64,000 nt of DNA from a virus: the IMG/VR virus record IMGVR_UViG_3300048583_000034, positions 35,181 through 99,180 of that record. One strand, given 5' to 3'. A model generated the notes under the pieces. That model had not been told where the DNA came from. It worked only from the letters and a program-made list of their open reading frames with translations, and did no database searches. The translations under genes were made by a program, and so were the position numbers. This document shows positions 1-64,000 of the stretch, one piece after another. Positions within the stretch are counted from its first letter, which is position 1; the number at the start of each line of letters is the position of its first letter.

Positions 1-153
1 CATCGAAACAGATAAGATAGGATTCTCAGTCATCACTGGCTTTCTCCTCGCAGGGAACTTTAAATGATACTCGTCTCCGTTCTCAAAAGCTCACTGTCGC
101 AGTAGGTTCGCAACCCTGTATGTTAGCGGTTAATTTTGAGCGGTTTACTAAAC

Positions 154-224
154 GCCTTGTTCGTATAACGGTATTACAGTGGATTTGTAATCCTCTAACG
201 TGAGTTCGACTCTCACACTCGGCT
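154..224 (+). tRNA. tRNA-Thr(TGT)
   Basis: The anticodon loop TTTGTAA gives TGT, and the T arm GTGAG/CTCAC around TTCGACT is perfect. The acceptor stem has two mismatches in its middle, which is unusual. CCA is not encoded. Confidence 0.7.
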
Positions 225-245
225 CTGTAAGTGATTGATAATAAA

Positions 246-318
246 TGGGGTGTAGCTCAGTGGTTAGAGCAATCGGTTGATAACCGATAGGCCGACAGTT
301 CAAATCTGTCCACCCCAA
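246..318 (+). tRNA. tRNA-Ile(GAT)
   Basis: Complete cloverleaf: acceptor TGGGGTG/CACCCCA with a T1-A72 pair, D arm GCTC/GAGC, anticodon stem ATCGG/CCGAT around TTGATAA, and T stem GACAG/CTGTC. CCA is not encoded. Confidence 0.85.
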
Positions 319-323
319 CCAAA

Positions 324-397
324 GGAACATTAGCATAGTGGCTTAATGCACCTGCCTGTCGAGCAGGATATCGTCGGTTCGAATCCGTCATGTTTCG
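324..397 (+). tRNA. tRNA-Asp(GTC)
   Basis: Acceptor GGAACAT/ATGTTTC, anticodon stem CCTGC/GCAGG around CTGTCGA, and a T arm with TTCGAAT. It lies 5 nt after tRNA-Ile. CCA is not encoded. Confidence 0.85.
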
Positions 398-402
398 CAT
401 AA

Positions 403-460
403 TGGGGCTATAGTTTAGCGGTAAAACTCTGGATCTGCTTGCAAAGTTAGTCTGCCCCAC
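403..460 (+). pseudogene. tRNA remnant lacking a T arm
   Basis: A 58-nt element keeps a good acceptor (TGGGGC/GCCCCA) and a D arm (AGTTT/AAACT around AGCGGTA). It has no TTCRANN T loop, and its anticodon arm around TTGCAAA is weak. It ends directly before a homing endonuclease gene, so it may be a tRNA damaged by that insertion. A reduced but functional tRNA-like RNA is less likely. Confidence 0.5.
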
Positions 461-471
461 TAAATATGTAT

Positions 472-1011
472 ATGGAAGATTTATTCTTTATACAGAACGG
501 TGTCAGAAGACGAGCAAAAGAAATTGAATGTGGTCATTGTAAAAATAAATTTCTTACTAGATTAAACGCAGATACAAAATACTGTAGCAGAACTTGTAAT
601 GGTGCTAGTATCAAAACTTCGATAGAGTTGGAATGCTACGAATGCAAAAAGAAATTTGAACGAAATAAATATAAAGCCGAAAATGCCAGTAAACATAACT
701 TTCATTTCTGTTCTCGTTTATGTAAAGAAAAAGCACAGAGTTTAAAAGGTTCATGTATAGAAATAAGACCGCCCCATTATGGTGAAGGAAACGGGAAAAA
801 TTCATACAGAAAGTTGGCATTTAAATCTTTTGAGCATAAATGTAATAGGTGTGGATATAATAAAATTGTTGAAGTTTTACAGGTCCATCACAAAGATAAA
901 AATAGAGAACATAATGTAGTAGAAAATTTAGAGATATTATGTCCGACTTGTCACATGGAATTCCATTTCATTGATTCGAGTGGGCTATGGGGGATGGGAT
1001 TGCTGGGGTGA
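472..1011 (+). CDS. HNH homing endonuclease
   Basis: A 179-residue protein with a C-terminal HNH nuclease domain: CNRCG, VHHKDKN and CPTCH supply the zinc cysteines and catalytic histidines. Two more cysteine pairs near the N-terminus look like zinc knuckles. I chose the ATG at 472 because it stands five bases after a class B TAAATA box, while the in-frame ATG at 466 overlaps that box. The last 23 nt overlap tRNA-Ala. It interrupts the tRNA cluster and is probably a selfish element cutting at or near this site. Confidence 0.85.
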   Translation: MEDLFFIQNGVRRRAKEIECGHCKNKFLTRLNADTKYCSRTCNGASIKTSIELECYECKKKFERNKYKAENASKHNFHFCSRLCKEKAQSLKGSCIEIRPPHYGEGNGKNSYRKLAFKSFEHKCNRCGYNKIVEVLQVHHKDKNREHNVVENLEILCPTCHMEFHFIDSSGLWGMGLLG

Positions 1012-1065
1012 ACACCTCATTTGCAATGAGGCATCAGATGGGTTCGATTCCCATATCCTCCACCA
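989..1065 (+). tRNA. tRNA-Ala(TGC) with encoded CCA
   Basis: Acceptor GGGGGAT/ATCCTCC, anticodon stem CCTCA/TGAGG around TTTGCAA, T arm ATGGG/CCCAT, discriminator A and a genomic CCA at 1063-1065. The D arm is irregular. The 5' end lies inside the end of the HNH gene, and a protein start codon follows two bases after the CCA. Confidence 0.8.
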
Positions 1066-1066
1066 T

Positions 1067-1302
1067 ATGAAAAGAAGAGGATTTATAGGAAGTTTAATTG
1101 GTTGTATCGGTATTCCGTTTCTTCCGAAGGAAACAAAAAGCCAGTCTATGAAATGGAGATACCATCAATTAATATTGATGGTAGACCACGTAAATTGAAG
1201 GCTAATTGGGGAGTAGATATCGAGAAAGACTTGATGTTGATGATGAGTATAGATATACAACAAGAGATAGATCGAGAGATAATTAATAAAATGGCTGGGT
1301 AG
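1067..1302 (+). CDS. Split ORF with Tat-like N-terminus, possible -1 frameshift
   Basis: The first frame (1067-1198, 43 codons) starts MKRRGFIGSLIGCIGIPFLP, which looks like a twin-arginine signal. The -1 frame continues to 1302 with PSINIDGRPRKLKANWGVD and an amphipathic C-terminus. The two frames overlap around an A-rich stretch near 1130 (ACAAAAAG). Together they would make one small protein of about 78 residues. It could be a programmed -1 frameshift, a decayed gene or a sequencing indel. The stop overlaps the next tRNA. Confidence 0.5.
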
Positions 1303-1366
1303 ACCAACGGTAGGAGTCAAGGGTCTTAGAAGCCCTCCAGTGTCGGTTCGAATCCGACCCCAGCTA
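1293..1366 (+). tRNA. tRNA-Leu(TAG)-like with short variable loop
   Basis: Acceptor GGCTGGG/CCCAGCT with a G1-T72 wobble, anticodon stem AGGGT/GCCCT around CTTAGAA, and T arm GTCGG/CCGAC. The anticodon TAG reads CTA (Leu), yet the variable loop is only about 5 nt, whereas bacterial Leu tRNAs have a long arm. Charging by LeuRS is therefore uncertain. Confidence 0.7.
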
Positions 1367-1371
1367 CATAA

Positions 1372-1443
1372 CCACTCTAAGCTTTAATGGTGAAGCGACT
1401 GTCTGAAGAACAGTAAAAGTCGATTCGAGCACGACAGAGTGGA
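1372..1443 (+). tRNA. tRNA-Phe(GAA)
   Basis: Perfect acceptor CCACTCT/AGAGTGG, and anticodon stem ACTGT/ACAGT around CTGAAGA. The T arm has GTCG/CGAC. CCA is not encoded. Confidence 0.75.
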
Positions 1444-1447
1444 CATC

Positions 1448-1627
1448 ATGACAGCAACATTCGCAGTTAATTTTTGTGATAACGAAGGATATGTTATCGA
1501 CAATGGTGTGTTCGTATTTTGTAACGATGATATTATATTAAAATTTGTGAATAGTGATGAATTGAAAGCCTTTGGAGAAAGATGTATTAAAATGTCAGAA
1601 GAAATTTACGAAACATACAAATATTAA
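1448..1627 (+). CDS. Hypothetical protein, 59 aa
   Basis: A short acidic ORF (MTATFAVNFCDNEGYV...) begins 5 nt after tRNA-Phe and ends 3 nt before the next ORF. No motif recognised. It is probably translated from the processed tRNA transcript. Confidence 0.5.
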   Translation: MTATFAVNFCDNEGYVIDNGVFVFCNDDIILKFVNSDELKAFGERCIKMSEEIYETYKY

Positions 1628-1630
1628 ACT

Positions 1631-1894
1631 ATGAAACTAGGAGATTTTAAAAAGGTTCCAATATCAGAAGCCATAAAAATACCAAGTGTTGGTGGTCATT
1701 ATGACTTAGTAAAAGATATGTGGTGGGGCGTGACAGATGACGAATGTATTCTGTATTACAGAGGATATTCTAGGCAATGTAACAGAAATAAAAGTATCAC
1801 AGAGTCAATCATAAATTCAGACACCCACCCAGCAACCAAGGTAATTTTTCTGGAGAGTGTTTGGGAGAAACATGATTGTAAAGATTACGAATAA
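1631..1894 (+). CDS. Hypothetical protein, 87 aa
   Basis: An ORF filling the gap between a 59-aa ORF and tRNA-Arg; its stop codon abuts the tRNA 5' end. It is rich in Asp, Lys and aromatic residues (DMWWGVTDDECILYYRGY). I do not recognise the family. Confidence 0.55.
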   Translation: MKLGDFKKVPISEAIKIPSVGGHYDLVKDMWWGVTDDECILYYRGYSRQCNRNKSITESIINSDTHPATKVIFLESVWEKHDCKDYE

Positions 1895-1967
1895 GGATCG
1901 TTAGTAGACTGGATTATAACGTCTCTTTACGAAGGAGAAAAAAATGGTTCGATTCCATTACGGTCCA
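1895..1967 (+). tRNA. tRNA-Arg(ACG)
   Basis: Acceptor GGATCGT/ACGGTCC, anticodon stem TCTCT/GGAGA around TTACGAA, and T arm ATGG/CCAT with TTCGATT. A34 would need deamination to inosine by host TadA to read CGN codons. Confidence 0.75.
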
Positions 1968-1987
1968 CAATTGGGGATTGATGTAAT

Positions 1988-2062
1988 TGATGCGTAGTGT
2001 AACGGTTTAGCACCAGTGGTTTTGAACCACTTAGAGTATGGGTTCGATTCCCACCGCATCTA
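1988..2062 (+). tRNA. tRNA-Gln(TTG)
   Basis: Anticodon stem AGTGG/CCACT around TTTTGAA, D arm GTG/CAC, and a T loop TTCGATT. Acceptor pairing is GATGCG/CGCATC with a weak first pair, as is common in Gln tRNAs. CCA is not encoded. Confidence 0.75.
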
Positions 2063-2064
2063 CT

Positions 2065-2796
2065 TTACCCCCAATACCCTCTGGGTGGTTTGGTCAACCC
2101 TAATTTCTTAATATGTTTCTCAACAGCTTTATCGCTAACCCCTAATTCCTTCGCTATCTTAGTTGTTGGTTTACTCCACAATAATGATTTTAATTCCTCT
2201 GAGGAGGGCCAAATTATCTTTTCTCTTTTGGGGCCACGGCATTTGTTGCAAGACGTTGATAGTTTATGTTTTTTCTCACCACAATCACATAAAGTAATTT
2301 TCTTATTTTTTTTGCCAGCATATGAAGAAGTTTGTGTATGACAATTTGGACAAAGAAAACACAAGTTTTCTAAACGGTTATCGTTCGATATTCCATTTAT
2401 ATGTTCCAGTTGTAATGATAGTTGTTCGCCTAACCAAGATCCATCGTTGGAACATTTAACACATTTATAATCTACCAATTCAAATTTTACTAAATAAAGT
2501 TTAAGATTATATCTATTTCTTTCAGAGTTTTCAACCAACCAATTTTTAATAAAGTCTTCTTTTGACAATTCTCTCGTAAGATTCGATGCGTCTATTCTGG
2601 AAAGAAAATGAGAAGTTTCTAGATTCAGCTCAGATACTCTCTTTTTAACAATATGGAAGTTGTTTCCTTTGTTCTGTAAACCAAAATAATTCAAAACATC
2701 TTTCATGGATTTACTAGTTGCAACTAATTCGATAAATTTTTCATCTTCTAATTTCCAAATTTTTGATCTCTTCGCTCTTGATTTTATGGTAAGCAT
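2065..2796 (-). CDS. HNH homing endonuclease with C-terminal helix-turn-helix
   Basis: A 243-residue protein. Its centre carries an HNH nuclease with CVKCSNDG, LEHINGISNDNR and LCPNCHT. A further cysteine cluster (CDCG, CNKC) follows, and the last 40 residues (TTKIAKELGVSDKAVEKHI) form a helix-turn-helix likely used in site recognition. The start ATG lies five bases after a class B TAAATA box. It is encoded against the surrounding tRNAs and is probably mobile. Confidence 0.85.
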   Translation of the reverse strand: MLTIKSRAKRSKIWKLEDEKFIELVATSKSMKDVLNYFGLQNKGNNFHIVKKRVSELNLETSHFLSRIDASNLTRELSKEDFIKNWLVENSERNRYNLKLYLVKFELVDYKCVKCSNDGSWLGEQLSLQLEHINGISNDNRLENLCFLCPNCHTQTSSYAGKKNKKITLCDCGEKKHKLSTSCNKCRGPKREKIIWPSSEELKSLLWSKPTTKIAKELGVSDKAVEKHIKKLGLTKPPRGYWG

Positions 2797-2830
2797 ATGT
2801 ATATTTAGTTCATCAGTGCTAACTTGTCAA

Positions 2831-2849
2831 TAAAACACTAGAACATAAT
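2831..2849 (+). promoter_or_regulatory. Class A promoter driving tRNA-Ser
   Basis: TAAAACACTAG, two bases, then CATAAT. A start six or seven bases downstream falls 2-3 nt before the mature 5' end of tRNA-Ser, so this promoter serves an RNA gene. Confidence 0.75.
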
Positions 2850-2857
2850 CAAATAAA

Positions 2858-2950
2858 GGGTGTGTGGTCGAGTCCGGTTTATGGCACCTCACTTGAAATG
2901 AGGCGATGGGGTTAGTATCCTGTCCGCGAGTTCAAATCTTGCCGCACCCG
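2858..2950 (+). tRNA. tRNA-Ser(TGA)
   Basis: Class II tRNA with a 21-nt variable arm. Acceptor GGGTGTG/CGCACCC, anticodon stem CCTCA/TGAGG around CTTGAAA, T stem GCGAG/CTTGC, discriminator G. CCA is not encoded. Confidence 0.88.
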
Positions 2951-2954
2951 CATT

Positions 2955-3170
2955 ATGCTTAACGATAATAATAAGATATATGGTGATCCAAGAAGTGAGG
3001 AATCTATGAAACTTATTTCTAGTTTTCTCATAAAACATCACACAGATAAAGATGAAAATTCTTTGTGGGTGAGATTTAATCAACTGATGGGCAAAGCACA
3101 CGATCAAGAATTGGATCATAGGGCAACATGGAACTCATATCTAAGAGTCGTAGAAGAAAAAATGAAATAA
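2955..3170 (+). CDS. Hypothetical protein, 71 aa
   Basis: The ORF starts 4 nt after tRNA-Ser and its stop lies 1 nt before tRNA-Val. It is charged and helical (ESMKLISSFLIKHH). No family recognised. Confidence 0.5.
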   Translation: MLNDNNKIYGDPRSEESMKLISSFLIKHHTDKDENSLWVRFNQLMGKAHDQELDHRATWNSYLRVVEEKMK

Positions 3171-3171
3171 A

Positions 3172-3243
3172 GGGGAATTGTTGTAATTGGTAGCAAAACT
3201 GGGTTACATCCAGCTAGTAAGGGTTCAAGTCCTTTATTCCTCA
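3172..3243 (+). tRNA. tRNA-Val(TAC)
   Basis: Acceptor GGGGAAT/ATTCCTC, D arm TTG/CAA, anticodon stem CTGG/CCAG around GTTACAT, and T loop TTCAAGT. CCA is not encoded. Confidence 0.75.
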
Positions 3244-3244
3244 C

Positions 3245-3360
3245 AAACTAATAACTAGAGAGATCGACTAATCCGGTCGAGAAAATTAACGGAAAAGCTC
3301 TGCGGACGATGGTGAACAGTTGGAATCCTGACGAAAATTTAATGCCCGCATTATTAGTTT
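3245..3360 (+). ncRNA. Candidate structured RNA inside the tRNA cluster
   Basis: Closed by a perfect 10-bp stem, AAACTAATAA (3245-3254) with TTATTAGTTT (3351-3360). Inside are a TCGAC/GTCGA hairpin and a TGCGG/CCGCA helix, and no ORF. It sits exactly between tRNA-Val and tRNA-Ser. It matches no ribozyme or riboswitch I know. Confidence 0.45.
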
Positions 3361-3362
3361 AT

Positions 3363-3452
3363 GGAAGTTTGACAGAGTGGTAATGTGCCTACTTGGAAAG
3401 TAGAGGCCAACTTTAATAGGTTGCGGGAGTTCAAATCTCTCAACTTCCGCCA
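3363..3452 (+). tRNA. tRNA-Ser(GGA) with encoded CCA
   Basis: Class II: acceptor GGAAGTT/AACTTCC, anticodon stem CTAC/GTAG around TTGGAAA, a long variable arm, T stem GGGAG/CTCTC, discriminator G and genomic CCA. Confidence 0.88.
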
Positions 3453-3456
3453 CATT

Positions 3457-3541
3457 GGAAGATTGGCAGAGTGGTAATGCGTCTGGTTGCTAACCAGTAG
3501 CCTACCGAAAGGTAGCGGGAGTTCGATCCTCTCATCTTCCG
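3457..3541 (+). tRNA. tRNA-Ser(GCT)
   Basis: Class II: acceptor GGAAGAT/ATCTTCC, anticodon stem TCTGG/CCAGT around TTGCTAA, variable arm CTACC/GGTAG, discriminator G. It resembles the preceding tRNA-Ser closely and may be a duplicate. Only two bases (CA) follow the discriminator. Confidence 0.88.
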
Positions 3542-3571
3542 CATTGTTTTGTGATATGTTTAAAAATAAAA

Positions 3572-3641
3572 GGTCCATCGTATAATGGTTAATACAGAGG
3601 CTTCCAACCCCTCTGATCTGCGTTCGATTCGTAGTGGACCT
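3572..3641 (+). tRNA. tRNA-Gly(TCC)
   Basis: Acceptor GGTCCAT/GTGGACC, anticodon loop CTTCCAA with one stem mismatch, and T stem CTGCG/CGTAG. CCA is not encoded. Confidence 0.78.
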
Positions 3642-3645
3642 GCTG

Positions 3646-3889
3646 TAAGATTATTAAGGATGTTGGCCTAAAGGTAGCAATCATATAATGAGTAACGAAT
3701 ATACAACAAGAAATTAACCTAGGTGTAGGGAGAAATCGGTAGAGTATATCGGGGAAACTGGCTAGAGTTTGATATGTTTGGTCCCCTTAGCCAAAGGGAC
3801 TTAATGATTATATAGATACACTGGAAAATAATCAGATGCATATCAAGACCCGCAGAGTTTTTGGTGTAATAACACGCTTTCTAATCTTA
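3646..3889 (+). ncRNA. Candidate structured RNA between tRNA-Gly and tRNA-Cys
   Basis: No ORF or tRNA is visible. The ends pair as TAAGATTA (3646-3653) with TAATCTTA (3882-3889). Internal helices include TGGCTA with TAGCCA and a GTCCC/GGGAC hairpin, which could form a pseudoknot. The P, Q, R and S cores of group I introns are not recognisable, nor are RNase P or tmRNA signatures. Function unknown. Confidence 0.35.
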
Positions 3890-3894
3890 TTAAT

Positions 3895-3965
3895 GTCTCG
3901 TTGGTCAAATGGTAAGGCGGCGGATTGCAAATTCGCAGTTGGGGGTTCGATTCCCTCACGGGACT
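3895..3965 (+). tRNA. tRNA-Cys(GCA)
   Basis: Acceptor GTCTCGT/ACGGGAC, anticodon stem GCGGA/TTCGC around TTGCAAA, and a T arm with TTCGATT. It is the last tRNA of the first cluster. CCA is not encoded. Confidence 0.85.
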
Positions 3966-4005
3966 CTTGACTTCTTAAAACACTAGGTTACAATACGAAT
4001 TCAAT

Positions 4006-4464
4006 ATGAATCAGCAATTACTAGATCATGACTCTGAAACACTCAAGCATGTTAACTGTGTTCGAGAAAATTTATGGACTCTGATCAAAGAACTGGATAA
4101 GCGAGCACAAGTCCATGATGCTTCTAAATTTGAAGAACCTGAACGTAGTGTGTTTGCAGAGAATACTCCTAAGTTGGCAAGGACTGAATATGGCACACCA
4201 GAATATACAGAACTCCTAAAAGAAGTTAAGGTCGCCATTGATCATCATTATGCCAAGAACACTCACCATCCTGAGCATTGGCCAAATGGTATTGAGGATA
4301 TGGATCTTTTGGACTTGGTGGAAATGTTGTCGGACTGGGCTGCTGCAACTAAAAGGAACAAGAATGGGAACATTCATAAATCGATTGAACACAACCAAAC
4401 AAGATTTGGTATCAGTGAACAGTTATCGAAAATCTTTACCAACACAGTGAATAGATATTTTTAA
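4006..4464 (+). CDS. Phage protein of the DUF5662 type
   Basis: A 152-residue protein with the pattern HDASKF, EY, and HHYAKNTHHPEHW followed by MDLLDLVEMLSDWAAATKR. I associate this with the DUF5662 family of phage proteins, whose histidines suggest an HD-like metal site; function unknown. A class A promoter lies upstream at 3976-3994, with an 11-base gap to the ATG instead of six. It probably heads the plus-strand operon. Confidence 0.7.
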   Translation: MNQQLLDHDSETLKHVNCVRENLWTLIKELDKRAQVHDASKFEEPERSVFAENTPKLARTEYGTPEYTELLKEVKVAIDHHYAKNTHHPEHWPNGIEDMDLLDLVEMLSDWAAATKRNKNGNIHKSIEHNQTRFGISEQLSKIFTNTVNRYF

Positions 4465-4465
4465 T

Positions 4466-4732
4466 ATGACTACTACAAAATTAGAACTTGGCGACTATGT
4501 CGAATATAGGGATTACCTCTTTGAGGTGATGATGGATAAAGAGGGTAAGGGAAGATTGGAATTGGAACATACAAAAGATTGGTATTATGGTGAAAGAATA
4601 CCGATGAACGAAGTAGACCAATCCCAATGTATGGTGGTTAGAGATCATAAAAATTGGAAATGGTCTCCAAAGCAAAAAATGCATGGTTTCGGGTGGTCAA
4701 TAAATCCAAGATATCAATATATCCCAGCATGA
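4466..4732 (+). CDS. Hypothetical protein, 88 aa
   Basis: A charged, aromatic-rich small protein (LGDYVEYRDYLFEVM) that starts two bases after the preceding stop. Its stop overlaps the start of the 2H phosphoesterase gene (ATGA), so the two are probably translationally coupled. No family recognised. Confidence 0.65.
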   Translation: MTTTKLELGDYVEYRDYLFEVMMDKEGKGRLELEHTKDWYYGERIPMNEVDQSQCMVVRDHKNWKWSPKQKMHGFGWSINPRYQYIPA

Positions 4733-5271
4733 AGTTCACACAACTCTTAAGAAGTGTTCTCTTAACTGAGAACTCCAAACCAAGATCTTATTCTTGTCTA
4801 ATGGTAGATTGCACAGACTTTGAAAAACACTTGAAAGTTATTCAAGATGGAATCGAGAAACAAGATCTATATGATGAAGAAGGATATGGTCTTGAGAAAG
4901 AACCACACATCACAGTTCTCTATGGGATTCATGAACAAGATCCAACAGTTGTAAAACAATCTTTGGATCTTGTTCCGGTTGAGTATGAACTCACTGGACT
5001 CTCATTATTTGAAAATGATAAGTATGATGTCCTCAAATGTTCAGTCAAATCCAAAGATCTAAAAGCTTTGAATAAGCAATGTTGTGAGAACCTAGAGTTC
5101 ACCAACGATTATCCTGATTATATCCCTCACCTAACGGTGGCATATTTGAATCCGGGTGCTGGTAAGAAATATGTTAAGACGAAGTCCGAAGGATTCGGTA
5201 AAGAATATAAGTCGGGAAAATTCATCTTCTCAAATAAAGATTCGAAGAAAACAAATTGGACTATCTCATAA
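4729..5271 (+). CDS. 2H phosphoesterase (LigT / Acb1-like) with capsid-targeting-like N-terminus
   Basis: A 180-residue protein with the two HxT motifs of the 2H phosphoesterase fold: PHITVLYG near residue 63 and PHLTVAYL near residue 138. Family members act on 2'-5' or 2',3'-cyclic phosphates. They include LigT-type RNA ligases and T4 Acb1, which destroys CBASS cyclic nucleotide signals. The N-terminus MKFTQLLRSVLLTE resembles a T4 internal-protein targeting peptide ending in L-x-E. I chose the ATG at 4729 because it gives an ATGA overlap with the upstream gene and reveals this N-terminus. The substrate cannot be told from sequence. Confidence 0.8.
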   Translation: MKFTQLLRSVLLTENSKPRSYSCLMVDCTDFEKHLKVIQDGIEKQDLYDEEGYGLEKEPHITVLYGIHEQDPTVVKQSLDLVPVEYELTGLSLFENDKYDVLKCSVKSKDLKALNKQCCENLEFTNDYPDYIPHLTVAYLNPGAGKKYVKTKSEGFGKEYKSGKFIFSNKDSKKTNWTIS

Positions 5272-5293
5272 AACACTAGGTTATAATTGTGAT

Positions 5294-5827
5294 ATGTGGT
5301 ATCCAATCAATCCTCAATACGATAGAGGTCTCCCAATCAACGCCCATCCGGGTGCATTTGGAAATGCTCGTAAATATAACTTCCATGAAGGCATCGATCT
5401 TTATGGAAAAGAAGGAATGTTTGTTTATGCTATTCATTCTGGAGTAGTTGTTTCAAATGAAAGATTTACTGGTCCTTCTGTTGGCCACGATTGGTGGCTT
5501 GAGACAGACGCAGTGACGATCAAATCCGATACTGAATACTTTGTCTACGGAGAACTCAAGAGCGATTTAAAGGTTGGTGATGAAGTTAAATGGGGTCAAG
5601 TGATTGGGGAATTAGTTCCAGTCCTTCCACCTGAAAAAATTCGATCATACATTCCCCAACACTCGAATGTTATGCTTCACTTAGAAAAGTGGAACTTTAA
5701 ATATCCGGGTCAATGGAAAGCTTGGACAACCAGAGAAGATAGACCTGAATGGTTGGAAGATCCAACACCAGATCTTATTAATATCTTAACTAAAGCACAT
5801 CAAAAAGTATTTTTTCTGACGGTATGA
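5294..5827 (+). CDS. M23-family-like peptidase (LytM/lysostaphin fold)
   Basis: A 177-residue protein. HEGIDLYGKEGMFVYAIHSG matches the first metal-binding motif of M23 peptidoglycan endopeptidases, followed by LKVGDEVKWGQVIGEL and VMLHLEKW. The usual final H-x-H reads H-L-E, so activity is uncertain. No signal peptide is visible. A textbook class A promoter precedes it: TAAAACACTAG, two bases, TATAAT, then six bases to the ATG. Confidence 0.75.
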   Translation: MWYPINPQYDRGLPINAHPGAFGNARKYNFHEGIDLYGKEGMFVYAIHSGVVVSNERFTGPSVGHDWWLETDAVTIKSDTEYFVYGELKSDLKVGDEVKWGQVIGELVPVLPPEKIRSYIPQHSNVMLHLEKWNFKYPGQWKAWTTREDRPEWLEDPTPDLINILTKAHQKVFFLTV

Positions 5828-6114
5828 CTACATACACACTATATGAATCAGCATCCACGGATGGTTACACTACATCCGGTGATGGTAAGTATTTCCTCAG
5901 TGAAAAGGATGCTGGTAGCCATGCTTATTATAAGCATGGTGGACATGGTAGAGTGATTTCACACCATTATATCGTTCGCATAAACGAAGAATACTATAAA
6001 TTAGTATCACCAAATCCTGTCGTTCTATATGGGTCTAAACAATATACCGAATTATTAAAGCAGAGAGCATTTGATAAATTAACTAGAGAGGAGCAAGAGG
6101 CTTTAGGATTATGA
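5824..6114 (+). CDS. Hypothetical protein, 96 aa
   Basis: Overlaps the peptidase stop by 4 nt and the next start by 4 nt, so it belongs to the operon. It is rich in Tyr, Gly and His in the middle (SHAYYKHGGHGRVISHHY), with a charged helical tail. No family recognised. Confidence 0.65.
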   Translation: MTTYTLYESASTDGYTTSGDGKYFLSEKDAGSHAYYKHGGHGRVISHHYIVRINEEYYKLVSPNPVVLYGSKQYTELLKQRAFDKLTREEQEALGL

Positions 6115-6764
6115 AAATTTTAATAACTAGCGGAGGATGCAAAGTCCCCATTGATGATGTGAGAAACATTGGAAACTTTTCATCTGGAAGATATGGTTCA
6201 TCTATAGCTGAACACTTTACAGATAAAGAAAATGTAGATATCATCTTCTTTCACGAAAGAGGAACTAACCATACACAATACGGCCCTGTGGATGTAGAGC
6301 TATATAATAATTCTCGTATAAGATTTATCGAGTATAAAGATTATTACGATTATCTTAAAGTAAAAGATCTTATCAAAGAAGAGCAACCAGACATCATTAT
6401 CTCCGCAGCGGCAATCTCTGATTACATCGTAGATAAAACTGAAGGGAAGATTTCTTCGGATGGTGATGAACTCGTTATCAGATTGAGGAAAGGTGAGAAA
6501 GTTATTAAAAGCTTTAGATCGCTCGCTCCAAACGCCATCATTGTAGGATTCAAACTTTTAGTTAGCCCTAATTCCGAGGAAGTTCAAAATGCTATCTCCA
6601 AAGTCTTCAAAGCTGAAGTTGATTATGTTGTCTTCAACGATTTAACCGAACTTCGAAAAGGAAATCAGAGAAGAGTAGCGATTGGAAAGTTTGATTCATT
6701 TTATAGCGAGATTCCAGAAGCCAAAGACTTAGTCGAGTTATTAATTAAAAGGGTTTACCCATGA
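6111..6764 (+). CDS. Phosphopantothenate-cysteine ligase-like protein (CoaB/Dfp C-terminal type)
   Basis: A 217-residue protein. TSGGCKVPIDDVRNIGNFSS and GRYGSSIAEHF match the nucleotide-binding start of CoaB. SAAAISDYIVDK and VGFKLL match its later motifs. In CoA synthesis this enzyme joins cysteine to 4'-phosphopantothenate using CTP. Bacteria usually have CoaB fused behind CoaC; here the two are separate and in the order B then C, with a 4-nt overlap. Phage copies are unusual. Some key lysines of CoaB cannot be verified by eye. Confidence 0.78.
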   Translation: MKILITSGGCKVPIDDVRNIGNFSSGRYGSSIAEHFTDKENVDIIFFHERGTNHTQYGPVDVELYNNSRIRFIEYKDYYDYLKVKDLIKEEQPDIIISAAAISDYIVDKTEGKISSDGDELVIRLRKGEKVIKSFRSLAPNAIIVGFKLLVSPNSEEVQNAISKVFKAEVDYVVFNDLTELRKGNQRRVAIGKFDSFYSEIPEAKDLVELLIKRVYP

Positions 6765-7276
6765 ATGTATTACTAGGAGTAACTGGAAGTGTTGCGGCAA
6801 CACTGAATCCGAAGCTGGAATATGCTATGAAGGATGCTGATCATATTATCAGAACTGTCTTAACCGAGTCTGCTAAGAGATTCACATATTCTACTCAAAC
6901 ATCATATGATGATGAAGATGAATGGAGATATTATGAGGCAGAATCTAGAGTTCTGCATATTGACTTAGTCAAATGGGCCGATATATTCTTGATTGCTCCT
7001 TGCACTGCCAACACCCTTTCAAAAATCGAAGTCGGTATTTGTGATAATCTTTTAACATCTTGTGTCAGAGCTTGGCCTATGGATAAGAGGAGAATCATAT
7101 TAGCACCTGCAATGAATACAGAGATGTGGAACAAACCACATATCGATAGACAATATGATTCTATGGCAAGATCTGGTAATTATGATTGGGTTATGCCAGT
7201 GGAAAAGAAATTATATTGTGGAGACACAGGCATTGGTGCCATGGCAGATATTAGAGATATTATAAAAAGATTATGA
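6761..7276 (+). CDS. Phosphopantothenoylcysteine decarboxylase-like flavoprotein (CoaC type)
   Basis: A 171-residue protein with HFCD flavoprotein features: GVTGSVAA at the N-terminus, a histidine before DLVKWADIFLIAPCTANT, APAMNTEMWNKP and LYCGDTGIGAM. In the family the histidine, the PAMN motif and the cysteine of the last motif are needed for FMN-dependent decarboxylation to 4'-phosphopantetheine. It follows the CoaB-like gene directly, so the pair could carry out two successive CoA steps. Confidence 0.8.
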   Translation: MNVLLGVTGSVAATLNPKLEYAMKDADHIIRTVLTESAKRFTYSTQTSYDDEDEWRYYEAESRVLHIDLVKWADIFLIAPCTANTLSKIEVGICDNLLTSCVRAWPMDKRRIILAPAMNTEMWNKPHIDRQYDSMARSGNYDWVMPVEKKLYCGDTGIGAMADIRDIIKRL

Positions 7277-7677
7277 GTAAACAAATAGAATTGGTGGAGG
7301 AATTGTTTGACGAGTTACATGAATTAGCAGTCTGGGAGGGTTGCGAAACTGGGGATTTGTGTCATAGTCTGATGGATATTTGGGAAGGTTATAGCTCATA
7401 CATGTCATTAGACCTTCAGCAATCATTAGAGAATGAGATTAGATTACTGTATGGAATTTTAAAAGAACAAAAGGATGAAGAGGATGCTGAGAAAGAATTA
7501 GCCAAACAAATCTTCGGACCAGCTACAAGGATCTCGATGAAAATCAATGATCTCACCTTTGAAGTTACTCTCAAAAGAGAAGTAAATAATAGAGACCATA
7601 AAGACATGGCACTAGCTCTTAAGGAAGTTGTTGCGATGTTGGAAGCTGAAGAAGTAGAAGACCCAGATATTTTTTGA
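7273..7677 (+). CDS. Hypothetical protein, 134 aa
   Basis: An acidic, mostly helical protein overlapping the CoaC-like gene by 4 nt. The N-terminal half has ELFDELHELAVWEGCETGDL. The C-terminal half has a beta-rich stretch ISMKINDLTFEVTL and an acidic tail. No family recognised. Confidence 0.65.
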   Translation: MSKQIELVEELFDELHELAVWEGCETGDLCHSLMDIWEGYSSYMSLDLQQSLENEIRLLYGILKEQKDEEDAEKELAKQIFGPATRISMKINDLTFEVTLKREVNNRDHKDMALALKEVVAMLEAEEVEDPDIF

Positions 7678-7687
7678 TACGGTGAAG

Positions 7688-8131
7688 ATGCAATTAGTAA
7701 AGATTAAACTAATCCACCCGGATGCTAAGGTTCCATTCAGACACCACAACAACGATGCTTGTTATGATTGTGTTGCTGTGGGTAAGACAGACATGGGTAA
7801 TGGTATTATCAAGTATGACTTGGGATTTGCTCTGGAGATCCCAGAGAACACACAAGTAGATTTCAGACCGAGATCATCCGTATATAAAACTGGTCTATCC
7901 CTAAGCAACTGTATTGTTACAGGAGATGAAGGATACCGTGGTGAATATATGGTGGTATTCTATCATGTTCTACCACAACTTCCAGCTTACGAAATTGGTG
8001 ATAGGATTGTTCAGATGCAAATTAGAACAAGAGAAGACTGTGTTTTTGAGATCGTGGAAGAAATGTCTGACTCTAGTAGAGCGACAGGTGGATTTGGTTC
8101 TACGGATTTACTAACCCCACCGACTAAATAA
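7688..8131 (+). CDS. dut: dUTPase
   Basis: A 147-residue protein with the five trimeric dUTPase motifs: DACYD, PRSSVYKTG, GDEGYRGEY, GDRIVQMQI and RATGGFGSTD. It hydrolyses dUTP to dUMP, keeping uracil out of DNA and feeding thymidylate synthesis together with the ThyX gene downstream. A GTG at 7682 is in frame, but the ATG at 7688 is preferred. Confidence 0.93.
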   Translation: MQLVKIKLIHPDAKVPFRHHNNDACYDCVAVGKTDMGNGIIKYDLGFALEIPENTQVDFRPRSSVYKTGLSLSNCIVTGDEGYRGEYMVVFYHVLPQLPAYEIGDRIVQMQIRTREDCVFEIVEEMSDSSRATGGFGSTDLLTPPTK

Positions 8132-8135
8132 CTAT

Positions 8136-8840
8136 GTGTTCAATAAAGTAACAATAAATGAAGAGGAGACAATTCGTAGGTATGGGTATCTACCAAAAGA
8201 GAATAACCGAGACGGTAATAAAATGTGTGTTGTTAAATGCACACACTGTTCAAAGTTAATAGATCGTCAGTTTTCTAATAAAGATTCTATGCATAGTTGT
8301 CCTATAATAGATGGACAAAATAAAAAATGTTTTAAGTGTAAAACTTGGAAAGATTATTCCCTTTTTGTAAAAAATAAAAAGGGAAGTGGTGGGGTGGGAA
8401 AATTGTGTAGAGAGTGTTATAATAACTATGATTGTGTTAAACTAGCGGATAAAAGAAAGAACGAAAGATTGAAGTCGTCATTCACCAATGATCTCAATTT
8501 ATACTTATCTAAACGCGAGAGTCAGATCAAACATCAAGCCAAATATAGGGGACATGAATATGATTTAGATGTTGAATATGTTCGAGAATTGTGGGATACC
8601 CAAAATGGGAAATGTTATTACACCGGATTGGACATGATAGCAGATGGTAGAGTAAATGGCTTTCAGGGTTGGAATTGTCCATCATTTGATAGAAAGTCTC
8701 CAGAGTTGGGTTATGTAAAAGGAAATGTGGTGTGGTGTTGTTTTGCAGTGAATTCGTTTAAACAAAGCTTAAGCGAATCAGAATTTGGGGAAAAAATTAA
8801 ATCTATAACATGGCCATTTTTAAACAAATCAAATTTGTAG
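8136..8840 (+). CDS. HNH-type homing endonuclease
   Basis: A 234-residue protein with two N-terminal cysteine pairs (CTHC, CFKC) and a C-terminal His-Me finger nuclease: GKCYYTGLDM, SFDRKSPELGY and GNVVWCCFAVNSFKQ. The start is GTG, five bases after a class B TAAATA box; the ATG two bases earlier hits a stop. It splits the dUTPase operon. Confidence 0.78.
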   Translation: MFNKVTINEEETIRRYGYLPKENNRDGNKMCVVKCTHCSKLIDRQFSNKDSMHSCPIIDGQNKKCFKCKTWKDYSLFVKNKKGSGGVGKLCRECYNNYDCVKLADKRKNERLKSSFTNDLNLYLSKRESQIKHQAKYRGHEYDLDVEYVRELWDTQNGKCYYTGLDMIADGRVNGFQGWNCPSFDRKSPELGYVKGNVVWCCFAVNSFKQSLSESEFGEKIKSITWPFLNKSNL

Positions 8841-8841
8841 T

Positions 8842-9150
8842 ATGAACGAGAAGATCTTAAACTTATACAACCAGATGGAATGTGTTGGTCTTCAAGATGG
8901 TGCGTCGTTCAAAGCTGTTATCATGGTGTATGGTAAGTGTATGAACTCCGAAATTTCGTGTGACAAGTATGCGAAATTTCTGATCAACGACTTCAAAGCT
9001 TTAGAAAACAAAATAGGGACAAGCATCTACACTATCGTAGACCCATTGAAACTTAGGACTCTTTTTTCTATATCGGAGCAATATAATTGGTTCAACAGAA
9101 AAGAACTCGTTTCCTTTGTAGACTATTATATCTCAAGGGATCTCCCATGA
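8842..9150 (+). CDS. Hypothetical protein, 102 aa
   Basis: Starts one base after the HNH stop and ends inside a convergent lipoprotein gene. Predominantly helical. No family recognised. Confidence 0.6.
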   Translation: MNEKILNLYNQMECVGLQDGASFKAVIMVYGKCMNSEISCDKYAKFLINDFKALENKIGTSIYTIVDPLKLRTLFSISEQYNWFNRKELVSFVDYYISRDLP

Positions 9151-9276
9151 GAATCCGATGTCTGCACCTTTATACTCTCCTTGTTCACCAGTTTTAAACT
9201 CTGTAGTGACTTTGTTGGGGACTGGAGCACATGCCAGTAGAGACAGAGATATAATAATCACTAATGAAATTTTCAT
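9133..9276 (-). CDS. Small lipoprotein, 47 aa
   Basis: MKISLVIIISLSLLAC is a signal peptide ending in a lipobox with the acylated cysteine near residue 16, followed by about 30 polar residues. It begins 6 nt after the endolysin stop and is the last gene of the lysis cassette. It may be an outer-membrane spanin partner or an exclusion lipoprotein. Confidence 0.65.
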   Translation of the reverse strand: MKISLVIIISLSLLACAPVPNKVTTEFKTGEQGEYKGADIGFSWEIP

Positions 9277-9282
9277 AACTAA

Positions 9283-10065
9283 TTAAAGATTAGCTGCTTG
9301 CATGTGCATAAAATCGTAGTTTCTGGCTTTACCTAAAGAAGTCCATCCTTCGGCTTCGACAATTTTCCAGAATGGTGCATATTCAGGACGAGCAAAGTAT
9401 GCTCTAGTTTTATCCCACTTCAATTGATTTCTATCTGGGTCAAGATCGATGGCAGCACCCCAAGAGTGGATACTCCAAGAGCTTCCACCTCTCATCTTAC
9501 GAACGTTTAGACATCCACCGAAAGAGTCTAGTTTAAGTTCTTTGATAGTCGCTATACCATAATGGTCAAGTGTATTCTTTAGAATTCTTTCTAAAGAATC
9601 ATGAACCTTTTCGTGGCAGGTGATTTTTGAAACCACCGAATCTTTATCCCATGCAAGATACATCGGATATGGTAGTTGTAGAGAAGTTTGGTTTGTTCCA
9701 ACTTTACCATAAAATTTAACCATACTATCGTAATCTTGCTTAGGCCAATCGTTATATCTTTTCTTGATATCTACGACTTGCGATACTTCTGGTTTTTTAT
9801 AAACCAAACTATCCTTTTTCAAGAGTTTTTCGTAAGCAGCTTCAGTCATGTTTCCCCACAGGCCATCAATCTCTCCCACTTGAATACCGGCGCGGATAGC
9901 AGCCACTTGGATAATACCAGCGACTAATCTTTCAGAGTTCCATGTCCCCGGAAAATTGTAATATTTATATGCGGCAGTTTGACTAACTTTACCAAAATCC
10001 CCATCTACTTTGCCAGTATATAAACCAGCGTCCTTCAAAATAGTTTGTGCTAGTTTAGTTTTCAT
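9283..10065 (-). CDS. Endolysin: peptidoglycan-binding repeats plus M15 peptidase
   Basis: A 260-residue protein. Residues about 1-85 hold two peptidoglycan-binding-like repeats (GLYTGKVDGDFGKVSQTAAY, then GEIDGLWGNMTEAAYEKLL). The C-terminus has the M15 zinc motifs: SIHSWGAAIDLD, and FMHMQ near the end. It cleaves peptide cross-bridges of murein during lysis. No signal peptide, so it should depend on a holin. Its start overlaps the upstream membrane gene (ATGA). Confidence 0.9.
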   Translation of the reverse strand: MKTKLAQTILKDAGLYTGKVDGDFGKVSQTAAYKYYNFPGTWNSERLVAGIIQVAAIRAGIQVGEIDGLWGNMTEAAYEKLLKKDSLVYKKPEVSQVVDIKKRYNDWPKQDYDSMVKFYGKVGTNQTSLQLPYPMYLAWDKDSVVSKITCHEKVHDSLERILKNTLDHYGIATIKELKLDSFGGCLNVRKMRGGSSWSIHSWGAAIDLDPDRNQLKWDKTRAYFARPEYAPFWKIVEAEGWTSLGKARNYDFMHMQAANL

Positions 10066-10451
10066 CTGAATGCTTGTGTGTCATCTTGTTCTACCCATTC
10101 TAAAGGAGCATAACTTGGATCGTTTGCGTAATCGTTTCTATATTGTAGAATAATGTTTTGATCTGGAATAGAATTATCTTCTTTCGAAATAATGATTCTC
10201 TTGGTTTCTTCTTTGACTTCTGTTTCCTTAATAGATTTGACACTATAAGCTTTAACCCAAGAATCACCAGAAGCACCCAAGATAAACAAGGAACCGATGG
10301 CTAGGAAGAATTGCATATATGGGGTCGGGTCAAATGCCACACCAATATAAACGTTTACTATTAAAACAATAAACGCACACCCGATGAAGACTGCACTCCA
10401 ACGTTGTCTGTTTCCTTCGAAGAATTTTTCCTTACTTAAAGGGTCTCTCAT
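10062..10451 (-). CDS. Membrane protein, holin candidate
   Basis: A 129-residue protein with a short charged N-terminus, two hydrophobic segments at about residues 19-38 and 46-62, and a long charged cytoplasmic tail. Its place directly before the endolysin suggests a holin or antiholin, but no holin family signature is visible. Confidence 0.6.
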   Translation of the reverse strand: MRDPLSKEKFFEGNRQRWSAVFIGCAFIVLIVNVYIGVAFDPTPYMQFFLAIGSLFILGASGDSWVKAYSVKSIKETEVKEETKRIIISKEDNSIPDQNIILQYRNDYANDPSYAPLEWVEQDDTQAFR

Positions 10452-10453
10452 AA

Positions 10454-11182
10454 TCAGATTCTAAATTTGGCTATTGGGAAATAAATCATCAATATGTTTT
10501 TAATAATGGTCCATGCGATGAACCCGACAGCTAACCCGATAACCCACTTGCGATATACATCAGCCTTAGCAGATTTTTGTTTTTCTTTAGTTAATTGGCT
10601 TTGTAATTGTGTTACTTCATCATTTTTCTTTCCTAGTGAAAGTCCTAAGAAATTATTCTGTGCTCTCAAATTATCAGCTTCGGATTCCTTAGCTAATAAT
10701 TTTTGTTGAGTGATAGAAGCATTCTCTCTGGTTTCTTTAAGAATTTTTTCTTGATTTTTCGTAAGTTCATTTAAGTCTGAGTTTTGTTTTTCGATGAATA
10801 GGTTTCTAGCTTTTACCACCTTTAGGTTCTCTATATGTAGAGAAAGAGTAGCGTCGATAACCGCAGTATCAGGATTTTTCAATCCCTCCTTGATTTTCTC
10901 TGCTTCTGTGATAACTTCCACTATAGCTATTTGCTGATCTGTAATTTCTTTCTTCTGTTCACCAATTTTTTTGTCGATATTCTGATTGGATTTAATTACG
11001 GTGTCGATTCCATCTGAAACCTTTTTCAACTGTGGAACAACACTCTCTGTTTTTGGAGGTGGTGGTGGAACATTAGTTGGGGATGTTATAGGTTGAGCAC
11101 ATCCAAATAATACAAAAGCATATACTAAAACACTAGCCAATACTGTGTTCCTCTTTAATTTGGTGCGTTTCTTATAATTCAT
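10454..11182 (-). CDS. Lipoprotein with C-terminal membrane helix, u-spanin-like
   Basis: A 242-residue protein. The N-terminus has a positively charged signal and lipobox VLFGC. A proline-rich linker and a long coiled coil (about residues 45-205) follow, then a C-terminal transmembrane helix (WVIGLAVGFIAWTIIKNIL). Outer-membrane lipid anchor plus inner-membrane anchor in one chain is the layout of unimolecular spanins such as T1 gp11, which fuse the membranes at lysis. It is longer than typical u-spanins. Confidence 0.7.
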   Translation of the reverse strand: MNYKKRTKLKRNTVLASVLVYAFVLFGCAQPITSPTNVPPPPPKTESVVPQLKKVSDGIDTVIKSNQNIDKKIGEQKKEITDQQIAIVEVITEAEKIKEGLKNPDTAVIDATLSLHIENLKVVKARNLFIEKQNSDLNELTKNQEKILKETRENASITQQKLLAKESEADNLRAQNNFLGLSLGKKNDEVTQLQSQLTKEKQKSAKADVYRKWVIGLAVGFIAWTIIKNILMIYFPIAKFRI

Positions 11183-11511
11183 CTTTGTTCTTTTAATATT
11201 TGTTTTATTTCCACTAAAGACTCTTTGATAGCGATACCATTGTCTTCTAGTCTAGTAACTCTTAAATCCAATCTATTGTAATTAGTATCTAAAACATTCT
11301 TTGCTATATTCCAATCACTATTAGTAAATTTAGATCCCTCAAAAGAGGCTTGAGAAATTTCTATTTGTTGAATCTTTGTTTCCAATGCGGAAATTTTGCC
11401 CCATGCTTGGTTTAAAAACCAAGATGACGCAGCGATTGAAACAGACATAGCGATAGGGAGCAATTTACTAAGCCATGCAGGTTCTTTTTGTTCTGTGTGT
11501 CGATAAGTCAT
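11179..11511 (-). CDS. Membrane-anchored coiled-coil protein
   Basis: A 110-residue protein with one hydrophobic helix near residues 17-36 and a coiled-coil C-terminus. It overlaps the spanin-like gene by 4 nt and is first in the lysis cassette. It could be a holin or a lysis regulator. Upstream, TAAATA lies 16 bases from the ATG, and a TTGACA palindrome stands before it, so promoter use is unclear. Confidence 0.6.
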   Translation of the reverse strand: MTYRHTEQKEPAWLSKLLPIAMSVSIAASSWFLNQAWGKISALETKIQQIEISQASFEGSKFTNSDWNIAKNVLDTNYNRLDLRVTRLEDNGIAIKESLVEIKQILKEQR

Positions 11512-11575
11512 AATCCGGGTGTAATAATATTTAATCATTGACTTGTCAATTATCTTCAAACTCCTAAATAGAAAA

Positions 11576-11938
11576 ATGAGAATTATAATTACACTAATAA
11601 TAGGTTTTGTGTCACTAACTTCCTCATTAGGAAACCAAACAGGAGAGGCTTCTTGGTATGCTATTAAATGTAATGGTGGGACTAGAACAGCTAGTGGTGA
11701 AAAGTTGGTAGATTCTGCGTCAACAGCAGCACATAAAACTCTTCCCTTTGGGACTCTTGTGAAGGTGACGAATTTGAACAATGGAAAAAGTGAAATTGTT
11801 AAAATTAATAACAGGGGGCCATTTATTAAAGGTAGGATAATCGACGTTACCGTAGGAGTAGCCGAACGGTTGGGCTTTAAGAAAAATGGTGTAGCTAAGG
11901 TAAAAGTAGAAGTTGTAGGTAAAGTAACGACAAAATGA
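11576..11938 (+). CDS. RlpA-like secreted protein (double-psi beta-barrel)
   Basis: A 120-residue protein with an N-terminal signal peptide (MRIIITLIIGFVSLTSSLG) and a complete RlpA-type DPBB domain: GEASWYA, GTRTASGE, AAHKTLPFGTLVKVTN and NNRGPFIKGRIIDV. Bacterial RlpA cuts denuded glycan strands. Here it may aid lysis or entry. The ATG at 11576 is five bases after TAAATA, a class B start, and gives a clean signal peptide. Confidence 0.85.
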   Translation: MRIIITLIIGFVSLTSSLGNQTGEASWYAIKCNGGTRTASGEKLVDSASTAAHKTLPFGTLVKVTNLNNGKSEIVKINNRGPFIKGRIIDVTVGVAERLGFKKNGVAKVKVEVVGKVTTK

Positions 11939-12318
11939 AATTTAAAATCTGGAACAATATATTGGAAAAGTTTGTGGATGGTTCGGAGTGGTATGTTAAT
12001 CCATCTGGTCAAGTATTTTTTGAAGATATGATGAATGGTGGGTTGGTGATGGCAGTAGATGACATATATAAAGTTTTGAGGTTTACTGGTCTACACGACT
12101 TATATGGCCAAGAAATTTATGAGGGAGATTTGGTCTCTTTATATTACCATCACGAAAATATCAAAGTGGATGTGTATGAGATCAAGTATGGTTCTGGTAA
12201 ATGGATGCTTGATGATTGGGAGTGTTTGACGGAATACTACCTAGACCACACCCCAAAGTTTGGGGATGTTTGTCGAGTGGTAAAAATTGGGAATGTTTTC
12301 GAGAAGCGTGTTGACTAA
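11935..12318 (+). CDS. YopX-like protein
   Basis: A 127-residue protein with the YopX-family hallmark FTGLHDLYGQEIYEGDLV and an N-terminal FKIWNNILEKF. The family is common in phages and of unknown function. It overlaps the RlpA-like gene by 4 nt. A second copy lies at 13441. Confidence 0.78.
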   Translation: MKFKIWNNILEKFVDGSEWYVNPSGQVFFEDMMNGGLVMAVDDIYKVLRFTGLHDLYGQEIYEGDLVSLYYHHENIKVDVYEIKYGSGKWMLDDWECLTEYYLDHTPKFGDVCRVVKIGNVFEKRVD

Positions 12319-12345
12319 TCTCGTCTTTGTGTTATAATTAATCCA

Positions 12346-13197
12346 ATGATTACTGCAAAGATTATCGCGGACAGCGTCTCCCCACACAATAAAAGATTGA
12401 CAACATTTGAATTGGAATACCCGAGGTTTATCCATTCAGAACTGCTAACCCATCGAATGTTATCAAAGAACGCTGCATCGTCCAGAGCAATCCCTTTGAA
12501 GACTATGATCGGTCTAGTGTGGGACAACCCCGCTGAACCTGTCGAGTGGGGAAAGAACCAGAGTGGGATGCAGGCTAAGGAAAAACTTACAGGGTGGAAC
12601 CTAGCCTTGGCCAAGTTTCTTTGGCACTTCTCCGGGAAGCTTGTTTGTATTTTAGCTTGGATGTTAAGCTTCTCTAAAGTTCATAAGCAAATTGCCAACA
12701 GAATTCTAGAACCTTGGTCACACATTAAAGTTGTAGCTAGTGCAACTGATTGGGATAACTTCTTCCATCTTAGGAACCACAAAGATGCCCAGCCTGAGAT
12801 CCACGAACTTGCGAGACAAATGTGGGAGTTATACAAAGCTTCTGAACCAAAAGCTTTGAGAGAAGGGGAGTGGCATTTGCCATATTTGGATGGATATAAT
12901 GTTTTTCCAGATGAAGATTTTGTCCCATTTAAAGATAATGACATTTCATTATCAGATGCTAAGAAATTATCTGCATCTCTTTGCGCTCAAACATCTTATA
13001 GAAAAGCTGACGAGTCTATCGAAAAAGCTTTGGGTATCTATGATCGCTTAGTAATATCCGTTCCCGTCCATGCTTCCCCATTCGAACACCAAGCTACACC
13101 AGCTAAGAGCAACATTGTGATTTCTGGTAATTTTAGAGGTTGGGTGCAGTTTAGACAAGAAATCCCGAATAACGTTTGTAAGAAATACGTCGCATGA
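12346..13197 (+). CDS. thyX: Flavin-dependent thymidylate synthase
   Basis: A 283-residue protein with the ThyX signature region ELLTHRMLSKNAASSRAIP (THR plus the downstream SSR) and a C-terminal SPFEHQATP and FRGWVQFRQ. It methylates dUMP to dTMP using FAD and methylene-THF. A TATAAT hexamer stands seven bases before the ATG, without the usual upstream class A sequence. Confidence 0.9.
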   Translation: MITAKIIADSVSPHNKRLTTFELEYPRFIHSELLTHRMLSKNAASSRAIPLKTMIGLVWDNPAEPVEWGKNQSGMQAKEKLTGWNLALAKFLWHFSGKLVCILAWMLSFSKVHKQIANRILEPWSHIKVVASATDWDNFFHLRNHKDAQPEIHELARQMWELYKASEPKALREGEWHLPYLDGYNVFPDEDFVPFKDNDISLSDAKKLSASLCAQTSYRKADESIEKALGIYDRLVISVPVHASPFEHQATPAKSNIVISGNFRGWVQFRQEIPNNVCKKYVA

Positions 13198-13451
13198 TTA
13201 CATTAGATGGGACATATACCGAAGGTCTACAAGAACTAGAATACGTATGCAGAGTTATACCATACCATGGAGACTATTATGACCCCATTGGAAGATTGAT
13301 GACAATTGATCATGGTGATGTCCTCTATATGTTGGGTAAGGGAACATGGTTCGCATTATACCAAACACATGAGAAAAGACTTCAGACATTAGAATCTTTG
13401 AATATCTCCGCAATGGAACAATTAAATAATTTACCAACCTATGTCACCTAA
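13194..13451 (+). CDS. Hypothetical protein, 85 aa
   Basis: Overlaps the ThyX stop by 4 nt and the next start by 11 nt, so it is in the same operon. Beta-rich centre and helical end. No family recognised. Confidence 0.6.
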   Translation: MITLDGTYTEGLQELEYVCRVIPYHGDYYDPIGRLMTIDHGDVLYMLGKGTWFALYQTHEKRLQTLESLNISAMEQLNNLPTYVT

Positions 13452-13824
13452 GAAATTCAGAGCTTATTATAAAGGGGATTTTGAAACTCCTGATGGTCCT
13501 TTAAAGTTTGAACAAAAGGTTATCCATGATGAACTTTGGTTTGCATATGATGAAATTCTCAAATACCCTTTTGAATTTCCTTTCTTAGATGATGGTTGGA
13601 TTATTAATCAATGGACTGGGTTATCGGACAAACATGGTAAAGAGATCTACGAAGGTGATATCGTTTATAGTCCCAAGATGGATTATAACTTGGTATGTAA
13701 GTGGGATGTTCGTGGGTGTTGGGTTTTTAGATTACATGATGATGATAAAAGCTTCCATCTGTATTCTACAGAGGACACATTCGAAATCGTGGGTAATTTA
13801 TATGAAAACCCTGAATTAATATAA
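13441..13824 (+). CDS. YopX-like protein, second copy
   Basis: A 127-residue protein with WTGLSDKHGKEIYEGDIV, the YopX core, and FEIVGNLYENPEL at the C-terminus. It is a paralogue of the protein at 11935. Function unknown. Confidence 0.8.
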   Translation: MSPKKFRAYYKGDFETPDGPLKFEQKVIHDELWFAYDEILKYPFEFPFLDDGWIINQWTGLSDKHGKEIYEGDIVYSPKMDYNLVCKWDVRGCWVFRLHDDDKSFHLYSTEDTFEIVGNLYENPELI

Positions 13825-13873
13825 TCGTGCAAAAAGTGCAGAAAAATAATCCTCTAGATTAAATATAGGTGCT

Positions 13874-14425
13874 ATGAATGGACAGATTATAGAAACTCCA
13901 AAATCATCAACGATTGATGAGGCTTGGAAAATGATACCTTCATACGAAGATTATATGATATCCAATTTGGGCAGAGTTAGTTCAAAAAAAGGTAATGCGA
14001 TTGCTCATACTTTAATGAGTCCAACCAACATGAATGGCTATAAAAGAATCAAGTTGAGCAAATTTGGGAAAAGTAAAACCTATTTGGTTCATAGATTAGT
14101 TCTAATAGCGTTTATAGGGATAGATGAAACAAAATCCTTTGCTAATCACAAAAATGGTAATAGGTCAGATAATCGATTAGATAATTTAGAATGGGTAACT
14201 GCTAAAGAAAATGTCAAACATGGGTTTGATGTGTTGGGCAGGACCATGAATTTCGTTAAACCCGTTACACAATATTTAGAAAATGATAGTTTTGTAAAAG
14301 ATTGGACATCTATTATGGAAGCGAGTAAAGGCTTGGGCCTATCTCATTCGTCAATTTCTCAATGTTGCACCCAGAAAAGAAAATCTTGTGGTGGTTATAT
14401 GTGGAAATATTCAAACCAAAAATAA
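13874..14425 (+). CDS. HNH homing endonuclease with NUMOD4
   Basis: A 183-residue protein. Residues 17-40 (AWKMIPSYEDYMISNLGRVS) are a NUMOD4 module. The HNH core is SFANHKNGNRSDNRLDNLEW with VTAKENVKHG. The C-terminus has a NUMOD1-like DNA-binding helix. A TAAATA box lies eight bases upstream. It separates two operon parts. Confidence 0.9.
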   Translation: MNGQIIETPKSSTIDEAWKMIPSYEDYMISNLGRVSSKKGNAIAHTLMSPTNMNGYKRIKLSKFGKSKTYLVHRLVLIAFIGIDETKSFANHKNGNRSDNRLDNLEWVTAKENVKHGFDVLGRTMNFVKPVTQYLENDSFVKDWTSIMEASKGLGLSHSSISQCCTQKRKSCGGYMWKYSNQK

Positions 14426-14427
14426 AT

Positions 14428-14628
14428 ATGAGTATAATTAGAATCGATAAACATAGTGTTCGCTTATGCTGCAACAAGCGAAACTGCCCCGTAGTCACCG
14501 ATTTGGGTAATGGAATTATTCAAATAACGGATGATGATGGTAAAACTATCACCATGAAGCAAGAAGAAGCCGAGATTTTATCTGACGGTGCCAAACTTCT
14601 AAAAGGGGAAAAATTGATCCTTGGCTGA
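14428..14628 (+). CDS. Hypothetical protein, 66 aa
   Basis: Starts 2 nt after the HNH stop. It contains CCNKRNCPVV and LGNGIIQITDDDGKTITMKQ, a pattern seen in small phage proteins. Function unknown. The next gene overlaps its end by 8 nt. Confidence 0.65.
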   Translation: MSIIRIDKHSVRLCCNKRNCPVVTDLGNGIIQITDDDGKTITMKQEEAEILSDGAKLLKGEKLILG

Positions 14629-14911
14629 GTTAATCCAACAATCTTTGACGCTAATAGGCTGTTGCTTTATTATAAAGTATGGAAGTATATTAGAACCAAT
14701 TAAAACCAATTTATACAAAATCCACAAACTAAAAGAATTATTAACATGCTCACTTTGCTTAGGTTTTTGGATAGGTATCATCTTTGGATTGCTATGGACT
14801 GGTTTAACTATACATGTGTTGGAATCAGCATTTTATTCTTCATGCATATGTTGGCTAGCTGATCATCTGCTGATGGTCATGCAAAGGTATATTTACGGAG
14901 AGGATAGTTAA
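14621..14911 (+). CDS. Membrane protein with CxxC, TTG start
   Basis: A 96-residue protein with hydrophobic segments around the conserved-looking LLTCSLCLGFWIG. This resembles the DUF1360-type membrane proteins found in phages. The only start giving the full reading frame is the TTG at 14621, within the upstream gene. Confidence 0.6.
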   Translation: MAELIQQSLTLIGCCFIIKYGSILEPIKTNLYKIHKLKELLTCSLCLGFWIGIIFGLLWTGLTIHVLESAFYSSCICWLADHLLMVMQRYIYGEDS

Positions 14912-14919
14912 ATATTTGA

Positions 14920-17292
14920 ATGAAGTTTAATCAAATAGTCGAAAGGCTAAATCCTTTCCTACTACATGAAAGGTATTATAATTATACCTTCCCAGAAAAA
15001 AAGTCATTACAGATGTATGACTTCTATGTTTTGGATTATTTGAGATATCTGGTGGAGAATATGTCTCCAAAAAATTTTCGAGACCTTCCTATGGATTTGG
15101 AAGATAGTGTTAAGGACTCGGTGAATAAATTGTTCCCTGCCCTGAGACAGGAATTGTTGAACGCAGTATTCTATGCCGTGTGTGCTGAGATGCGACATTC
15201 AGATGGTTCCAATGGTGGAAATAAATCACATAGGCAATTGTTCACTGGTGGAACAAAAGATGCCAAGATTTATAATGCATATTTGAAATATATGCTATAC
15301 CATAAGGCCAATGATAACGACAAGAAAGAGTTGGTTGATATCCATGGTGCGGAGAAGCCTAGAACTAGAGCACAGATCCCTTCGACCGAAGTTGATAATG
15401 ATGAATTGAGAAATACTTCTTATAAGGCAGCTAGATATGCCATTAAGAAAACTGGTTTATCTGAGAAAGATTTCATGGAGATGTGTCTAAAGATCTTCAC
15501 TGAAGGTGGATGGTCTCAATCCTATGGTGGAAACGCTTGGGGATCAATTGCAAAGGGGTGGCTTATGCTTAATGATGCTGACCAAATCAATCCACCACCA
15601 GCAAGAAAAGGTTCAGAGGATCGTGCCAAGAAGCCTATGAGTGTGGCTATTGACCACGTTTATGATTTACAACACAATACTGATACTGTCTTCAATAAAC
15701 TCAAGAGTTATTATGGAGATAGTGGATATGCTTGGATTGGTAACGTCCTAGACCACAAAGCAAATACTCATAGTTATTTTGATTTACTTAGCCATTGCTC
15801 TAGCATGGTTAAGAATATGGCACAGCCTATATTATATAATCGTCTAGGTTCTACTTGGGAGAATGATATCAAAAATACCTCCCCAGAAGATGATATAGAC
15901 TTAGGGCAATACAATAAAAAGGCGATGTATTATATCGAAGAACCGATCAATGGTAAATTTGTTATATGCACACACCCATTGGCATCTGCTGGCTTCACAA
16001 GAGATAAAATTTATAAAGTCCTCAACTATAAGGATGGTTCTCTTCTTCTTAGAAATGATGAGAAAAAGATTAAAAAAGTTTCAACTGGATATTTCAATCT
16101 TTTAGTTAAAAAAGGCGATGAGGTGGAACAAATTGCTCTCGAAGAGCCTACACCTCAAAATACGAGTAGTAATATTCCTAACACAGATGTTCACAAATCT
16201 AAGTATTATAGCGATGTTGTGACTGGGGACAAGTTGAGAGTTGTCGATGCAGATGGATCGGGAATATTTGGAGATGGTGATATTATCACATATATTAAAG
16301 ACACATATGATACCCACGATGATAAAAAAATGATTGATATCATCGTAGATAAAAACGGTAAGAAATCTTCTGGGTGGAGGAGTAAAAGATTCGAACCTAT
16401 TAAAAAAACAATAGAAAAAACTCATAAATTCAAAAAAGGAGACATGGCTAAGTGTATCGATGACTCTGGTTGGGCTGAAGGTGTCCTAACCAAAGGAAAA
16501 TTATATGAAGTTTTACATTATTCCATAGATGGAGAATCTGAGGAATTTAATACGATTGGATTTGTAGACGACAATGGTGACAAAATTTCTGCATATGTCA
16601 AAAGATTTGAACCACCAAAGGAAAACACGGGATCATTTGAAGAAACCTCGGAATCAGGAACCTTTAAAGTGGGTGACAAGGTAAAATTAAAATATGGTGA
16701 ATCATACCCCGGCTTAACACCGGGTAAAGTATATACTATTACCACCCTACCTGTTTCTAATGATCCAAAAAAATTAACTGCGGTTATTGATAACGATGAT
16801 GATGTTAATGTTATATTTATTTCTAGGTTAGAACCAGTAGATGTCTCTCAGAAAAATAAACCGGGATTTTTCGAGATTGGTTCCAAAGTTAAATTAAAGA
16901 GCAACGAACATTACCCAAACGTTACAAGTGGTAAAGTTTATACGGTCGTAAGACCTAAGTTCATCTCAAGTGATAAATATATTATAACTTATATAACTGG
17001 AGATAATGGGGGAGTTATAGGGTTGTATAACACTAGGCTTCAACAAGTTAGGGATAGACCATCACAAATTGACGCCATAGCCAAGACAGAAGAAATGACC
17101 CAACCAAAACTTAAAATTGGTGATCGTGTGTCATATACTGGAGCTGATGGCAAAACACATACCGGAAAAATTTCACAGGCTAACTCATGGAGTGCCTTGG
17201 TTAATTGGGATGATGGGGTGGTAACACATTCAGTGCCTTTAAATACTCTAACCAAAATAGACTCTTCCAAATTTAGAGACATAAAGATATGA
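14920..17292 (+). CDS. 790-aa protein: helical head plus six SH3-like repeats, capsid-targeting-like N-terminus
   Basis: The N-terminus MKFNQIVERLNPFLLHE resembles a T4 prohead-targeting peptide. Residues to about 330 are helical and include an IDHVYDLQHNTDTVFNKL segment shared with the protein at 20183. From about residue 335 come six modules of 50-65 residues starting near 335, 430, 500, 580, 650 and 730. Each carries a GDKV(K/R) start, a GKVYTV-type strand and a RFEPV-type end, as in SH3-like or KOW barrels. A class B box is five bases upstream. It may be an injected internal head protein that binds nucleic acid or cell wall. Function not recognised. Confidence 0.7.
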   Translation: MKFNQIVERLNPFLLHERYYNYTFPEKKSLQMYDFYVLDYLRYLVENMSPKNFRDLPMDLEDSVKDSVNKLFPALRQELLNAVFYAVCAEMRHSDGSNGGNKSHRQLFTGGTKDAKIYNAYLKYMLYHKANDNDKKELVDIHGAEKPRTRAQIPSTEVDNDELRNTSYKAARYAIKKTGLSEKDFMEMCLKIFTEGGWSQSYGGNAWGSIAKGWLMLNDADQINPPPARKGSEDRAKKPMSVAIDHVYDLQHNTDTVFNKLKSYYGDSGYAWIGNVLDHKANTHSYFDLLSHCSSMVKNMAQPILYNRLGSTWENDIKNTSPEDDIDLGQYNKKAMYYIEEPINGKFVICTHPLASAGFTRDKIYKVLNYKDGSLLLRNDEKKIKKVSTGYFNLLVKKGDEVEQIALEEPTPQNTSSNIPNTDVHKSKYYSDVVTGDKLRVVDADGSGIFGDGDIITYIKDTYDTHDDKKMIDIIVDKNGKKSSGWRSKRFEPIKKTIEKTHKFKKGDMAKCIDDSGWAEGVLTKGKLYEVLHYSIDGESEEFNTIGFVDDNGDKISAYVKRFEPPKENTGSFEETSESGTFKVGDKVKLKYGESYPGLTPGKVYTITTLPVSNDPKKLTAVIDNDDDVNVIFISRLEPVDVSQKNKPGFFEIGSKVKLKSNEHYPNVTSGKVYTVVRPKFISSDKYIITYITGDNGGVIGLYNTRLQQVRDRPSQIDAIAKTEEMTQPKLKIGDRVSYTGADGKTHTGKISQANSWSALVNWDDGVVTHSVPLNTLTKIDSSKFRDIKI

Positions 17293-17387
17293 CAACTAGA
17301 GTCAATTGGAACGATCCATACGATGTTCTAATCTGTCACCCATCTATGTTGACTTTCTTGAAAACCATGATATCTTTGAGAAGTTAA
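17289..17387 (+). CDS. Short ORF, 32 aa, possibly frameshifted
   Basis: The ATG overlaps the stop of the 790-aa gene (ATGA). It encodes MTTRVNWNDPYDVLICHPS and then a tail. The +1 frame encodes a more protein-like ending (VDFLENHDIFEKLNEL), so an indel near 17347 may have broken a longer gene. Confidence 0.4.
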   Translation: MTTRVNWNDPYDVLICHPSMLTFLKTMISLRS

Positions 17388-17534
17388 ATGAATTATGATA
17401 ACATAAAAATTCTCCCCGTTCCAAAATTAGAAGGGGAGAATTTAAATAGATGGCTCAAAAGAGAATCAGCAAGATATGGAATTGAACATCTTAAAGATGG
17501 TAGGTTTTACCTTAAGAGATTCTTCAACATCTGA
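17388..17534 (+). CDS. Hypothetical protein, 48 aa
   Basis: Starts immediately after the preceding stop and ends inside the 3' end of the convergent nucleotidyltransferase gene. The sequence (LNRWLKRESARYGIEHLKDG) looks like a folded small protein. Family unknown. Confidence 0.5.
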   Translation: MNYDNIKILPVPKLEGENLNRWLKRESARYGIEHLKDGRFYLKRFFNI

Positions 17535-19030
17535 GAATAAGCTTCTTGGAACGGTCCAGAAAGAATCAACCCAGCAATCTCTTTCATCCTTTGCTCATCT
17601 GGATCTTCTCCAGCGTTCAACGTCTCTAGAACATATTCGTTTAGAGCGTCAGTTATTGAGCGAAAGTGTGTCTTATCCTTTTGCAAGACCGGAAACCAAG
17701 TCATAAGTTTAGCCCCATCGAAATATTGCTTTAACTTAAGTCTCGTTTCGTCTCTGGTTCCACCAATACGTTGAACCTTCTCTTCTGCTCTAGCAATCTT
17801 AGCGTTGAATTCATCAGCGTTAAAATGTGCTGGTCCTCTGGAAGCTTCGTCGCAATATCCAACAGCTTTCACAACTTCCCATGCTGGGTCGTTAATAAGA
17901 GCAGTCAGAGTCTTGATGTTAAGTTTATCCAGATTATGAATAAGCATATGCTTCTCCACAGCAAATAGAATATGTTTCTTATCTTGGGGAGAGAGTTCCG
18001 AGAACTTTAACGTCCTGAAGATCCTATCCACGATAGGAACACCTGCTCCATCATGACCGTGATAGTTCGAGAAGCCATTATCCTTACGTCCTCTCGTAGT
18101 CGCTTTACCAAAGTCATGGAAAAGAACGGCAAGGTTTATAACGGGATCAGTATATGGGGACACTTTCAAACATTCATAGATATGTCCCAGCACTTGAGCA
18201 TCACCTTCTGGATGATGTTGGGGATCATGATCGAATCCTTCCATAGCAGTAAACTCGGGAAGAATGTCGTGTAGAATGCCCGTCTCTTGTAACTTGTGTA
18301 GAAAGTTCGCCAGAGTCTTACCAGACTTCGCAGACTTATAAAACTCTTTGGAAATGCTTTCCTTGGAAATCGCCTCTGGATTAGATAACAAACTCTTTAG
18401 TTCGATAGCAGCTTGTTTGGTTCCTTCTTCAATATCGAAGCCCATCTTAGCAGCAAATCTAAAGACACGTAGAATTCTAGTGGCATCTTCCTGAAATCTC
18501 TTTTTTGGATCACCCACAGCACGCACCAGAGAGTTTTTCAAGTCCTCCAGACCACCCTGAAAGTCCACGATCTGTCCAGACGCATCCAGACCAAAGGAAT
18601 TGATCGTAAGGTCTCTACGCGCAGTGTCAGCTTCAAAGGAATCCGTCTCAGTGGAGACGTTGTTCTGTCTCCCGATGTCTCCCGAATCCGTTCTGAATTT
18701 CGCAAGGTCATACCAATAGTTTCCCCACTTAATTGTAAACACAGGTTGTAAATCATCCTTAGAGATATTTCTCATCTCATAAAGTTCTGATAACTTCTCC
18801 AGAGGAATATTGGTGGCCATATCCACATCATCAATTTCATTCCCCATAAGAAGATCTCTAGGAACCCCACCAACAATATAAATATCACCCTTTAGTTTTG
18901 ACTTGATATTCTTCATTAAATCAAGAGCAACTCTCAATTCTTCAGAAGATTCCACAGCTTTTATCCACTTGGCATCAAAGTCATCACCATACTTCTCTAG
19001 AAGCATATAGCGCAGTTTGTCGAATTTCAT
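17507..19030 (-). CDS. CCA-adding / poly(A) polymerase-type nucleotidyltransferase with HD domain
   Basis: A 507-residue protein. YIVGGVPRDLLMGNEIDDVD is the class II nucleotidyltransferase core with the metal-binding D-x-D, followed by RRDLTINSFGLD and RFQEDATRILRVFRF. A C-terminal HD domain (LAVLFHDFGKATTR, HDGAG) may act as 2',3'-cyclic phosphodiesterase. The enzyme adds CCA to tRNAs, fitting the many tRNAs here without encoded CCA. MKFDKLRYMLLE resembles a capsid-targeting peptide. A class B box is five bases upstream, with a class A-like element further up. Confidence 0.88.
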   Translation of the reverse strand: MKFDKLRYMLLEKYGDDFDAKWIKAVESSEELRVALDLMKNIKSKLKGDIYIVGGVPRDLLMGNEIDDVDMATNIPLEKLSELYEMRNISKDDLQPVFTIKWGNYWYDLAKFRTDSGDIGRQNNVSTETDSFEADTARRDLTINSFGLDASGQIVDFQGGLEDLKNSLVRAVGDPKKRFQEDATRILRVFRFAAKMGFDIEEGTKQAAIELKSLLSNPEAISKESISKEFYKSAKSGKTLANFLHKLQETGILHDILPEFTAMEGFDHDPQHHPEGDAQVLGHIYECLKVSPYTDPVINLAVLFHDFGKATTRGRKDNGFSNYHGHDGAGVPIVDRIFRTLKFSELSPQDKKHILFAVEKHMLIHNLDKLNIKTLTALINDPAWEVVKAVGYCDEASRGPAHFNADEFNAKIARAEEKVQRIGGTRDETRLKLKQYFDGAKLMTWFPVLQKDKTHFRSITDALNEYVLETLNAGEDPDEQRMKEIAGLILSGPFQEAYSQMLKNLLR

Positions 19031-19057
19031 ATTTGTATTTAAACGATAACCTAGTGT

Positions 19058-19924
19058 TTAAAAGGGTAAATCGTCCTCAGTATCGGGTTCGGTTGGGACT
19101 GGTGCCTTCGGTGTTGGCTTCTTCAGTCTCTTCTTTTTAGGTAACTCACCACCTCTTAAAGTTTTCGGTTGGACATAATCTGGGCTTTCATCATCAAAAT
19201 AACCTGCTTCCTGTCTGACATATTCATCATGATCTCTATAAGCATTAAACTCATAACCTTCCCATACAGGATCTATAAGAACATACTCACCATTAGCACG
19301 TTTCATGACATTACCAGCGTGCCAATCAGGAACACCGCCCCAATTTTCAGACTTCATTACCTTTTCTAGCATATCTTGTCCAACTAAAACATTGTATATT
19401 TCTCTGGGGAGGGCATCAACTTCTGATTTAAGATCTTCCATAACTGCCTTGGAATCGTTCTCATAAAATCTTATAAGTTGATCTGGATTGTTTTTATAAA
19501 AAGTGTATCTATAAACAACCCCTCTGCCTGCATCTATATCATTAAATTCTCCCTCTTCCAAGGGTTCCAGTTTTTCTATACGAGACACATACATCTCCTT
19601 ATCATATTCTTCCCTAGCATAAAAAGGGACTATTCTTTTAGGTGTCCCATAAAATTTGGGGAAAGGAGGATAAGGATTCTTATAAGCAAAACGAACAAAT
19701 CTCAAATATGGATCATCCTTTGTAAATGTCTTGATAACATATGGCCATTTTGGATGAGAATATACGGTCCCATACTTACCAGCACCGATCTGCTTACCAC
19801 CAGAAGCTTCAAACTCTTTCATGAGATCCCACCACCTCTTATCCCTATGTTCCGGGTTCAAAAGAAAGTCCGACACCGTATCAAAGGATTCGTTGATGTG
19901 GAAGAAGGAAGTAAATGAGATCAT
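19058..19924 (-). CDS. Protein-kinase-like protein with capsid-targeting-like N-terminus
   Basis: A 288-residue protein. IGAGKYGTVYSHPKWPYVIK is a glycine-rich loop plus the ATP-binding lysine. DWHAGNVMKRANGEYVLIDP supplies the catalytic-loop asparagine and the DFG-equivalent Asp; the HRD motif is replaced by DWH. The tail is proline- and lysine-rich. MISFTSFFHINE resembles a T4 head-targeting peptide. TAAATA stands seven bases before the ATG. A packaged kinase would modify host proteins at infection, like T4 Alt does by ADP-ribosylation; this is inference. Confidence 0.75.
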   Translation of the reverse strand: MISFTSFFHINESFDTVSDFLLNPEHRDKRWWDLMKEFEASGGKQIGAGKYGTVYSHPKWPYVIKTFTKDDPYLRFVRFAYKNPYPPFPKFYGTPKRIVPFYAREEYDKEMYVSRIEKLEPLEEGEFNDIDAGRGVVYRYTFYKNNPDQLIRFYENDSKAVMEDLKSEVDALPREIYNVLVGQDMLEKVMKSENWGGVPDWHAGNVMKRANGEYVLIDPVWEGYEFNAYRDHDEYVRQEAGYFDDESPDYVQPKTLRGGELPKKKRLKKPTPKAPVPTEPDTEDDLPF

Positions 19925-19976
19925 GCCCTAATATTTAAGGATTTGACTTCTTAAAACACTAGGGTATACTATATAC

Positions 19977-20177
19977 ATGATGGAGAGTGACGTTATCAAA
20001 ATACGTGTGGATGGTCAAGTATATCATCACAATTTGGCAGAGTTTTTTAGACAAGTGGCAAACGATATAGAGTTTCGACAAAAACAAGGTTGGGATGGCA
20101 AACACCACTCACAACAAGTTATGTGTGGAAAACATCTTACGCATTGGTCAATTGAAAAGAAAGATTACGCTAAATAA
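19977..20177 (+). CDS. Hypothetical protein, 66 aa
   Basis: A class A promoter ends six bases before the ATG at 19977; a second ATG follows at once. Charged, with VDGQVYHHNLAEFFRQV. No family recognised. Confidence 0.65.
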   Translation: MMESDVIKIRVDGQVYHHNLAEFFRQVANDIEFRQKQGWDGKHHSQQVMCGKHLTHWSIEKKDYAK

Positions 20178-20182
20178 TTTAA

Positions 20183-20946
20183 TGCTGTCTTTTAATCAAT
20201 TCTACGAAAAATTTGAACGCGGAGAACTTCTACCAATTAATAGAAGACGCAAGATTTTAATTGAAGCACTATATGTTTATCCTTCCTCTGGAGACAAAGC
20301 TATCATGGATGTATATGCATTGTATGCTCTCTGGTGGGAACTCGGTGGTGGCAAGTCATCTTATGGATACGCAGAAACTTCCATAAGAAACGAGAGAGTA
20401 AGAGAAAAAGTAGACAGAGCATTCGAAGAAGCCTTGACCGTAATCTCAAACAAACTCCTACAGGAAACAAAAGAAGCCATCGCAGACGAAGCAGAGAACA
20501 TATTTGACGAACACTTAATACCCTCAAAAGATGTAGTCCTCTGGTTTAAACAAAACAACCTTTTACCAAAATTAAAGAAAGCCTACAATAATGGAGCAGG
20601 TGGCGTTTGGTTTGATACGTTCTCCTATGACGAAACTATACAGATCTTAGCAGCACCGTTCTGGGAAGAACATGCAAACTTATATGGTGGTAAGAAATGG
20701 TCCTCCATAACGGAAGTCACCAAACAACTCGATAACGCCATTCGAAGAGAAAACGTTCAGAGTCTATTAAGCACCTTTGACAAGTTCATGGATCTGGAAC
20801 ATAACACAGGATCTCTCTATTCCAAATTGAACCAAATGAAAGTCTCCAAAGAAACTCTAGACCTAAGAGCAGGTTTCCAATCAGTAAAGGATTTCCTCCC
20901 CTACGTCTCCGACCAAGTTAAAAAATTCATAGGATTAATGCGATGA
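20183..20946 (+). CDS. Head-protein-like paralogue of the 790-aa protein
   Basis: A 254-residue helical protein. MLSFNQFYEKF resembles a capsid-targeting N-terminus. FDKFMDLEHNTGSLYSKL matches the DLQHNT segment of the protein at 14920, so the two share a module. The ATG at 20183 was chosen over an in-frame upstream start because TAAATA lies exactly five bases before it. Confidence 0.65.
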
Positions 20947-21221
20947 AACCAGTGAATTATAATGAACTCTCCCGAGAACAAAGGCGAGAAGTTCGTATAC
21001 AATATATTGAGGATCAAAAAGGTTTGTGTGCTCATTGCAAGGGATCTCTAAGAGAATCACCACCTAGGGAAATATCAAGTAAGTATATTAATAAAAACCT
21101 GTTCCCCGCAAACTTCTTTAATTGGCCCGTGCATCTCCACCACGATCACGATACAGGCATGACCATAGGAGCAGTTCACGCAAAATGTAATGCGGTTCTC
21201 TGGCAATATCATGGAGAGTGA
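20943..21221 (+). CDS. EndoVII-like HNH nuclease
   Basis: A 92-residue protein. CAHCKGSL, VHLHHDHDTGMTIGAVHAKC and NAVLW match the zinc-bound His-Me finger of recombination endonuclease VII. It overlaps the preceding gene by 4 nt, so it is probably a late gene for resolving branched DNA before packaging, or a small homing nuclease. Confidence 0.8.
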   Translation: MKPVNYNELSREQRREVRIQYIEDQKGLCAHCKGSLRESPPREISSKYINKNLFPANFFNWPVHLHHDHDTGMTIGAVHAKCNAVLWQYHGE

Positions 21222-21350
21222 TAAAACCCGAAGTATTTCATAAAACACTAGATTAGGATGTGGTCGCAACAATTTCGGGAAAAATCCTGTGATCATTTTC
21301 ATAATTTTATTAAAAAATTTTTTCTATGGCCTCCCCAAATTTCAATTTCT

Positions 21351-21417
21351 ATCTGATATCTATCTGCTATTCCTAACACGGGGTGTTCACATGAACACTA
21401 TCAGATAGATATCAGAT
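21351..21417. repeat. Long inverted repeat with nested palindrome
   Basis: A 16-bp perfect inverted repeat (21351-21366 with 21402-21417) encloses a second perfect one, GTGTTCA/TGAACAC, at 21383-21398. It lies at the point where transcription converges. Confidence 0.8.
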
Positions 21418-21422
21418 GCGAC

Positions 21423-21465
21423 AAAAAAAGCCCTAGCAAGAACCAATGATGGAACTTGCTAGGGC
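21423..21465 (-). terminator. Rho-independent terminator
   Basis: An 11-bp perfect stem GCCCTAGCAAG/CTTGCTAGGGC with a 14-nt loop, followed on the minus strand by seven T. It ends the minus-strand transcripts of the 21.6-22 kb region. Confidence 0.9.
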
Positions 21466-21659
21466 AAACACAACCAACCAAAAAAGGTTAGGAAATTTCA
21501 CAGGGTTTTTCAGGTTGACCCTCAACCGTTGGCGATGGTTCCCTTTCCATCATGAGGACTGCGCCCAGTAGCTAACTGGCACGCCTAACTCATGACCCTC
21601 TCCGCACTCACGGGAGGCACCCCACCGGGTGGATGAAAGGGGTTAGGGTTAAAAAGTGA

Positions 21660-21791
21660 TTAGCACCCGCAGCAGGGGGCATCCTCGCACCCGCAGGGTG
21701 CATCATTAGGACTGTCCATCCCATCCTCCCAGAGGGAAAGGGCGAGAGCAAAGAAGGCGAGCTTGGCTTGGCGAGATGTGGTGATTCTCAT
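21660..21791 (-). CDS. Cys-rich microprotein, 43 aa
   Basis: The ATG is exactly six bases after TAGAAT of a full class A promoter, which supports a real leaderless gene. The C-terminus APCGCEDAPCCGC is a cysteine cluster likely to bind metal or form disulphides; the N-terminus is a basic then hydrophobic helix. No family recognised. Confidence 0.65.
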   Translation of the reverse strand: MRITTSRQAKLAFFALALSLWEDGMDSPNDAPCGCEDAPCCGC

Positions 21792-21818
21792 AAGTGGATT
21801 CTATTCTAGTGTTTAATC

Positions 21819-22043
21819 TCAGACGTTTCGCCATCCATAAGTGCGGACAGCGTAATCACCAGAGGGAAGCTTGCGGATGCTGGACACACCTTGCGAGACA
21901 TGCCCGCAACAGTCATGCTCACAGTGGCAGCGATAGCGCATGTGAGATTGAATCTCATTCTCATCCGCAGCGCGGACGATGGAGATGGAACGAACGGACT
22001 CACCCGTTTCATCCCATCTATCTTTACCTTTAATGATTTCCAT
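21819..22043 (-). CDS. Small Cys/His protein, 74 aa
   Basis: A class A promoter precedes it by eight bases. The central YRCHCEHDCCGH is a Cys-His metal-binding cluster known from small phage proteins of unknown function. Confidence 0.75.
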   Translation of the reverse strand: MEIIKGKDRWDETGESVRSISIVRAADENEIQSHMRYRCHCEHDCCGHVSQGVSSIRKLPSGDYAVRTYGWRNV

Positions 22044-22075
22044 GTGAGTGAATTCTATTCTAGTGTTTAACCTCT

Positions 22076-22160
22076 CCCGGTGGGTGCCTCGTCACGATCC
22101 CCGCGATTACTGGCGTATAGGATTAAAGAGGAATGGGTGAACTGTCGCACCCACCGGGTC
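22076..22160 (-). ncRNA. Structured small RNA from a class A promoter
   Basis: The promoter (TAAACACTAG, two bases, CAGAAT) places the start near 22155-22160. No ATG or GTG stands at the start position. The transcript begins just before CCCGGTGGGTGC, which pairs perfectly with the 3' copy at 22076-22087, giving an RNA of about 85 nt closed by a 12-bp stem. Confidence 0.6.
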
Positions 22161-22202
22161 TAGGCTTATTCTGTCCTAGTGTTTAACTCGTTGCACTCTC
22201 TG

Positions 22203-22276
22203 GCCTATCCTCAGAAGCTCCAAGGATAGGCTAGAAAGCCCTTGGCCTAGCCCGTGAGAGGGGACTAGGCCAAGGG
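22203..22276 (-). terminator. Tandem terminator hairpins
   Basis: Two stems downstream of the 168-aa gene: 12 bp (22239-22250 with 22265-22276) followed by CTTTCT, then 9 bp (22203-22211 with 22223-22231). Confidence 0.75.
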
Positions 22277-22288
22277 GATTTAGATCGA

Positions 22289-22795
22289 TCAGGCACCCGC
22301 TGGGGCGGTCTCTTCAGCCTTTGGGGCAGCTTCACCGCGAGCGGCAAGCGCATTGTCGATCATCTTTTGAATGCTTTCGTCGGAGAGCTTCAATTGCGCC
22401 CCCACCTTGCGGAGGGATTTGATGATGGACTCGGTCGAGTTTGGGTCGGTCGCGGTGGCGGAATAATCGCGCTCTTTGATCTTGCTCCATTCGACTTCGA
22501 AGAGGTCAACCGTTTCGAATTTCGGATTTCCATCTTCATCCATGGCTTGCAATTCGATTCCGTCAACCGTTTCCATGACTTCGACAACCTTGAAACGGCG
22601 GTCGGTGGCGACGGTGTGAAGGACTTCGAGAATTTCCTTTTCCGTCATGGCGACAGGTTCGGCATTCTTGACAGCGGCAGGGCGGGAGAACTCGTTGCGG
22701 AGTTCAGTAAGATCACCCTTGATTTTCTCGGAAACTCCGAAGGTGAATTGCTTTGGCTTGGCGGTAGTGGCGACTGGCGTGGTGGTGTTGGACAT
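22289..22795 (-). CDS. Hypothetical protein, 168 aa, GC-rich, paralogue of 41353 gene
   Basis: KPKQFTFGVSEKIKGDLTEL, ILEVLHTVATD and DEDGNPKFETVD parallel the protein at 41353 (KTKQFVVNVSEKQKETLQSL, LLEVATN, DDDGNPVEVD). The chain is charged with an Ala/Pro/Glu tail. The class A promoter is ideal (CAGAAT, six bases, ATG), codon use is GC-rich and strong terminators follow, all suggesting abundant expression. Function unknown. Confidence 0.75.
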   Translation of the reverse strand: MSNTTTPVATTAKPKQFTFGVSEKIKGDLTELRNEFSRPAAVKNAEPVAMTEKEILEVLHTVATDRRFKVVEVMETVDGIELQAMDEDGNPKFETVDLFEVEWSKIKERDYSATATDPNSTESIIKSLRKVGAQLKLSDESIQKMIDNALAARGEAAPKAEETAPAGA

Positions 22796-22814
22796 GGTTT
22801 GATTCTGTTCTAGT

Positions 22815-22918
22815 GTTTTATTCGGTGGATGACTCGTTTCGAGTGAGTCAGTCTCATGCTGGTTACTATTGGTAAGACCCTTCCCGAAACCTTAGTGGTA
22901 AGCGGTTCGTCATTTCGT
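22815..22918 (-). ncRNA. Candidate small RNA from a class A promoter
   Basis: A complete class A promoter (CAGAAT at 22925-22930) has no start codon at the expected position. The about 100 nt that follow contain only a 15-codon ORF and end in an ACTCG/CGAGT hairpin before the next gene's promoter. Confidence 0.4.
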
Positions 22919-22948
22919 GGCATCATTCTGTCCTAGTGTTTAACTAGG

Positions 22949-23029
22949 TTATCGTTGCCAACTGGCAACCTCTAATGCGATGGCGTCAATTATTTCATCG
23001 GTGGAGTCAATGGGGATGGTGATGGTCAC
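22949..23029 (-). CDS. Leaderless GTG microORF, 26 aa
   Basis: A GTG lies exactly six bases after CAGAAT of a class A promoter and opens 26 codons (MTITIPIDSTDEIIDAIALE...). The position of the GTG argues for translation. A GTTGCCA palindrome near the end could be a terminator. Confidence 0.5.
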   Translation of the reverse strand: MTITIPIDSTDEIIDAIALEVASWQR

Positions 23030-23043
23030 CCACCCATTCTGTC

Positions 23044-23208
23044 CTAGTGTTTATCCAATTCCTTGGCGACATACTCAAAAGCATTCAAACCAGCATAACC
23101 CGCCTTATGAAGAGCAGAGTCGGCAGCGTCATGATTTGAAAGGTAAATTGCAGTAATAATAATTGCAATTAAGAAAGCAAGGGAAGTAAAGGGAAGGAGA
23201 CATTTCAT
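23044..23208 (-). CDS. Small membrane protein, 54 aa
   Basis: One N-terminal transmembrane helix (LPFTSLAFLIAIIITAIYL) then a soluble helix. A class A promoter lies eight bases upstream. Its TAG stop is the TAG of the CACTAG box of the next promoter. Confidence 0.65.
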   Translation of the reverse strand: MKCLLPFTSLAFLIAIIITAIYLSNHDAADSALHKAGYAGLNAFEYVAKELDKH

Positions 23209-23233
23209 CGTGCTTCAATCCTATCCTAGTGTT

Positions 23234-23401
23234 TTATTCTCCAAAGTCTCGGAATCCGATCACTTTCAACCACCATCCAAGCTCTTTGTGTAATACGCGC
23301 TTGAATTTTATCCATTTAGATACTCTCTTATTCACTAGAGTATTTATTACCCGGCCTTTATACTCATAAGAAACAAGGTCAATGTATAGAGTATTTTTCA
23401 T
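23234..23401 (-). CDS. Hypothetical protein, 55 aa
   Basis: A class A promoter with TAGAAT lies nine bases before the ATG. Basic and aromatic (VSKWIKFKRVLHKELGWWLK). Its TAA stop is the first three bases of the next promoter. Confidence 0.6.
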   Translation of the reverse strand: MKNTLYIDLVSYEYKGRVINTLVNKRVSKWIKFKRVLHKELGWWLKVIGFRDFGE

Positions 23402-23439
23402 CTTGAAACAATTCTATCCTAGTGTTTAAATGATAAAGG

Positions 23440-23669
23440 CGGCTCAAGAAGTCTTTTCTTGCCCGCTGGAAACTGGTTGTATTGATATGATAAGCTCAAT
23501 CAGACTTTCAATATGTGTGCAGGGATTAAGATGCGTGCCACCTAACTCTTTATTTTGATTTAAGTGAAGATTAGTTTCTTGAATTCTTCACTTGTTTAAA
23601 CTTCTGATATTATGCAACTCGACCCGAGGGCGCATGAGATTTTATAGCTAAGTGATCTTTTGTCTTCAC
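23440..23669 (-). ncRNA. Structured RNA, about 230 nt, with 19-codon GTG ORF
   Basis: A class A promoter (TAGACT) places the start at a GTG six bases on; that ORF ends after 19 codons. The rest is non-coding, with AAGTGAAGA/TCTTCACTT forming a 9-bp hairpin, a second AAGTGAAGA copy at the 5' end that could compete for the same partner, and a CAAGAA/TTCTTG hairpin near the 3' end. Confidence 0.5.
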
Positions 23670-23705
23670 TTATTTAGTCTATTCTAGTGTTTAATGCGGG
23701 GAATG

Positions 23706-24128
23706 CCCGCGCTCACATATCACCACAACCTGTGAGCGCGGGTCTTATCACCACCTAGAAAAGTTTACCAGATAAACAAAGTTATTATATTTACAAAGTT
23801 ATGGTGAGAAAACCTTCATGAATACCTTATTCTCGTACATTATAATGAAGTGGTTACACCGCATACGTCACACCACACTTCATTAAATCTGACACTGTAT
23901 GTTTTTCCTGATACTTAAATGAAGTTGTCAAATTGAAAAAGTTATCAGGAAAACAAAGTTATATTATCAGACTCAGAATCTATACACAGTTGTCACGGGA
24001 TCACAACTATATTCCGGGGTGGCTACACCCATACGCTTACACAATCCTATCTATTAGAACTACGATCATCTATATCTTTCGATACTGCTTGCATTCACAT
24101 TCAATGACCATCTCAATTCGTTGTGCTC
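23706..24128 (-). ncRNA. Long structured non-coding RNA, about 420 nt
   Basis: A class A promoter (TAGAAT at 24135-24140) reads into a region without a supported ORF. Elements seen: an 11-12 bp inverted repeat GTTTTCCTGATA/TATCAGGAAAAAC, an AATGAAGTG/CACTTCATT hairpin, several copies of ATAACTTTG, and a perfect 12-bp hairpin CCCGCGCTCACA/TGTGAGCGCGGG at 23706-23742 as the likely 3' end. It matches no phage RNA class I know. Confidence 0.5.
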
Positions 24129-24195
24129 AGGGAAATTCTAGGCTAGTGTTTAATGAATGTATTTACAATGTAAATCTTGGTGTGATACAATGTAA

Positions 24196-24387
24196 TTACA
24201 GAGACTTGAGCTTCTGAGTCAGATCATACTTATCACACAGATCATTGATGCAAGACTGAGGATAAACAACGATAACCACAGAGTTATGAGTAGCCTGAAG
24301 AGTAAGAACTCCATCCCTTGCGACATCTAATGCCCTACAAAGGAAGTTATACACAGACTCACCGGGAGTAGCTTCGAGGAATTTCAT
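24196..24387 (-). CDS. Hypothetical protein, 63 aa
   Basis: Leaderless start (TAGGAT, six bases, ATG). MKFLEATPGESVYNFLCRAL and a beta-rich VLTLQATHNSVVIVVYP segment. No family recognised. Confidence 0.7.
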   Translation of the reverse strand: MKFLEATPGESVYNFLCRALDVARDGVLTLQATHNSVVIVVYPQSCINDLCDKYDLTQKLKSL

Positions 24388-24487
24388 GTCATTATCCTAA
24401 CCTAGTGTTTTACGAAAAAAGTGCCGTTTGTCCCTAGGAGAAAATCGACTCAAACCTATATTCTATAAGGGTTCCAGAAAATGTCAT

Positions 24488-24805
24488 CTAACTGATAATC
24501 TCAGCTTTCATCCAGAAGTTATCACCAATTTCGATGCCAGAGTCAATCAGAAAGGTTCTTTCGGAATAACAAAGTTCAAATTTAGTATCTTTAAGTTTCA
24601 CTTCACCATAATCTGTCCTCTTAACTTCACGAAATCCTTTCTTTTTAGGATTGAAATTAGAGAAAACAACTTCAACAGAACAATCCATGATATGATTCAC
24701 ATTCAAAAGCGTTCTGATAAATGGAATACATAAACCAAATTCTCGACCATCAGACCAAAAAAATGACTTATGAGATTCAAGTTTGAGTATTTTAGAAATT
24801 TTCAT
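24488..24805 (-). CDS. Hypothetical protein, 105 aa
   Basis: Leaderless class A start (TAGAAT, six bases). Beta-rich sequence with several Phe and Lys. No family recognised. Confidence 0.7.
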   Translation of the reverse strand: MKISKILKLESHKSFFWSDGREFGLCIPFIRTLLNVNHIMDCSVEVVFSNFNPKKKGFREVKRTDYGEVKLKDTKFELCYSERTFLIDSGIEIGDNFWMKAEIIS

Positions 24806-24883
24806 GTCAGTATTCTATACTAGTGTTTTATTCTTACCGATATTTCTATATTCTTATATAGCTACATAGCTATATAACGATAG

Positions 24884-24918
24884 AAGGTCTGTATCATTTA
24901 TTAGGTGATACAGACCTT
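24884..24918. terminator. Bidirectional terminator-like hairpin
   Basis: A 13-bp stem AAGGTCTGTATCA/TGATACAGACCTT with a 9-nt loop, below the 61-aa gene. ACTTTTATT follows on the plus strand. Confidence 0.6.
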
Positions 24919-24959
24919 ACTTTTATTGATTGTTAAGGCGTTGTATCGTTTTTACGACC

Positions 24960-25145
24960 TTAGTAAGAATAATCTTGTGAGAAGGAAGTGGTCTTACCAT
25001 TCTCACGAATGATTGGAGTAGCACGGGAAGAGAGTGAACGCTTGATGATCACACCGGAAGTTTTAGGCTTAGAAAAAGCCATTTGAACCCAACTGGTCCT
25101 CAACGTTTTCTGTGGAGCGCGGAAATTATTGTCTGGTTTCTTCAT
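24960..25145 (-). CDS. Basic protein, 61 aa
   Basis: Class A start (CATAAT, six bases, ATG). Rich in Lys, Arg, Ser and Thr, with low hydrophobicity, so it may bind nucleic acid. No family recognised. Confidence 0.65.
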   Translation of the reverse strand: MKKPDNNFRAPQKTLRTSWVQMAFSKPKTSGVIIKRSLSSRATPIIRENGKTTSFSQDYSY

Positions 25146-25211
25146 GGCTTAATTATGGGCTAGTGTTTTATGGTTATTCCTCAAAAGACACTCAGAACAC
25201 TAAATAATAGT

Positions 25212-26036
25212 ATGAATAAGAAGTGTAATGATTGTGGAGGAGAGTTTGATAAAGATTCGATGTTTAATAAGAAGAGTGCTGGGAGATGCATTCCATGTTA
25301 TAAATTATCCAGAAAAAAGAATTATCTTGATAACAAGGATATCCTTCAAGAGAAAAGCAGGTTACATTATCAAAATATGAGCGATGAACAAAGAGAACGA
25401 TCAAAGGAATTGAGAAACGTTCGTCTCCAGAACAATAAAGAGAGTCATCTTGAATACAATAGGAAATGGCATCATGATAACAAAGAACGTTTAAAAACTG
25501 AAGGTAAGTGTTGGGACACCAATAACAAAGAAAGGATTAAACACTTACGAAAGCTGAGAGAATCCGATCCTCTTCATAAAGTTAAGAGATTAGAGTATCG
25601 AAGAGCTTACTACCAAAAGAACAAGGATAAAATCAAAATGAATGATGCCTTATGGGAATCTATCCCAAAGAATAAGATTGGTAGGAGATTGAGATCCAGA
25701 GTTCGCTCTGCATTGAAGAGAAATGTTTCTGGTGGTAGGAGTATTAAAACTGACAGCACACAAAAGCTCTTAGGTATATCTTACGATGAGCTTGTGGGTT
25801 ATCTCGAAGGATTGTTCAAAGATGGAATGTCTTGGGATAATTATGGGACTTGGCATATTGATCACATCATCCCCTGCTCATACTTTGATTTAACTTTAGA
25901 AGAAAACCAAAGGATATGCTTTAATTATCAGAACCTTACACCTTTATGGGGAGAAGATAATCATAGTAAGAGTGACTTGATATTGATTGATAATCCAGAA
26001 GAATTTATTCAAGCCATAAAAGATTCTCTCCCATAA
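25212..26036 (+). CDS. HNH homing endonuclease
   Basis: A 274-residue protein. The N-terminal zinc knuckle CNDCGGEF/CIPCY is followed by a long basic helical linker. The C-terminus has WHIDHIIPCSYFDL and NYQNLTPLWGEDNHSKSD, a common phage HNH form. The ATG at 25212 lies five bases after TAAATA; in-frame codons upstream run through the neighbouring minus-strand promoter. Confidence 0.85.
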   Translation: MNKKCNDCGGEFDKDSMFNKKSAGRCIPCYKLSRKKNYLDNKDILQEKSRLHYQNMSDEQRERSKELRNVRLQNNKESHLEYNRKWHHDNKERLKTEGKCWDTNNKERIKHLRKLRESDPLHKVKRLEYRRAYYQKNKDKIKMNDALWESIPKNKIGRRLRSRVRSALKRNVSGGRSIKTDSTQKLLGISYDELVGYLEGLFKDGMSWDNYGTWHIDHIIPCSYFDLTLEENQRICFNYQNLTPLWGEDNHSKSDLILIDNPEEFIQAIKDSLP

Positions 26037-26141
26037 TTATGGATATTTGTTATACTCTGTCACTGCTTCACTCAGGTCTTGTGAGGCGAATACTCTTTCA
26101 CCCTGATTGAATACTTCATACCTTAGAGCGCATCCATTCAT
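26037..26141 (-). CDS. Small protein, 34 aa
   Basis: Starts 4 nt after the stop of the upstream gene (MNGCALRYEVFNQGERVFAS...). The sequence looks like a conserved short domain, and it ends where the plus-strand HNH gene ends. Confidence 0.5.
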   Translation of the reverse strand: MNGCALRYEVFNQGERVFASQDLSEAVTEYNKYP

Positions 26142-26145
26142 AAGA

Positions 26146-26490
26146 TTAGGATCGATGCTCGATTGCGGGTTGAGCCTCGTAGGAGAACTTCATACCCTGC
26201 TTCTTAAGATAAGCTAGGATTTCTTCCTTAGTATGAAGTTCATCAAAAAATGGTCCCGAGTTTGAAGCAAACCCACCTTTAAGACCTAGAAGGGCATAAG
26301 CTTTTTTAGCTGTGAGTTCATTATATTGGACATAGAGAGGTTGAACAAGAAGAAAAGAATTAGTTTCTCTTTGTGGGTCAACATAAACTCCACCAACTTT
26401 AAATGCCAATTCTTTTTGGATATATCCATCACGGATACACTTATCCAAGTCCAGCGAATAACTCACACCTTCAATTTCAATTGTTTTCAT
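26146..26490 (-). CDS. Hypothetical protein, 114 aa
   Basis: An operon gene overlapping its upstream neighbour by 4 nt. IEIEGVSYSLDLDKCIRDGY and a C-terminal helix EEILAYLKKQGMKF. No family recognised. Confidence 0.65.
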   Translation of the reverse strand: MKTIEIEGVSYSLDLDKCIRDGYIQKELAFKVGGVYVDPQRETNSFLLVQPLYVQYNELTAKKAYALLGLKGGFASNSGPFFDELHTKEEILAYLKKQGMKFSYEAQPAIEHRS

Positions 26491-26678
26491 AATAGTTTTA
26501 TAAGTAGTTCAATAATCCAATGAATATACGGAACTGATCCAATGACACCAATCAGAACGATAAGTGAAAAAGTCGGGAGGGACCACCATTTTTGACAATG
26601 GTTCATACACAATCCACCAAGGGCAAATAGTGAATAATACACCACCAGAAACCCGATAATATTTAATAGGATTATCAT
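26487..26678 (-). CDS. Membrane protein, 63 aa
   Basis: Two hydrophobic segments (LLNIIGFLVVYYSLFALGGL and FSLIVLIGVIGSVPYI) separated by NHCQKWW. It overlaps both neighbours within the operon. Confidence 0.65.
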   Translation of the reverse strand: MIILLNIIGFLVVYYSLFALGGLCMNHCQKWWSLPTFSLIVLIGVIGSVPYIHWIIELLIKLL

Positions 26679-27202
26679 TAGCTCAGTTTCTTATGGAGAT
26701 CAAGAATCTCTTGAACCTTGGCGATAGGGATGGTTTGACATCCGACGATGACATTATCACCATCAATCACTGCATCGTATTCATCGGAAAGTTTGATGAC
26801 ATTACCATCCAAAGAAACTTCAGCGAAAGGAACAGCAATGTCTTGATCTTCATCTTCGACCATCACACAATATCCATGCTCCTTGATAACTTTTTGAATA
26901 CCCTTGTCGGAAGTAGGATAAAACTTAGACCAGACAGAAACAGAAGAAATTTTAAATTTCTTACCCTCGAAGAGAACAGTTTTACCGATGAGAGAGAATG
27001 CGTGATCGAAATTATTTTGAATCGCTAGTCGAAACTCATTCCCATCCCACCAATTTGAATCTGCCTCGTCATCGAACAGATAAATTTCGTTATCTGAGAT
27101 ATCTTCGACTCTATAACCCTCCTTTTGTTCTAGGAAAAATTGTTCTGAGTCGGTGCCAGAAATTGGAATGACCAAGTCACCAATTTTGAATTGTTTTTTC
27201 AT
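26678..27202 (-). CDS. Hypothetical protein, 174 aa, with shared C-terminal motif
   Basis: The N-terminus KIGDLVIPISGTD suggests a small beta barrel. The C-terminal DNVIVGCQTIPIAKVQEILD matches the C-termini of the proteins at 38620 and 39431, so this is a reused module. Purine-rich AAAAACAAAAAC precedes the ATG. Function unknown. Confidence 0.65.
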   Translation of the reverse strand: MKKQFKIGDLVIPISGTDSEQFFLEQKEGYRVEDISDNEIYLFDDEADSNWWDGNEFRLAIQNNFDHAFSLIGKTVLFEGKKFKISSVSVWSKFYPTSDKGIQKVIKEHGYCVMVEDEDQDIAVPFAEVSLDGNVIKLSDEYDAVIDGDNVIVGCQTIPIAKVQEILDLHKKLS

Positions 27203-27325
27203 GTTTTTGTTTTTGTTTTTCAGATTAACATACTTCTATGGTCATCACACAGAAGATTAAGAATGTGAGTAGATCGATACCAAAATCGATCAGATATTTG
27301 AAAGAATGACCATGTCACTACTATA
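27203..27325 (-). promoter_or_regulatory. Leader with class A promoter and 7-codon ORF
   Basis: Class A promoter (TATAGT); six bases on stands an ATG whose ORF is only MVILSNI. A GATCGAT/ATCGATC hairpin follows, then about 70 nt to the next gene. A GTG-start 32-codon ORF also overlaps. It may be a leader controlling the 27202 operon. Confidence 0.45.
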
Positions 27326-27335
27326 TCCTAGTGTT

Positions 27336-27875
27336 TTATGATGCAAGTTGCTTCAGGAGTTGCGCCATCTTATCTTCCAGAGGATTACCCTTCTTGATAA
27401 GAATAAGACGACCATAGCAAGTCCCACAGACGCGATTAGAACCCCTCAAGATCTTATTGTGGAGAGTTGTGGAGAGTTTAAACTCTTTACCACATCCACA
27501 TCCATAGATATGTTTGGTTTGTTTCTTAGTCTTAGTGACACTTGTATCATAAGAATGACAACGATCAGCAGGGATATGCATAACATTACGCATGATGAAT
27601 TTCCACTCACGACCATGAGCCTTACAATATCCATATTGTTGGAATTGGACATAGTGTGCAACTTCATGCTTGATAGTTTGGATGTATTCAAGCCCAACAT
27701 TTTCGGCGAAATCTAATTGGAACATAATCTCTTTAGTTCCCCAATTAGCATAACCACCACAAGTCCCAGATCTTTTGAAGATAACTGTCTTAGGACGCTC
27801 AAAAGATTTACCGTAAAACTTATCAGCAATTTTAAATGCTTCTTCCATTTGGAAGGAAATTTCGTCTTTCGTCAT
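27336..27875 (-). CDS. SprT-like zinc metalloprotease
   Basis: A 179-residue protein. IKHEVAHYVQFQ is the HExxH zinc motif, and HGREWKFIM supplies the third ligand region as in SprT/Spartan proteins. A C-terminal zinc ribbon reads YGCGCGKEF and RVCGTCYGRL. Family members act on DNA-bound proteins. Class A leaderless start (TATTAT, six bases). Confidence 0.85.
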   Translation of the reverse strand: MTKDEISFQMEEAFKIADKFYGKSFERPKTVIFKRSGTCGGYANWGTKEIMFQLDFAENVGLEYIQTIKHEVAHYVQFQQYGYCKAHGREWKFIMRNVMHIPADRCHSYDTSVTKTKKQTKHIYGCGCGKEFKLSTTLHNKILRGSNRVCGTCYGRLILIKKGNPLEDKMAQLLKQLAS

Positions 27876-27935
27876 AGCCCAATAATAGTGTAGTGTTTTA
27901 TGGAGAAAATGTGCGTCTTCGGACTAAATATAGAT

Positions 27936-28811
27936 ATGAATGACACGATATCACACATTATTTATGATTCCTTGAAGGGCGAGGATATTATCTTCCACAA
28001 AGGAGAATTGATTAAAAAGTGTAAGGAATTAGGTATAGACAATACCAAGATTTCTAGGTTGAAAAGTAGAGGATTTGATTTTGTGTGTGAGAGATACATT
28101 TTATCTGAAAGAAAAGATGAATTATTGTTTACACTCGTCGATTTTGAAACGGGGGAAGAATTTGAATGCGTGTCTAATAAAACGATATTCTTACACCTCA
28201 ATTTGCCTTATAGTGAAACATGTAGTAAGTATATATACGAACTAAAGAGTAAAAGACAATATGTTGCGACGATTTGTAACCGATTGTTTTATTTGAAGGG
28301 TGTGGATAAGCCAACGGTTATAAAGACCGCGACAAAATCCGATCACTTGGCATCTGTTAAGAAATGTAAATCTAGTAATAGAGCACAACAGCGCATGAGA
28401 GGAAATTTTAGGTCCAGATTAGGATTAATGATACGTGAACGTTTGATGGTTAAACGTTATGGACATATGCAAGATTTACTAGGATGCGATAAAGATTTCT
28501 TCATAGAGTATATCGAATCTCAATTTACCGGAGAATTATGCTGGGACAACTATGGTAAAGTTTGGCACATCGACCACATCATTCCATGTTTTATGTTTGA
28601 TCTATTTGACGACGAGCAAGTTAAACAGTGTTGGCACTATACGAATTTGAGACCATTATTGGCAACTGAAAACTTGGCTAGGCCAAAGAATAAACCACAC
28701 TACAAAGATTCTTTAATGAAGAAATCATCCTCAGACCCCACCAATTCACCACCAGTAAGAGTAGTAAGACCCACGGTGGATTCATTGACATTACACACGA
28801 CCAACCATTGA
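27936..28811 (+). CDS. HNH homing endonuclease
   Basis: A 291-residue protein with a C-terminal HNH domain: WHIDHIIPCFMFDLF, HYTNLRPLLATENLARPKN. The ATG at 27936 stands five bases after TAAATA; the upstream in-frame ATG at 27900 abuts the opposite promoter. The 3' end overlaps a convergent gene by about 110 nt. Confidence 0.83.
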   Translation: MNDTISHIIYDSLKGEDIIFHKGELIKKCKELGIDNTKISRLKSRGFDFVCERYILSERKDELLFTLVDFETGEEFECVSNKTIFLHLNLPYSETCSKYIYELKSKRQYVATICNRLFYLKGVDKPTVIKTATKSDHLASVKKCKSSNRAQQRMRGNFRSRLGLMIRERLMVKRYGHMQDLLGCDKDFFIEYIESQFTGELCWDNYGKVWHIDHIIPCFMFDLFDDEQVKQCWHYTNLRPLLATENLARPKNKPHYKDSLMKKSSSDPTNSPPVRVVRPTVDSLTLHTTNH

Positions 28812-28900
28812 TCATGAGAATAAATAACGTCATAAGCTGTTGATTTCCAACATACTTGTTTACCCTCTCGGATAGCTTTTTTAATCTCTTGAAGCGTCAT
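28700..28900 (-). CDS. Conserved small phage protein, 66 aa
   Basis: MTLQEIKKAIREGKQVCWKS then AYDVI and a C-terminal GGELVGSEDDFFI. Similar short proteins with the same opening occur in many phages; function unknown. The ATG at 28900 follows the upstream stop by one base. Confidence 0.7.
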   Translation of the reverse strand: MTLQEIKKAIREGKQVCWKSTAYDVIYSHDQWLVVCNVNESTVGLTTLTGGELVGSEDDFFIKESL

Positions 28901-28901
28901 G

Positions 28902-29084
28902 TTAATGATATTGGAGATATGAGACGGCTTGAGAAAGGAGAAACTCATCCCTCATCGTAAGATCGATGAACTCCTTAGCAGTTTCCAGAGCATTGATAAA
29001 TTCACGAATGACCTCTTTAGGAGTATCCTTGAGAACATCTTGAGAGTCTTGCCAAGTTACACACTTATTAAGTTTTTCTTTCAT
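28902..29084 (-). CDS. Hypothetical protein, 60 aa
   Basis: Helical, with class A start TAGAAT, six bases, ATG. First gene of a two-gene unit. Confidence 0.7.
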   Translation of the reverse strand: MKEKLNKCVTWQDSQDVLKDTPKEVIREFINALETAKEFIDLTMRDEFLLSQAVSYLQYH

Positions 29085-29109
29085 ACTCTGATTCTAGTTT
29101 AGTGTTTAA

Positions 29110-29418
29110 TCACCTACCCTCGATTGCCCAACGGAAGAGTCCAATATAGGTATCAAATTGAAATACTTGATGGCCAGCTTGAAGGAGTTCATTCACAACC
29201 TCTTGAAGAGTATCATAATCATACTCATACCATTTATTAGATTTAGTCATACCATCAAAGAACCTAGCATTATAAGATCCACCATTACCATATTCCCCAG
29301 ATGAAGAGATAAAGCCGGGGGAATTTCCAGAGATGATAAACCCATAATACTTATCACTATCAATTTCATCAGAAGTAACAAAACTATTTTCAAGGGCGAG
29401 AATGACAGTCTTTTTCAT
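29110..29418 (-). CDS. Hypothetical protein, 102 aa
   Basis: Class A start TAGAAT, six bases, ATG. A Gly/Ser-rich centre (ISGNSPGFISSSGEYGNGGS) and a helical end with LQEVVNELLQAGHQV. No family recognised. Confidence 0.7.
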   Translation of the reverse strand: MKKTVILALENSFVTSDEIDSDKYYGFIISGNSPGFISSSGEYGNGGSYNARFFDGMTKSNKWYEYDYDTLQEVVNELLQAGHQVFQFDTYIGLFRWAIEGR

Positions 29419-29439
29419 ATGATGATTCTATCTTAGTGT

Positions 29440-29601
29440 TTAACCTTGACCATTCTCTTCCATCTCATACTTATGACCATGGAGATAAATCATCTCAGAC
29501 AGCTTTTTCTTTGCTGTTCTCTTACACCAACAAGTTTTATCCTTATCTTTTAGATAAGCAACAACACCAGATGGATAAGTGATTTTGATTGAGTATTTCA
29601 T
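29440..29601 (-). CDS. Basic protein, 53 aa
   Basis: MKYSIKITYPSGVVAYLKDK followed by lysine-rich helix CWCKRTAKKKLSEM. Class A promoter 9 nt before the ATG. Its TAA stop is shared with the next promoter. Confidence 0.65.
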   Translation of the reverse strand: MKYSIKITYPSGVVAYLKDKDKTCWCKRTAKKKLSEMIYLHGHKYEMEENGQG

Positions 29602-29678
29602 CTTGAAGTTATTCTATCTTAGTGTTTAACAATCCCGACTCAGGGTAGTTTAATGAGATACCCTAGCTCATGTTTGAA

Positions 29679-31205
29679 TCAATCTTCGCGTGAACGCTTC
29701 GAAGGGCAATCTGTGAGATGGATAAGAGTTTCCATAGCGCGGGTTGCCGCTACATACCTCAAATTTGTTTCCTGTACAAGCATCCAATCCAACTTAGCGT
29801 ATTTACTCGGAGAGAATTGAGCATCACCCAACCAATATACGGTTTTCCATTCAAGACCCTTAGCCTTATGAATAGAACTGAAGGTCACGATATCAGGAAC
29901 ATTACCGTCTTGCGAGTCAGTGAACATATCCTTGATTAGTTTCTCCAGAGAGTAAAGATCATCCTTACCAAGGGATTGGACACGCTCGATAAGAATAATC
30001 ATCGTATCCAGCTTATCTTCAAGCAGTTGCATCTTGGCATAAGAAGCTTTCTCAAACTCCTTATTAAAGAACTCAGTCAACTTGATGGTGAACTCAGTAA
30101 GATTGGAAACTTTCTTCCACTTCTTAACGAGCTTGATAAGATCGTTACCGATATCTTTACCTTCGATGCGGCATCCGATACCCTGACGAATAAGAGCAAA
30201 GGCAAGGGCAACATTAGGAGCATTGTTGCGGCAAAGAATCCCAACATTACGATCAAGAGTAAGAGTGCCAGCGATATCCACAAAACTTTGGTAAGTTTGT
30301 GAAGAGATGGAACCTTCACCATTACCCTCATAAGCTTGGATGTCAGGGAAGAATTGTTGAGCAGCTTCGATGATCTTCGATCCGCAACGATAGCAGATGG
30401 AGAGTGGAAGTTCCTCACAATCAAACATTTCACGAATGAGATTCATCGAATCATTCTCAGCACCAGTGAATCCCATGATTGCTTGTCCCTCGTCACCGAT
30501 GAAGATCATGCGACCATTAGGCTTGATAAGTTTACCAGCAAGAAGCTTGCGGCAAACATTAGTATCTTGAGCCTCATCGACCACAATCCAGTCATACTTT
30601 GCACCAGCAAGGTTATAGATAAGTGGGAGATATTGCATATCATCAAAGTCGATGACCTTGACATCCAGATTGGAATCTTTGAGAACCAACTTGGAAACTT
30701 CGATGATTTCATCATAAGTGCAATCCGACTCCAGAGAGATATCATGATGGGTGATGATTTGAAGCCATGCTTCATTGTCATCAATAGAAGTTTGGCCCTT
30801 AACACCGAAAGCATTTTGCTTGGCAAGACTTACAAGCTTGGCGATAAAGTTACGTGCCTTTTCCAGATCAGGAGTATTACAGAACTTTGCAGTCAACCAG
30901 AACACTTTGGAACCATCAACTTTATGATAACCCTTGGACTTATAGAGCATACCTTTACCAGCAGCATGGAAAGTCGATGCTTGGATATTGGGAACTCCCA
31001 TACGGGAAAGCTTATCTTTAAGCTGATAAGCAGCTTTATTACCGAAAGCCATCATAAGACCATCGCCTCGCATGAATTGCGAACAATGAACCATTGTGGA
31101 AGTCTTACCAGAACCAGCACGGGCCGGGATAAGAAGATTATTCTTTTCGGGGGTAGGATTACATACCCAAGCTTCGATAGCTAATTGTTGTGTGGATAGT
31201 TGCAT
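29679..31205 (-). CDS. UvrD/Rep-type superfamily 1 helicase
   Basis: A 508-residue protein with SF1A motifs in order: PARAGSGKTST (Walker A), VDEAQDTN (Walker B), FIGDEGQAIMGF, SICYRC, FSSIHKAKGLEWKTVYWLG and YVAATRAMETLI. It is shorter than UvrD and resembles phage replication or recombination helicases such as Dda. The class A promoter lies 23 nt before the ATG, so this mRNA has a leader; AGGAG occurs in it but too far from the start. Confidence 0.88.
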   Translation of the reverse strand: MQLSTQQLAIEAWVCNPTPEKNNLLIPARAGSGKTSTMVHCSQFMRGDGLMMAFGNKAAYQLKDKLSRMGVPNIQASTFHAAGKGMLYKSKGYHKVDGSKVFWLTAKFCNTPDLEKARNFIAKLVSLAKQNAFGVKGQTSIDDNEAWLQIITHHDISLESDCTYDEIIEVSKLVLKDSNLDVKVIDFDDMQYLPLIYNLAGAKYDWIVVDEAQDTNVCRKLLAGKLIKPNGRMIFIGDEGQAIMGFTGAENDSMNLIREMFDCEELPLSICYRCGSKIIEAAQQFFPDIQAYEGNGEGSISSQTYQSFVDIAGTLTLDRNVGILCRNNAPNVALAFALIRQGIGCRIEGKDIGNDLIKLVKKWKKVSNLTEFTIKLTEFFNKEFEKASYAKMQLLEDKLDTMIILIERVQSLGKDDLYSLEKLIKDMFTDSQDGNVPDIVTFSSIHKAKGLEWKTVYWLGDAQFSPSKYAKLDWMLVQETNLRYVAATRAMETLIHLTDCPSKRSRED

Positions 31206-31247
31206 AAGTGGTGTTGCGTTACTCCTATATTCTAGGCTAGTGTTTTA

Positions 31248-31475
31248 CTACTGTTCCAGAATCCCGATGGTGAAAGTATAATGGTTGTCTGAATCTTCAT
31301 CATTATACACTTCCAGAACTTCTTCAAGAGAATCTAATTCATCTTGAGTCAAAGGACGTTGAAATTGTTCACCAGCCCATGATTTGATAAGTTCTTTACC
31401 ATCTTCGAGAGTCTCGACAGAGATACACTTACCGAGAGTATTATTATGAATCTTTGCAACGATAATGTTTGACAT
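31248..31475 (-). CDS. Hypothetical protein, 75 aa
   Basis: An acidic protein with a class A leaderless start (TAGAAT, six bases). LTQDELDSLEEVLEVYNDED suggests helical repeats. No family recognised. Confidence 0.7.
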   Translation of the reverse strand: MSNIIVAKIHNNTLGKCISVETLEDGKELIKSWAGEQFQRPLTQDELDSLEEVLEVYNDEDSDNHYTFTIGILEQ

Positions 31476-31500
31476 GTCTCAATTCTAGGTTAGTGTTTAA

Positions 31501-31725
31501 TCAGTCTTGTTTGTAATATCTCTTAGCATTAACCTTCTTCTTAAATCCTCTCCACCCTCCACCGACACGAACAAAGTATTTATAATCGGGATAATCTTTG
31601 GGGTTATCTAATTGCATGATACCATTTTCTGTGGACATATCAAAAGTGATATGAAATTCATCACGAAGTTTCCAATCTTCCACGAAGAATCCAGAATCAT
31701 TAGGATCTATTTGATAATCTCGCAT
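31501..31725 (-). CDS. Hypothetical protein, 74 aa
   Basis: Class A start with CATACT, six bases, ATG. FHITFDMSTENGIMQL and GGGWRGFKKK. It shares FDMS and the Gly-Trp end with the protein at 31957, so the two may be distant paralogues. Confidence 0.65.
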   Translation of the reverse strand: MRDYQIDPNDSGFFVEDWKLRDEFHITFDMSTENGIMQLDNPKDYPDYKYFVRVGGGWRGFKKKVNAKRYYKQD

Positions 31726-31739
31726 GGCCCAAGTATGGT

Positions 31740-31955
31740 TTAGTGTTTTTCACATGAAATAACCAACTTCGCTTTATGTCCTTGATATGGATCAGAGGCA
31801 AGGTAATCATGAAGCTCGGAAGAATATCCATCCCACATGATCGCTCGGCTTTGTGTTTCTATTCTACGAATGATTGCATCGATAGCATCTTCTACTGTGC
31901 TTTCGGAAACCTCTCCACAATACATATCCACTTCAATGGTAATTTTCTTACGCAT
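31740..31955 (-). CDS. Hypothetical protein, 71 aa
   Basis: Second gene after 32190, two bases downstream of that stop. A beta-alpha-beta-like small domain (KKITIEVDMYC ... KAKLVISCEKH). No family recognised. Confidence 0.65.
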   Translation of the reverse strand: MRKKITIEVDMYCGEVSESTVEDAIDAIIRRIETQSRAIMWDGYSSELHDYLASDPYQGHKAKLVISCEKH

Positions 31956-31956
31956 A

Positions 31957-32190
31957 TTAGATTATCTTAGTGAAATGTTTTTGCCATCCTCCAAACGCTC
32001 CGAAAGAAGTATCAGTAGGAGCCATCCAAGGTTGGTCAAACTCAGAGATAAGAACCCATAGAGGAAAGTCTGGAAGCTTCTGAAGAGTATAAGTAACTTG
32101 CTTTCCAGAAGCAGGTTCACTCATATCAAAGTTGAAAGAGAACTTATCTCCAGACTTCATTTCGGTGAATTGATCGACAGGTGGTTGCAT
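31957..32190 (-). CDS. Hypothetical protein, 77 aa
   Basis: The ATG at 32190 (MQPPVDQFTEMKSGDKF) is placed like a class A start downstream of a degenerate box TAAAACACCAA, so expression may be weaker. The longer in-frame extension lies in the neighbouring gene and is unlikely. Confidence 0.6.
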   Translation of the reverse strand: MQPPVDQFTEMKSGDKFSFNFDMSEPASGKQVTYTLQKLPDFPLWVLISEFDQPWMAPTDTSFGAFGGWQKHFTKII

Positions 32191-32212
32191 GAGTAGCTTG
32201 TGTCTTGGTGTT

Positions 32213-32560
32213 TTAAGATTCACGGTTCCAATCATCAGCCCAATCATCCATTTTATGGAGTAGAAATCTTTCTTGTTTAGGTGTTGGGGAATAAAAGAAT
32301 TGATCAGTGATACTATCCTTATAAGAATACTCAAGAGCTACATCTAATGGACAATCGTGTTCATTCTCACGGATAAGATATGAGAAAACTTCTTCTCTCT
32401 GAACCCGAACAATCTCAAAATTTTCCAATGAAACTTCGCTCGAATCACATTGGTTTTCATGATAGATTGTAGTGGGATCATGATATTCAAATCCACGACA
32501 GACAGCATAACACTTTCCGGGTTTGAATACTGAGATTGGTTTAATACACTTGACGAACAT
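32213..32560 (-). CDS. Hypothetical protein, 115 aa
   Basis: Starts MFVKCIKPISVFKPGKCYAV, suggesting an SH3-like barrel as in the 790-aa protein repeats. Class A start (TAAGAT, six bases). Acidic tail. Confidence 0.65.
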   Translation of the reverse strand: MFVKCIKPISVFKPGKCYAVCRGFEYHDPTTIYHENQCDSSEVSLENFEIVRVQREEVFSYLIRENEHDCPLDVALEYSYKDSITDQFFYSPTPKQERFLLHKMDDWADDWNRES

Positions 32561-32582
32561 ATGATGATCTTAGATTAGTGTT

Positions 32583-32933
32583 TTATTCGCAGTCGTCCCA
32601 ATCTGCATCACAGAACCCTTCGTTCCAATCTCTATGAGCATCGGAGCCTTCTTCATATGGATTGTTTAAATGAGGATTTCTCATATAGGCTCTATAACCT
32701 TCATCATATGCAGGCATTGGATACTCATGATTAGTATCAACATAACTCTCACGAATTGTAACATGAAAGTCGGGCCAGATTGCAACGATAAGAGGTTTAT
32801 TGAAACAAACAATCGACTCATTTTTATGAAACTCCACAGCAGTCGAAGCTGATAATTTAACATAAGTTTTAGATAAGATCTCTGGATCAGAGAATCTTGC
32901 ACCAAGAGAAAGAGATTTAAATAGTATATTCAT
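32583..32933 (-). CDS. Protein with RMF-like C-terminal domain, 116 aa
   Basis: The C-terminus YDEGYRAYMRNPHLNNPYEE plus HRDWNEGFCDAD resembles the ribosome modulation factor (RMF) motif, which binds 30S/70S and drives ribosome hibernation. The N-terminal half is beta-rich. It overlaps its upstream neighbour by 4 nt. Whether it binds ribosomes is untested. Confidence 0.6.
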   Translation of the reverse strand: MNILFKSLSLGARFSDPEILSKTYVKLSASTAVEFHKNESIVCFNKPLIVAIWPDFHVTIRESYVDTNHEYPMPAYDEGYRAYMRNPHLNNPYEEGSDAHRDWNEGFCDADWDDCE

Positions 32934-33178
32934 CGTGTTCTGGTCTTACCTCTTGTGGGTTTTGGGCCATAATAATCATATCCAGTCCAAGCATTCTGAG
33001 ACTTATGAACCTTTAGTTCTTCATCAGGCAATGCTTCTCTAATCTCAAACCATTTATATTGTTTGAGATTAGAACTCTCCAAAGCTTTCTTATAGTTTTC
33101 ACACTTTTGCTTTGAATTCGTTTCTAAGCGAACCATCTTTTTCTTGGATTTACCACCAAGTAAAGTATAAAGTTTCAT
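32930..33178 (-). CDS. Basic protein, 82 aa
   Basis: The start at 33178 (MKLYTLLGGKSKKK) overlaps the upstream stop as ATGA. Strongly basic ends (TRGKTRTR). A nucleic-acid or ribosome contact is possible. No family recognised. Confidence 0.6.
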   Translation of the reverse strand: MKLYTLLGGKSKKKMVRLETNSKQKCENYKKALESSNLKQYKWFEIREALPDEELKVHKSQNAWTGYDYYGPKPTRGKTRTR

Positions 33179-33426
33179 TCTTCCCAAGGTTCTTTTTCCC
33201 ACTCTTCTTTGCCCAAATGGATTTGTTTAGAATATATGGGGACAATAGTATATGAACTAAATGCATCTAATTCCATCATGGCTTCGATGGCTTCACTCTC
33301 AGTATTATGGATGGACACATATTCCATTTTGGTAAATGTCTTTTCATGATAATTACTTGAGATTACTTCATCACGAAGACGATAAATCTTATAAATTTTA
33401 TCGATAAAGAACTTTTGCTTTTCCAT
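33175..33426 (-). CDS. Hypothetical protein, 83 aa
   Basis: First gene of a three-gene unit; class A start TATACT, six bases, ATG. Mixed alpha/beta composition. No family recognised. Confidence 0.7.
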   Translation of the reverse strand: MEKQKFFIDKIYKIYRLRDEVISSNYHEKTFTKMEYVSIHNTESEAIEAMMELDAFSSYTIVPIYSKQIHLGKEEWEKEPWEE

Positions 33427-33556
33427 GAATAGAGTATATTCTAGTGTTTAAAGGGTGATAGTTTCGGTTCACACTATCATATCCGAGGAGGCTTCTCCTA
33501 TATTGCTTAGTTTTGTGTGATTGGACTTGCACCAATAAAGGGTGATGATAGGATAG

Positions 33557-33754
33557 TTACATCTCCCCAATAATATTGAAAGCCTCCTCCCAATTACCAC
33601 TCTCCATTGTTATGGATAATGTTAATTGATCATACTTTCCAAGAGCATTGAACTTCTGTTCGAACTCCCTAGCTTGTTTCTCTGCCATCTCAGGAGATTC
33701 ATTCACTCCGAGAGTATAAGCAAAGAGTTGATTGTAATACTTTGGTGTGAGCAT
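33557..33754 (-). CDS. Hypothetical protein, 65 aa
   Basis: Its ATG is one base after the upstream stop (TGATATG). Helical, acidic. The 130 nt after it are non-coding with GATAG/CTATC and AGGAG/CTCCT hairpins. Confidence 0.65.
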   Translation of the reverse strand: MLTPKYYNQLFAYTLGVNESPEMAEKQAREFEQKFNALGKYDQLTLSITMESGNWEEAFNIIGEM

Positions 33755-33755
33755 A

Positions 33756-33902
33756 TCAGAATTTCAGAGAATAAACACACCAAAGAATTAGTGTAACAAT
33801 TGCTACAATTTTATTAATCAAATTTTGGTATTCGTGAAATAGAACTGATCCAACAGTCCAACCAATACCAAATCCCAAAATGAGTTCTATGATATGTTTC
33901 AT
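33756..33902 (-). CDS. Small membrane protein, 48 aa
   Basis: Two hydrophobic segments (IIELILGFGIGWTVGSVLF and IVAIVTLILWCVYSL). It lies two bases after the preceding gene's stop. Confidence 0.6.
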   Translation of the reverse strand: MKHIIELILGFGIGWTVGSVLFHEYQNLINKIVAIVTLILWCVYSLKF

Positions 33903-33904
33903 AA

Positions 33905-34240
33905 TTATTCCATTGTCCAATCTGTTTCTTCTTCATCGGGAAAGGATTCTTTCATATCCTCATCCAGATCATATCCATTGGATCGAAGGAGTGTGATAGC
34001 TTCTTTGGGGAGTTCAAATACTCCATCATAGTCACAAAGTTCTCCATTACCATTAAAAGATAATCCAATTATTGTTTCATCTTCATCAGCAGCTTGTTTG
34101 CCATAGTTCCAAATGATACATCCACCATATCCATCAGGTCGAATGTTTAATTCCATGCGATTGAAATGCATTCCAAGATCAATGCGTGAATAACTAGTTT
34201 GCAAATTGAGTTCCTGTTTGAATTCGAGGATGTTCTTCAT
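33905..34240 (-). CDS. Hypothetical protein, 111 aa
   Basis: Class A start TATACT, six bases. LNIRPDGYGGCIIWNYG and an acidic C-terminus. No family recognised. Confidence 0.7.
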   Translation of the reverse strand: MKNILEFKQELNLQTSYSRIDLGMHFNRMELNIRPDGYGGCIIWNYGKQAADEDETIIGLSFNGNGELCDYDGVFELPKEAITLLRSNGYDLDEDMKESFPDEEETDWTME

Positions 34241-34261
34241 GGTGTAAGTATATTCTAGTGT

Positions 34262-34732
34262 TTAATAAGTTGAGCCTGCATAATTTTCATCAGACCAATC
34301 AAAGATCTTGAATTGTCCACGATCCATACCGATATTATTCTTACTAAGATCGTTAATGTTGGGCCATTTGTTTTCAATGAACTTTATAAACTTTTTCAAT
34401 CTTCTAAACGCAGGAGTGTTATATCTCATTCTAGAACAACAAACAACTTTCTTCTGAATGACGATAGGAAAGTGTCCACTATCAATCAATAGAGTATCTG
34501 TGAAATGTTTATCTGAAGGGATATCACGAACATGTCTACCATTTGTTTTATAATGACTATCAAACATTACTTTGATGACATACTCAAAACCAGACCGAGA
34601 AAATGCAATTGATTCACAACCTCTACCAATAACATTGAATCCTCTCCTTTGAAGATATGCTTCAGCCATAAAGGGATTGTGTATAGCTTTCAACTCATTG
34701 ATCAGATACGTGACAACAGAATTGATTTTCAT
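34262..34732 (-). CDS. Short protein-kinase-like protein, 156 aa
   Basis: IGRGCESIAFSRSGFEYVIK is a glycine-rich loop followed by the ATP-binding lysine. DLSKNNIGMDRGQFKIFDWS supplies a catalytic-loop-like Asp/Asn and the metal-binding Asp. The usual HRD histidine and most of the C-lobe are missing, so it may be a minimal kinase or an inhibitor. Class A promoter variant TTAACCACTAAG, then TAAAAT, six bases. Confidence 0.6.
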   Translation of the reverse strand: MKINSVVTYLINELKAIHNPFMAEAYLQRRGFNVIGRGCESIAFSRSGFEYVIKVMFDSHYKTNGRHVRDIPSDKHFTDTLLIDSGHFPIVIQKKVVCCSRMRYNTPAFRRLKKFIKFIENKWPNINDLSKNNIGMDRGQFKIFDWSDENYAGSTY

Positions 34733-34757
34733 GCTATTATTTTAGCTTAGTGGTTAA

Positions 34758-35132
34758 TCACTTTTGAATTTCGCCACGTAGATAATCTACAATATAAACT
34801 CTAGGAGCAAGTTTAATTTTCACCCAATCAGCATTATTAACCGTTCCAAAGATTCCAAAAATAATAGGAATCACAGTAATAAATATAAGCGGAGTCATTT
34901 CCCAATCATTATTCGTTTTCATCCATTTAATGAAAATAATGTTTAAAAAGATACCTACTACTAACAACAAACCAAATAATACGAAACAAACCAATGACAG
35001 ATAAAAATTGTATTGGAGAAGTTCCGTAATGTACAAGGGGGTTTGTTCAGATACAAATGCAACGGTAGTGGAAGTAGCTTGTTCAGCCCATGTTAATAGA
35101 TTACTCAATTGATTTTCTAGTTTGTCGTTCAT
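34758..35132 (-). CDS. Membrane protein, 124 aa
   Basis: Two transmembrane segments (about residues 42-70 and 81-98) with a basic C-terminus. Class A start TAAAAT, six bases. Function unknown. Confidence 0.7.
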   Translation of the reverse strand: MNDKLENQLSNLLTWAEQATSTTVAFVSEQTPLYITELLQYNFYLSLVCFVLFGLLLVVGIFLNIIFIKWMKTNNDWEMTPLIFITVIPIIFGIFGTVNNADWVKIKLAPRVYIVDYLRGEIQK

Positions 35133-35153
35133 AACATTATTTTATTTTAGTGT

Positions 35154-35441
35154 TTATACAGTATAGAATTTATCGTCTTCGATGATTTGCCCATTGAGAA
35201 TAGGCACACCTTTCACCGTATGAATGCTCACACCGGGAATACCATTAAGTCTTTCGCGGGTGGTCTTAGTATTCCAACCAGCAAGAGAGACCTCAATTTT
35301 ATCACCAGACTTCAAAGCAATTAGATTATCGTGGAGATAGTATCCGACATTGTGACGAGTCACATTAACTTCAGTATTATCAGATTTAAAATTGCATCCC
35401 TTTAGAAAGGCTTCGACAGCTTCTTTGGTAATCTTTCTCAT
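35154..35441 (-). CDS. Hypothetical protein, 95 aa
   Basis: MRKITKEAVEAFLKGCNFKS opens a common phage type. The ATG at 35441 is exactly six bases after TATACT, which rejects the longer upstream frame. LNGIPGVSIHTVKGVPILNG at the C-terminus is also typical. Function unknown. Confidence 0.75.
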   Translation of the reverse strand: MRKITKEAVEAFLKGCNFKSDNTEVNVTRHNVGYYLHDNLIALKSGDKIEVSLAGWNTKTTRERLNGIPGVSIHTVKGVPILNGQIIEDDKFYTV

Positions 35442-35463
35442 GTGATTAGTATATTCTAGTGTT

Positions 35464-35721
35464 TTATGGTTGCATCGTGGGATGCACAAACCCAGATAGT
35501 TTTGTAATTTTATTGTATAGAGGATTTGGTTTACCTTTACCGAGATTTTTGATTGTTCCCTCTTCTCTAAATTGCCAGTGTTTAAACTTTATCGTATCAC
35601 CGACTCTCCATGAGGGGGAGGAGACATGAAACTTATCATCATCTACTGATACGATGTATAACTTATAAACAATCCAAGGAATAGTGACCCAATCACCGAC
35701 TTGTAGATCTTTACTATTCAT
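35464..35721 (-). CDS. Hypothetical protein, 85 aa
   Basis: MNSKDLQVGDWVTIPWIVYK with RVGDTIKFKHW suggests a beta barrel. TATCAT stands six bases before the ATG but without the upstream class A sequence. Confidence 0.6.
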   Translation of the reverse strand: MNSKDLQVGDWVTIPWIVYKLYIVSVDDDKFHVSSPSWRVGDTIKFKHWQFREEGTIKNLGKGKPNPLYNKITKLSGFVHPTMQP

Positions 35722-35868
35722 TAAAAAATGATAGGTCGTCCTCACCCCTATCTTTGTGTTAAGTTTTTTCTTCTTTTCCGTTTTCTTATGCTTTACCGGG
35801 AAGTTGCAGGCAACACTTTATTCAACTCTTACATATTTCTATGCTTTCAACCATGAGAGGATTTAAGA

Positions 35869-35945
35869 TGGTGACTCGGATTGGATTCGAACCAATGACC
35901 CACGGTTTAGAAAACCGTTGCTCTATTCCACTGAGCTACCAAGCC
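35869..35945 (-). tRNA. tRNA-Arg(TCT) with encoded CCA
   Basis: Acceptor GGCTTGG/CCGAGTC, D arm GCTC/GAGC, anticodon stem ACGGT/ACCGT around TTTCTAA, T arm ATTGG/CCAAT and genomic CCA. Confidence 0.92.
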
Positions 35946-35954
35946 TTTAAAATC

Positions 35955-36191
35955 TTATAGAAGATTATTTAGTCGCAAAACAAAACTGTCGATAAAATCC
36001 TGTGCTCTTTCTTCAGTTTTGACAAATGTTGGGGATAGTGTGACTTTATAGTAATCTTTCTCACCATCTGCGCGAACATAGCAAATAGAGTAGAACCATT
36101 CACCATGAATATCCCAAGGTTCACCAATAGAAACAATATTCTCTGTCCTGATATAAGGACCATTAGGGAGTCTAATTAGTTTACTAGTCAT
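35955..36191 (-). CDS. Hypothetical protein, 78 aa
   Basis: The start at 36191 (MTSKLIRLPNGPYIRTENIV) overlaps the preceding stop by 8 nt. A beta-rich fold with a helical end. It ends 9 nt before tRNA-Arg. Confidence 0.65.
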   Translation of the reverse strand: MTSKLIRLPNGPYIRTENIVSIGEPWDIHGEWFYSICYVRADGEKDYYKVTLSPTFVKTEERAQDFIDSFVLRLNNLL

Positions 36192-36408
36192 CGATTCGTT
36201 CCACTGTGATTTTATACTTACCTGTGCCAAGGTCGTCAATCTTTTCGATGAACTCCTTCACATCACCACCCAGATGATACTCGCCGTAGTAATAACTGAT
36301 ATCGTCTATGTTGATATCCAACTCAAAAACTTGACTGATTCCTTGATACATATCAGCAAACGAGTGTAGATTTTGTCTTAACTTCTTTGCGGAAAGTTTC
36401 AATATCAC
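36184..36408 (-). CDS. Hypothetical protein, 74 aa
   Basis: Middle gene of a three-gene unit, overlapping the upstream frame by 56 nt. Alpha/beta, acidic. No family recognised. Confidence 0.6.
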   Translation of the reverse strand: MILKLSAKKLRQNLHSFADMYQGISQVFELDINIDDISYYYGEYHLGGDVKEFIEKIDDLGTGKYKITVERIDD

Positions 36409-36622
36409 GATGCGAGAAAAAGTTTTGCCTAGCAGCAGCGTATTTATTCATCTCCACCAGTGCATCTTCGACTTGTTGTTTAAGGATCTGAACCCTTACT
36501 TGTTTCTCATTGAGAGCACACTCAACTTCGTTGATAGCTTGAACAGCTTCTTTGATCCTTGCATCGAGAACATTCTTTTCATGAATGTCGAGCGCAACTT
36601 GCATAATATCGTCTTCGATCAT
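36353..36622 (-). CDS. Coiled-coil protein, 89 aa
   Basis: Class A start TATACT, six bases, ATG (36622) excludes the long upstream extension. Heptads run through residues 20-70. No family recognised. Confidence 0.7.
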   Translation of the reverse strand: MIEDDIMQVALDIHEKNVLDARIKEAVQAINEVECALNEKQVRVQILKQQVEDALVEMNKYAAARQNFFSHRDIETFRKEVKTKSTLVC

Positions 36623-36708
36623 GATATGAGTATAGTGTAGTGTTTTATATTCTCTTGTGTTTACACATTCCACATACTTTCCACTTTTTATGGTGTGGAA
36701 CAGAACAT

Positions 36709-36948
36709 TTACAGAAACAACCAAATATAGATAGTGGATGTTGCACAGAGAAAATATGGCAACCAGATAATTTCTTTTGGTAAGGCAAAAAGATAAGCAA
36801 GGAGCAAAAATCCAGCGAGTTGCCAATATCCGAATACTTGTTCGGTGAAGTGTGGTAGAATCCAAGTTCCCCACCAAGCTAAGAGTAGAGAATACATAAT
36901 ATAAACGACTCCATATGCAAAAATTCCCGGTTCTTCAGTTTTTTTCAT
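36709..36948 (-). CDS. Membrane protein, 79 aa
   Basis: Two to three hydrophobic segments with many Trp and Tyr. Class A start CATAAT, six bases. Confidence 0.7.
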   Translation of the reverse strand: MKKTEEPGIFAYGVVYIMYSLLLAWWGTWILPHFTEQVFGYWQLAGFLLLAYLFALPKEIIWLPYFLCATSTIYIWLFL

Positions 36949-36962
36949 GTAGTTATTATGTC

Positions 36963-37133
36963 CTAGTGTTTAATGATGTTATTATCTTTCAGATACCTGA
37001 TGATTAGATCTTGACCAGATTTCGTATACCAAATCTTCAGCTTTCGTCTGGTCTGTATGATATCAAGACCTCTATAAGTGTCCACAAAAGACTTGTGGAA
37101 CTTGAATGGTCCTACCTCCACCGTCTCACTCAT
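36963..37133 (-). CDS. Hypothetical protein, 56 aa
   Basis: Overlaps the upstream gene by 4 nt (ATGA). Its last codons AAA CAC TAG are the box of the next class A promoter. Basic, no family recognised. Confidence 0.65.
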   Translation of the reverse strand: MSETVEVGPFKFHKSFVDTYRGLDIIQTRRKLKIWYTKSGQDLIIRYLKDNNIIKH

Positions 37134-37405
37134 AGCTTAGGATAGAATATACAAGCAGTGTTATCACTATTGATAAACCAGTAGCAATCTTTTGTTTTAT
37201 GGTCAGAGACAAATACACGATTCTCGTATAATTGCTCAAACATGAAAGCCTTACAGAAAGGTTGAGGGTTATCAGGATCTAACTTTGGGGCATGAATAAG
37301 ATCATCCAAATCAATATCACCACAAATGAATGCCTCTTGAGTCTTGACAATGATATCAGCGACCCACTCATCCCAAGTATATGATCTAAATGTTACGGTG
37401 TTCAT
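37130..37405 (-). CDS. Hypothetical protein, 91 aa
   Basis: Starts one base after the preceding stop. YTWDEWVADIIVKTQEAFIC and a Cys/aromatic-rich C-terminus. No family recognised. Confidence 0.65.
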   Translation of the reverse strand: MNTVTFRSYTWDEWVADIIVKTQEAFICGDIDLDDLIHAPKLDPDNPQPFCKAFMFEQLYENRVFVSDHKTKDCYWFINSDNTACIFYPKL

Positions 37406-37406
37406 A

Positions 37407-37640
37407 TTAAAGTCCTAAACTTTCAAGGAATGAAATTTGTTGCGACCATTTCATATAACGTTGTGCAACTTCGAATGAATTAATTCCGCCGACCCCATCG
37501 AGGGAATCTGTGACAGTTTGAATATTTCCACCTGCGAGATGCAATAGAGTTGCTTCCAACCCAGTTTCATCACCAGCATAAGAATTGGCGATATCATGCA
37601 ACTCTTGAGAAATTTCTTTAAGCCTATCTAGTTTGTTCAT
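37407..37640 (-). CDS. Hypothetical protein, 77 aa
   Basis: First gene of a three-gene unit; class A start TACAAT, six bases. Mostly helical. No family recognised. Confidence 0.7.
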   Translation of the reverse strand: MNKLDRLKEISQELHDIANSYAGDETGLEATLLHLAGGNIQTVTDSLDGVGGINSFEVAQRYMKWSQQISFLESLGL

Positions 37641-37654
37641 ACTATGATTGTATG

Positions 37655-37813
37655 CTAGTGTTTAATAGAGGTTCTATATAAGCGAATCCAGAACTTAACC
37701 TGTTCTCTTCTAGTCATTATAAATGTTGGGTATTTTCCATCCCAATAATCAATAATTTGCCCATCATGTCTTTTCTTAAAGGAATTGGATATCCACCAAA
37801 GATGATTGTTCAT
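37655..37813 (-). CDS. Hypothetical protein, 52 aa, behind a tRNA
   Basis: Starts seven bases after the CCA of the class II tRNA and so is read from the tRNA transcript. The stop TAG lies in the next class A box. Basic with several Trp. Confidence 0.6.
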   Translation of the reverse strand: MNNHLWWISNSFKKRHDGQIIDYWDGKYPTFIMTRREQVKFWIRLYRTSIKH

Positions 37814-37820
37814 AAGTATA

Positions 37821-37910
37821 TGGTTCATGTGAGGAGAATTGAACTCCCGTATACCTTGTAAGGGCTTTCCATTTATAAAACAGAGACTCTGACCACTGAG
37901 TTACACATGA
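37821..37910 (-). tRNA. Class II tRNA with TAT anticodon
   Basis: Perfect acceptor TCATGTG/CACATGA, discriminator A and encoded CCA. D arm ACTC/GAGT, anticodon stem TCTGT/ATGGA around TTTATAA (TAT, Ile AUA), T stem GGGAG/CTCCT. The variable arm is about 19 nt with a CCTT/AAGG stem, normal for Leu, Ser or Tyr but not Ile. Identity uncertain. Confidence 0.75.
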
Positions 37911-37917
37911 CATTTTG

Positions 37918-38025
37918 TGGGACCGCTTGGATTCGAACCAAGGACCAAGGGTTTATTTTAAACTATCTCAATTTAATGCGATAGCTCCAAAGAGACCCCT
38001 GCTCTAACCACTGAGCTACAATCCC
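37918..38025 (-). tRNA. tRNA-Met/Ile2(CAT) interrupted by a 35-nt insertion
   Basis: Acceptor GGGATTG/CGGTCCC, D arm GCTC/GAGC and T arm CTTGG/CCAAG are normal. The anticodon loop is split by 35 nt (37957-37991) after position 34. Joining the exons gives stem GGGGT/ACCCT and loop CTCATAA, a canonical CAT loop. The insert starts TTT, ends AAA and carries a CTATC/GATAG hairpin with a TTAAATTGA loop. A boundary shift of one or two bases would instead give CTT. Confidence 0.72.
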
Positions 38026-38044
38026 TTTAATATCAGTTAACTCG

Positions 38045-38073
38045 TATTCGTGTCATACGACTATATTACTCTA
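38045..38073 (-). promoter_or_regulatory. Class A promoter for the interrupted tRNA unit, with 7-codon ORF
   Basis: TAAACACTAG, two bases, TAATAT, six bases, then ATG opening only MTRIRVN before the tRNA starts. A leaderless mini-ORF at the 5' end of a tRNA transcript is unusual. Confidence 0.65.
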
Positions 38074-38274
38074 GTGTTTAAAGAATCCACGTTCAACCAT
38101 TTTACATGATCGAATCTCTTTAAACCCATCTGATCGTTTCCAATCGCGAACAGTAGCGCCACCACCCAGAGGTGATAGTTCTACTTTACCATCACACACA
38201 TAACAATAATCCCAGTGAATAGGATGATCTTCTGGTAGGATTTCTTCTCCTTCTAATATGCCTTCGAGAATCAT
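38071..38274 (-). CDS. Hypothetical protein, 67 aa
   Basis: Follows the second interrupted tRNA by 14 nt. CYVCDGKVELSPLGGGATVR suggests a small zinc or beta fold. Its TAG stop lies within the next class A box. Confidence 0.65.
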   Translation of the reverse strand: MILEGILEGEEILPEDHPIHWDYCYVCDGKVELSPLGGGATVRDWKRSDGFKEIRSCKMVERGFFKH

Positions 38275-38287
38275 ATGATTATTATTT

Positions 38288-38399
38288 TGGTATGCGCGGT
38301 GGGACTCGAACCCACAGATTACAGATTTTTTGGAATGGATTCTAATTAAGTATCCACTCGGAAAAAGTCTGCTGCCTATACCAATTCGGCTACGCGCAC
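38288..38399 (-). tRNA. Interrupted tRNA, Leu(TAA) or Lys(TTT), with 35-nt insertion
   Basis: Acceptor GTGCGCG/CGCGCAT, D arm GCC/GGC, T arm GTGGG/CCCAC, discriminator A and encoded CCA. The anticodon loop holds 35 extra nt (38330-38364). Removal gives stem GCAGA/TCTGT and a 7-nt loop. Because the borders are T and A runs, the joined loop could read TAA, TTA or TTT; the boundary used for the CAT tRNA gives TAA. The insert has a TGGAT/ATCCA hairpin with a TTAATTAGA loop, like the first one. Confidence 0.72.
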
Positions 38400-38424
38400 T
38401 TTACGACCTTGCTAAGGTTAGTAT

Positions 38425-38598
38425 TTATCCCACAACCTCTTCGATATCACCAAATTCGACTAGAAAAGTTTCGAATCGTCCTTTATCATCTTTGAATTCG
38501 TAATACATATTTTCAAAGATTTGTTGAGCTTCTTCTTCAGATTCAGCGGGGATAAAGACGTTGATTGTCATAGTGATTCGGTATTCTTTCTTGTCCAT
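38425..38598 (-). CDS. Acidic protein, 57 aa
   Basis: Class A start TATCAT, six bases, ATG. A beta-alpha-beta pattern (YRITMTINVFIPAESEEEAQ). It precedes the interrupted tRNA by 25 nt, so they share a transcript. Confidence 0.65.
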   Translation of the reverse strand: MDKKEYRITMTINVFIPAESEEEAQQIFENMYYEFKDDKGRFETFLVEFGDIEEVVG

Positions 38599-38619
38599 AT
38601 GAATATGATATTGTAGTGT

Positions 38620-39429
38620 TTAACGAAGACTTACCATGGTGTCATAAATCTCAATGACCTTGGCATGAGGAATAACCTGACAACCCACTACAACATCAGT
38701 AGATGTGATTCTCGAATTATAACCAGCAATATATCCAATAGGTTCATCAGGTTCAACACTCTTATTTTGGGTGTCAGTGGCATAAGCTTCGATTTCTGCC
38801 AAGTCTTTTGAGAAATGATACTCCTTCTCATCATAAGAATTAGGAGAGTAAGTATCATTTGCTCCGACATACATACTATCAGAGTAAATTAGAACGCTAC
38901 GATAGTCTTTCTCATCCCAAGCAGCAATCCACTTTTCAACGGTGTCGTTATATCTATTGAGATATCCGAGTGAGCTTAGGACATAGATAAGTGCCTTTCG
39001 TTCAATAGAACTATTAATAGTGATATTCATGCGGAAATCGCGTTTTTTAACGGATTTCCTTGAAAGAATTTTATCACGAAGACCCGAGATAGTCTCAAAG
39101 GAGATATCAGCACCATTAATATAAAGCGTGTCACGATTGACTTCTGCCTTATAATCACCAACATTAATTGGTTTGGTTTTAAACAATGCTTGAAGAAACT
39201 CTGATAGATCTTTGGAGAAGATATATTCTCGATCAGTATAATATATGTTGGGGCCAGTATTACCGGCCAACCTCATATTGTCTTTGACGACAGTATTATC
39301 ATAACCATGATATATTGCATGGGCTTCTTGATATGTCTCTACTTCATGATACGTATATCCGAGAGAATATAGTAGAGCCATTAGAGCTTTATGCTCTGTT
39401 TTAGTATGTGTTGTGATGTTTAGTCTCAT
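38620..39429 (-). CDS. Internally duplicated protein, 269 aa
   Basis: Two tandem modules of about 130 residues. Each begins with MRLNITTHTKTEHKALMALL or MNITINSSIERKALIYVL, then SLGY, a YVGAN/RLAGN segment, EYxFSKDL, and ends with TLYINGADISFETI or VVVGCQVIPHAKVIEIYD. It is a paralogue of the next protein upstream. Function unknown. Confidence 0.7.
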   Translation of the reverse strand: MRLNITTHTKTEHKALMALLYSLGYTYHEVETYQEAHAIYHGYDNTVVKDNMRLAGNTGPNIYYTDREYIFSKDLSEFLQALFKTKPINVGDYKAEVNRDTLYINGADISFETISGLRDKILSRKSVKKRDFRMNITINSSIERKALIYVLSSLGYLNRYNDTVEKWIAAWDEKDYRSVLIYSDSMYVGANDTYSPNSYDEKEYHFSKDLAEIEAYATDTQNKSVEPDEPIGYIAGYNSRITSTDVVVGCQVIPHAKVIEIYDTMVSLR

Positions 39430-39430
39430 A

Positions 39431-40237
39431 TTATTGTGCTTGAAGTTTAATCATTGCGGTATAAGCCTCTTCGACCTTATCATATGTGATATATTGGCAA
39501 CCAACTCGAACAGTATCTTTACGAATCTCGACATCAAATCCTGCGATATCTTCGACTTTGCTCTTTTTAGATGAGCCTCCAGTAAGAAGAGGATAAAGTT
39601 CATCCATATCACGGGAGAATACATATTCGGTTCTACCAGTATACTCTCTGTATGAATAATTAGCACCGAAACTTTTCACATCACCATATACGACAATACT
39701 TTTATAATTTTCCTTGGAGCAATCATCACACCATTCTGCAATGGTTCCAAAATAACTATTGTAGCCAAATGAACTCAGAGCATGAATTAGAAATCTTCGT
39801 TCTGCATCATTATTCACGGTAATATGAAGCTGATCAAATGATTCTGGTTTGAAGGTAATGATATCATAAATTTCTTTGACTCGATCAAATGGAACAGTGA
39901 CACCGGGTCCACCGATAAAGAGTTCATCGGCAAAGACTTCAGCAGAATAATCGCCAAAACCAGAGACCAATACCGAAGGTTTTTCTGTCAGAAACTCCAC
40001 GAGTTCACCAATAGAAATATCTGAAATTGTAAAACTATTATGTACATACTTAGAATGGCTAGTGTAGTTAGCGCCAATGACTTTATCATCATAAATAATT
40101 ATATATGGATATTCCTTGAGAGCACCCACACACTTATCAAGTGTCAAGTTATCTTTTTTATACCCAAAAGAGTATAGGAGTGAAATAATTGCCCTTTGTT
40201 CTTCAGGGGACTTTGTTAGGAATTGTGCTTCTTTCAT
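39431..40237 (-). CDS. Internally duplicated protein, 268 aa, paralogue of 38620
   Basis: Same two-module build: LLYSFGY, VIGANYTS, then LFIGGPGVTVPFDRVKEIYD; and again LSSFGYNS, SFGANYS, EYVFSRDM, RVGCQYITYDKVEEAY. The ATG at 40237 is six bases after TATAAT of a class A promoter, excluding the longer frame. Function unknown. Confidence 0.72.
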   Translation of the reverse strand: MKEAQFLTKSPEEQRAIISLLYSFGYKKDNLTLDKCVGALKEYPYIIIYDDKVIGANYTSHSKYVHNSFTISDISIGELVEFLTEKPSVLVSGFGDYSAEVFADELFIGGPGVTVPFDRVKEIYDIITFKPESFDQLHITVNNDAERRFLIHALSSFGYNSYFGTIAEWCDDCSKENYKSIVVYGDVKSFGANYSYREYTGRTEYVFSRDMDELYPLLTGGSSKKSKVEDIAGFDVEIRKDTVRVGCQYITYDKVEEAYTAMIKLQAQ

Positions 40238-40251
40238 ATGATTATTATAGT

Positions 40252-40590
40252 TTAGTGTTTTATTAGGTCTGTCCAAATTTCTTGGACTCTTGTAATTAGT
40301 CTTGTTTCCCAATTAGGGACTCTATTGATTCTTTTTGATTTGATTACTCCCCTGTTTGTATTGGTGTTGATAACGGCGACACGAATAGCATCTTTACCGC
40401 ACCCAGCAGAGACTCCATTGTTCTTATTAAGCGAGGAGTAAACCATCAGCTTAATATATGGGCGAGACTTGAGACACTTGGTATAAACGATCTCAGAATG
40501 ATGACCGGAGTATTCTTTAACCCAATTCTTTTCAGGCTTAAAGATAGCATCCATTTCCAACTCAGTGATTGTGCAATAGTGAGCAGTCAT
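40252..40590 (-). CDS. Hypothetical protein, 112 aa
   Basis: Class A start TAAACT, six bases. GVSAGCGKDAIRVAVINTNT and WETRLITRVQEIW are typical of a phage protein type with unknown role. Its TAG stop lies in the next promoter box. Confidence 0.7.
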   Translation of the reverse strand: MTAHYCTITELEMDAIFKPEKNWVKEYSGHHSEIVYTKCLKSRPYIKLMVYSSLNKNNGVSAGCGKDAIRVAVINTNTNRGVIKSKRINRVPNWETRLITRVQEIWTDLIKH

Positions 40591-40615
40591 GTATAGAGTT
40601 TACGTTAGTGTTTAA

Positions 40616-40915
40616 TCAGCGCATCCACTCCAAGTCCTCATCATATACATTATCACTACCTGATTCTTTTCCCCAGAATGAAATATAATAATCTTCATTC
40701 CTCACAGGATTTCTACCAAGAAGTTTTGTCATTTTATCTTCAGAGATCTGAAACAACCACCCCCATGATCGATTATACTCCCAATCATCATGTTCGTTGA
40801 CTACCTTTTTAGATTGTTTATCGTAACAAATATATTTGATCCCACTATCAGAACAACATCCATCACCACAACTCCAACGATGAAGAGTTATATCTATATT
40901 GAATCTATGTCCCAT
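40616..40915 (-). CDS. Hypothetical protein, 99 aa
   Basis: Follows the membrane gene by one base. CGDGCCSDSG is a cysteine cluster; the C-terminus is acidic. No family recognised. Confidence 0.65.
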   Translation of the reverse strand: MGHRFNIDITLHRWSCGDGCCSDSGIKYICYDKQSKKVVNEHDDWEYNRSWGWLFQISEDKMTKLLGRNPVRNEDYYISFWGKESGSDNVYDEDLEWMR

Positions 40916-40916
40916 G

Positions 40917-41261
40917 TTAGTTTTTCTTAACGTCTTTCAATCCAAGAATAAAAAAGAATGCTCCAGCGATACGTATAGCGATCTTAGGAAATCCTTCAAG
41001 AGTAATGAAATCGGGTATGATGGTTAGAACACCAGACCTGATAGCGAATGAATAGAGAATCAATCCCCAAATCATTCCAATAACATATCCAAATCCACTC
41101 CTACTATATCCAATAATAAGATACGCTCCCATCAGACCAGACATGAATCTTAAACCAGTCCCAATTCCCCAGCCGCTAAAATCCAAAAAGCAACCAAAAG
41201 ATAAAAGAAGAAGTCCAATAAAGATTCGTAGTCCACCGAAAAGATTTGTTATATTATTCAT
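40917..41261 (-). CDS. Membrane protein, 114 aa
   Basis: Three to four hydrophobic segments and a KDVKKN end. Its ATG lies in the T tract of the upstream terminator, so it is expressed only by read-through or another start. Confidence 0.65.
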   Translation of the reverse strand: MNNITNLFGGLRIFIGLLLLSFGCFLDFSGWGIGTGLRFMSGLMGAYLIIGYSRSGFGYVIGMIWGLILYSFAIRSGVLTIIPDFITLEGFPKIAIRIAGAFFFILGLKDVKKN

Positions 41262-41346
41262 AAAAAGAGAAAGCTATCGTTGGGTTGTTCTATGAAAAAA
41301 ATACAAACAATTAGAAGCCACTCAGCTTCAACCCAACGATAGCTTG
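41262..41346 (-). terminator. Strong terminator or attenuator
   Basis: A 17-bp perfect stem (41272-41288 with 41330-41346) with an inner GAAGC/GCTTC hairpin, followed by TCTCTTTTTAT on the minus strand. It lies between an apparently well-expressed gene and a membrane gene. Confidence 0.8.
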
Positions 41347-41352
41347 GAATTA

Positions 41353-41760
41353 TCAGACTCCCGAAACAACCAGAGTTTCTGGCTCATCTGCTTCAGTAGT
41401 CTCGACAGAAGGAGCAGCAGCTTCAGCCAACTTCTTTTGAAGATTAGCAAGTTGACGCTCCAGTTTGCGTTGAGCCTTTTGTTCAGGAGTAAGTTCAACC
41501 TTCTCAACCTTTTCTTTCACAACCTTTTCAGGCTTGGCGAGACCAAGACCTTTGACAACGACTGCAAAGGTATCAACCTCGACAGGATTGCCATCATCAT
41601 CAGCGGTAACGCCTTGGCGACCATTGGTTGCAACTTCCAAGAGAAGTTCAATCACACTCTTGTCAGAGAGATTGAATTCTTCCTTCAGAGATTGAAGAGT
41701 TTCCTTTTGTTTCTCGCTGACATTGACAACGAACTGCTTTGTTTTAGTTTTAGTTTCCAT
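41353..41760 (-). CDS. Hypothetical protein, 135 aa, paralogue of 22289 gene
   Basis: KTKQFVVNVSEKQKETLQSL, ELLLEVATNG and DDDGNPVEVDTFAVVVKG match the 168-aa protein at 22289. The C-terminal half is a Lys/Glu coiled coil. A class A promoter lies eight bases upstream and a strong terminator directly follows. Function unknown; possibly an abundant DNA- or host-protein-binding factor. Confidence 0.72.
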   Translation of the reverse strand: METKTKTKQFVVNVSEKQKETLQSLKEEFNLSDKSVIELLLEVATNGRQGVTADDDGNPVEVDTFAVVVKGLGLAKPEKVVKEKVEKVELTPEQKAQRKLERQLANLQKKLAEAAAPSVETTEADEPETLVVSGV

Positions 41761-41790
41761 ACTCGTTCAGTATATTCTAGTGTTTTATGA

Positions 41791-41985
41791 TTAACGATTC
41801 ACAAAAGCTGCAATGATAAGAGCGACCACAATAATTAAGATCACAAGCAAAAAGCTAATCCAGAGAGGAGAAAGAACCCACAACCAAGACCATGTAATGA
41901 ATCCGGTAAGTTTGAGTCCGATAAATAGGACAGTTAGGAGACCAGCAAATCCGATCCCGCCACTTGATGATGTATTGTTTGACAT
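41791..41985 (-). CDS. Membrane protein, 64 aa
   Basis: Two transmembrane helices after a Ser/Gly N-terminus. Part of a three-gene unit. Confidence 0.6.
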   Translation of the reverse strand: MSNNTSSSGGIGFAGLLTVLFIGLKLTGFITWSWLWVLSPLWISFLLVILIIVVALIIAAFVNR

Positions 41986-41991
41986 AATATT

Positions 41992-42177
41992 TTAGTTTAG
42001 AAAAAATGCAAATGCTTCTTTGATGATTGAAATTGATACTTGATGTGTGATCATCCACCACAACCATGAAATGGGCCAGAAAATCCAATTCATGATCGAC
42101 CAGAAAAGACTTCCGTGGATTCCATATCCGATGATTGCTGTGAGCAGCCCGATTAGTGTGTATAGTAGGTTTCGCAT
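41992..42177 (-). CDS. Membrane protein, 61 aa
   Basis: Two hydrophobic segments with many Trp (WSIMNWIFWPISWLWWM). It lies between a 172-aa gene and another small membrane gene. Confidence 0.6.
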   Translation of the reverse strand: MRNLLYTLIGLLTAIIGYGIHGSLFWSIMNWIFWPISWLWWMITHQVSISIIKEAFAFFLN

Positions 42178-42180
42178 AAA

Positions 42181-42699
42181 TTAATAAGTTTCAGACCAAG
42201 TCTCGCCAGCAATATCCGATAAAATATAATCAGCTTCTTGAAATTGTTGGAATCTATTTCCCATGTAAATTCCAACGGCATCATTTATGGCACCGAATAA
42301 ACTTTTATGGGTGGAGTGTGTATTGTAATCTAGTGAAGGTGGTTCCCAATAAGAACCAGAATCATATGTTTCATAACCAACCTCGAATTGTCCATCCGCT
42401 GTCTCGAAAATGATAACACCGTCCAAAATCAGAGTATAAAGACTGTCATAAGACCCCAAGGAATCATCGACCTTATTGAATTGATCCTCGATATTCATAC
42501 CTTTAAGAAATTCATTGTACGAATCTTTGAGACTATCGAAATATCGAACCCTACTAATGATGGAACGAATTTCAAATTCGTCTTCCGTTCCATAATTAGG
42601 TTGCGCCATATGCCAATCCCTTTCAGGAGTTTTGACAAACAGTGCCTCCCAAGATGAATCATCATCTTCGAATCGTTCAACCATGAACTCAATTTCCAT
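42181..42699 (-). CDS. Acidic protein, 172 aa
   Basis: The ATG at 42699 is six bases after TACAAT of a class A promoter. Many Asp, Glu, Tyr and Phe. No family recognised. Confidence 0.7.
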   Translation of the reverse strand: MEIEFMVERFEDDDSSWEALFVKTPERDWHMAQPNYGTEDEFEIRSIISRVRYFDSLKDSYNEFLKGMNIEDQFNKVDDSLGSYDSLYTLILDGVIIFETADGQFEVGYETYDSGSYWEPPSLDYNTHSTHKSLFGAINDAVGIYMGNRFQQFQEADYILSDIAGETWSETY

Positions 42700-42796
42700 G
42701 TTTAGATTGTATCCTAGTGTTTTATTGTGTGGGCAATTATTTGTGGATATACTCAAAAATCCACAAATAATTCAACGTAATTTATTAAATAATAAT

Positions 42797-43558
42797 ATGA
42801 CTGAATTGGAAAAATGTATCGAGGCAGAATCAAACTATCAAAGAACCTATTCCAAACCTAGGGGAAAACAATCTTTGGTAAAATTATTGAAGAATGGTAG
42901 TTATATTTTGCCAGAAAAGGAAGAGACTATTATTGCTTATATGATCAACAATAAAGATGTGGATTATCCACATTTAGTTGATATGTTTAATATCCCTAGG
43001 CCAATTTTAGAAAGATTGAGAGCGAAGAATAATCTACCACCTATCAAAAAGAAAAATGTCGAGAGTTTTCAAAAAATATTGTTATTAGAATCTAAAAGAA
43101 AATGTCCAAGTTGTCAGCATATAAAACCACTGAGCGAATGGTATACGAATAATCCAAGTAGGTGCATAGAATGTGAAAAGCTTAGAGGCCCCATTAAACT
43201 TTTAACTAAGCAAAAGAAGAACAATTCTTCTCTGGAAAATTATTTAAATAATAAATTAGTAGAGTGTAAACAGAGGAAAAAACTTCCCACATGCGCTCTG
43301 ACCTTAGAAGATTTATTGTGCCAATACTCTAAACAAAAAGGTTTATGTTACTATAGCGGGAGGGTAATGGAATTAGCATTAAAAACGGATACCGTCAACT
43401 CTCTATCTATCGATAGAATCGATTCTAGAATAGGATACAATAGAGACAACATCGTATTGTGTTGCTCTATTGTAAACTTTATGAAACAAGAATATCCAGT
43501 AGAACTCTTCTTGAAGATGTGTAACGAAATCAGCCTTCTACATCCTCTGGAATGTTGA
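42797..43558 (+). CDS. HNH-type homing endonuclease
   Basis: A 253-residue protein. CPSCQHIK and CIECEKL zinc pairs; nuclease core GLCYYSGRVM, SIDRIDSRIGYNRDN and IVLCCSIVNFMKQ. TAAATA is five bases before the ATG. The 3' end overlaps a convergent gene by 29 nt. Confidence 0.82.
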   Translation: MTELEKCIEAESNYQRTYSKPRGKQSLVKLLKNGSYILPEKEETIIAYMINNKDVDYPHLVDMFNIPRPILERLRAKNNLPPIKKKNVESFQKILLLESKRKCPSCQHIKPLSEWYTNNPSRCIECEKLRGPIKLLTKQKKNNSSLENYLNNKLVECKQRKKLPTCALTLEDLLCQYSKQKGLCYYSGRVMELALKTDTVNSLSIDRIDSRIGYNRDNIVLCCSIVNFMKQEYPVELFLKMCNEISLLHPLEC

Positions 43559-44054
43559 GAATGTTATCTGCTTTAATTGTGAAACATGCTGGTCGATCTT
43601 CATCCGAAGGATCGAGAAGCTTTTTAGCTTCTGCGGGAGTCAAATACTTGGCAAATTCTGCTTTATCTACAAGTTCACCATCTACAAAGAAAACAGATTT
43701 TGGAATATGATTTGCTGCCCCACTTGGGTAAAGTCTGAGATAATCTTGATCTTTATGAGTAATAATGTAGGGGAACATACTGTTCCCAGATTCATCAAGT
43801 TTCCAAGTTCCCCAAGGGAGTTCTTGAACTTCTCCGCGAGTTCCATCAGCAATACCTTTCTTGACAGAAGAAAGATTGGTATAATTCACACCAGCTTGAA
43901 CAACAGCAACCGTGTGTTTTTCGAGCACAGTATTCTTATGCGCTGCCGCTGGCTTAGGATTGGATTTCCAAGCAGCCTTAACGAATTGTCCCTTACTGGA
44001 CAAAAGTTTGTTTTTGATAACGTCCGCTGAAAGCGCGATAGATGTAGTAGTCAT
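43530..44054 (-). CDS. Hypothetical phage protein, 174 aa
   Basis: Class A start CATAAT, six bases. LPWGTWKLDESGNSMFPYII followed by YLRLYPSG resembles phage proteins seen near replication genes; function unknown. Confidence 0.7.
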   Translation of the reverse strand: MTTTSIALSADVIKNKLLSSKGQFVKAAWKSNPKPAAAHKNTVLEKHTVAVVQAGVNYTNLSSVKKGIADGTRGEVQELPWGTWKLDESGNSMFPYIITHKDQDYLRLYPSGAANHIPKSVFFVDGELVDKAEFAKYLTPAEAKKLLDPSDEDRPACFTIKADNILNIPEDVEG

Positions 44055-44079
44055 GAGTAGATTATGTTCTAGTGTTTTA

Positions 44080-44295
44080 TTAATAGTATTGCTTTACGAG
44101 AGGATGCATTTCATTCGGGAAGTGATAAGTCTTACCTTCCCATCCACGAATTTTATCACCATCTCCATTATAGAAGTGTCCAATCTTTCCATTGGTGGAT
44201 GATAAGATCATTGAGGTTGTCATCTTAGCGGACTTGATTTGATCATCATAGTTTCTAAGAGTGAGCTTGTAGAATTGTCGGGTTAGCCATTTCAT
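44080..44295 (-). CDS. Hypothetical protein, 71 aa
   Basis: Class A start TATCAT, six bases. Basic N-terminus. No family recognised. Confidence 0.68.
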   Translation of the reverse strand: MKWLTRQFYKLTLRNYDDQIKSAKMTTSMILSSTNGKIGHFYNGDGDKIRGWEGKTYHFPNEMHPLVKQYY

Positions 44296-44316
44296 ATCGT
44301 TATGATACTTTAGTGT

Positions 44317-44565
44317 TTAAAGAAGATGTTTTCCACTGATATCCATCACTTTGTCAGAGAACAAAATCGTCTGAGCGGCAATTAGAATTATATTGTTATG
44401 AATTTTATCAGGACTAATCATTTGTTGGACCACGATACCATTTTCTACTCTATGAGTAGACAACCCATCAATGACAACCATATCATCAATCACTCGATGA
44501 TATACACCATGAAGTAGAGAGACATCCTCAGTAATTGGTTCGATGTATCTATGAATCTTGATCAT
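44317..44565 (-). CDS. Hypothetical protein, 82 aa
   Basis: The start at 44565 (MIKIHRYIEPITEDVSLLHG) overlaps the upstream stop by 17 nt; a longer in-frame start at 44607 is possible. No family recognised. Confidence 0.6.
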   Translation of the reverse strand: MIKIHRYIEPITEDVSLLHGVYHRVIDDMVVIDGLSTHRVENGIVVQQMISPDKIHNNIILIAAQTILFSDKVMDISGKHLL

Positions 44566-44776
44566 ATAAAGTTGGTTGAGGTTTCTGAAAAGTTTCGAAT
44601 CTTTCAAACATTACAATATTTCCACAATTAGCACACCTACATTTCGAGTAACCGTAGTAACAATAGTCATCTGACCTTGTCTCATATTCCCGGAGAGCAC
44701 AAAAGTTATCAGGCATCAGGATAAGTATTTCATGTTTACAAAAGTAAGCGCGAATTCTTCCGAAGAACCTTTTCAT
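44549..44776 (-). CDS. Zinc-finger-like protein, 75 aa
   Basis: Class A start TATACT, six bases. CRCANCGNIVMFERF is half of a zinc ribbon, with upstream Cys and His (YFCKHEIL) as possible other ligands. Confidence 0.68.
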   Translation of the reverse strand: MKRFFGRIRAYFCKHEILILMPDNFCALREYETRSDDYCYYGYSKCRCANCGNIVMFERFETFQKPQPTLYDQDS

Positions 44777-44798
44777 GTATTAAGTATAACCTAGTGTT

Positions 44799-45494
44799 TT
44801 ATAGTTCAATAACAAACCCACTAGTATCTTTTTTTCCTTTGGTTCCTTTGGCAATGAGTCCAATAATAACACCATTAGGATTCAAAAATCTGAGATCATT
44901 AGAGTCACCTTCTACGACCTCCTTACCCATATATTTTTTAGGGATACGATCCTTAAATACCATAGCTACCGATCCACCCATCCCCATAACAATTTCACAA
45001 GCATCTTGATTTGTCTCGGAACGAGAGAATGTGAGGTGATAGTTCTTAGGCATTTCACCCATTAGAAACTTGATCATCCTTTTAAGATTCTTCCCGTAAT
45101 CATAGAATTGAACATCAGGAAACATTTCCATAATGTTCTTACCATCAATCTTAATATTCTCCCAAGGGATATCAGAGGTAAGATTCAAACGAAAGCAAGG
45201 GATAAGACCATTCTTTCGAGTTCTACGAATAGCAGTTTCAACTTCACCGATTAGGGTTTGAAGGAAAGCTTTGTTATTGGAAGTGAAGAGTTGGGTCTTA
45301 CGAATCCGAGCTTGTTGAACAAATGGGTAGCTTCCAAAGCCCGCCCCGAATAAACAAGCCTTTGCACATCCTTCAGATGCATCAGGACACATATTTTTTC
45401 CTGATAACGTATGAGGTGCGAGATGAATCCCAAACGTGCGATAGCCCAGAGATAGGGACTTTTCTAATTTTGTATTTGTGGTAAGCAGCGACAT
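44799..45494 (-). CDS. Conserved phage protein with Cys motif, 231 aa
   Basis: GIHLAPHTLSGKNMCPDASE, GCAKACL, ARIRKTQLF, RLNLTSDIPWE, VQFYDYGK, YHLTFSRSE and SGFVIEL form a pattern found in many phages. The C-x-ASxGC-x3-C arrangement hints at a metal or Fe-S site; function unknown. Class A start TATATT, six bases. Confidence 0.8.
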   Translation of the reverse strand: MSLLTTNTKLEKSLSLGYRTFGIHLAPHTLSGKNMCPDASEGCAKACLFGAGFGSYPFVQQARIRKTQLFTSNNKAFLQTLIGEVETAIRRTRKNGLIPCFRLNLTSDIPWENIKIDGKNIMEMFPDVQFYDYGKNLKRMIKFLMGEMPKNYHLTFSRSETNQDACEIVMGMGGSVAMVFKDRIPKKYMGKEVVEGDSNDLRFLNPNGVIIGLIAKGTKGKKDTSGFVIEL

Positions 45495-45555
45495 GCCATG
45501 AATATATTTTAGTGTTTTATCGAAAAGTTTGTCTTTATTCTACTAAATAAGAATA

Positions 45556-46185
45556 ATGATCAAACAATCTAAACCAAGGAAAATTTTTTCGGAAGAAATG
45601 AAATTAGAAATAATGGAGTTTGAAAAGAATAATACTATTTCGGATACCTGTAAAAAATTTGACGTATCTAAATACACCATCAATAAATGGAAAGGATGGG
45701 TCAGGAAAAACGCTTCCGAGTCTAATAAGAGATGGTATTCCAATAACGGCAAAGAGTATTATTCAGATCCACTCAATAAACAAAAGCATTTAGAGAGTAG
45801 TAGAAAACGTAGGAAAAATTTTCCAACCGAAGGGAAAGAAAGAAGTAAGATTTATAATAGTAAATGCAGATTTAAAAAATTGGCAGGATATGCCAATAGA
45901 ACTTTTATTAGAAAAAATAAACAGGATTTTTATGTTATAACTGCTGGAGATCTTTGGAAGATCGCAAAGAAACAAAGATTGATATGTCCTTTAACAGGAA
46001 TAAGATTGAATGCGTCTAATATGTCAGTGGATCATATTATTCCAATAAGCAAAGGAGGAACCAATCATCCATCCAATATTAGATTGGTTCAGAAATGGGT
46101 TAACATAATGTTACAAGATAAAACCGACGAAGAATTTTTCTTAATGTGTCGAACTATCACAACTTATCAAGAAAGTATTTCATAA
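45556..46185 (+). CDS. HNH homing endonuclease with N-terminal HTH
   Basis: A 209-residue protein. Residues 30-50 (ISDTCKKFDVSKYTINKWKG) are a helix-turn-helix. The C-terminus has CPLTGIRLNASNMSVDHIIP and GGTNHPSNIRLVQKWVN, an HNH core. TAAATA is six bases before the ATG. Confidence 0.87.
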   Translation: MIKQSKPRKIFSEEMKLEIMEFEKNNTISDTCKKFDVSKYTINKWKGWVRKNASESNKRWYSNNGKEYYSDPLNKQKHLESSRKRRKNFPTEGKERSKIYNSKCRFKKLAGYANRTFIRKNKQDFYVITAGDLWKIAKKQRLICPLTGIRLNASNMSVDHIIPISKGGTNHPSNIRLVQKWVNIMLQDKTDEEFFLMCRTITTYQESIS

Positions 46186-46204
46186 CTGAAATATATTCTA
46201 GTGT

Positions 46205-46405
46205 TTAATAAGATATCCCGTTCTTATGTAATGAAGCTTTCATTTTATCCAATTCCACTTTAGGAATGAGAACAAGATTCTTCTTGATGATGAAACTTTT
46301 GATAGTGGACATCACTGAGTCTTGTAGAGCATGACCTGACTTATACCACGTATTCTTATTATAGAACTTCTCTCGGAGTTCTTCTATGAATTTATCAGTT
46401 TCCAT
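46205..46405 (-). CDS. Hypothetical protein, 66 aa
   Basis: Class A start TATTCT, six bases. Helical, basic. No family recognised. Confidence 0.68.
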   Translation of the reverse strand: METDKFIEELREKFYNKNTWYKSGHALQDSVMSTIKSFIIKKNLVLIPKVELDKMKASLHKNGISY

Positions 46406-46426
46406 AACAATAGAATACTTTAGTGT

Positions 46427-46633
46427 TTAACCAAACCTTTTCTTGAAGGCGATGAATTGTCTATTCGATTTAAACTTAATATCTAAATCATAAACCTGAA
46501 TAGCTGGGATATAAATGGTATCCATATTATTACACTGATATGGTATCTTATTCCTCCCCAAGTAATAAACTACCTCACATAGCTTAATAACATTACCATG
46601 GGATCTCCATTTTCCTCTTATAGGAAGTTGCAT
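46427..46633 (-). CDS. Hypothetical protein, 68 aa
   Basis: MQLPIRGKWRSHGNVIKLCE start overlaps the upstream stop by 16 nt; a start five codons earlier (46648) is also open. Beta-rich. No family recognised. Confidence 0.6.
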   Translation of the reverse strand: MQLPIRGKWRSHGNVIKLCEVVYYLGRNKIPYQCNNMDTIYIPAIQVYDLDIKFKSNRQFIAFKKRFG

Positions 46634-47076
46634 GTTTGTTTGAAACATTCTGGTTTATCGATTCTAACATACTTAATAGACCCATTGTCATTGTTTTCCA
46701 ACTTGAACCAAGTTTCAGCATCTTCTTGATCGCCCCAACAGACATCATCGATCTCTCCGATGGTTCTTTTCTCGATCAAGAGATACTCATAATAACATTC
46801 GCACAGACCATAAGGAGAATCTTCCTGTTCGATAAGCGCAATTAATTCATCCCTATCCAAGAAACACCCACGATAAGCTTTACCAAGGTTGATTCTGGTT
46901 TCTGGAACGTGAGGATTTTCTTTTCTCCATTTGGTATGGAATTCTTTTCTTTCTTGCCTAGACATTCCTTCCACCAACTTCATGTAGTCCGCTTCATCCT
47001 TTCGCATCTTCTCCCACCCATCAATATGGGACTGTGAGAATGAAATGAGAGCGTATATGTTTTGTGGTGGATTCAT
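46618..47076 (-). CDS. Hypothetical protein, 152 aa
   Basis: Preceded by a class A promoter (TAATAT near 47118) and a 43-nt leader holding two copies of ATCTGACAAA, unlike the usual leaderless layout. Helical N-terminal half, acidic C-terminal half. No family recognised. Confidence 0.65.
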   Translation of the reverse strand: MNPPQNIYALISFSQSHIDGWEKMRKDEADYMKLVEGMSRQERKEFHTKWRKENPHVPETRINLGKAYRGCFLDRDELIALIEQEDSPYGLCECYYEYLLIEKRTIGEIDDVCWGDQEDAETWFKLENNDNGSIKYVRIDKPECFKQTCNFL

Positions 47077-47132
47077 GAATTTGTCAGATTTATAAGTTTG
47101 TCAGATCGATGAAGTTATATTATCCTAGTGTT

Positions 47133-47555
47133 TTAAACATCCCAATCTCTCGGAATCTTAGGATAAACAATAGGCTCACGTTTAGGTGTAATAGCTTCAA
47201 CGATCCTATCCCTGTCCTTCCAATAAATATCTGGACGTTTACAGTATTCGATAATGGCATCAGTCGCCACACCAGAAGAACATCCGCATAAAGTCCCGAC
47301 AACATTTTCCACCCATTCTTCTCGCTCTTTTACTAGATCAACTTCTCCACGCATTCTCTTAACGTGATACTCTTCATTTTCGTCAAAGTCTCTTACCAAT
47401 TCATCGTATTCTTCATCCGACATCAACCCAGCCTTATAGAAAATCTCAGCTATGTTAGAATATGTTAGGAATATTTCTTGATCCTCTAATACATCAGTTG
47501 CACTAGACATATTCCAAATGGAATGCAATAGATAGCTTTTACGATCTTCTTCCAT
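47133..47555 (-). CDS. Acidic helical protein, 140 aa
   Basis: The third gene of a unit starting at 48016 or 48513. Charged helices and a Cys pair (GTLCGCSSGVA). No family recognised. Confidence 0.62.
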   Translation of the reverse strand: MEEDRKSYLLHSIWNMSSATDVLEDQEIFLTYSNIAEIFYKAGLMSDEEYDELVRDFDENEEYHVKRMRGEVDLVKEREEWVENVVGTLCGCSSGVATDAIIEYCKRPDIYWKDRDRIVEAITPKREPIVYPKIPRDWDV

Positions 47556-47556
47556 A

Positions 47557-47871
47557 TTAATGATCTTTCAAAAATGCTGCGAGTGAATCAATCTTAAACA
47601 TGCCCATCATCATAGCAGATGCGTGTTGTGAATACTTAAAAAAGTCCCCCGAATCAAATGATACACCTTCGGGATAGACAAACGCATAAGTGGTTGGAGA
47701 GAACTCATTAATAAAGTCAGGCTCATATTTACAGATATCCTTTTCCTTTATTTGTATCATCAGCTTTTCACAACTAGTTTTTTGTGATGGACCATTAGAT
47801 GTGAATATAAAACCGTGCCTATCAGAGTAGTTGGTCTTTAGTTCTTGTATTGATAAGTTTCGGTATGTCAT
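47557..47871 (-). CDS. Hypothetical protein, 104 aa
   Basis: Starts inside the upstream gene (50-nt overlap) and ends two bases before the next. SPTTYAFVYPEGVSFDSGDF. No family recognised. Confidence 0.6.
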   Translation of the reverse strand: MTYRNLSIQELKTNYSDRHGFIFTSNGPSQKTSCEKLMIQIKEKDICKYEPDFINEFSPTTYAFVYPEGVSFDSGDFFKYSQHASAMMMGMFKIDSLAAFLKDH

Positions 47872-48016
47872 AAGATGGGAGAGGTGGAATGCTATCGATA
47901 ATGATATAATCAGATTTTCTAAATGAATCAGGCTTAGGTTCAGGATGATGTAATAGAACTATCCTAATCCCATTATCCTTCATGGACTTGAAATACTTAT
48001 TAAATAAAGTCTTCAT
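47822..48016 (-). CDS. Hypothetical protein, 64 aa
   Basis: Overlaps the upstream acidic protein's stop by 4 nt. Alpha/beta-like (GIRIVLLHHPEPKPDSF). The long overlap with the next frame makes its 3' half less certain. Confidence 0.55.
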   Translation of the reverse strand: MKTLFNKYFKSMKDNGIRIVLLHHPEPKPDSFRKSDYIIIDSIPPLPSYDIPKLINTRTKDQLL

Positions 48017-48513
48017 CCTCTAATGAAATATGTATAACCTTCAACTTCAATATCAAAATAGTCTACCTTTGCTTCTTCAGCAGCAGCTTCCCAATCCATA
48101 CTCATGTTGTTCCATGGCCAAGAGTCCAAACCCTTCGGTTCCTCATAACAATCACCAATCAAATCTTTGATATAATCCGTAAAATATGATTCGAGAATTA
48201 ATGAGGTTCCATAAATCCAATCAGGTGCATGTTCCGCATCTCTATTAACTTCGACCAGAGTATCCAACTCATCCTTGTCGAAGGATTGATTGAATTGATC
48301 CAAAGCTTCTTGAGCTTCTTCGACTGCCATCACTAAAGGTTCATCTTCATTCTCTACAAAATCAAGATTATCCATTCGATGGGCCATAAGATCATCTTTA
48401 GCATCTTCCAAGGCAGATTCAAGAAGATCGAACTCATCTTGGAATTCTTCCAGTCTTGTTATGACATCACGCGAATCGATTATATCGTCGCCCCAATCAA
48501 AATTTGCACTCAT
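48013..48513 (-). CDS. Acidic phage protein, 166 aa
   Basis: Strongly acidic. NRDAEHAPDWIYGTSLILES followed by YFTDYI and WPWNNMSMDWEAAAEEAKVD is a pattern of an acidic protein family common in phages; some such DNA-mimic-like proteins resist restriction, but no function is established here. Class A start TAACAT, six bases. Confidence 0.75.
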   Translation of the reverse strand: MSANFDWGDDIIDSRDVITRLEEFQDEFDLLESALEDAKDDLMAHRMDNLDFVENEDEPLVMAVEEAQEALDQFNQSFDKDELDTLVEVNRDAEHAPDWIYGTSLILESYFTDYIKDLIGDCYEEPKGLDSWPWNNMSMDWEAAAEEAKVDYFDIEVEGYTYFIRG

Positions 48514-48514
48514 G

Positions 48515-48721
48515 TTAATATGTTATACTAGTGTTTAATTCTTCTCCAGAAATATGAACCAATCCCAATCGATAACCAGCTTCCCATTCTTTGTAATCAT
48601 CATAGATCATATCACCATAGATAACATGTTCATTCCAGAACGTTTGCCTATCTTGATCTTCATGATTCTTTGTAACTCTACCGAACTCGAACCCTTGGAG
48701 GGATAATGACTTAGTCTTCAT
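48515..48721 (-). CDS. Hypothetical protein, 68 aa
   Basis: Overlaps the upstream gene by 11 nt; its stop precedes the next class A promoter. No family recognised. Confidence 0.62.
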   Translation of the reverse strand: MKTKSLSLQGFEFGRVTKNHEDQDRQTFWNEHVIYGDMIYDDYKEWEAGYRLGLVHISGEELNTSITY

Positions 48722-48911
48722 TGTTTGCTATTTTTAGGGCTTGTCTATTACAATCCAGAACCTTTTCCAGAATGTCTATACATTCACACAATTCGTTTCG
48801 AGCTTCTGTTATAGTAAGCTCTGATATCAACTTAACACCTTTACCGGGAATATTAACTTGATATGTTTTCCAATCTTTCTTCATAAAATGGTGTCCGGGT
48901 ATACTCGTCAT
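48711..48911 (-). CDS. Hypothetical protein, 66 aa
   Basis: KTYQVNIPGKGVKLISELTI followed by TEARNELCECIDILEKVL looks like a small conserved phage domain. The ATG at 48884 is an alternative start. Confidence 0.6.
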   Translation of the reverse strand: MTSIPGHHFMKKDWKTYQVNIPGKGVKLISELTITEARNELCECIDILEKVLDCNRQALKIANNED

Positions 48912-48964
48912 TATTGAGGATTAAGATTTATCTATTCTTTCCTCGCAGACGCCGAACCTTTATG

Positions 48965-49066
48965 AGAGATTGGATGGAATCGAACCACCGACGTTGCAAC
49001 ATCCCTAACTACCATCTTCCACATAATTGAGTTGCAACTCGCATATGTATGCATTAGGACAATCCC
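48965..49066 (-). tRNA. tRNA-like element with expanded body
   Basis: Acceptor GGGATTG/CAATCTC and T arm GGTGG/CCATC around TTCGATT are tRNA-like. Between them lie about 65 nt with GCATA/TATGC and GAGTT/AACTC hairpins, a CCTAA/TTAGG helix, and two copies of the palindrome GTTGCAAC that can pair with each other. No normal D and anticodon arms can be drawn. Confidence 0.45.
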
Positions 49067-49234
49067 TTTATTTTAAATAGGTAGGTCGCCACTCCTACTT
49101 CCCTTTCTCTTGATCTTTGGGGATTACTACTGGACTAATATCAAGTGTCTTCACCACTACATAAGTATGTCTCCGCTCGCATGAGGAATACGTCCTCGCC
49201 TAAACTTAGCTTCCACACTGCTATTTAAAATAAA
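49067..49234 (-). ncRNA. Structured RNA between tRNA-like elements
   Basis: Ends pair perfectly over 14 bp (TTTATTTTAAATAG with its complement at 49221-49234). Inside are hairpins GAGGA/TCCTC and GTAGG/CCTAC and no supported ORF. The AT-rich terminal motif resembles the AT-rich end of the insert in the CAT tRNA at 37.95 kb. Confidence 0.45.
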
Positions 49235-49244
49235 TCTATAATGA

Positions 49245-49388
49245 TTAAGTGAGCAGGAATTGAACCTACAACGAACGATACATAATCGTTTTCAGGAATA
49301 ACATATCACCAGTGCCGACCCCAATGTATATTACCTTTATCCCGTCCTGTATTGATATACAACCACTCTCCAATAATGGTATCACTTA
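49245..49388 (-). tRNA. tRNA-like element with about 70-nt insertion after the D arm
   Basis: Perfect acceptor TAAGTGA/TCACTTA, D arm CCA/TGG around a GG-containing loop, anticodon stem AACGA/TCGTT around TTATGTA (ATG), T stem GTAGG/CCTGC. About 70 nt separate D and anticodon arms and fold as CAGGA/TCCTG enclosing TAATATA/TATGTTA. This could be an unusual intron or a tRNA-derived RNA. Confidence 0.45.
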
Positions 49389-49391
49389 AAG

Positions 49392-49465
49392 AAGCATGTG
49401 TTGGAGTCGAATCCAACATCTCACGGATACTATCCGCCCGTCTTAAGAATTTAAACGAACACGCT
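49392..49465 (-). tRNA. Unusual tRNA, AGT anticodon
   Basis: Acceptor AGCGTGT/ACATGCT, anticodon stem GCGG/CCGT around ATAGTAT, T stem GTTGG/CCAAC with an 8-nt loop. The D loop lacks GG. It may be a degenerate tRNA-Thr. Confidence 0.45.
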
Positions 49466-49483
49466 TTGAACTGAATTGTTTCT

Positions 49484-49489
49484 ATTATA
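49484..49489 (-). promoter_or_regulatory. TATAAT box before the tRNA-like array
   Basis: GGGTATAAT stands about 19 nt before the first tRNA-like element, without class A upstream sequence. It resembles an extended -10 promoter for host polymerase. Confidence 0.45.
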
Positions 49490-49578
49490 CCCGCGACAGA
49501 AACAAGGAGAATTACGCATTGTATAGCCAGCGGTTCTTGTTATGATTTCCCCCATGTGTTTTACCACATAATCCAAAG

Positions 49579-49923
49579 TTATCCCTCGCTAGGGATATTG
49601 AGTGGATCGAATCCAAGATGACCCTTGAGAGCAATCTTATCATAATCCAGATCTCGGAAATACTTGATAGCACGCTTTTCAAGACGCTCGAAAGCATCAA
49701 GCACAGCCTTCTCACGCTCAGGCACACCCGGAAGTTGATATTGTGGAGCAGTAGCACGACCGATAGCGATCTTAGTGCCGAGCTTCTTATCCCAACGATC
49801 TAGGCGAGTGTTGCATAGGGAGAATCCGTAATCAACAGTATCACCGTTTTTAATCGCTACTGCGATACCACGGGGCTGTTTGGTTTTTTCGTCTCTGATA
49901 TATGTTTTAATGATAGTTTGCAT
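49579..49923 (-). CDS. Hypothetical protein, 114 aa
   Basis: The ATG at 49923 is six bases after TATATT of a class A promoter. KQPRGIAVAIKNGDTVDYGF, then a basic helical end. It resembles small phage proteins of unknown role. Confidence 0.72.
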   Translation of the reverse strand: MQTIIKTYIRDEKTKQPRGIAVAIKNGDTVDYGFSLCNTRLDRWDKKLGTKIAIGRATAPQYQLPGVPEREKAVLDAFERLEKRAIKYFRDLDYDKIALKGHLGFDPLNIPSEG

Positions 49924-49951
49924 ATTGCTAATATATTCTAGTGTTTTATTG

Positions 49952-50335
49952 TTAAAGTGTGCCGTCGTGGAGTCTACCACCATTTACAGTCATTTCAAAT
50001 CCATGTCCATAATATCCATTGTGGACATTGAACAGATGAAGATATTTCACTCCACCATTTGATTCATTCACAAGCTTGAAGATTGCCATTGCGCCATCGT
50101 AGCAACCCGCATTGGATTCTTGGAAGAATTCGGTGTCAAATCTATATCCTTCCAAATCTTCAGCAGCTTTATCATAGCCATCGTTGCTCTTATCGGTATC
50201 ATAATGAATTTCATTATTGATGAACCAGTCAGCATGTTCACAGCACGATTGTCCCATATCGTATCCAACTAAGACATTATTTTCATCAACAAAGTTTACT
50301 TTGCTGGACCAACCTTCTCCTTGAAATACTTTCAT
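49952..50335 (-). CDS. Conserved phage protein, 127 aa
   Basis: LVGYDMGQSCCEHADWFI is a distinctive Cys/His motif found in phage proteins of unknown function; HNGYYGHGFEM follows near the end. Class A start TATAAT, six bases, an ideal match. Confidence 0.75.
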   Translation of the reverse strand: MKVFQGEGWSSKVNFVDENNVLVGYDMGQSCCEHADWFINNEIHYDTDKSNDGYDKAAEDLEGYRFDTEFFQESNAGCYDGAMAIFKLVNESNGGVKYLHLFNVHNGYYGHGFEMTVNGGRLHDGTL

Positions 50336-50357
50336 AATGTGATTATAGTCTAGTGTT

Positions 50358-50720
50358 TTATTGTTCTGCTTTTCCTTTTAGTTCCACCTGAAATGAGGAA
50401 CCCATGTTCCCACCCCATATATTACGTGGTTGAATCTCGACAATATCTACTTCTTTACCGATAAATCTCATATTGGTCTCGATCAAACTTTTAATATTTG
50501 GATCTTTTGCTTGAACAATTATTTGTTCATTTACGATTGTCGCAGTGGCAGGATGTTTAACATAAGTCCACTTACCTGCGGGTGCAATACTGCAAAAGAT
50601 TAATACTCCAATAGTCATAATTATACCAATTATCACACCAAATTCGTTATCAATAGCCACGCCAATAATAGAGATTGCTATACCAATTATTACCAAGATG
50701 AAAAATAGAAAAGGGTCCAT
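50358..50720 (-). CDS. Membrane protein, 120 aa
   Basis: Two N-terminal transmembrane helices and a soluble domain of about 70 residues. It follows a hairpin after rIIB. Confidence 0.68.
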   Translation of the reverse strand: MDPFLFFILVIIGIAISIIGVAIDNEFGVIIGIIMTIGVLIFCSIAPAGKWTYVKHPATATIVNEQIIVQAKDPNIKSLIETNMRFIGKEVDIVEIQPRNIWGGNMGSSFQVELKGKAEQ

Positions 50721-50736
50721 ATTATTTTGAGTTGTA

Positions 50737-50762
50737 AGCAGGGTGGTATTTCACACCCTGCT
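50737..50762 (-). terminator. Hairpin after rIIB-like gene
   Basis: 9-bp stem AGCAGGGTG/CACCCTGCT with an 8-nt loop. The T run is weak, so it may only attenuate. Confidence 0.6.
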
Positions 50763-50771
50763 CCATTTGAA

Positions 50772-51791
50772 TTACAGCAATACTACAAGAGTTCCATCAA
50801 CTTGTGTCCAACTAGCTTCCAGAGATTGGAGAGCATCCAAGACTTCTTCTTTGCTCACCCAATTAGGTGTGAAAGAGTTTTGGATTTGTCGAACAGTGAT
50901 TTCATCTACACCAGCATTGCGCTTGTTTTGCATATATCTTGCAACCTTGGCGATAACATCCTTGCGGGAAGTATCAGCAGCACCATCATCAACCTTAGTC
51001 AAAGGTGCAAGGTTTTCATCGACAACAGAGAAGACGATTTCTTCAACGAAGTCAGAAACAACCTCATACTTAGTCACGCGGCACTTTTGACAATTGCAGT
51101 CATTAGGCACAGATACAACATCCTTTGGATTGACTTTGACGATGATAAGCTTTGGAGCAAATCCGCGAGCATAATCAAGAGATCCACAATGGAGACCAGA
51201 TGAACAATGAATATTACGATCATCGTTGACATCACGACGACGAACTTCGATAACTTCACCAATACCATTATAGATGCGTCCAGTATCGTCTACCTTGCCT
51301 TGGAGCACCTTTGTCTCAGTGTTACCAGTAGAAGAGTAGTAATCGGTTCTGACACCCTTGTAAGCAAGGAAACAACCATCTTCAGTAATAGCAAGTTCCT
51401 TATAATCCAAGAAATCTGTAAGTTCCTTAACGGATTGTGCAGATGGATTCTGTGAAAGGTTTTCCCAGAACTTGACAAAGTGATCAAGTGGAAGATCTTC
51501 AGCAACGATAGAGAGGATCTTATCTTGGAAAGCCTTTGGAAGTTGTTCACCATCATACCAGACACTTTCAACACCATCTTCCACAATGAAGTCAAACCCT
51601 TCGGATTGATTAATAATGGCAGCAGCATTGATCTTAGGATTAAGAATCTTATTGACAGCATCCTCTTGCTCATCAGCAGGAAGCTTGAAGACTTGAATAA
51701 TTTTCGCGTAATCCTTATCGGTCTTTTCGATACGGATATTCTTTCCTCCAATGAAGAGAAGAATCGCTTTCGTATTAATTGCGTATTTCAT
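50772..51791 (-). CDS. rIIB: rIIB-like protein
   Basis: A 339-residue protein. FVKFWENLSQNPSAQSVKEL, TDFLDYKELAITEDGCFLAY, CSSGLHCGSLDYARGF and VKVNPKDVVSVPND follow the T4 rIIB pattern, including the C-x-C-x2-C segment. T4 rIIB is a membrane-associated protein needed for growth on lambda lysogens. The rIIA-like gene lies 7 kb upstream rather than adjacent. Class A promoter with eight bases to the ATG. Confidence 0.8.
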   Translation of the reverse strand: MKYAINTKAILLFIGGKNIRIEKTDKDYAKIIQVFKLPADEQEDAVNKILNPKINAAAIINQSEGFDFIVEDGVESVWYDGEQLPKAFQDKILSIVAEDLPLDHFVKFWENLSQNPSAQSVKELTDFLDYKELAITEDGCFLAYKGVRTDYYSSTGNTETKVLQGKVDDTGRIYNGIGEVIEVRRRDVNDDRNIHCSSGLHCGSLDYARGFAPKLIIVKVNPKDVVSVPNDCNCQKCRVTKYEVVSDFVEEIVFSVVDENLAPLTKVDDGAADTSRKDVIAKVARYMQNKRNAGVDEITVRQIQNSFTPNWVSKEEVLDALQSLEASWTQVDGTLVVLL

Positions 51792-51823
51792 GTTCGTATA
51801 GTTTACTCTAGTGTTTTATAAAG

Positions 51824-52150
51824 TCAAGGGGCAATTCCAGTATCCCAAGAGTATTCTCCATCTTGTTCATACTCTTCAACGAAATTTTCGTATTCTTTAG
51901 ATGGGGTGTCCAGAGAGATTCGATATTCTTCAAATTTTGCATCCTCACCGTCCCACCTAGCTTCTTTAATGATGACTGGGGTTCCTTTGATGATCCTCAT
52001 AACTTGATCCATCACCCAATCTTTATGATGTGATCCATCAATTTGACCATATGATGCGATCCAATATTCTATCCAATCAAGAGCAGTGTAATCCTTAAAG
52101 AATGAAGTCTTGGTAATATCGACATCAAATTCTCCTATATAACCTTTCAT
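51824..52150 (-). CDS. Hypothetical protein, 108 aa
   Basis: Third gene of the 52549 unit, 4-nt overlap with its neighbour. YWIASYGQIDGSHHKDWVMD matches a type common in phages, function unknown. Confidence 0.68.
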   Translation of the reverse strand: MKGYIGEFDVDITKTSFFKDYTALDWIEYWIASYGQIDGSHHKDWVMDQVMRIIKGTPVIIKEARWDGEDAKFEEYRISLDTPSKEYENFVEEYEQDGEYSWDTGIAP

Positions 52151-52389
52151 GATTTGGCAGCATTGGATTTGATACCAGCCATAGTCCTACGATATTTACC
52201 GAGGATATCATAGAGTGGATTCTGGTGTTGTGACAGGAATACAGCTACATCAGTAGCAGTAAGATTACCACCCTTACCGGATGATTGGAGGAATCCACGA
52301 ATATTCAGCATGAGTTCATGGTTTTCCGCTTGAATGCGATCATCAAATAGACGACCATCCTTTGTTTTGAATGATTTTACTTGTTGCAT
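52147..52389 (-). CDS. Hypothetical protein, 80 aa
   Basis: MQQVKSFKTKDGRLFDDRIQ opens a small phage protein; helical. It starts one base after the upstream stop. Confidence 0.65.
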   Translation of the reverse strand: MQQVKSFKTKDGRLFDDRIQAENHELMLNIRGFLQSSGKGGNLTATDVAVFLSQHQNPLYDILGKYRRTMAGIKSNAAKS

Positions 52390-52390
52390 A

Positions 52391-52549
52391 TTAATCAATA
52401 ATTGTCATGTTTTGTTCTACGAACTCTTTGGTATTGGCATAGAGTTCACCCTTTGGTCCGATGGAAATATAGTCGGGATATGTAACGTTCTTGCGAGCAC
52501 TAATAGTCTTCCATTCCTTTGGAATGTCTTTGACTTCTTTGACTTTCAT
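52391..52549 (-). CDS. Hypothetical protein, 52 aa
   Basis: Class A start TAAGCT, six bases, ATG; first gene of a three-gene unit. Basic N-terminus. No family recognised. Confidence 0.65.
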   Translation of the reverse strand: MKVKEVKDIPKEWKTISARKNVTYPDYISIGPKGELYANTKEFVEQNMTIID

Positions 52550-52571
52550 GTAAATAGCTTACGCTAGTGTT

Positions 52572-53060
52572 TTACCAATCGTATTCAAACCCGGAAGTCT
52601 TTGTCCTAATCACATACTCAGTTAGAGTATCGACTAGTTCATTGAAGGAAAATTTATATGTCTCTCCATCAAACTTAAACAATTCAAGAATAGGAGAATT
52701 CAATTCTTCTTCGGTGAAATCTTCGAATTCTCTTTCCATTTCTGGGTCAAATTCCATACCAACCTCATCCATGAATCCTTCAATGAAGGAAGAGAATGTG
52801 ATATTTTGATGCCTCTCAGCATAGTCCAAATAAAAATAAAATGGACGAACATGTGGAAGATTCTCATCAGGAACCTTACCTTTTAGAGTTTTCTCTGCTA
52901 AAGCTTTGAATGGGTAAGCAATAAAACTATCCACTGGATAGATATCATCAATCATCTCAAATTTGTTATATGGATCGATTGATGGATCTTTAAGGATCTT
53001 CTCAGCTTCTTCATATTGTAAAGCTTTCAGAGCTTCTAGTTTTGATTTATATTCACTCAT
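52572..53060 (-). CDS. Acidic helical protein, 162 aa
   Basis: Class A start TAATAT, six bases. Many Glu, Asp and Phe. No family recognised. Confidence 0.7.
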   Translation of the reverse strand: MSEYKSKLEALKALQYEEAEKILKDPSIDPYNKFEMIDDIYPVDSFIAYPFKALAEKTLKGKVPDENLPHVRPFYFYLDYAERHQNITFSSFIEGFMDEVGMEFDPEMEREFEDFTEEELNSPILELFKFDGETYKFSFNELVDTLTEYVIRTKTSGFEYDW

Positions 53061-53151
53061 ATAAGTATATTAGTCTAGTGTTTAATGAAGGATAGGTGGC
53101 AGTATTTCATACCACCCATCCGGGCCTACCGCTAGAGGTAGAGTCTCCACC

Positions 53152-53251
53152 ACTTCTAATTATGTGGAATTTACTGTCGATCTTAATGGGTATTTCAAGG
53201 TTTCAGAATTCTTCCACCTACTATAAACCCTTTTTCAATATAATTAGAAGT
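53152..53251 (-). ncRNA. Structured 3' region after the NAMPT-like gene
   Basis: A 12-bp perfect inverted repeat (ACTTCTAATTAT with ATAATTAGAAGT) spans 100 nt and begins inside the gene's last codons. Smaller hairpins CTACC/GGTAG and GGTGG/CCACC follow to 53090. It may stabilise the mRNA or end transcription. Confidence 0.45.
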
Positions 53252-54827
53252 TCTTTGCGACTTTATCGCGAATCTCTTGAAGAGTCCAGTCCTTTTTCAG
53301 AACTCCATTAGCAAAGACTTGCACGAATGCACAATTCTTAACTTCATCCCAAGTAGCTTGATCCTTCATAGTGAAGATGCCATCAGCATCTTCATACACA
53401 GCAATCAAACCCTTAGCACTCTTCTTCAAACCATCATCGGTCTTAGGATCTTTGAAGATCTCAATACCTTTACGTTCGCCATCAACAAGAACTTCACCAT
53501 ATGTCGATTTGACAGCGAATCCATGAGTATCACGGGTGATGATAGCATCTTTATCGATAGCACCTTGATAAGTAAAGCTTCCGATACCATAGACAAGGTT
53601 TGTCGATGCGAATCCTTTAGCTTCCAAACGTTCACAAATTTGTGTGGCACGTTCCAAGGTAATACTATCACCATAAATTGCACCGATATGGCTATCGAGT
53701 TGTTTATAACCCTTACTGGTAGTAGTTCCACCAAAGATTTCCCAGAGACATACGATCATGCCCTTGACTTCATCTTCAGTAAGTTGTTTACCAGTAGATT
53801 TATCATAGAGATTACCGTCTCGAAGTCTACCAACTTCATCTGGCATATAACCAGTAACAATCTTCACTGGATCTCCACTATCAGGACGAATGACAACCTT
53901 GCCATCACGGGCCATGATAACATCTTTCAATGATGTAAGAATACCACCGCTAGGTGTAATCACATGCCAAAAATCATAAGTGTCGCTAACTAGACTAACA
54001 ATTCCACCGGGATAAACTTCAGTGATCATCCTCAAGAAATATGCAAAGTCATCAGCTTTACCATTTTCATCATAAGTAGATCCCATACAAGCGACCGAGT
54101 GTTCCGATGCTGCCACACTACCACCAACAAGTTCCTTATCGGAATCTGCATTATAGTATTGTTCCAAGAAATCAATAGCAGGAACAGTATCAGTTCCAGC
54201 AAAACTCAGCAAGTGAGCAGCACCACTCATAACAGCAGCTTCATAACCAAAGTGTCCACGGAAACTGAAGTCATGACCTTGCCATGGCACAAACTCAATC
54301 ATTTCAGGATTGGTCTTATTAGCCCACTCATTAAGAATCTTGCGATACATAAGAGCAGTGGTGGCACTTGTGCAAGTTCCCCAAGTCGATGCCGAGATAA
54401 TAGTTTCAATAGCATTGGTCAACCAGAAGAAACGATCATCAGTATTCCACATTACAAACATCGGAACACGAAGATCTACATTAGAACCTTCAGGCAATGC
54501 CCAAATTTCAAGTGGAAGATGTCCGAGAGCATGAAGATCACGAATATGTTGATCACCAATAGCATTAGGTCCAAGATAGTTATTGAGACGGCGTGTATAA
54601 CGCTTAACAACAACTTCGATGTCTTGAGAGAAGAAATCTCTATCCCAATCACCCATAAGGTGTTTCTTGATAAAGGCTTGAAGTCCAAACTTGATAACTT
54701 TCTTCAGACCTTTAACACGACTGCCACGGGCAGTCAAATTACTAAAGACCAAGAGACAGTTACTTGGATATTGGCGGCGATGGTCACATTTGTAACCATC
54801 ATAGGTTAGTTCAGGATTAATTGTCAT
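53244..54827 (-). CDS. Nicotinamide phosphoribosyltransferase-like enzyme (NAMPT/NadV or Namat)
   Basis: A 527-residue protein with the NAMPT order: YDGYKCDHRRQYP, GHDFSFRG, SEHSVACMG, VIRPDSGDP, IYGDSITLERATQICERL and RDTHGFAVKS. NAMPT makes NMN from nicotinamide and PRPP. In the NARP1 pathway a related enzyme joins nicotinamide to ADP-ribose pyrophosphate to give NAD+ directly. The PRPP-synthetase-like gene 3 kb away fits either. The promoter carries an extra TAGAC between the class A box and TATAAT. Confidence 0.88.
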   Translation of the reverse strand: MTINPELTYDGYKCDHRRQYPSNCLLVFSNLTARGSRVKGLKKVIKFGLQAFIKKHLMGDWDRDFFSQDIEVVVKRYTRRLNNYLGPNAIGDQHIRDLHALGHLPLEIWALPEGSNVDLRVPMFVMWNTDDRFFWLTNAIETIISASTWGTCTSATTALMYRKILNEWANKTNPEMIEFVPWQGHDFSFRGHFGYEAAVMSGAAHLLSFAGTDTVPAIDFLEQYYNADSDKELVGGSVAASEHSVACMGSTYDENGKADDFAYFLRMITEVYPGGIVSLVSDTYDFWHVITPSGGILTSLKDVIMARDGKVVIRPDSGDPVKIVTGYMPDEVGRLRDGNLYDKSTGKQLTEDEVKGMIVCLWEIFGGTTTSKGYKQLDSHIGAIYGDSITLERATQICERLEAKGFASTNLVYGIGSFTYQGAIDKDAIITRDTHGFAVKSTYGEVLVDGERKGIEIFKDPKTDDGLKKSAKGLIAVYEDADGIFTMKDQATWDEVKNCAFVQVFANGVLKKDWTLQEIRDKVAKNF

Positions 54828-54854
54828 ATATAAATTATAGTCTAGTCTAGTGTT

Positions 54855-55193
54855 TTATTCACTCGCTTTAGACACATCACTATGGAATAGTGGAGCACCC
54901 GTCAATTCAGAAAGATTACAGTATGGCCTAGAGGTTCCTCTAAATTTAACTGGCATGAAAGCACCCCAGAAATTATGTGGATAAAATGCAAGAGGAGCAT
55001 TAGCTAGGGCAACCACTGCAACACCATCAGTAGTGTCTGCATCATGTTTGATGATGTCATCATCGGAAAAATACGCCCACAATCCTTCACCCTCTTCACC
55101 ATCCCAATCGATATTGATCTTTCGAAGATTTTCGTCTTTCAATTCAAATTCTTGAAAGCTCACACCATCACCTGATTTTAATTCAATTTTCAT
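54855..55193 (-). CDS. Hypothetical protein, 112 aa
   Basis: Begins one base after the upstream stop. FYPHNFWGAFMPVKFRGTSR and beta-rich composition. No family recognised. Confidence 0.65.
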   Translation of the reverse strand: MKIELKSGDGVSFQEFELKDENLRKINIDWDGEEGEGLWAYFSDDDIIKHDADTTDGVAVVALANAPLAFYPHNFWGAFMPVKFRGTSRPYCNLSELTGAPLFHSDVSKASE

Positions 55194-55194
55194 A

Positions 55195-55626
55195 TTACAG
55201 TTTAAAGGACCAAACCTTATTCTTAGGGTGAACAAATGTGTTGAGGACACATTCCGCAATTTTTTTATGACTCATACCGTTAGAAGTCCCGAAAGAATAG
55301 GTAGTCGAATCATTCAATTCAACAGCAGATTCGGTAGATGATCCACCATCAGAAGGAATGCATAGATCTGGAGTATTGGTCGCCCATCCAAAGAAGCGAG
55401 CCACATCCATATCTGGTGTGCCATCTACAAATTCATCACCTCTAAGTGCATCCACTCCACACTTAATAGCTACATCTTGTGCTACTGCGAGACAACAACG
55501 ACCACCATTATCATACATATCACCAGTGGCTTTTTTCTTATTCTTCATAAGAGCATCGGCCCATAATTGGTTACGATACTTGATTTGTTGTGGGGTAGGA
55601 TTGAGTAAATTCTTTACTGGTTTCAT
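55195..55626 (-). CDS. Conserved phage protein, 143 aa
   Basis: LWADALMKNKKKATGD, then GGRCCLAVAQDVAI, is a pattern of small phage proteins with unknown function. Class A start TACAAT, six bases. Confidence 0.72.
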   Translation of the reverse strand: MKPVKNLLNPTPQQIKYRNQLWADALMKNKKKATGDMYDNGGRCCLAVAQDVAIKCGVDALRGDEFVDGTPDMDVARFFGWATNTPDLCIPSDGGSSTESAVELNDSTTYSFGTSNGMSHKKIAECVLNTFVHPKNKVWSFKL

Positions 55627-55647
55627 ATTTTTATTGTATTCTAGTGT

Positions 55648-55863
55648 TTAATGATTCATTTCGTTGGCGATGGCATCACCATCGACTATTTTAAGAGTGG
55701 CAGAGCATTCCTCACATCCAAGATAAAAGATGGGACCAATTTCGTTCATTTTAAGTCTACCATCTTGAACTCCACCATAGTTCCTAACATCCGCATGCCA
55801 AGTCAATTGGGTAGATCCACAATCTTTACATGATTCGGGGACTTTTAAAAATTTGAATTTCAT
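55648..55863 (-). CDS. Zinc-ribbon protein, 71 aa
   Basis: CKDCGSTQLTWHADVR and CEECSATL form a two-knuckle zinc ribbon. Last gene of the seven-gene unit starting with the PRPP-synthetase-like gene; overlaps its neighbour by 4 nt. Confidence 0.72.
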   Translation of the reverse strand: MKFKFLKVPESCKDCGSTQLTWHADVRNYGGVQDGRLKMNEIGPIFYLGCEECSATLKIVDGDAIANEMNH

Positions 55864-56174
55864 AATGCTATTCCTAAACTTAAAACTAACGTGTCATCTA
55901 TAATGTTTGCGCTATGCTCAACGATATCAGGTCTGAACAAATGAAAGCTTCCCATATACTGGGTATCACCATAGATACCCTTAAAGAAGTTCCACTTACC
56001 ATATAGAGTCAGATTGAAACGATAATGTTTTTTACCTTCTACCAGATCAAGATGTGGTTCGATTTCAGAACCTTTACCTAATTTCAACAGGTAACAATCA
56101 GTATTGAACTTGCTCCATATCTTCAATTTCTTCAAAGACATGGTCGCATCTTGTCTACCTGTTTCCCATTTCAT
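55860..56174 (-). CDS. Small 2OG-Fe(II) oxygenase-like protein
   Basis: A 104-residue protein. IEPHLDLVEGKKHYRFNLTL supplies HxD, and FHLFRPDIVEHS the distal His, as in phage 2OG-Fe(II) dioxygenases; the expected distal Arg is not evident. Substrate unknown; some phage members act on DNA bases or proteins. Confidence 0.62.
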   Translation of the reverse strand: MKWETGRQDATMSLKKLKIWSKFNTDCYLLKLGKGSEIEPHLDLVEGKKHYRFNLTLYGKWNFFKGIYGDTQYMGSFHLFRPDIVEHSANIIDDTLVLSLGIAL

Positions 56175-56467
56175 GATTTTTCAAATTTTTTCTTTAACTC
56201 TTCGTATTGAAGTCTTTCATAAGCTAAACGCCTATCGTCATTTTCTTTCTCATATTTGAGCCTATCAGCCTCCTCCTCCTCAGTCTCCAACCTATCACCC
56301 ATTAGCTCACAATAGTATCCGCCCTCATATACTATATCTTCATTGATTCTGAGATTAGAGTAATCTGAATATTTTTCTTTGCAGAAGTTTAGACGTTCAA
56401 TAATTTCATCAATCGTTCCATCCATGTCCAAACGAGATATAAGGGAATACGTTTTAATTTTTTTCAT
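56171..56467 (-). CDS. Charged coiled-coil protein, 98 aa
   Basis: The C-terminal half is almost all Glu, Lys and Arg (RLAYERLQYEELKKKFEKS), like the end of the 149-aa protein in the same unit, suggesting paralogy. Confidence 0.65.
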   Translation of the reverse strand: MKKIKTYSLISRLDMDGTIDEIIERLNFCKEKYSDYSNLRINEDIVYEGGYYCELMGDRLETEEEEADRLKYEKENDDRRLAYERLQYEELKKKFEKS

Positions 56468-56476
56468 AATGCTATT

Positions 56477-56827
56477 TTAATGTGATGGTTCTTCGCGGAC
56501 ATCGTCCCATTTTTCTCTCGAACGAAGATCAAATAACGAGTCTATATCGTAATGAGGATCAAAGATACTCAAACCTTTATACTTGAAGTTTTCTCTAGCT
56601 TCATGCTCTTCATATTGTAGAACTGCTTTCAGAGCAGTTGTGACAACTTCAGACTTTGTCATGAATTGACTCCACTTCCATTTTCTACCCTTTGATAGAT
56701 AAGGCTCACCAGATCTATTACATTCGGTATACTCTTGCAATTGGATGTAGTCGTCTCCTACGACAAATGAAAACCCGTTTTTATATTCAACAAGTTTTAG
56801 AATATCTACTAGTTCAACTTTAGTCAT
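56477..56827 (-). CDS. Hypothetical protein, 116 aa
   Basis: Overlaps the upstream gene by 4 nt. Alpha/beta, with FDPHYDIDSLFDLRSREKW at the end. No family recognised. Confidence 0.66.
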   Translation of the reverse strand: MTKVELVDILKLVEYKNGFSFVVGDDYIQLQEYTECNRSGEPYLSKGRKWKWSQFMTKSEVVTTALKAVLQYEEHEARENFKYKGLSIFDPHYDIDSLFDLRSREKWDDVREEPSH

Positions 56828-57174
56828 GGCTTCTTGACAGCACCATATAATTTTGGTGGCGCTTGGGGAAAGTATTTAAAAAATGCAGGACACAACCATG
56901 GTTGGAGTTCCCTATCGGGATCATCATAAGTTGTTCCATACGGAGAAGTTTCTTCCAAAGAAAGATCGCACTGATGATCAGGAAATTCGATATGAGAAAA
57001 CAACAAAGCAACTTGAAGTCCATCCACAATATCATGACCAGACTCAGAAGCCATTTGATCAATTAGATCATTGGTTTGTCCTACGAATGGTTCACTGACA
57101 AGTCCTCTTTGGTTATCATCAAATGACCAGATACCAAAGTTTCTAACGGGGAATAATACAAATATTGAGTTCAT
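56824..57174 (-). CDS. Hypothetical protein, 116 aa (DUF6717-like)
   Basis: FGIWSFDDNQRGLVSEPFVG with a following IDQMA resembles small proteins of the DUF6717 type; function unknown. It overlaps its neighbours by 1 and 4 nt. Confidence 0.62.
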   Translation of the reverse strand: MNSIFVLFPVRNFGIWSFDDNQRGLVSEPFVGQTNDLIDQMASESGHDIVDGLQVALLFSHIEFPDHQCDLSLEETSPYGTTYDDPDRELQPWLCPAFFKYFPQAPPKLYGAVKKP

Positions 57175-57623
57175 TATGTAAATTTCTTTTTTAGTCTTTC
57201 AAATTCTTGTCGGTCGCGTTCTTCTTGCTCTTTCTTGCGATAAGCTTCGACACGGATTCTTTCCTTTTCTTCTCTTTCTTTCTTATCGGCTAAGAATTTG
57301 TCACAGACTGCACCAACTTGCTTATAATCTTCAGTAGCGTTTCGCTTTTCTTCTGAGTATTCTTCGACTTCGATGTAGATTGAGGAATATTTGATCCCCC
57401 TATTCTCCATTCTTTTATAATCAAAAGGATAATGTTTAGCCTCCTCTTCGGCTCTCACGATCCACTTATTATAATCTCTGGCAATAGCTTCGTATAGTTC
57501 TTCTATTGAATAAGCTGATAATTCATATTCATGATCAGAATCATTACTATAATCCCAACCATAGTCACCATGCCATCTATGCCAAGGGATTACTTTGATC
57601 TTGTATTCAATTTCTTCGCTCAT
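57174..57623 (-). CDS. Charged coiled-coil protein, 149 aa
   Basis: The N-terminal half has WHRWHGDYGWDYSNDSDHEY; the C-terminal half is a Lys/Glu/Arg coil ending RLKKKFT. Related to the 98-aa protein downstream. Function unknown. Confidence 0.66.
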   Translation of the reverse strand: MSEEIEYKIKVIPWHRWHGDYGWDYSNDSDHEYELSAYSIEELYEAIARDYNKWIVRAEEEAKHYPFDYKRMENRGIKYSSIYIEVEEYSEEKRNATEDYKQVGAVCDKFLADKKEREEKERIRVEAYRKKEQEERDRQEFERLKKKFT

Positions 57624-57648
57624 GTGTTAACCTATTGGTGGAACTTTT

Positions 57649-58575
57649 TCAAATTTTGATATCGAAACAAGTAAATCTATTATCAAAAGTATACGTATAT
57701 TCATCATAATTTCTTTTAGAATTCGTGGTATATACATGATCAAAAAATTCAATGGCCTTTTGAACACCTTCCACACAATCAGAATGAGTGGTGAATAGCA
57801 TCAATTTCCCAGCATTCTTTTGTCTTAGAACATTCCCTAGACCAATAAACGTGCCAGCCATCGAATTTATATCATCACAGATTAGAGTGGGATATCCACC
57901 AAGGTCATCAGCTTGGACGATGAATTCTTTCAACGAGCCATCCTTAACATCACGAACCTTTTCACATCGGATAAGATTGACCGTATTTTGTGGCCATTGT
58001 GTTGCCAAATGTTGAGCAATTTTACCCACACGCTTACCAGCACCAGCATCAGGACAAACAATGTTAATAGTCGTATCTTCTCTACCCGGAAGAGCATCAA
58101 CCAAGATCTGTTCAATGTAAGTTAATTCATCAAGGATCTCCACATTGTTTAAGAGAGCACCAACAACTTCACTATGAGGGCAAAGGATCGTAACCTTGCT
58201 GAAATTACAGCTATTGATAAGGTCAGCAAAGATACGAACAGTCAAAGGTTCACCAACATTACAGACTCGATCTTGACGAGCAGCAGGAAAGTAAGGAAGA
58301 AGCAATTGAATATCTTTGAATCCCATACGACGAGCAGCATCATTAGCAAGAATGATATCCATGATGTCATTCGAGCTATTGAAGCGTTGCGTAATCACCA
58401 AGGAAAGGTTATCCGATTTGGTGATAGGCGTGAGGATTTGTAGGTGTCTTTCGCCACCACGGAAATCGAATTTCTTATGTTCTAAGAGAACACCGTCTCG
58501 AAATGGACGAAAATTTTCATCCAAGTTTAGAATATATGGAAATTCGGTAGTTGACCAAAATTGATGTTGTCTCAT
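57649..58575 (-). CDS. PRPP-synthetase-like enzyme (Prs or Adps type)
   Basis: A 308-residue protein. LLPYFPAARQDRVCNVGEPL is the ATP/ribose-phosphate motif, VCPDAGAGKRV follows, and LICDDINSMAGTFIG with TTHSDCVEG corresponds to the PRPP loop, changed from the usual VDD-I-DTGGT. Prs makes PRPP from ribose 5-phosphate and ATP. In NARP1 a relative pyrophosphorylates ADP-ribose. The altered loop is consistent with a non-standard substrate. Class A start TACAAT, six bases; it heads a seven-gene unit. Confidence 0.87.
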   Translation of the reverse strand: MRQHQFWSTTEFPYILNLDENFRPFRDGVLLEHKKFDFRGGERHLQILTPITKSDNLSLVITQRFNSSNDIMDIILANDAARRMGFKDIQLLLPYFPAARQDRVCNVGEPLTVRIFADLINSCNFSKVTILCPHSEVVGALLNNVEILDELTYIEQILVDALPGREDTTINIVCPDAGAGKRVGKIAQHLATQWPQNTVNLIRCEKVRDVKDGSLKEFIVQADDLGGYPTLICDDINSMAGTFIGLGNVLRQKNAGKLMLFTTHSDCVEGVQKAIEFFDHVYTTNSKRNYDEYTYTFDNRFTCFDIKI

Positions 58576-58600
58576 GCTATGATTGTAGTCTAGTGTTTTA

Positions 58601-60475
58601 TTACTTGAGATTCATGATCTTTCTAAGATCATCTCTGGTCAAAAGAGTGGAATAGTTATCCATACTTTTAAGGATTCGTGCTCTTGGACTATCTTCTGCC
58701 ATAATCTTATTCTTGATAGTCTTGAAGATATTCAATCTATCTGGATTCTTTACCATTCTAGCGATAGCCTTTTGATTAGGTTTAACTCTCCACATAACGC
58801 TAGTAGCATTGATTTGAAGAGATTCCAATTCGCGTTGTTTGCGAATGACAGAATTCAATTCTTCAACTCTATCCTTATAACGATCAGAAGAAGGATCAAG
58901 CCAACCAAGTTCATACATGGTAGCGCAAAGCTTCTTACTATTAGAAGTCCAAAATCCAGCATAGGAACCATACTTACTAGTAAGTCCGATAGTTCTGTGA
59001 TTCAGAGTGTCGATGGTCTTCGCATCAGCGACCCAATCTTCATCCATATCAACTTGACTATACTTCCTATTTACAAAATCTTCCAGTTCATCAGGAGTGA
59101 AATCACCTTTTCTATGTCCACAGAAATTGGCAACATACTTCATCTTATCACCAGAAGACATGAGCTTAGGGAGACCAATCTTCTTAACATCAATAAAGTT
59201 GACATCAGATAGATCGATGGTTCCACCCTCAATAAGCAACTTCATGTTGTGGGTGTTCTTAATCCAAGCGTATTCGAACGCTGGAAAGGTTTGGGTATAA
59301 AAGGTGTTCAACCTCTTAATCCAAGACCTATAAGAATCGATATCTGGAATCAGATAAATCATGTATTTGCCATTGTCATTATGCAGAGTCGTTCCATTAT
59401 TCGAGAAAACAATATTTCTACGAAGATTGAACTCACTATAAAACACATTATTCACATTATGCGTGAACCAATCAAGAGTTTTAGAACCACTATAATGAGC
59501 AGCCATAACTTCAGCACCGAATTTAGGCTTAGTGATGGTTGAAGCTTCAGCATCAGAGATTACCTTGAGAGCGTTCTCAATTTCTTCAAGAACAGCAGTG
59601 TTCGCAGCAGTGACTTCCAACTCTTCTCTAGAGATAGGAATAGAAAGCTTACCAATTGGAACATCCACTACAATTTTGCCATTAGGTGCAGGCATAGCCA
59701 ACCTATGTTGCATTTCATACACCACACCACCCATACGAATAGCTACCGTATTAGTAGAATAAGGATCAAATGACTTATCATAGAGATTGAAGACAAATCC
59801 ATCAACAGTCTGTTTGAAGATAGGAGTCATAGGCTCATGAACATAGCCAGATGCATCCGTATAGATGATGTTCGAATCAGGAAGAAAGTTATTAACGAAC
59901 CTTTTCGTAGTGCCACTGAAACCATATTGATCAGTAACAGGAAGAGATACTTCCAGACCAGTTTCACTAGTAGGTTCTGGATCACTAACCTTATAAATCT
60001 CACCAACAGGAACTCCATGAGAACCAGCACCCAGAATACATGCGTATTGGGTCTTGAATCCTTCATGATAAGAAGTCACATAAAAACTGTCAGAGACCGC
60101 AAATGGACTAAGAGCACCAATACCAAATCCACCGACTTGATCATTGTTACCACGCTTATCAGATCCACCATACATACCAAAGATGGTGCGGATGTTTGTC
60201 TCACTAAGACCATTGGCGTAATCACGCACAGACCAAACAAACTCTTGATTGATCTTAGAGAGTTTGACTTCAACTGGTGCAGTCACTCCAAACTTAACAT
60301 GTTCATCTCTAGCATTCGTGATAGTTTCACGAACACAAGCCAAGACCTTATCAGTATAGATTTTGTCCCGCAAGTAGGACGACAACATATCACCAGCACC
60401 TTCGGCCACTCCCATGCGAGATACCTCCATCTCTTCTGAGGCAATCGTTGGGGATGTATTAAACTGTAGTTTCAT
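58601..60475 (-). CDS. rIIA: rIIA-like protein (GHKL ATPase)
   Basis: A 624-residue protein. VRETITNARDEH, VRDYANGLSETNIRTIF and QVGGFGIGALSPFA are the N, G1 and G2 boxes of a GHKL ATPase, as in T4 rIIA. T4 rIIA acts with rIIB at the membrane and affects lysis inhibition and superinfection by lambda-carrying hosts. Class A promoter with nine bases to the ATG. Confidence 0.85.
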   Translation of the reverse strand: MKLQFNTSPTIASEEMEVSRMGVAEGAGDMLSSYLRDKIYTDKVLACVRETITNARDEHVKFGVTAPVEVKLSKINQEFVWSVRDYANGLSETNIRTIFGMYGGSDKRGNNDQVGGFGIGALSPFAVSDSFYVTSYHEGFKTQYACILGAGSHGVPVGEIYKVSDPEPTSETGLEVSLPVTDQYGFSGTTKRFVNNFLPDSNIIYTDASGYVHEPMTPIFKQTVDGFVFNLYDKSFDPYSTNTVAIRMGGVVYEMQHRLAMPAPNGKIVVDVPIGKLSIPISREELEVTAANTAVLEEIENALKVISDAEASTITKPKFGAEVMAAHYSGSKTLDWFTHNVNNVFYSEFNLRRNIVFSNNGTTLHNDNGKYMIYLIPDIDSYRSWIKRLNTFYTQTFPAFEYAWIKNTHNMKLLIEGGTIDLSDVNFIDVKKIGLPKLMSSGDKMKYVANFCGHRKGDFTPDELEDFVNRKYSQVDMDEDWVADAKTIDTLNHRTIGLTSKYGSYAGFWTSNSKKLCATMYELGWLDPSSDRYKDRVEELNSVIRKQRELESLQINATSVMWRVKPNQKAIARMVKNPDRLNIFKTIKNKIMAEDSPRARILKSMDNYSTLLTRDDLRKIMNLK

Positions 60476-60537
60476 AATACCTATAGTATATTTTAGTGTT
60501 TTATTGGAAAAATTCTTCCTACGGGATAAATAATAAC

Positions 60538-61260
60538 ATGACGAAAGAATGCAGTAAATGTGGGCAGGTTAAGAGTATCGAACATTTTGATAAATGCAAA
60601 TTGGTTAAAAGTGGATTATATCCATCTTGTAAAGTTTGTAGAAAGGAATGGCGTGCATCGCACAAAGAGACCACAAAAATCAAAGATAAAGAATATTATG
60701 ATCGAATAAAAGACACGGAGGAATATAAACAAAAATGGGATATTTATTACGCTAAAAATAAGGAGAAAATAAAATCCAGAGTTCGCGCACATTATAATGA
60801 TAATAGAACCATTATGAATAAAAGGGCCAACGAAAGAAAATCTAAAAAATATTATAATGATGAATCATTCAATCTTCTATGTAAGATAAGATCTATGATA
60901 CCTAGGACTATAAAAGGTAGAAAATGCAAATCCATCCATTATGTGGGAGTTGAAACCGCGAAACAATTTTTGGATATTATGTCTACCAAAACCAATAACC
61001 CTAATTGGATAAATGATAAGTATCAAATTGATCACATATGGCAGGTTCACTGGTTTGAAGACGCATTGAGAAATGATCCAGAAGCAGTATCAAGGATCAT
61101 ACATAATCACAGTAATCTAAGGCCCATCCCAGCCAATGAAAACATTAATAGGGACAAGTTTGATTATACTTGTTTATCATTGAGAGATTTGGAAAAATAT
61201 AAACCCTATCTAAATAAGAATATCCTCCAACAAATTGAAAATTATTTCATATTAGTATAA
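60538..61260 (+). CDS. HNH-type homing endonuclease
   Basis: A 240-residue protein. CSKCGQVKSIEHF and CKVCRKEWR are N-terminal zinc pairs, then a basic linker, and a C-terminal YQIDHIWQVHWFEDAL with NHSNLRPIPANENINR. TAAATA lies five bases before the ATG. It overlaps a convergent gene by 9 nt. Confidence 0.82.
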   Translation: MTKECSKCGQVKSIEHFDKCKLVKSGLYPSCKVCRKEWRASHKETTKIKDKEYYDRIKDTEEYKQKWDIYYAKNKEKIKSRVRAHYNDNRTIMNKRANERKSKKYYNDESFNLLCKIRSMIPRTIKGRKCKSIHYVGVETAKQFLDIMSTKTNNPNWINDKYQIDHIWQVHWFEDALRNDPEAVSRIIHNHSNLRPIPANENINRDKFDYTCLSLRDLEKYKPYLNKNILQQIENYFILV

Positions 61261-61551
61261 ATTTTCTGAAAACAGATAATCCTTTTGTCCATCATAACAA
61301 AGGCTCCTAATCTGATTTTGCTCTTCTGCAATTTTCCATGCTTCTTCTCTTGTCAAGAACTCGCCAAATTGATTAATGAACCCTTGATCCCAATTACCAA
61401 AATCTTCTGATTCCAGTTTTTGAGAACGCATGATAGCATCCCAGTGACGAGCACCACAGATGATTCTACCGGATTCCTTATTCTTATTGGCAGCACAAAC
61501 CACTCTGGAAGTAGGTTTGGTCAACCCATTATCTTTCCAGTAGTCGCTCAT
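61252..61551 (-). CDS. Conserved phage protein, 99 aa
   Basis: VVCAANKNKESGRIICGARH, DQGFINQFGEFLTREEAWKI and AEEQNQI form a pattern repeated in many phages; function unknown. Its start overlaps a 27-aa ORF. Confidence 0.75.
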   Translation of the reverse strand: MSDYWKDNGLTKPTSRVVCAANKNKESGRIICGARHWDAIMRSQKLESEDFGNWDQGFINQFGEFLTREEAWKIAEEQNQIRSLCYDGQKDYLFSENLY

Positions 61552-61631
61552 CTAAAGATTCCTTTGAATAGGGCTTTAAGCAAGTGCCACAATCCGTAGA
61601 TCATGTATTTAAGTTCTGAGATCAATTTCAT
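61548..61631 (-). CDS. Small peptide, 27 aa
   Basis: The class A promoter (TATAAT) lies nine bases before the ATG. MKLISELKYMIYGLWHLLKA is an amphipathic hydrophobic peptide, and its stop overlaps the next start (ATGA), so it may be a leader peptide or a small membrane protein. Confidence 0.55.
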   Translation of the reverse strand: MKLISELKYMIYGLWHLLKALFKGIFR

Positions 61632-61656
61632 TATATGGTTATTATACCCTAGTGTT

Positions 61657-62241
61657 TTATGCATCATCACCCAATAAGGTAAACTCTGCTACTCTAGTCT
61701 CAGTCTCTTCATAATAAGACTCGTTAAAATATGGATTACTATCTAAGCTAAAGTGACAATAAGCACCTTCTTCTCTTATACAATAACCAGAACCTTCTTT
61801 TTTCAAAATGCCTTCAACGATAAAAACTCCATACTGGTTATTACCAGAATGAACTCTTACTTTCTTACCCAAAAATTTTTCCAAATTTTCTTCATATGAA
61901 GGATCTTGCTCGGGGAAGTATTTCAATAACTCTTCATCAGAGGTCTCAGCAAGATACTCATCAAAGTCTTTCTTAAACCTGTCGAGTCTCTCTTTGGATG
62001 TATAATACTTCTCAATAGCACCTAGGGCATTATGGATATAATAGTCCCTTTCCTTATCCTCGAACATACCATCACCTTTAGGATTGGCATGATAAATCAT
62101 TTCGCCACCACAATCAGGAACATTCACGGTAAAACTACCATGGCGCAATCTAAGATAGGCGACTTTCTGACCATCCAACATTACATCATATTGTTCTGGA
62201 CATTGAGAACACGTCTCAACTAATCTATAGTCTTTTTTCAT
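61657..62241 (-). CDS. Hypothetical phage protein, 194 aa
   Basis: CPEQYDVMLDGQKVAYLRLR followed by HGSFTV is an N-terminal pattern found in phage proteins; the middle is a charged helix and the end is beta-rich. TATAAT lies nine bases upstream of the ATG. Confidence 0.7.
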   Translation of the reverse strand: MKKDYRLVETCSQCPEQYDVMLDGQKVAYLRLRHGSFTVNVPDCGGEMIYHANPKGDGMFEDKERDYYIHNALGAIEKYYTSKERLDRFKKDFDEYLAETSDEELLKYFPEQDPSYEENLEKFLGKKVRVHSGNNQYGVFIVEGILKKEGSGYCIREEGAYCHFSLDSNPYFNESYYEETETRVAEFTLLGDDA

Positions 62242-62277
62242 TGTTAAATAATTATACTGTTTAGGTTAAATAAAGAT

Positions 62278-63072
62278 ATGGATGGCGATACGAAAATTAA
62301 GATGTTGGAGATGTATAATTCGGGTATGGACGGGAGGAAGATATCAGAATTGCTAAATTTAAAGGTTCAAAAGGTGTATTATGAATTACAGCGAATGGGA
62401 TATCAATCCAGATCACAATCACAAATAAAAACAAAATATAAATTCGATGAAAACTTTTTAGAGATTATTGATTGTGAGTGGAAAGCTTATTATTTGGGAT
62501 TTTTATATGCCGATGGAAATCTTTACCAAGATGTTATAAGTTTACATTTAGCAGAAAAGGATAAATTTATTCTTGATAAATTTAATCAATTGATATTTGA
62601 ATCTTTGAAACCTATTAAAAAATGTAAGCGATATTCCGAAAAATCTCAGGTTAGTTACGTTTTAAATATAAACAATAAAAAGTGTGCAATGGATGTGTTC
62701 AAGCTAGGGATAGTCCCTAAAAAATCTTTAATTCTAAAATTTCCAAATATTAATCAAGTTCCCCTAGATTTAATGAATCATTTTATAAGAGGATATTTTG
62801 ATGGTGATGGATGTATCACCAAAACTAAATGGAATGGGAGAATTTCTATTTGTGGAAGCTCTGAGTTTTGTATTGGTCTTAAAAAATATTTGGGCGACTC
62901 ATATCAAATAGAATCCTATATAAACAAACACGAAAAAATCCATGTGTTATCAATCAATAAAAAAGATGCTATAAAAAAATTCTATTCTCTTATATACGAT
63001 GAGACTGATTCCGAACTTTGCTTACCCAGAAAGAGGGATTTGATGAAAATTATAATAGATGATATGTTGTGA
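62278..63072 (+). CDS. LAGLIDADG homing endonuclease
   Basis: A 264-residue protein with two LAGLIDADG-type motifs, AYYLGFLYADGNL (about residue 64) and HFIRGYFDGDGCI (about residue 166), so it can act as a monomer. An N-terminal helix-turn-helix (GMDGRKISELLNLKVQKVYY) precedes them. TAAATA is five bases before the ATG. No intron is visible around it. Confidence 0.9.
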   Translation: MDGDTKIKMLEMYNSGMDGRKISELLNLKVQKVYYELQRMGYQSRSQSQIKTKYKFDENFLEIIDCEWKAYYLGFLYADGNLYQDVISLHLAEKDKFILDKFNQLIFESLKPIKKCKRYSEKSQVSYVLNINNKKCAMDVFKLGIVPKKSLILKFPNINQVPLDLMNHFIRGYFDGDGCITKTKWNGRISICGSSEFCIGLKKYLGDSYQIESYINKHEKIHVLSINKKDAIKKFYSLIYDETDSELCLPRKRDLMKIIIDDML

Positions 63073-63109
63073 TGCACCACATGTCATTATTAATTCGTAA
63101 TCTTTCATA

Positions 63110-63499
63110 TCAATAATCTGCGTCACTATAATGATAAGTTCTAATAGTAATCGGAAGAGTGCCACCAGCAGCAACATACGATGCGGTGCATTTGTCCAAA
63201 GATGCTACAATAATTTCATATTGTCTTCTCTTTCTAGCCAAGAAAGATTCAATTGCTTCTCTCCTAGTTTCGTGTGCGAATCTTTTACTTCCACTATTCA
63301 AAACAAATTTTTTGAAATTCACATTAGAGGCAAAGCTTTCTCCAGCCGACCAACCATTCATGATCCAACATCCTTTAGGTGTTTCTTTCAAAATCTTATA
63401 GCTATAACAGTATACGGTAACACTATTAACACCAGTGGAGGCATCACATCTGAATAAGAAATCTCCATTCTCTGGGCTATCGTCTGCATTAATTATCAT
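63110..63499 (-). CDS. Hypothetical protein, 129 aa
   Basis: The start at 63499 overlaps the upstream stop (ATGA). Mixed alpha/beta with a basic helix RREAIESFLARKRRQYEIIV. No family recognised. Confidence 0.65.
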   Translation of the reverse strand: MIINADDSPENGDFLFRCDASTGVNSVTVYCYSYKILKETPKGCWIMNGWSAGESFASNVNFKKFVLNSGSKRFAHETRREAIESFLARKRRQYEIIVASLDKCTASYVAAGGTLPITIRTYHYSDADY

Positions 63500-63963
63500 A
63501 AAATCCAATTTGGTTTATCTCTACCTGTCCAGTTAAAGATATGTTGTTTCTCACCCATATAATAGTTGCGATACGACTCAATCGGATCAGAGGTTTTGTA
63601 TTGGTCAGGCATAGCCAAGGGGAATTGTGTCAGACCAGTTTTAGGAAATGTTAGTAGATGTTGGTTATCCCAGACCCACTTTAATAGCAAAGAACTTTTA
63701 TGAACGTTGTTATAACGATAATTGAATTCTTTGGAAAGAGCATATACGTATTGGACAACAAAATCAAAATTTTCAAATGACTCTCTAGTGAAGATAGCAC
63801 AAGGATGATTTTGATGTGTCTTCTTATATGGCGCATCAATACCTTGCATATGAAATGCGGTGCATAGAAGTTGCATGCCCTCAAGAATCATTTTGGAGCA
63901 ATGTTTATCGACATGATATTCCGCATTTGTGTCAGGATCACGGTCCAATAAAAAGATGTTCAT
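63496..63963 (-). CDS. Conserved phage protein with DKH motif, 155 aa
   Basis: DPDTNAEYHVDKHCSKMILE, NHPCAIF, YRYNNVHKS and MPDQYK form a pattern seen in many large phages, sometimes annotated as a pyrimidine-dimer glycosylase, though I see no proof of that activity. Class A start TATAAC, six bases. Confidence 0.75.
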   Translation of the reverse strand: MNIFLLDRDPDTNAEYHVDKHCSKMILEGMQLLCTAFHMQGIDAPYKKTHQNHPCAIFTRESFENFDFVVQYVYALSKEFNYRYNNVHKSSLLLKWVWDNQHLLTFPKTGLTQFPLAMPDQYKTSDPIESYRNYYMGEKQHIFNWTGRDKPNWIL

Positions 63964-64000
63964 GTATATGTTATACTCTAGTGTTTAATCACAAATTTCT

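What the first reader, a model, noticed from the sequence alone, without database searches (positions are those of the whole stretch)
37918..38399. Two tRNA genes split by 35-nt insertions in the anticodon loop: possible mini-introns
Seen: both tRNAs have intact acceptor, D and T arms, and each carries exactly 35 extra nt in the anticodon loop. Removing 37957-37991 restores stem GGGGT/ACCCT with loop CTCATAA, the standard CAT loop. Removing 38330-38364 restores GCAGA/TCTGT with a normal 7-nt loop. The inserts share a build: TTT start, GAG, a 5-bp hairpin with a TTAA..TTGA-like loop, and an A-rich end. TTT/AAA pairing between two bulges looks like a relaxed bulge-helix-bulge. Known: bacterial tRNA introns are group I or II and hundreds of nt long. 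Inference: a new class of very small tRNA intron, removed by an unknown enzyme.
Basis: partly seen in the sequence, partly recalled or inferred. Interest (0 to 1): 0.92.

Follow-up and report, generated by a model that had tools for sequence, protein, structure and literature searches.

The report
Hairpin mini-introns in phage tRNA genes
Two tRNA genes of a large T4-like phage each carry an extra 35-base hairpin exactly inside the anticodon; because the rest of each tRNA is intact, relatives exist without the insert, and unrelated phages carry similar inserts, these are probably tiny removable introns of a kind not described in bacteria.

Summary
Two minus-strand tRNAs carry exactly 35 extra nt in the anticodon loop. 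Phage relatives without the insert identify them as tRNA-Ile2(CAU), CTC|35|ATAA, and tRNA-Leu(UAA), CTT|35|AAAA. Both are split between positions 34 and 35. Acceptor and anticodon stems are fully paired, and each insert folds far better than shuffled sequence.

Independent phage contigs carry similar 26-37 nt hairpin inserts at the same site in tRNA-Ile2 and tRNA-Leu(UAA), and at neighbouring loop positions in other tRNAs. Four phages carry two or three such tRNAs each. A scan of 84,980 bacterial and archaeal genomes for the tRNA-Ile2 version found no bacterial case.

The best reading is small introns excised as hairpins and resealed to make working tRNAs. Excision itself is not shown and the enzyme is unknown. 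The cut sites do not fit the archaeal bulge-helix-bulge rule, and no group I or II intron was detected. Three of the phages encode RNA ligases, but ligases are no denser than in control contigs, and none was found in this 99-kb fragment.

'Enigmatic' tRNA introns were reported in Lak phages (PMC6784885), so this is a new variant of a known kind.

The parts
37918..38025 (-). tRNA-Ile2(CAU) gene (108 nt) interrupted in the anticodon loop; no encoded CCA
   Evidence: Rfam RF00005 56.2 bits; 7/7 acceptor and 5/5 anticodon-stem pairs; insert-free homologues in Acinetobacter phages PhT2 and AB1I1M-1
37957..37991 (-). 35-nt insert (putative mini-intron) between C34 and A35: TTTGGAGCTATCGCATTAAATTGAGATAGTTTAAA
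   Evidence: absent from aligned homologues; hairpin -9.9 kcal/mol, better than 200/200 shuffles, p 0.010
37992..38025 (-). 5' exon of tRNA-Ile2, ending CTC (nt 32-34)
37918..37956 (-). 3' exon of tRNA-Ile2, beginning ATAA (nt 35-38)
38288..38399 (-). tRNA-Leu(UAA) gene with short variable loop and encoded CCA, interrupted in the anticodon loop
   Evidence: Rfam RF00005 53.1 bits; insert-free homologues Mx1, P-RSM6, Ahp1, Acibel004
38330..38364 (-). 35-nt insert (putative mini-intron) between U34 and A35: TTTCCGAGTGGATACTTAATTAGAATCCATTCCAA
   Evidence: absent from aligned homologues; hairpin -10.5 kcal/mol, better than 200/200 shuffles, p 0.006; similar 27-nt insert at the same site in L197
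38365..38399 (-). 5' exon of tRNA-Leu(UAA), ending CTT (nt 32-34)
38291..38329 (-). 3' exon of tRNA-Leu(UAA), beginning AAAA (nt 35-38)

Best explanation
Each insert is a very small tRNA intron. Shown: an intact tRNA is interrupted inside its anticodon, and removing the insert restores a standard tRNA-Ile2(CAU) or tRNA-Leu(UAA) that exists uninterrupted in other phages. Inferred: in the precursor the insert extends the anticodon arm into a hairpin (anticodon stem, short inner helix, mismatch, 7-9 bp hairpin). An RNA endonuclease cuts both sides of the hairpin in the anticodon loop, and an RNA ligase of the phage tRNA-repair type (Rnl1/Rnl2 with end-healing enzymes, or RtcB) or a host ligase joins the halves. 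A plausible benefit, not tested, is that the unspliced tRNA cannot be cut by host anticodon nucleases.
For: Both tRNAs keep 7/7 acceptor and 5/5 anticodon-stem pairs and score well as tRNAs. Insert-free homologues align at exactly the predicted boundaries. Six further independent tRNA-Ile2 genes carry 28-37 nt inserts at 34/35 (L149, L150, L151=L153, L152, L165, L168, the last ambiguous with 36/37), and one tRNA-Leu(UAA) gene carries a very similar 27-nt insert (L197). For L150 and L111 insert-free homologues were also found (Pectobacterium phage Amona; Enterococcus phage Efs 1-1-1). The tRNA model applied to nine of these contigs found further interrupted tRNAs (G015 three, G002 two, G008 two), all interrupted in the anticodon loop or arm. 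Of 14 inserts, 11 fold better than shuffles at p<0.05; combined p about 4e-14. No bacterial case of the tRNA-Ile2 version in 84,980 species genomes. RtcB, Rnl2 plus Rnl1, and HNH-Rnl2 with a 2H phosphoesterase are encoded in G015, G002 and G008. UUA is this phage's commonest Leu codon and AUA is used.
Against: No RNA evidence of excision. No RNA ligase or splicing endonuclease was found in the 99-kb fragment of this phage. RNA ligases are no denser in insert-bearing contigs than in control tRNA-bearing contigs (PF09414 over cut-off: 11 contigs in 5.15 Mb against 5 in 2.41 Mb). The cut sites have no constant geometry on the helix across members (34/35, 36/37, 33/34), and there is no common sequence motif. 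L165, L168 and G015c hairpins are not significant. The 34/35 preference is partly built into the search patterns.
Confidence: 0.7

Rival explanations
1. Unspliced decoy: the extended anticodon arm is kept and acts as bait or as a resistant substrate for host anticodon nucleases, and never decodes.
For: A stable hairpin arm; host anticodon nucleases and phage counter-measures are well known (PMC7824862; PMC10264068 listed).
Against: A decoy does not need the mature anticodon loop to be restored exactly at a boundary where insert-free homologues exist, nor intact acceptor and T arms. No fixed loop sequence is presented.
Confidence: 0.1
2. Dead tRNA genes: a short hairpin element jumped or slipped into each tRNA and inactivated it.
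For: Phage tRNA genes are gained and lost often (general knowledge); inserts differ in sequence between phages.
Against: All other arms are fully paired. The inserts have no second copy in the 99-kb genome. Same-site inserts recur in unrelated phages, two or three per phage, always in the anticodon loop or arm.
Confidence: 0.1
3. Archaeal/eukaryotic-type intron with a bulge-helix-bulge, cut by an EndA/TSEN-like enzyme.
For: Similar size and place to archaeal tRNA introns; tRNA1 has 3/4 pairs in the place of the central helix.
Against: tRNA2 has 1/4, other members 0-3/4. No tRNA intron endonuclease among Pfam matches shown for this genome (only the first 25 of 33 families shown). The phage carries T4-type head genes.
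Confidence: 0.05
4. Self-splicing intron, or a shrunken remnant of a group I intron; group I introns are known in tRNA-Leu(UAA) and tRNA-Ile(CAU).
For: Bacterial tRNA-Ile2 and other tRNAs can carry group I introns (PMC8450103; PMC4090602).
Against: No group I or II match even at E<=1; 35 nt is too small for the catalytic core; no conserved core sequence across members.
Confidence: 0.03

Closest known systems
tRNA introns of Lak megaphages (Devoto et al. 2019, PMC6784885)
   Same: Introns of unknown mechanism in phage tRNAs, several per genome, seen by aligning interrupted and uninterrupted genes
   Different: A Lak tRNA-Thr intron is described as itself encoding a possible tRNA; no 27-37 nt hairpin class or 34/35 site is described in the text I could read. 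Lak sequences were not compared here.
Archaeal and eukaryotic protein-spliced tRNA introns (EndA/TSEN, RtcB or Trl1)
   Same: Short inserts in the anticodon loop; likely cut-and-ligate removal
   Different: No bulge-helix-bulge at the fixed sites; sites at 34/35 rather than the canonical 37/38; bacterial-virus setting
Group I introns of bacterial tRNA-Leu(UAA), tRNA-Ile2, tRNA-fMet
   Same: Interrupt anticodon loops of the same tRNAs
   Different: Over 200 nt, self-splicing, conserved core; here 35 nt, no core
T4-type tRNA repair (anticodon nuclease damage sealed by Pnkp and Rnl1/Rnl2)
   Same: Would use the same joining chemistry on a cut anticodon loop
   Different: Repair restores a nick; here a segment would be taken out first
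tRNA introns of haloarchaeal virus HGTV-1 (mentioned in PMC8651126)
   Same: Virus with many tRNAs, and Rnl2/RtcB ligases proposed to act on tRNA introns
   Different: Archaeal host, which owns a tRNA splicing endonuclease

Membership tests
tRNA gene with intron | Full tRNA outside the insert | tested here: met
   RF00005 56.2 and 53.1 bits; acceptor 7/7, anticodon stem 5/5
tRNA gene with intron | Uninterrupted homologue defines the boundaries | tested here: met
tRNA gene with intron | Excision and joining in the cell | not testable with these tools
   no RNA data
Archaeal/eukaryotic bulge-helix-bulge tRNA intron | 3-nt bulge, 4-bp helix, 3-nt bulge placed at the cut sites | tested here: not met
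   central helix 3/4 (tRNA1) and 1/4 (tRNA2), 0-3/4 in the other twelve
Archaeal/eukaryotic bulge-helix-bulge tRNA intron | EndA/TSEN-like endonuclease encoded | tested here: inconclusive
   not among listed Pfam matches of the 99-kb fragment (list cut at 25 of 33 families); fragment incomplete, host unknown
Group I / group II intron | Conserved catalytic core (Rfam match) | tested here: not met
   no match at gathering or at E<=1
Phage RNA-ligase-dependent splicing or repair | RNA ligase encoded by the same virus | tested here: inconclusive
   present in G015, G002, G008, G016, not found in this fragment, no enrichment over controls
Lak-phage tRNA introns | Sequence or structural relation to the Lak introns | not tested

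The most novel reading that the evidence does not exclude
Many tailed phages of bacteria carry a previously undescribed class of 26-37 nt hairpin tRNA introns in the anticodon loop, removed by a phage-encoded cut-and-ligate tRNA splicing system unlike EndA/TSEN and unlike ribozymes, which would be the first protein-type tRNA splicing in bacteria.
Probability: 0.4. Interest if true: 0.92.

Novelty: new variant of a known kind. Interest (0 to 1): 0.76.

Why it matters
Bacteria are thought to remove tRNA introns only by self-splicing ribozymes. Hairpin introns of about 30 nt across unrelated phages would need a protein splicing pathway in bacterial cells, would give phage RNA ligases (RtcB, Rnl2, HNH-Rnl2) a job besides repair, and would explain why standard tRNA finders miss these genes. 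It also turns the 'enigmatic' phage tRNA introns into something testable, with insert-free homologues as controls.

Tried and rejected
Lys(UUU) or Lys(CUU) identity for the two tRNAs (considered from the loop alone; ARAGORN called Lys and Phe): rejected by homologues. Repeat or mobile palindrome: no second copy of either insert in the 99-kb genome. Relatives through the neighbouring protein and gp23 in cultured phages: nothing found. RNA ligase enrichment: not seen after allowing for contig length. A gene shared by all four phages with several interrupted tRNAs: only HNH/endonuclease VII-type proteins, ordinary in phage genomes; a Vsr-like/DUF559 endonuclease lies beside the ligase in G015 and G002 but is absent from the others. 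A general 34/35 rule: rejected, since 33/34 and 36/37 cases exist and L111, first taken as Val at 34/35, is Thr(UGU) at 36/37 by its homologue. Chance pattern matches: many scan hits were neighbouring normal tRNAs and were discarded by acceptor and stem pairing.

Full report
What is there. The window is bases 35181-99180 of a 99,180-base viral record with 27 tRNA matches. It encodes Gp23-type capsid and Gp20-type portal proteins and rIIA/rIIB-like proteins, so it is a fragment of a T4-like tailed phage. On the minus strand, between small genes, lie two tRNAs with 35 extra nt in the anticodon loop. The Rfam tRNA model finds both over its full length. ARAGORN without its intron option does not list them.

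Identity. tRNA1 is tRNA-Ile2(CAU): its arms match insert-free CAU tRNAs of Acinetobacter phages PhT2 and AB1I1M-1 and of Pectobacterium phage Amona, and the missing stretch is exactly the insert. tRNA2 is tRNA-Leu(UAA): Mx1, P-RSM6 and Acibel004 read AGACTTAAAATCTG where the window reads AGACTT[35]AAAATCTG, and Ahp1 is the same but for AGATTT. Both inserts therefore split the anticodon between nt 34 and 35. This corrects ARAGORN's Lys and Phe calls for the two genes.

Not chance. Each insert folds better than all of 200 shuffles, and so does each whole gene. In a set of 14 comparable inserts from this and other phages, 11 are better than shuffles at p<0.05, with a combined p near 4e-14. The set was chosen partly by eye, so this figure is a guide and not a formal test. 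Neither insert has a second copy in the genome.

Related cases. These include several kinds of insert and some chance matches. Scans for the tRNA-Ile2 version at 34/35 gave six further distinct genes with 7/7 acceptor pairs. The Leu(UAA) scan gave one, L197, whose 27-nt insert TTTGAATACTTTTTAATAGAGTATTGA resembles the window's. Scans for other sites in CAU tRNAs gave single cases at 36/37 (L280) and 33/34 (L306), plus a different longer pair (L292, L325). Searching nine of these contigs with the tRNA model alone brought up further interrupted tRNAs that no pattern had asked for: G015 has three (Asn- or Thr-like, Leu, class II Leu), G002 two, G008 two. All are interrupted in the anticodon loop or arm. 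Insert-free homologues exist for L150 (Amona) and for L111 (Enterococcus phage Efs 1-1-1, tRNA-Thr(UGU), site 36/37).

Architecture. The common element is a shape rather than a sequence: anticodon stem, one to three unpaired nt, a 3-5 bp inner helix that includes loop nucleotides, a small mismatch, then a 7-9 bp hairpin. In tRNA2 and in L197 the same arrangement holds: U33-U34 pair with A38-A37, the first two intron nt pair with A36-A35, and the third with the last intron nt. Other members differ in detail, so the cut geometry is not constant.

Where it is found. The same tRNA-Ile2 pattern run over 84,980 bacterial and archaeal species genomes returned 57 stretches, of which one thaumarchaeal gene with a 20-nt insert is a real interrupted tRNA. 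Two others that pass the pairing filter are a neighbouring tRNA or a duplication with unresolved bases. So at this sensitivity the tRNA-Ile2 version is a viral feature.

Mechanism. Group I and II introns are not detected, and 35 nt is too small for them. A strict bulge-helix-bulge at the sites fixed by the homologues is not met. That leaves cutting by a protein and sealing by an RNA ligase. G015 encodes RtcB. G002 encodes an Rnl2-family and an Rnl1-family ligase. G008 encodes a ligase with an N-terminal HNH-like part beside an Acb1/2H phosphoesterase, and a Thg1. G016 has Rnl1. This phage's fragment encodes a tRNA nucleotidyltransferase and a 2H/Acb1-like protein but no recognised RNA ligase. 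Against a causal link, ligases are not denser in the insert-bearing contigs than in 38 control contigs with ordinary tRNAs. The ligase step is therefore inference. Shown: insertion, boundaries, intact arms, recurrence. Inferred: excision, ligation, benefit to the phage.

Why a phage might do this. UUA is this phage's commonest Leu codon and AUA makes 13 per thousand codons, so both tRNAs would be useful. An extended anticodon arm should not be a substrate for anticodon nucleases until spliced; this is a hypothesis only.

Compared with what is known. Lak megaphages were the first phages reported with tRNA introns, called enigmatic (PMC6784885), and later work repeats this (PMC8346664). Reviews state that bacterial tRNA introns are group I (PMC4090602; also PMC8450103). 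I found no paper describing hairpin introns of this size in phage tRNAs, but the library lacks many journals and all preprints. I file it as a new variant of a known kind, tRNA introns, and as a member of no known mechanistic family.

Noticed in passing
L071, L117, L126, L147, L134, L107, L102, L082, L034, L084, L141, L066, L057, L050, L044 (tRNA genes): A second class of viral tRNA insert, 37-51 nt, with a hairpin followed by a conserved RCAGCAA motif (18 of 88 unique gaps against 0.8 expected), often between nt 28/29 or 29/30 of the anticodon stem and often starting TA. It looks like a separate intron family with a shared sequence element and deserves its own study.
   Followed up: partly
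L063, L086, L098, L109, L113, L119, L139, L045, L076, L078, L133, L120, L089, L101: A third family of tRNA-like genes whose anticodon region holds a conserved element around AAGGRCC, inside a 5-bp stem such as CCTCC/GGAGG; 14 of 88 unique gaps. A normal anticodon loop could not be restored.
   Followed up: no
L158 301-405 (Aeromonas phage phiWae14, LC778249.1): A cultured phage has an unannotated Leu-like tRNA with a long anticodon-region insert containing a hairpin and ACGGCAAC, like the RCAGCAA class; its anticodon is unresolved. It could serve as a laboratory test case.
   Followed up: partly
L365 17106-18869 (G008): Acb1-like 2H phosphoesterase next to an RNA ligase with an HNH-like N-terminal part, in a phage with two interrupted tRNAs; Thg1 lies nearby at L366 4572-5447.
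   Followed up: partly
37821-37910 (-): A tRNA called Ile(UAU) has a 90-nt body with a long variable arm, unusual for tRNA-Ile.
   Followed up: no
L029 13513-13584 (outside the window, G000 31513-31584): A high-scoring tRNA with anticodon CUA, a possible amber suppressor, stands in the phage's tRNA array.
   Followed up: no
4654-5271 (+): 2H/Acb1-like phosphoesterase (PF23474, 30.7 bits) in the window phage: possible anti-CBASS or RNA end-healing function.
   Followed up: partly
42632-43558, 45556-46185, 8136-8840, 466-1011 and others: Many HNH / endonuclease VII-type homing endonuclease genes, several among the tRNA genes.
   Followed up: no
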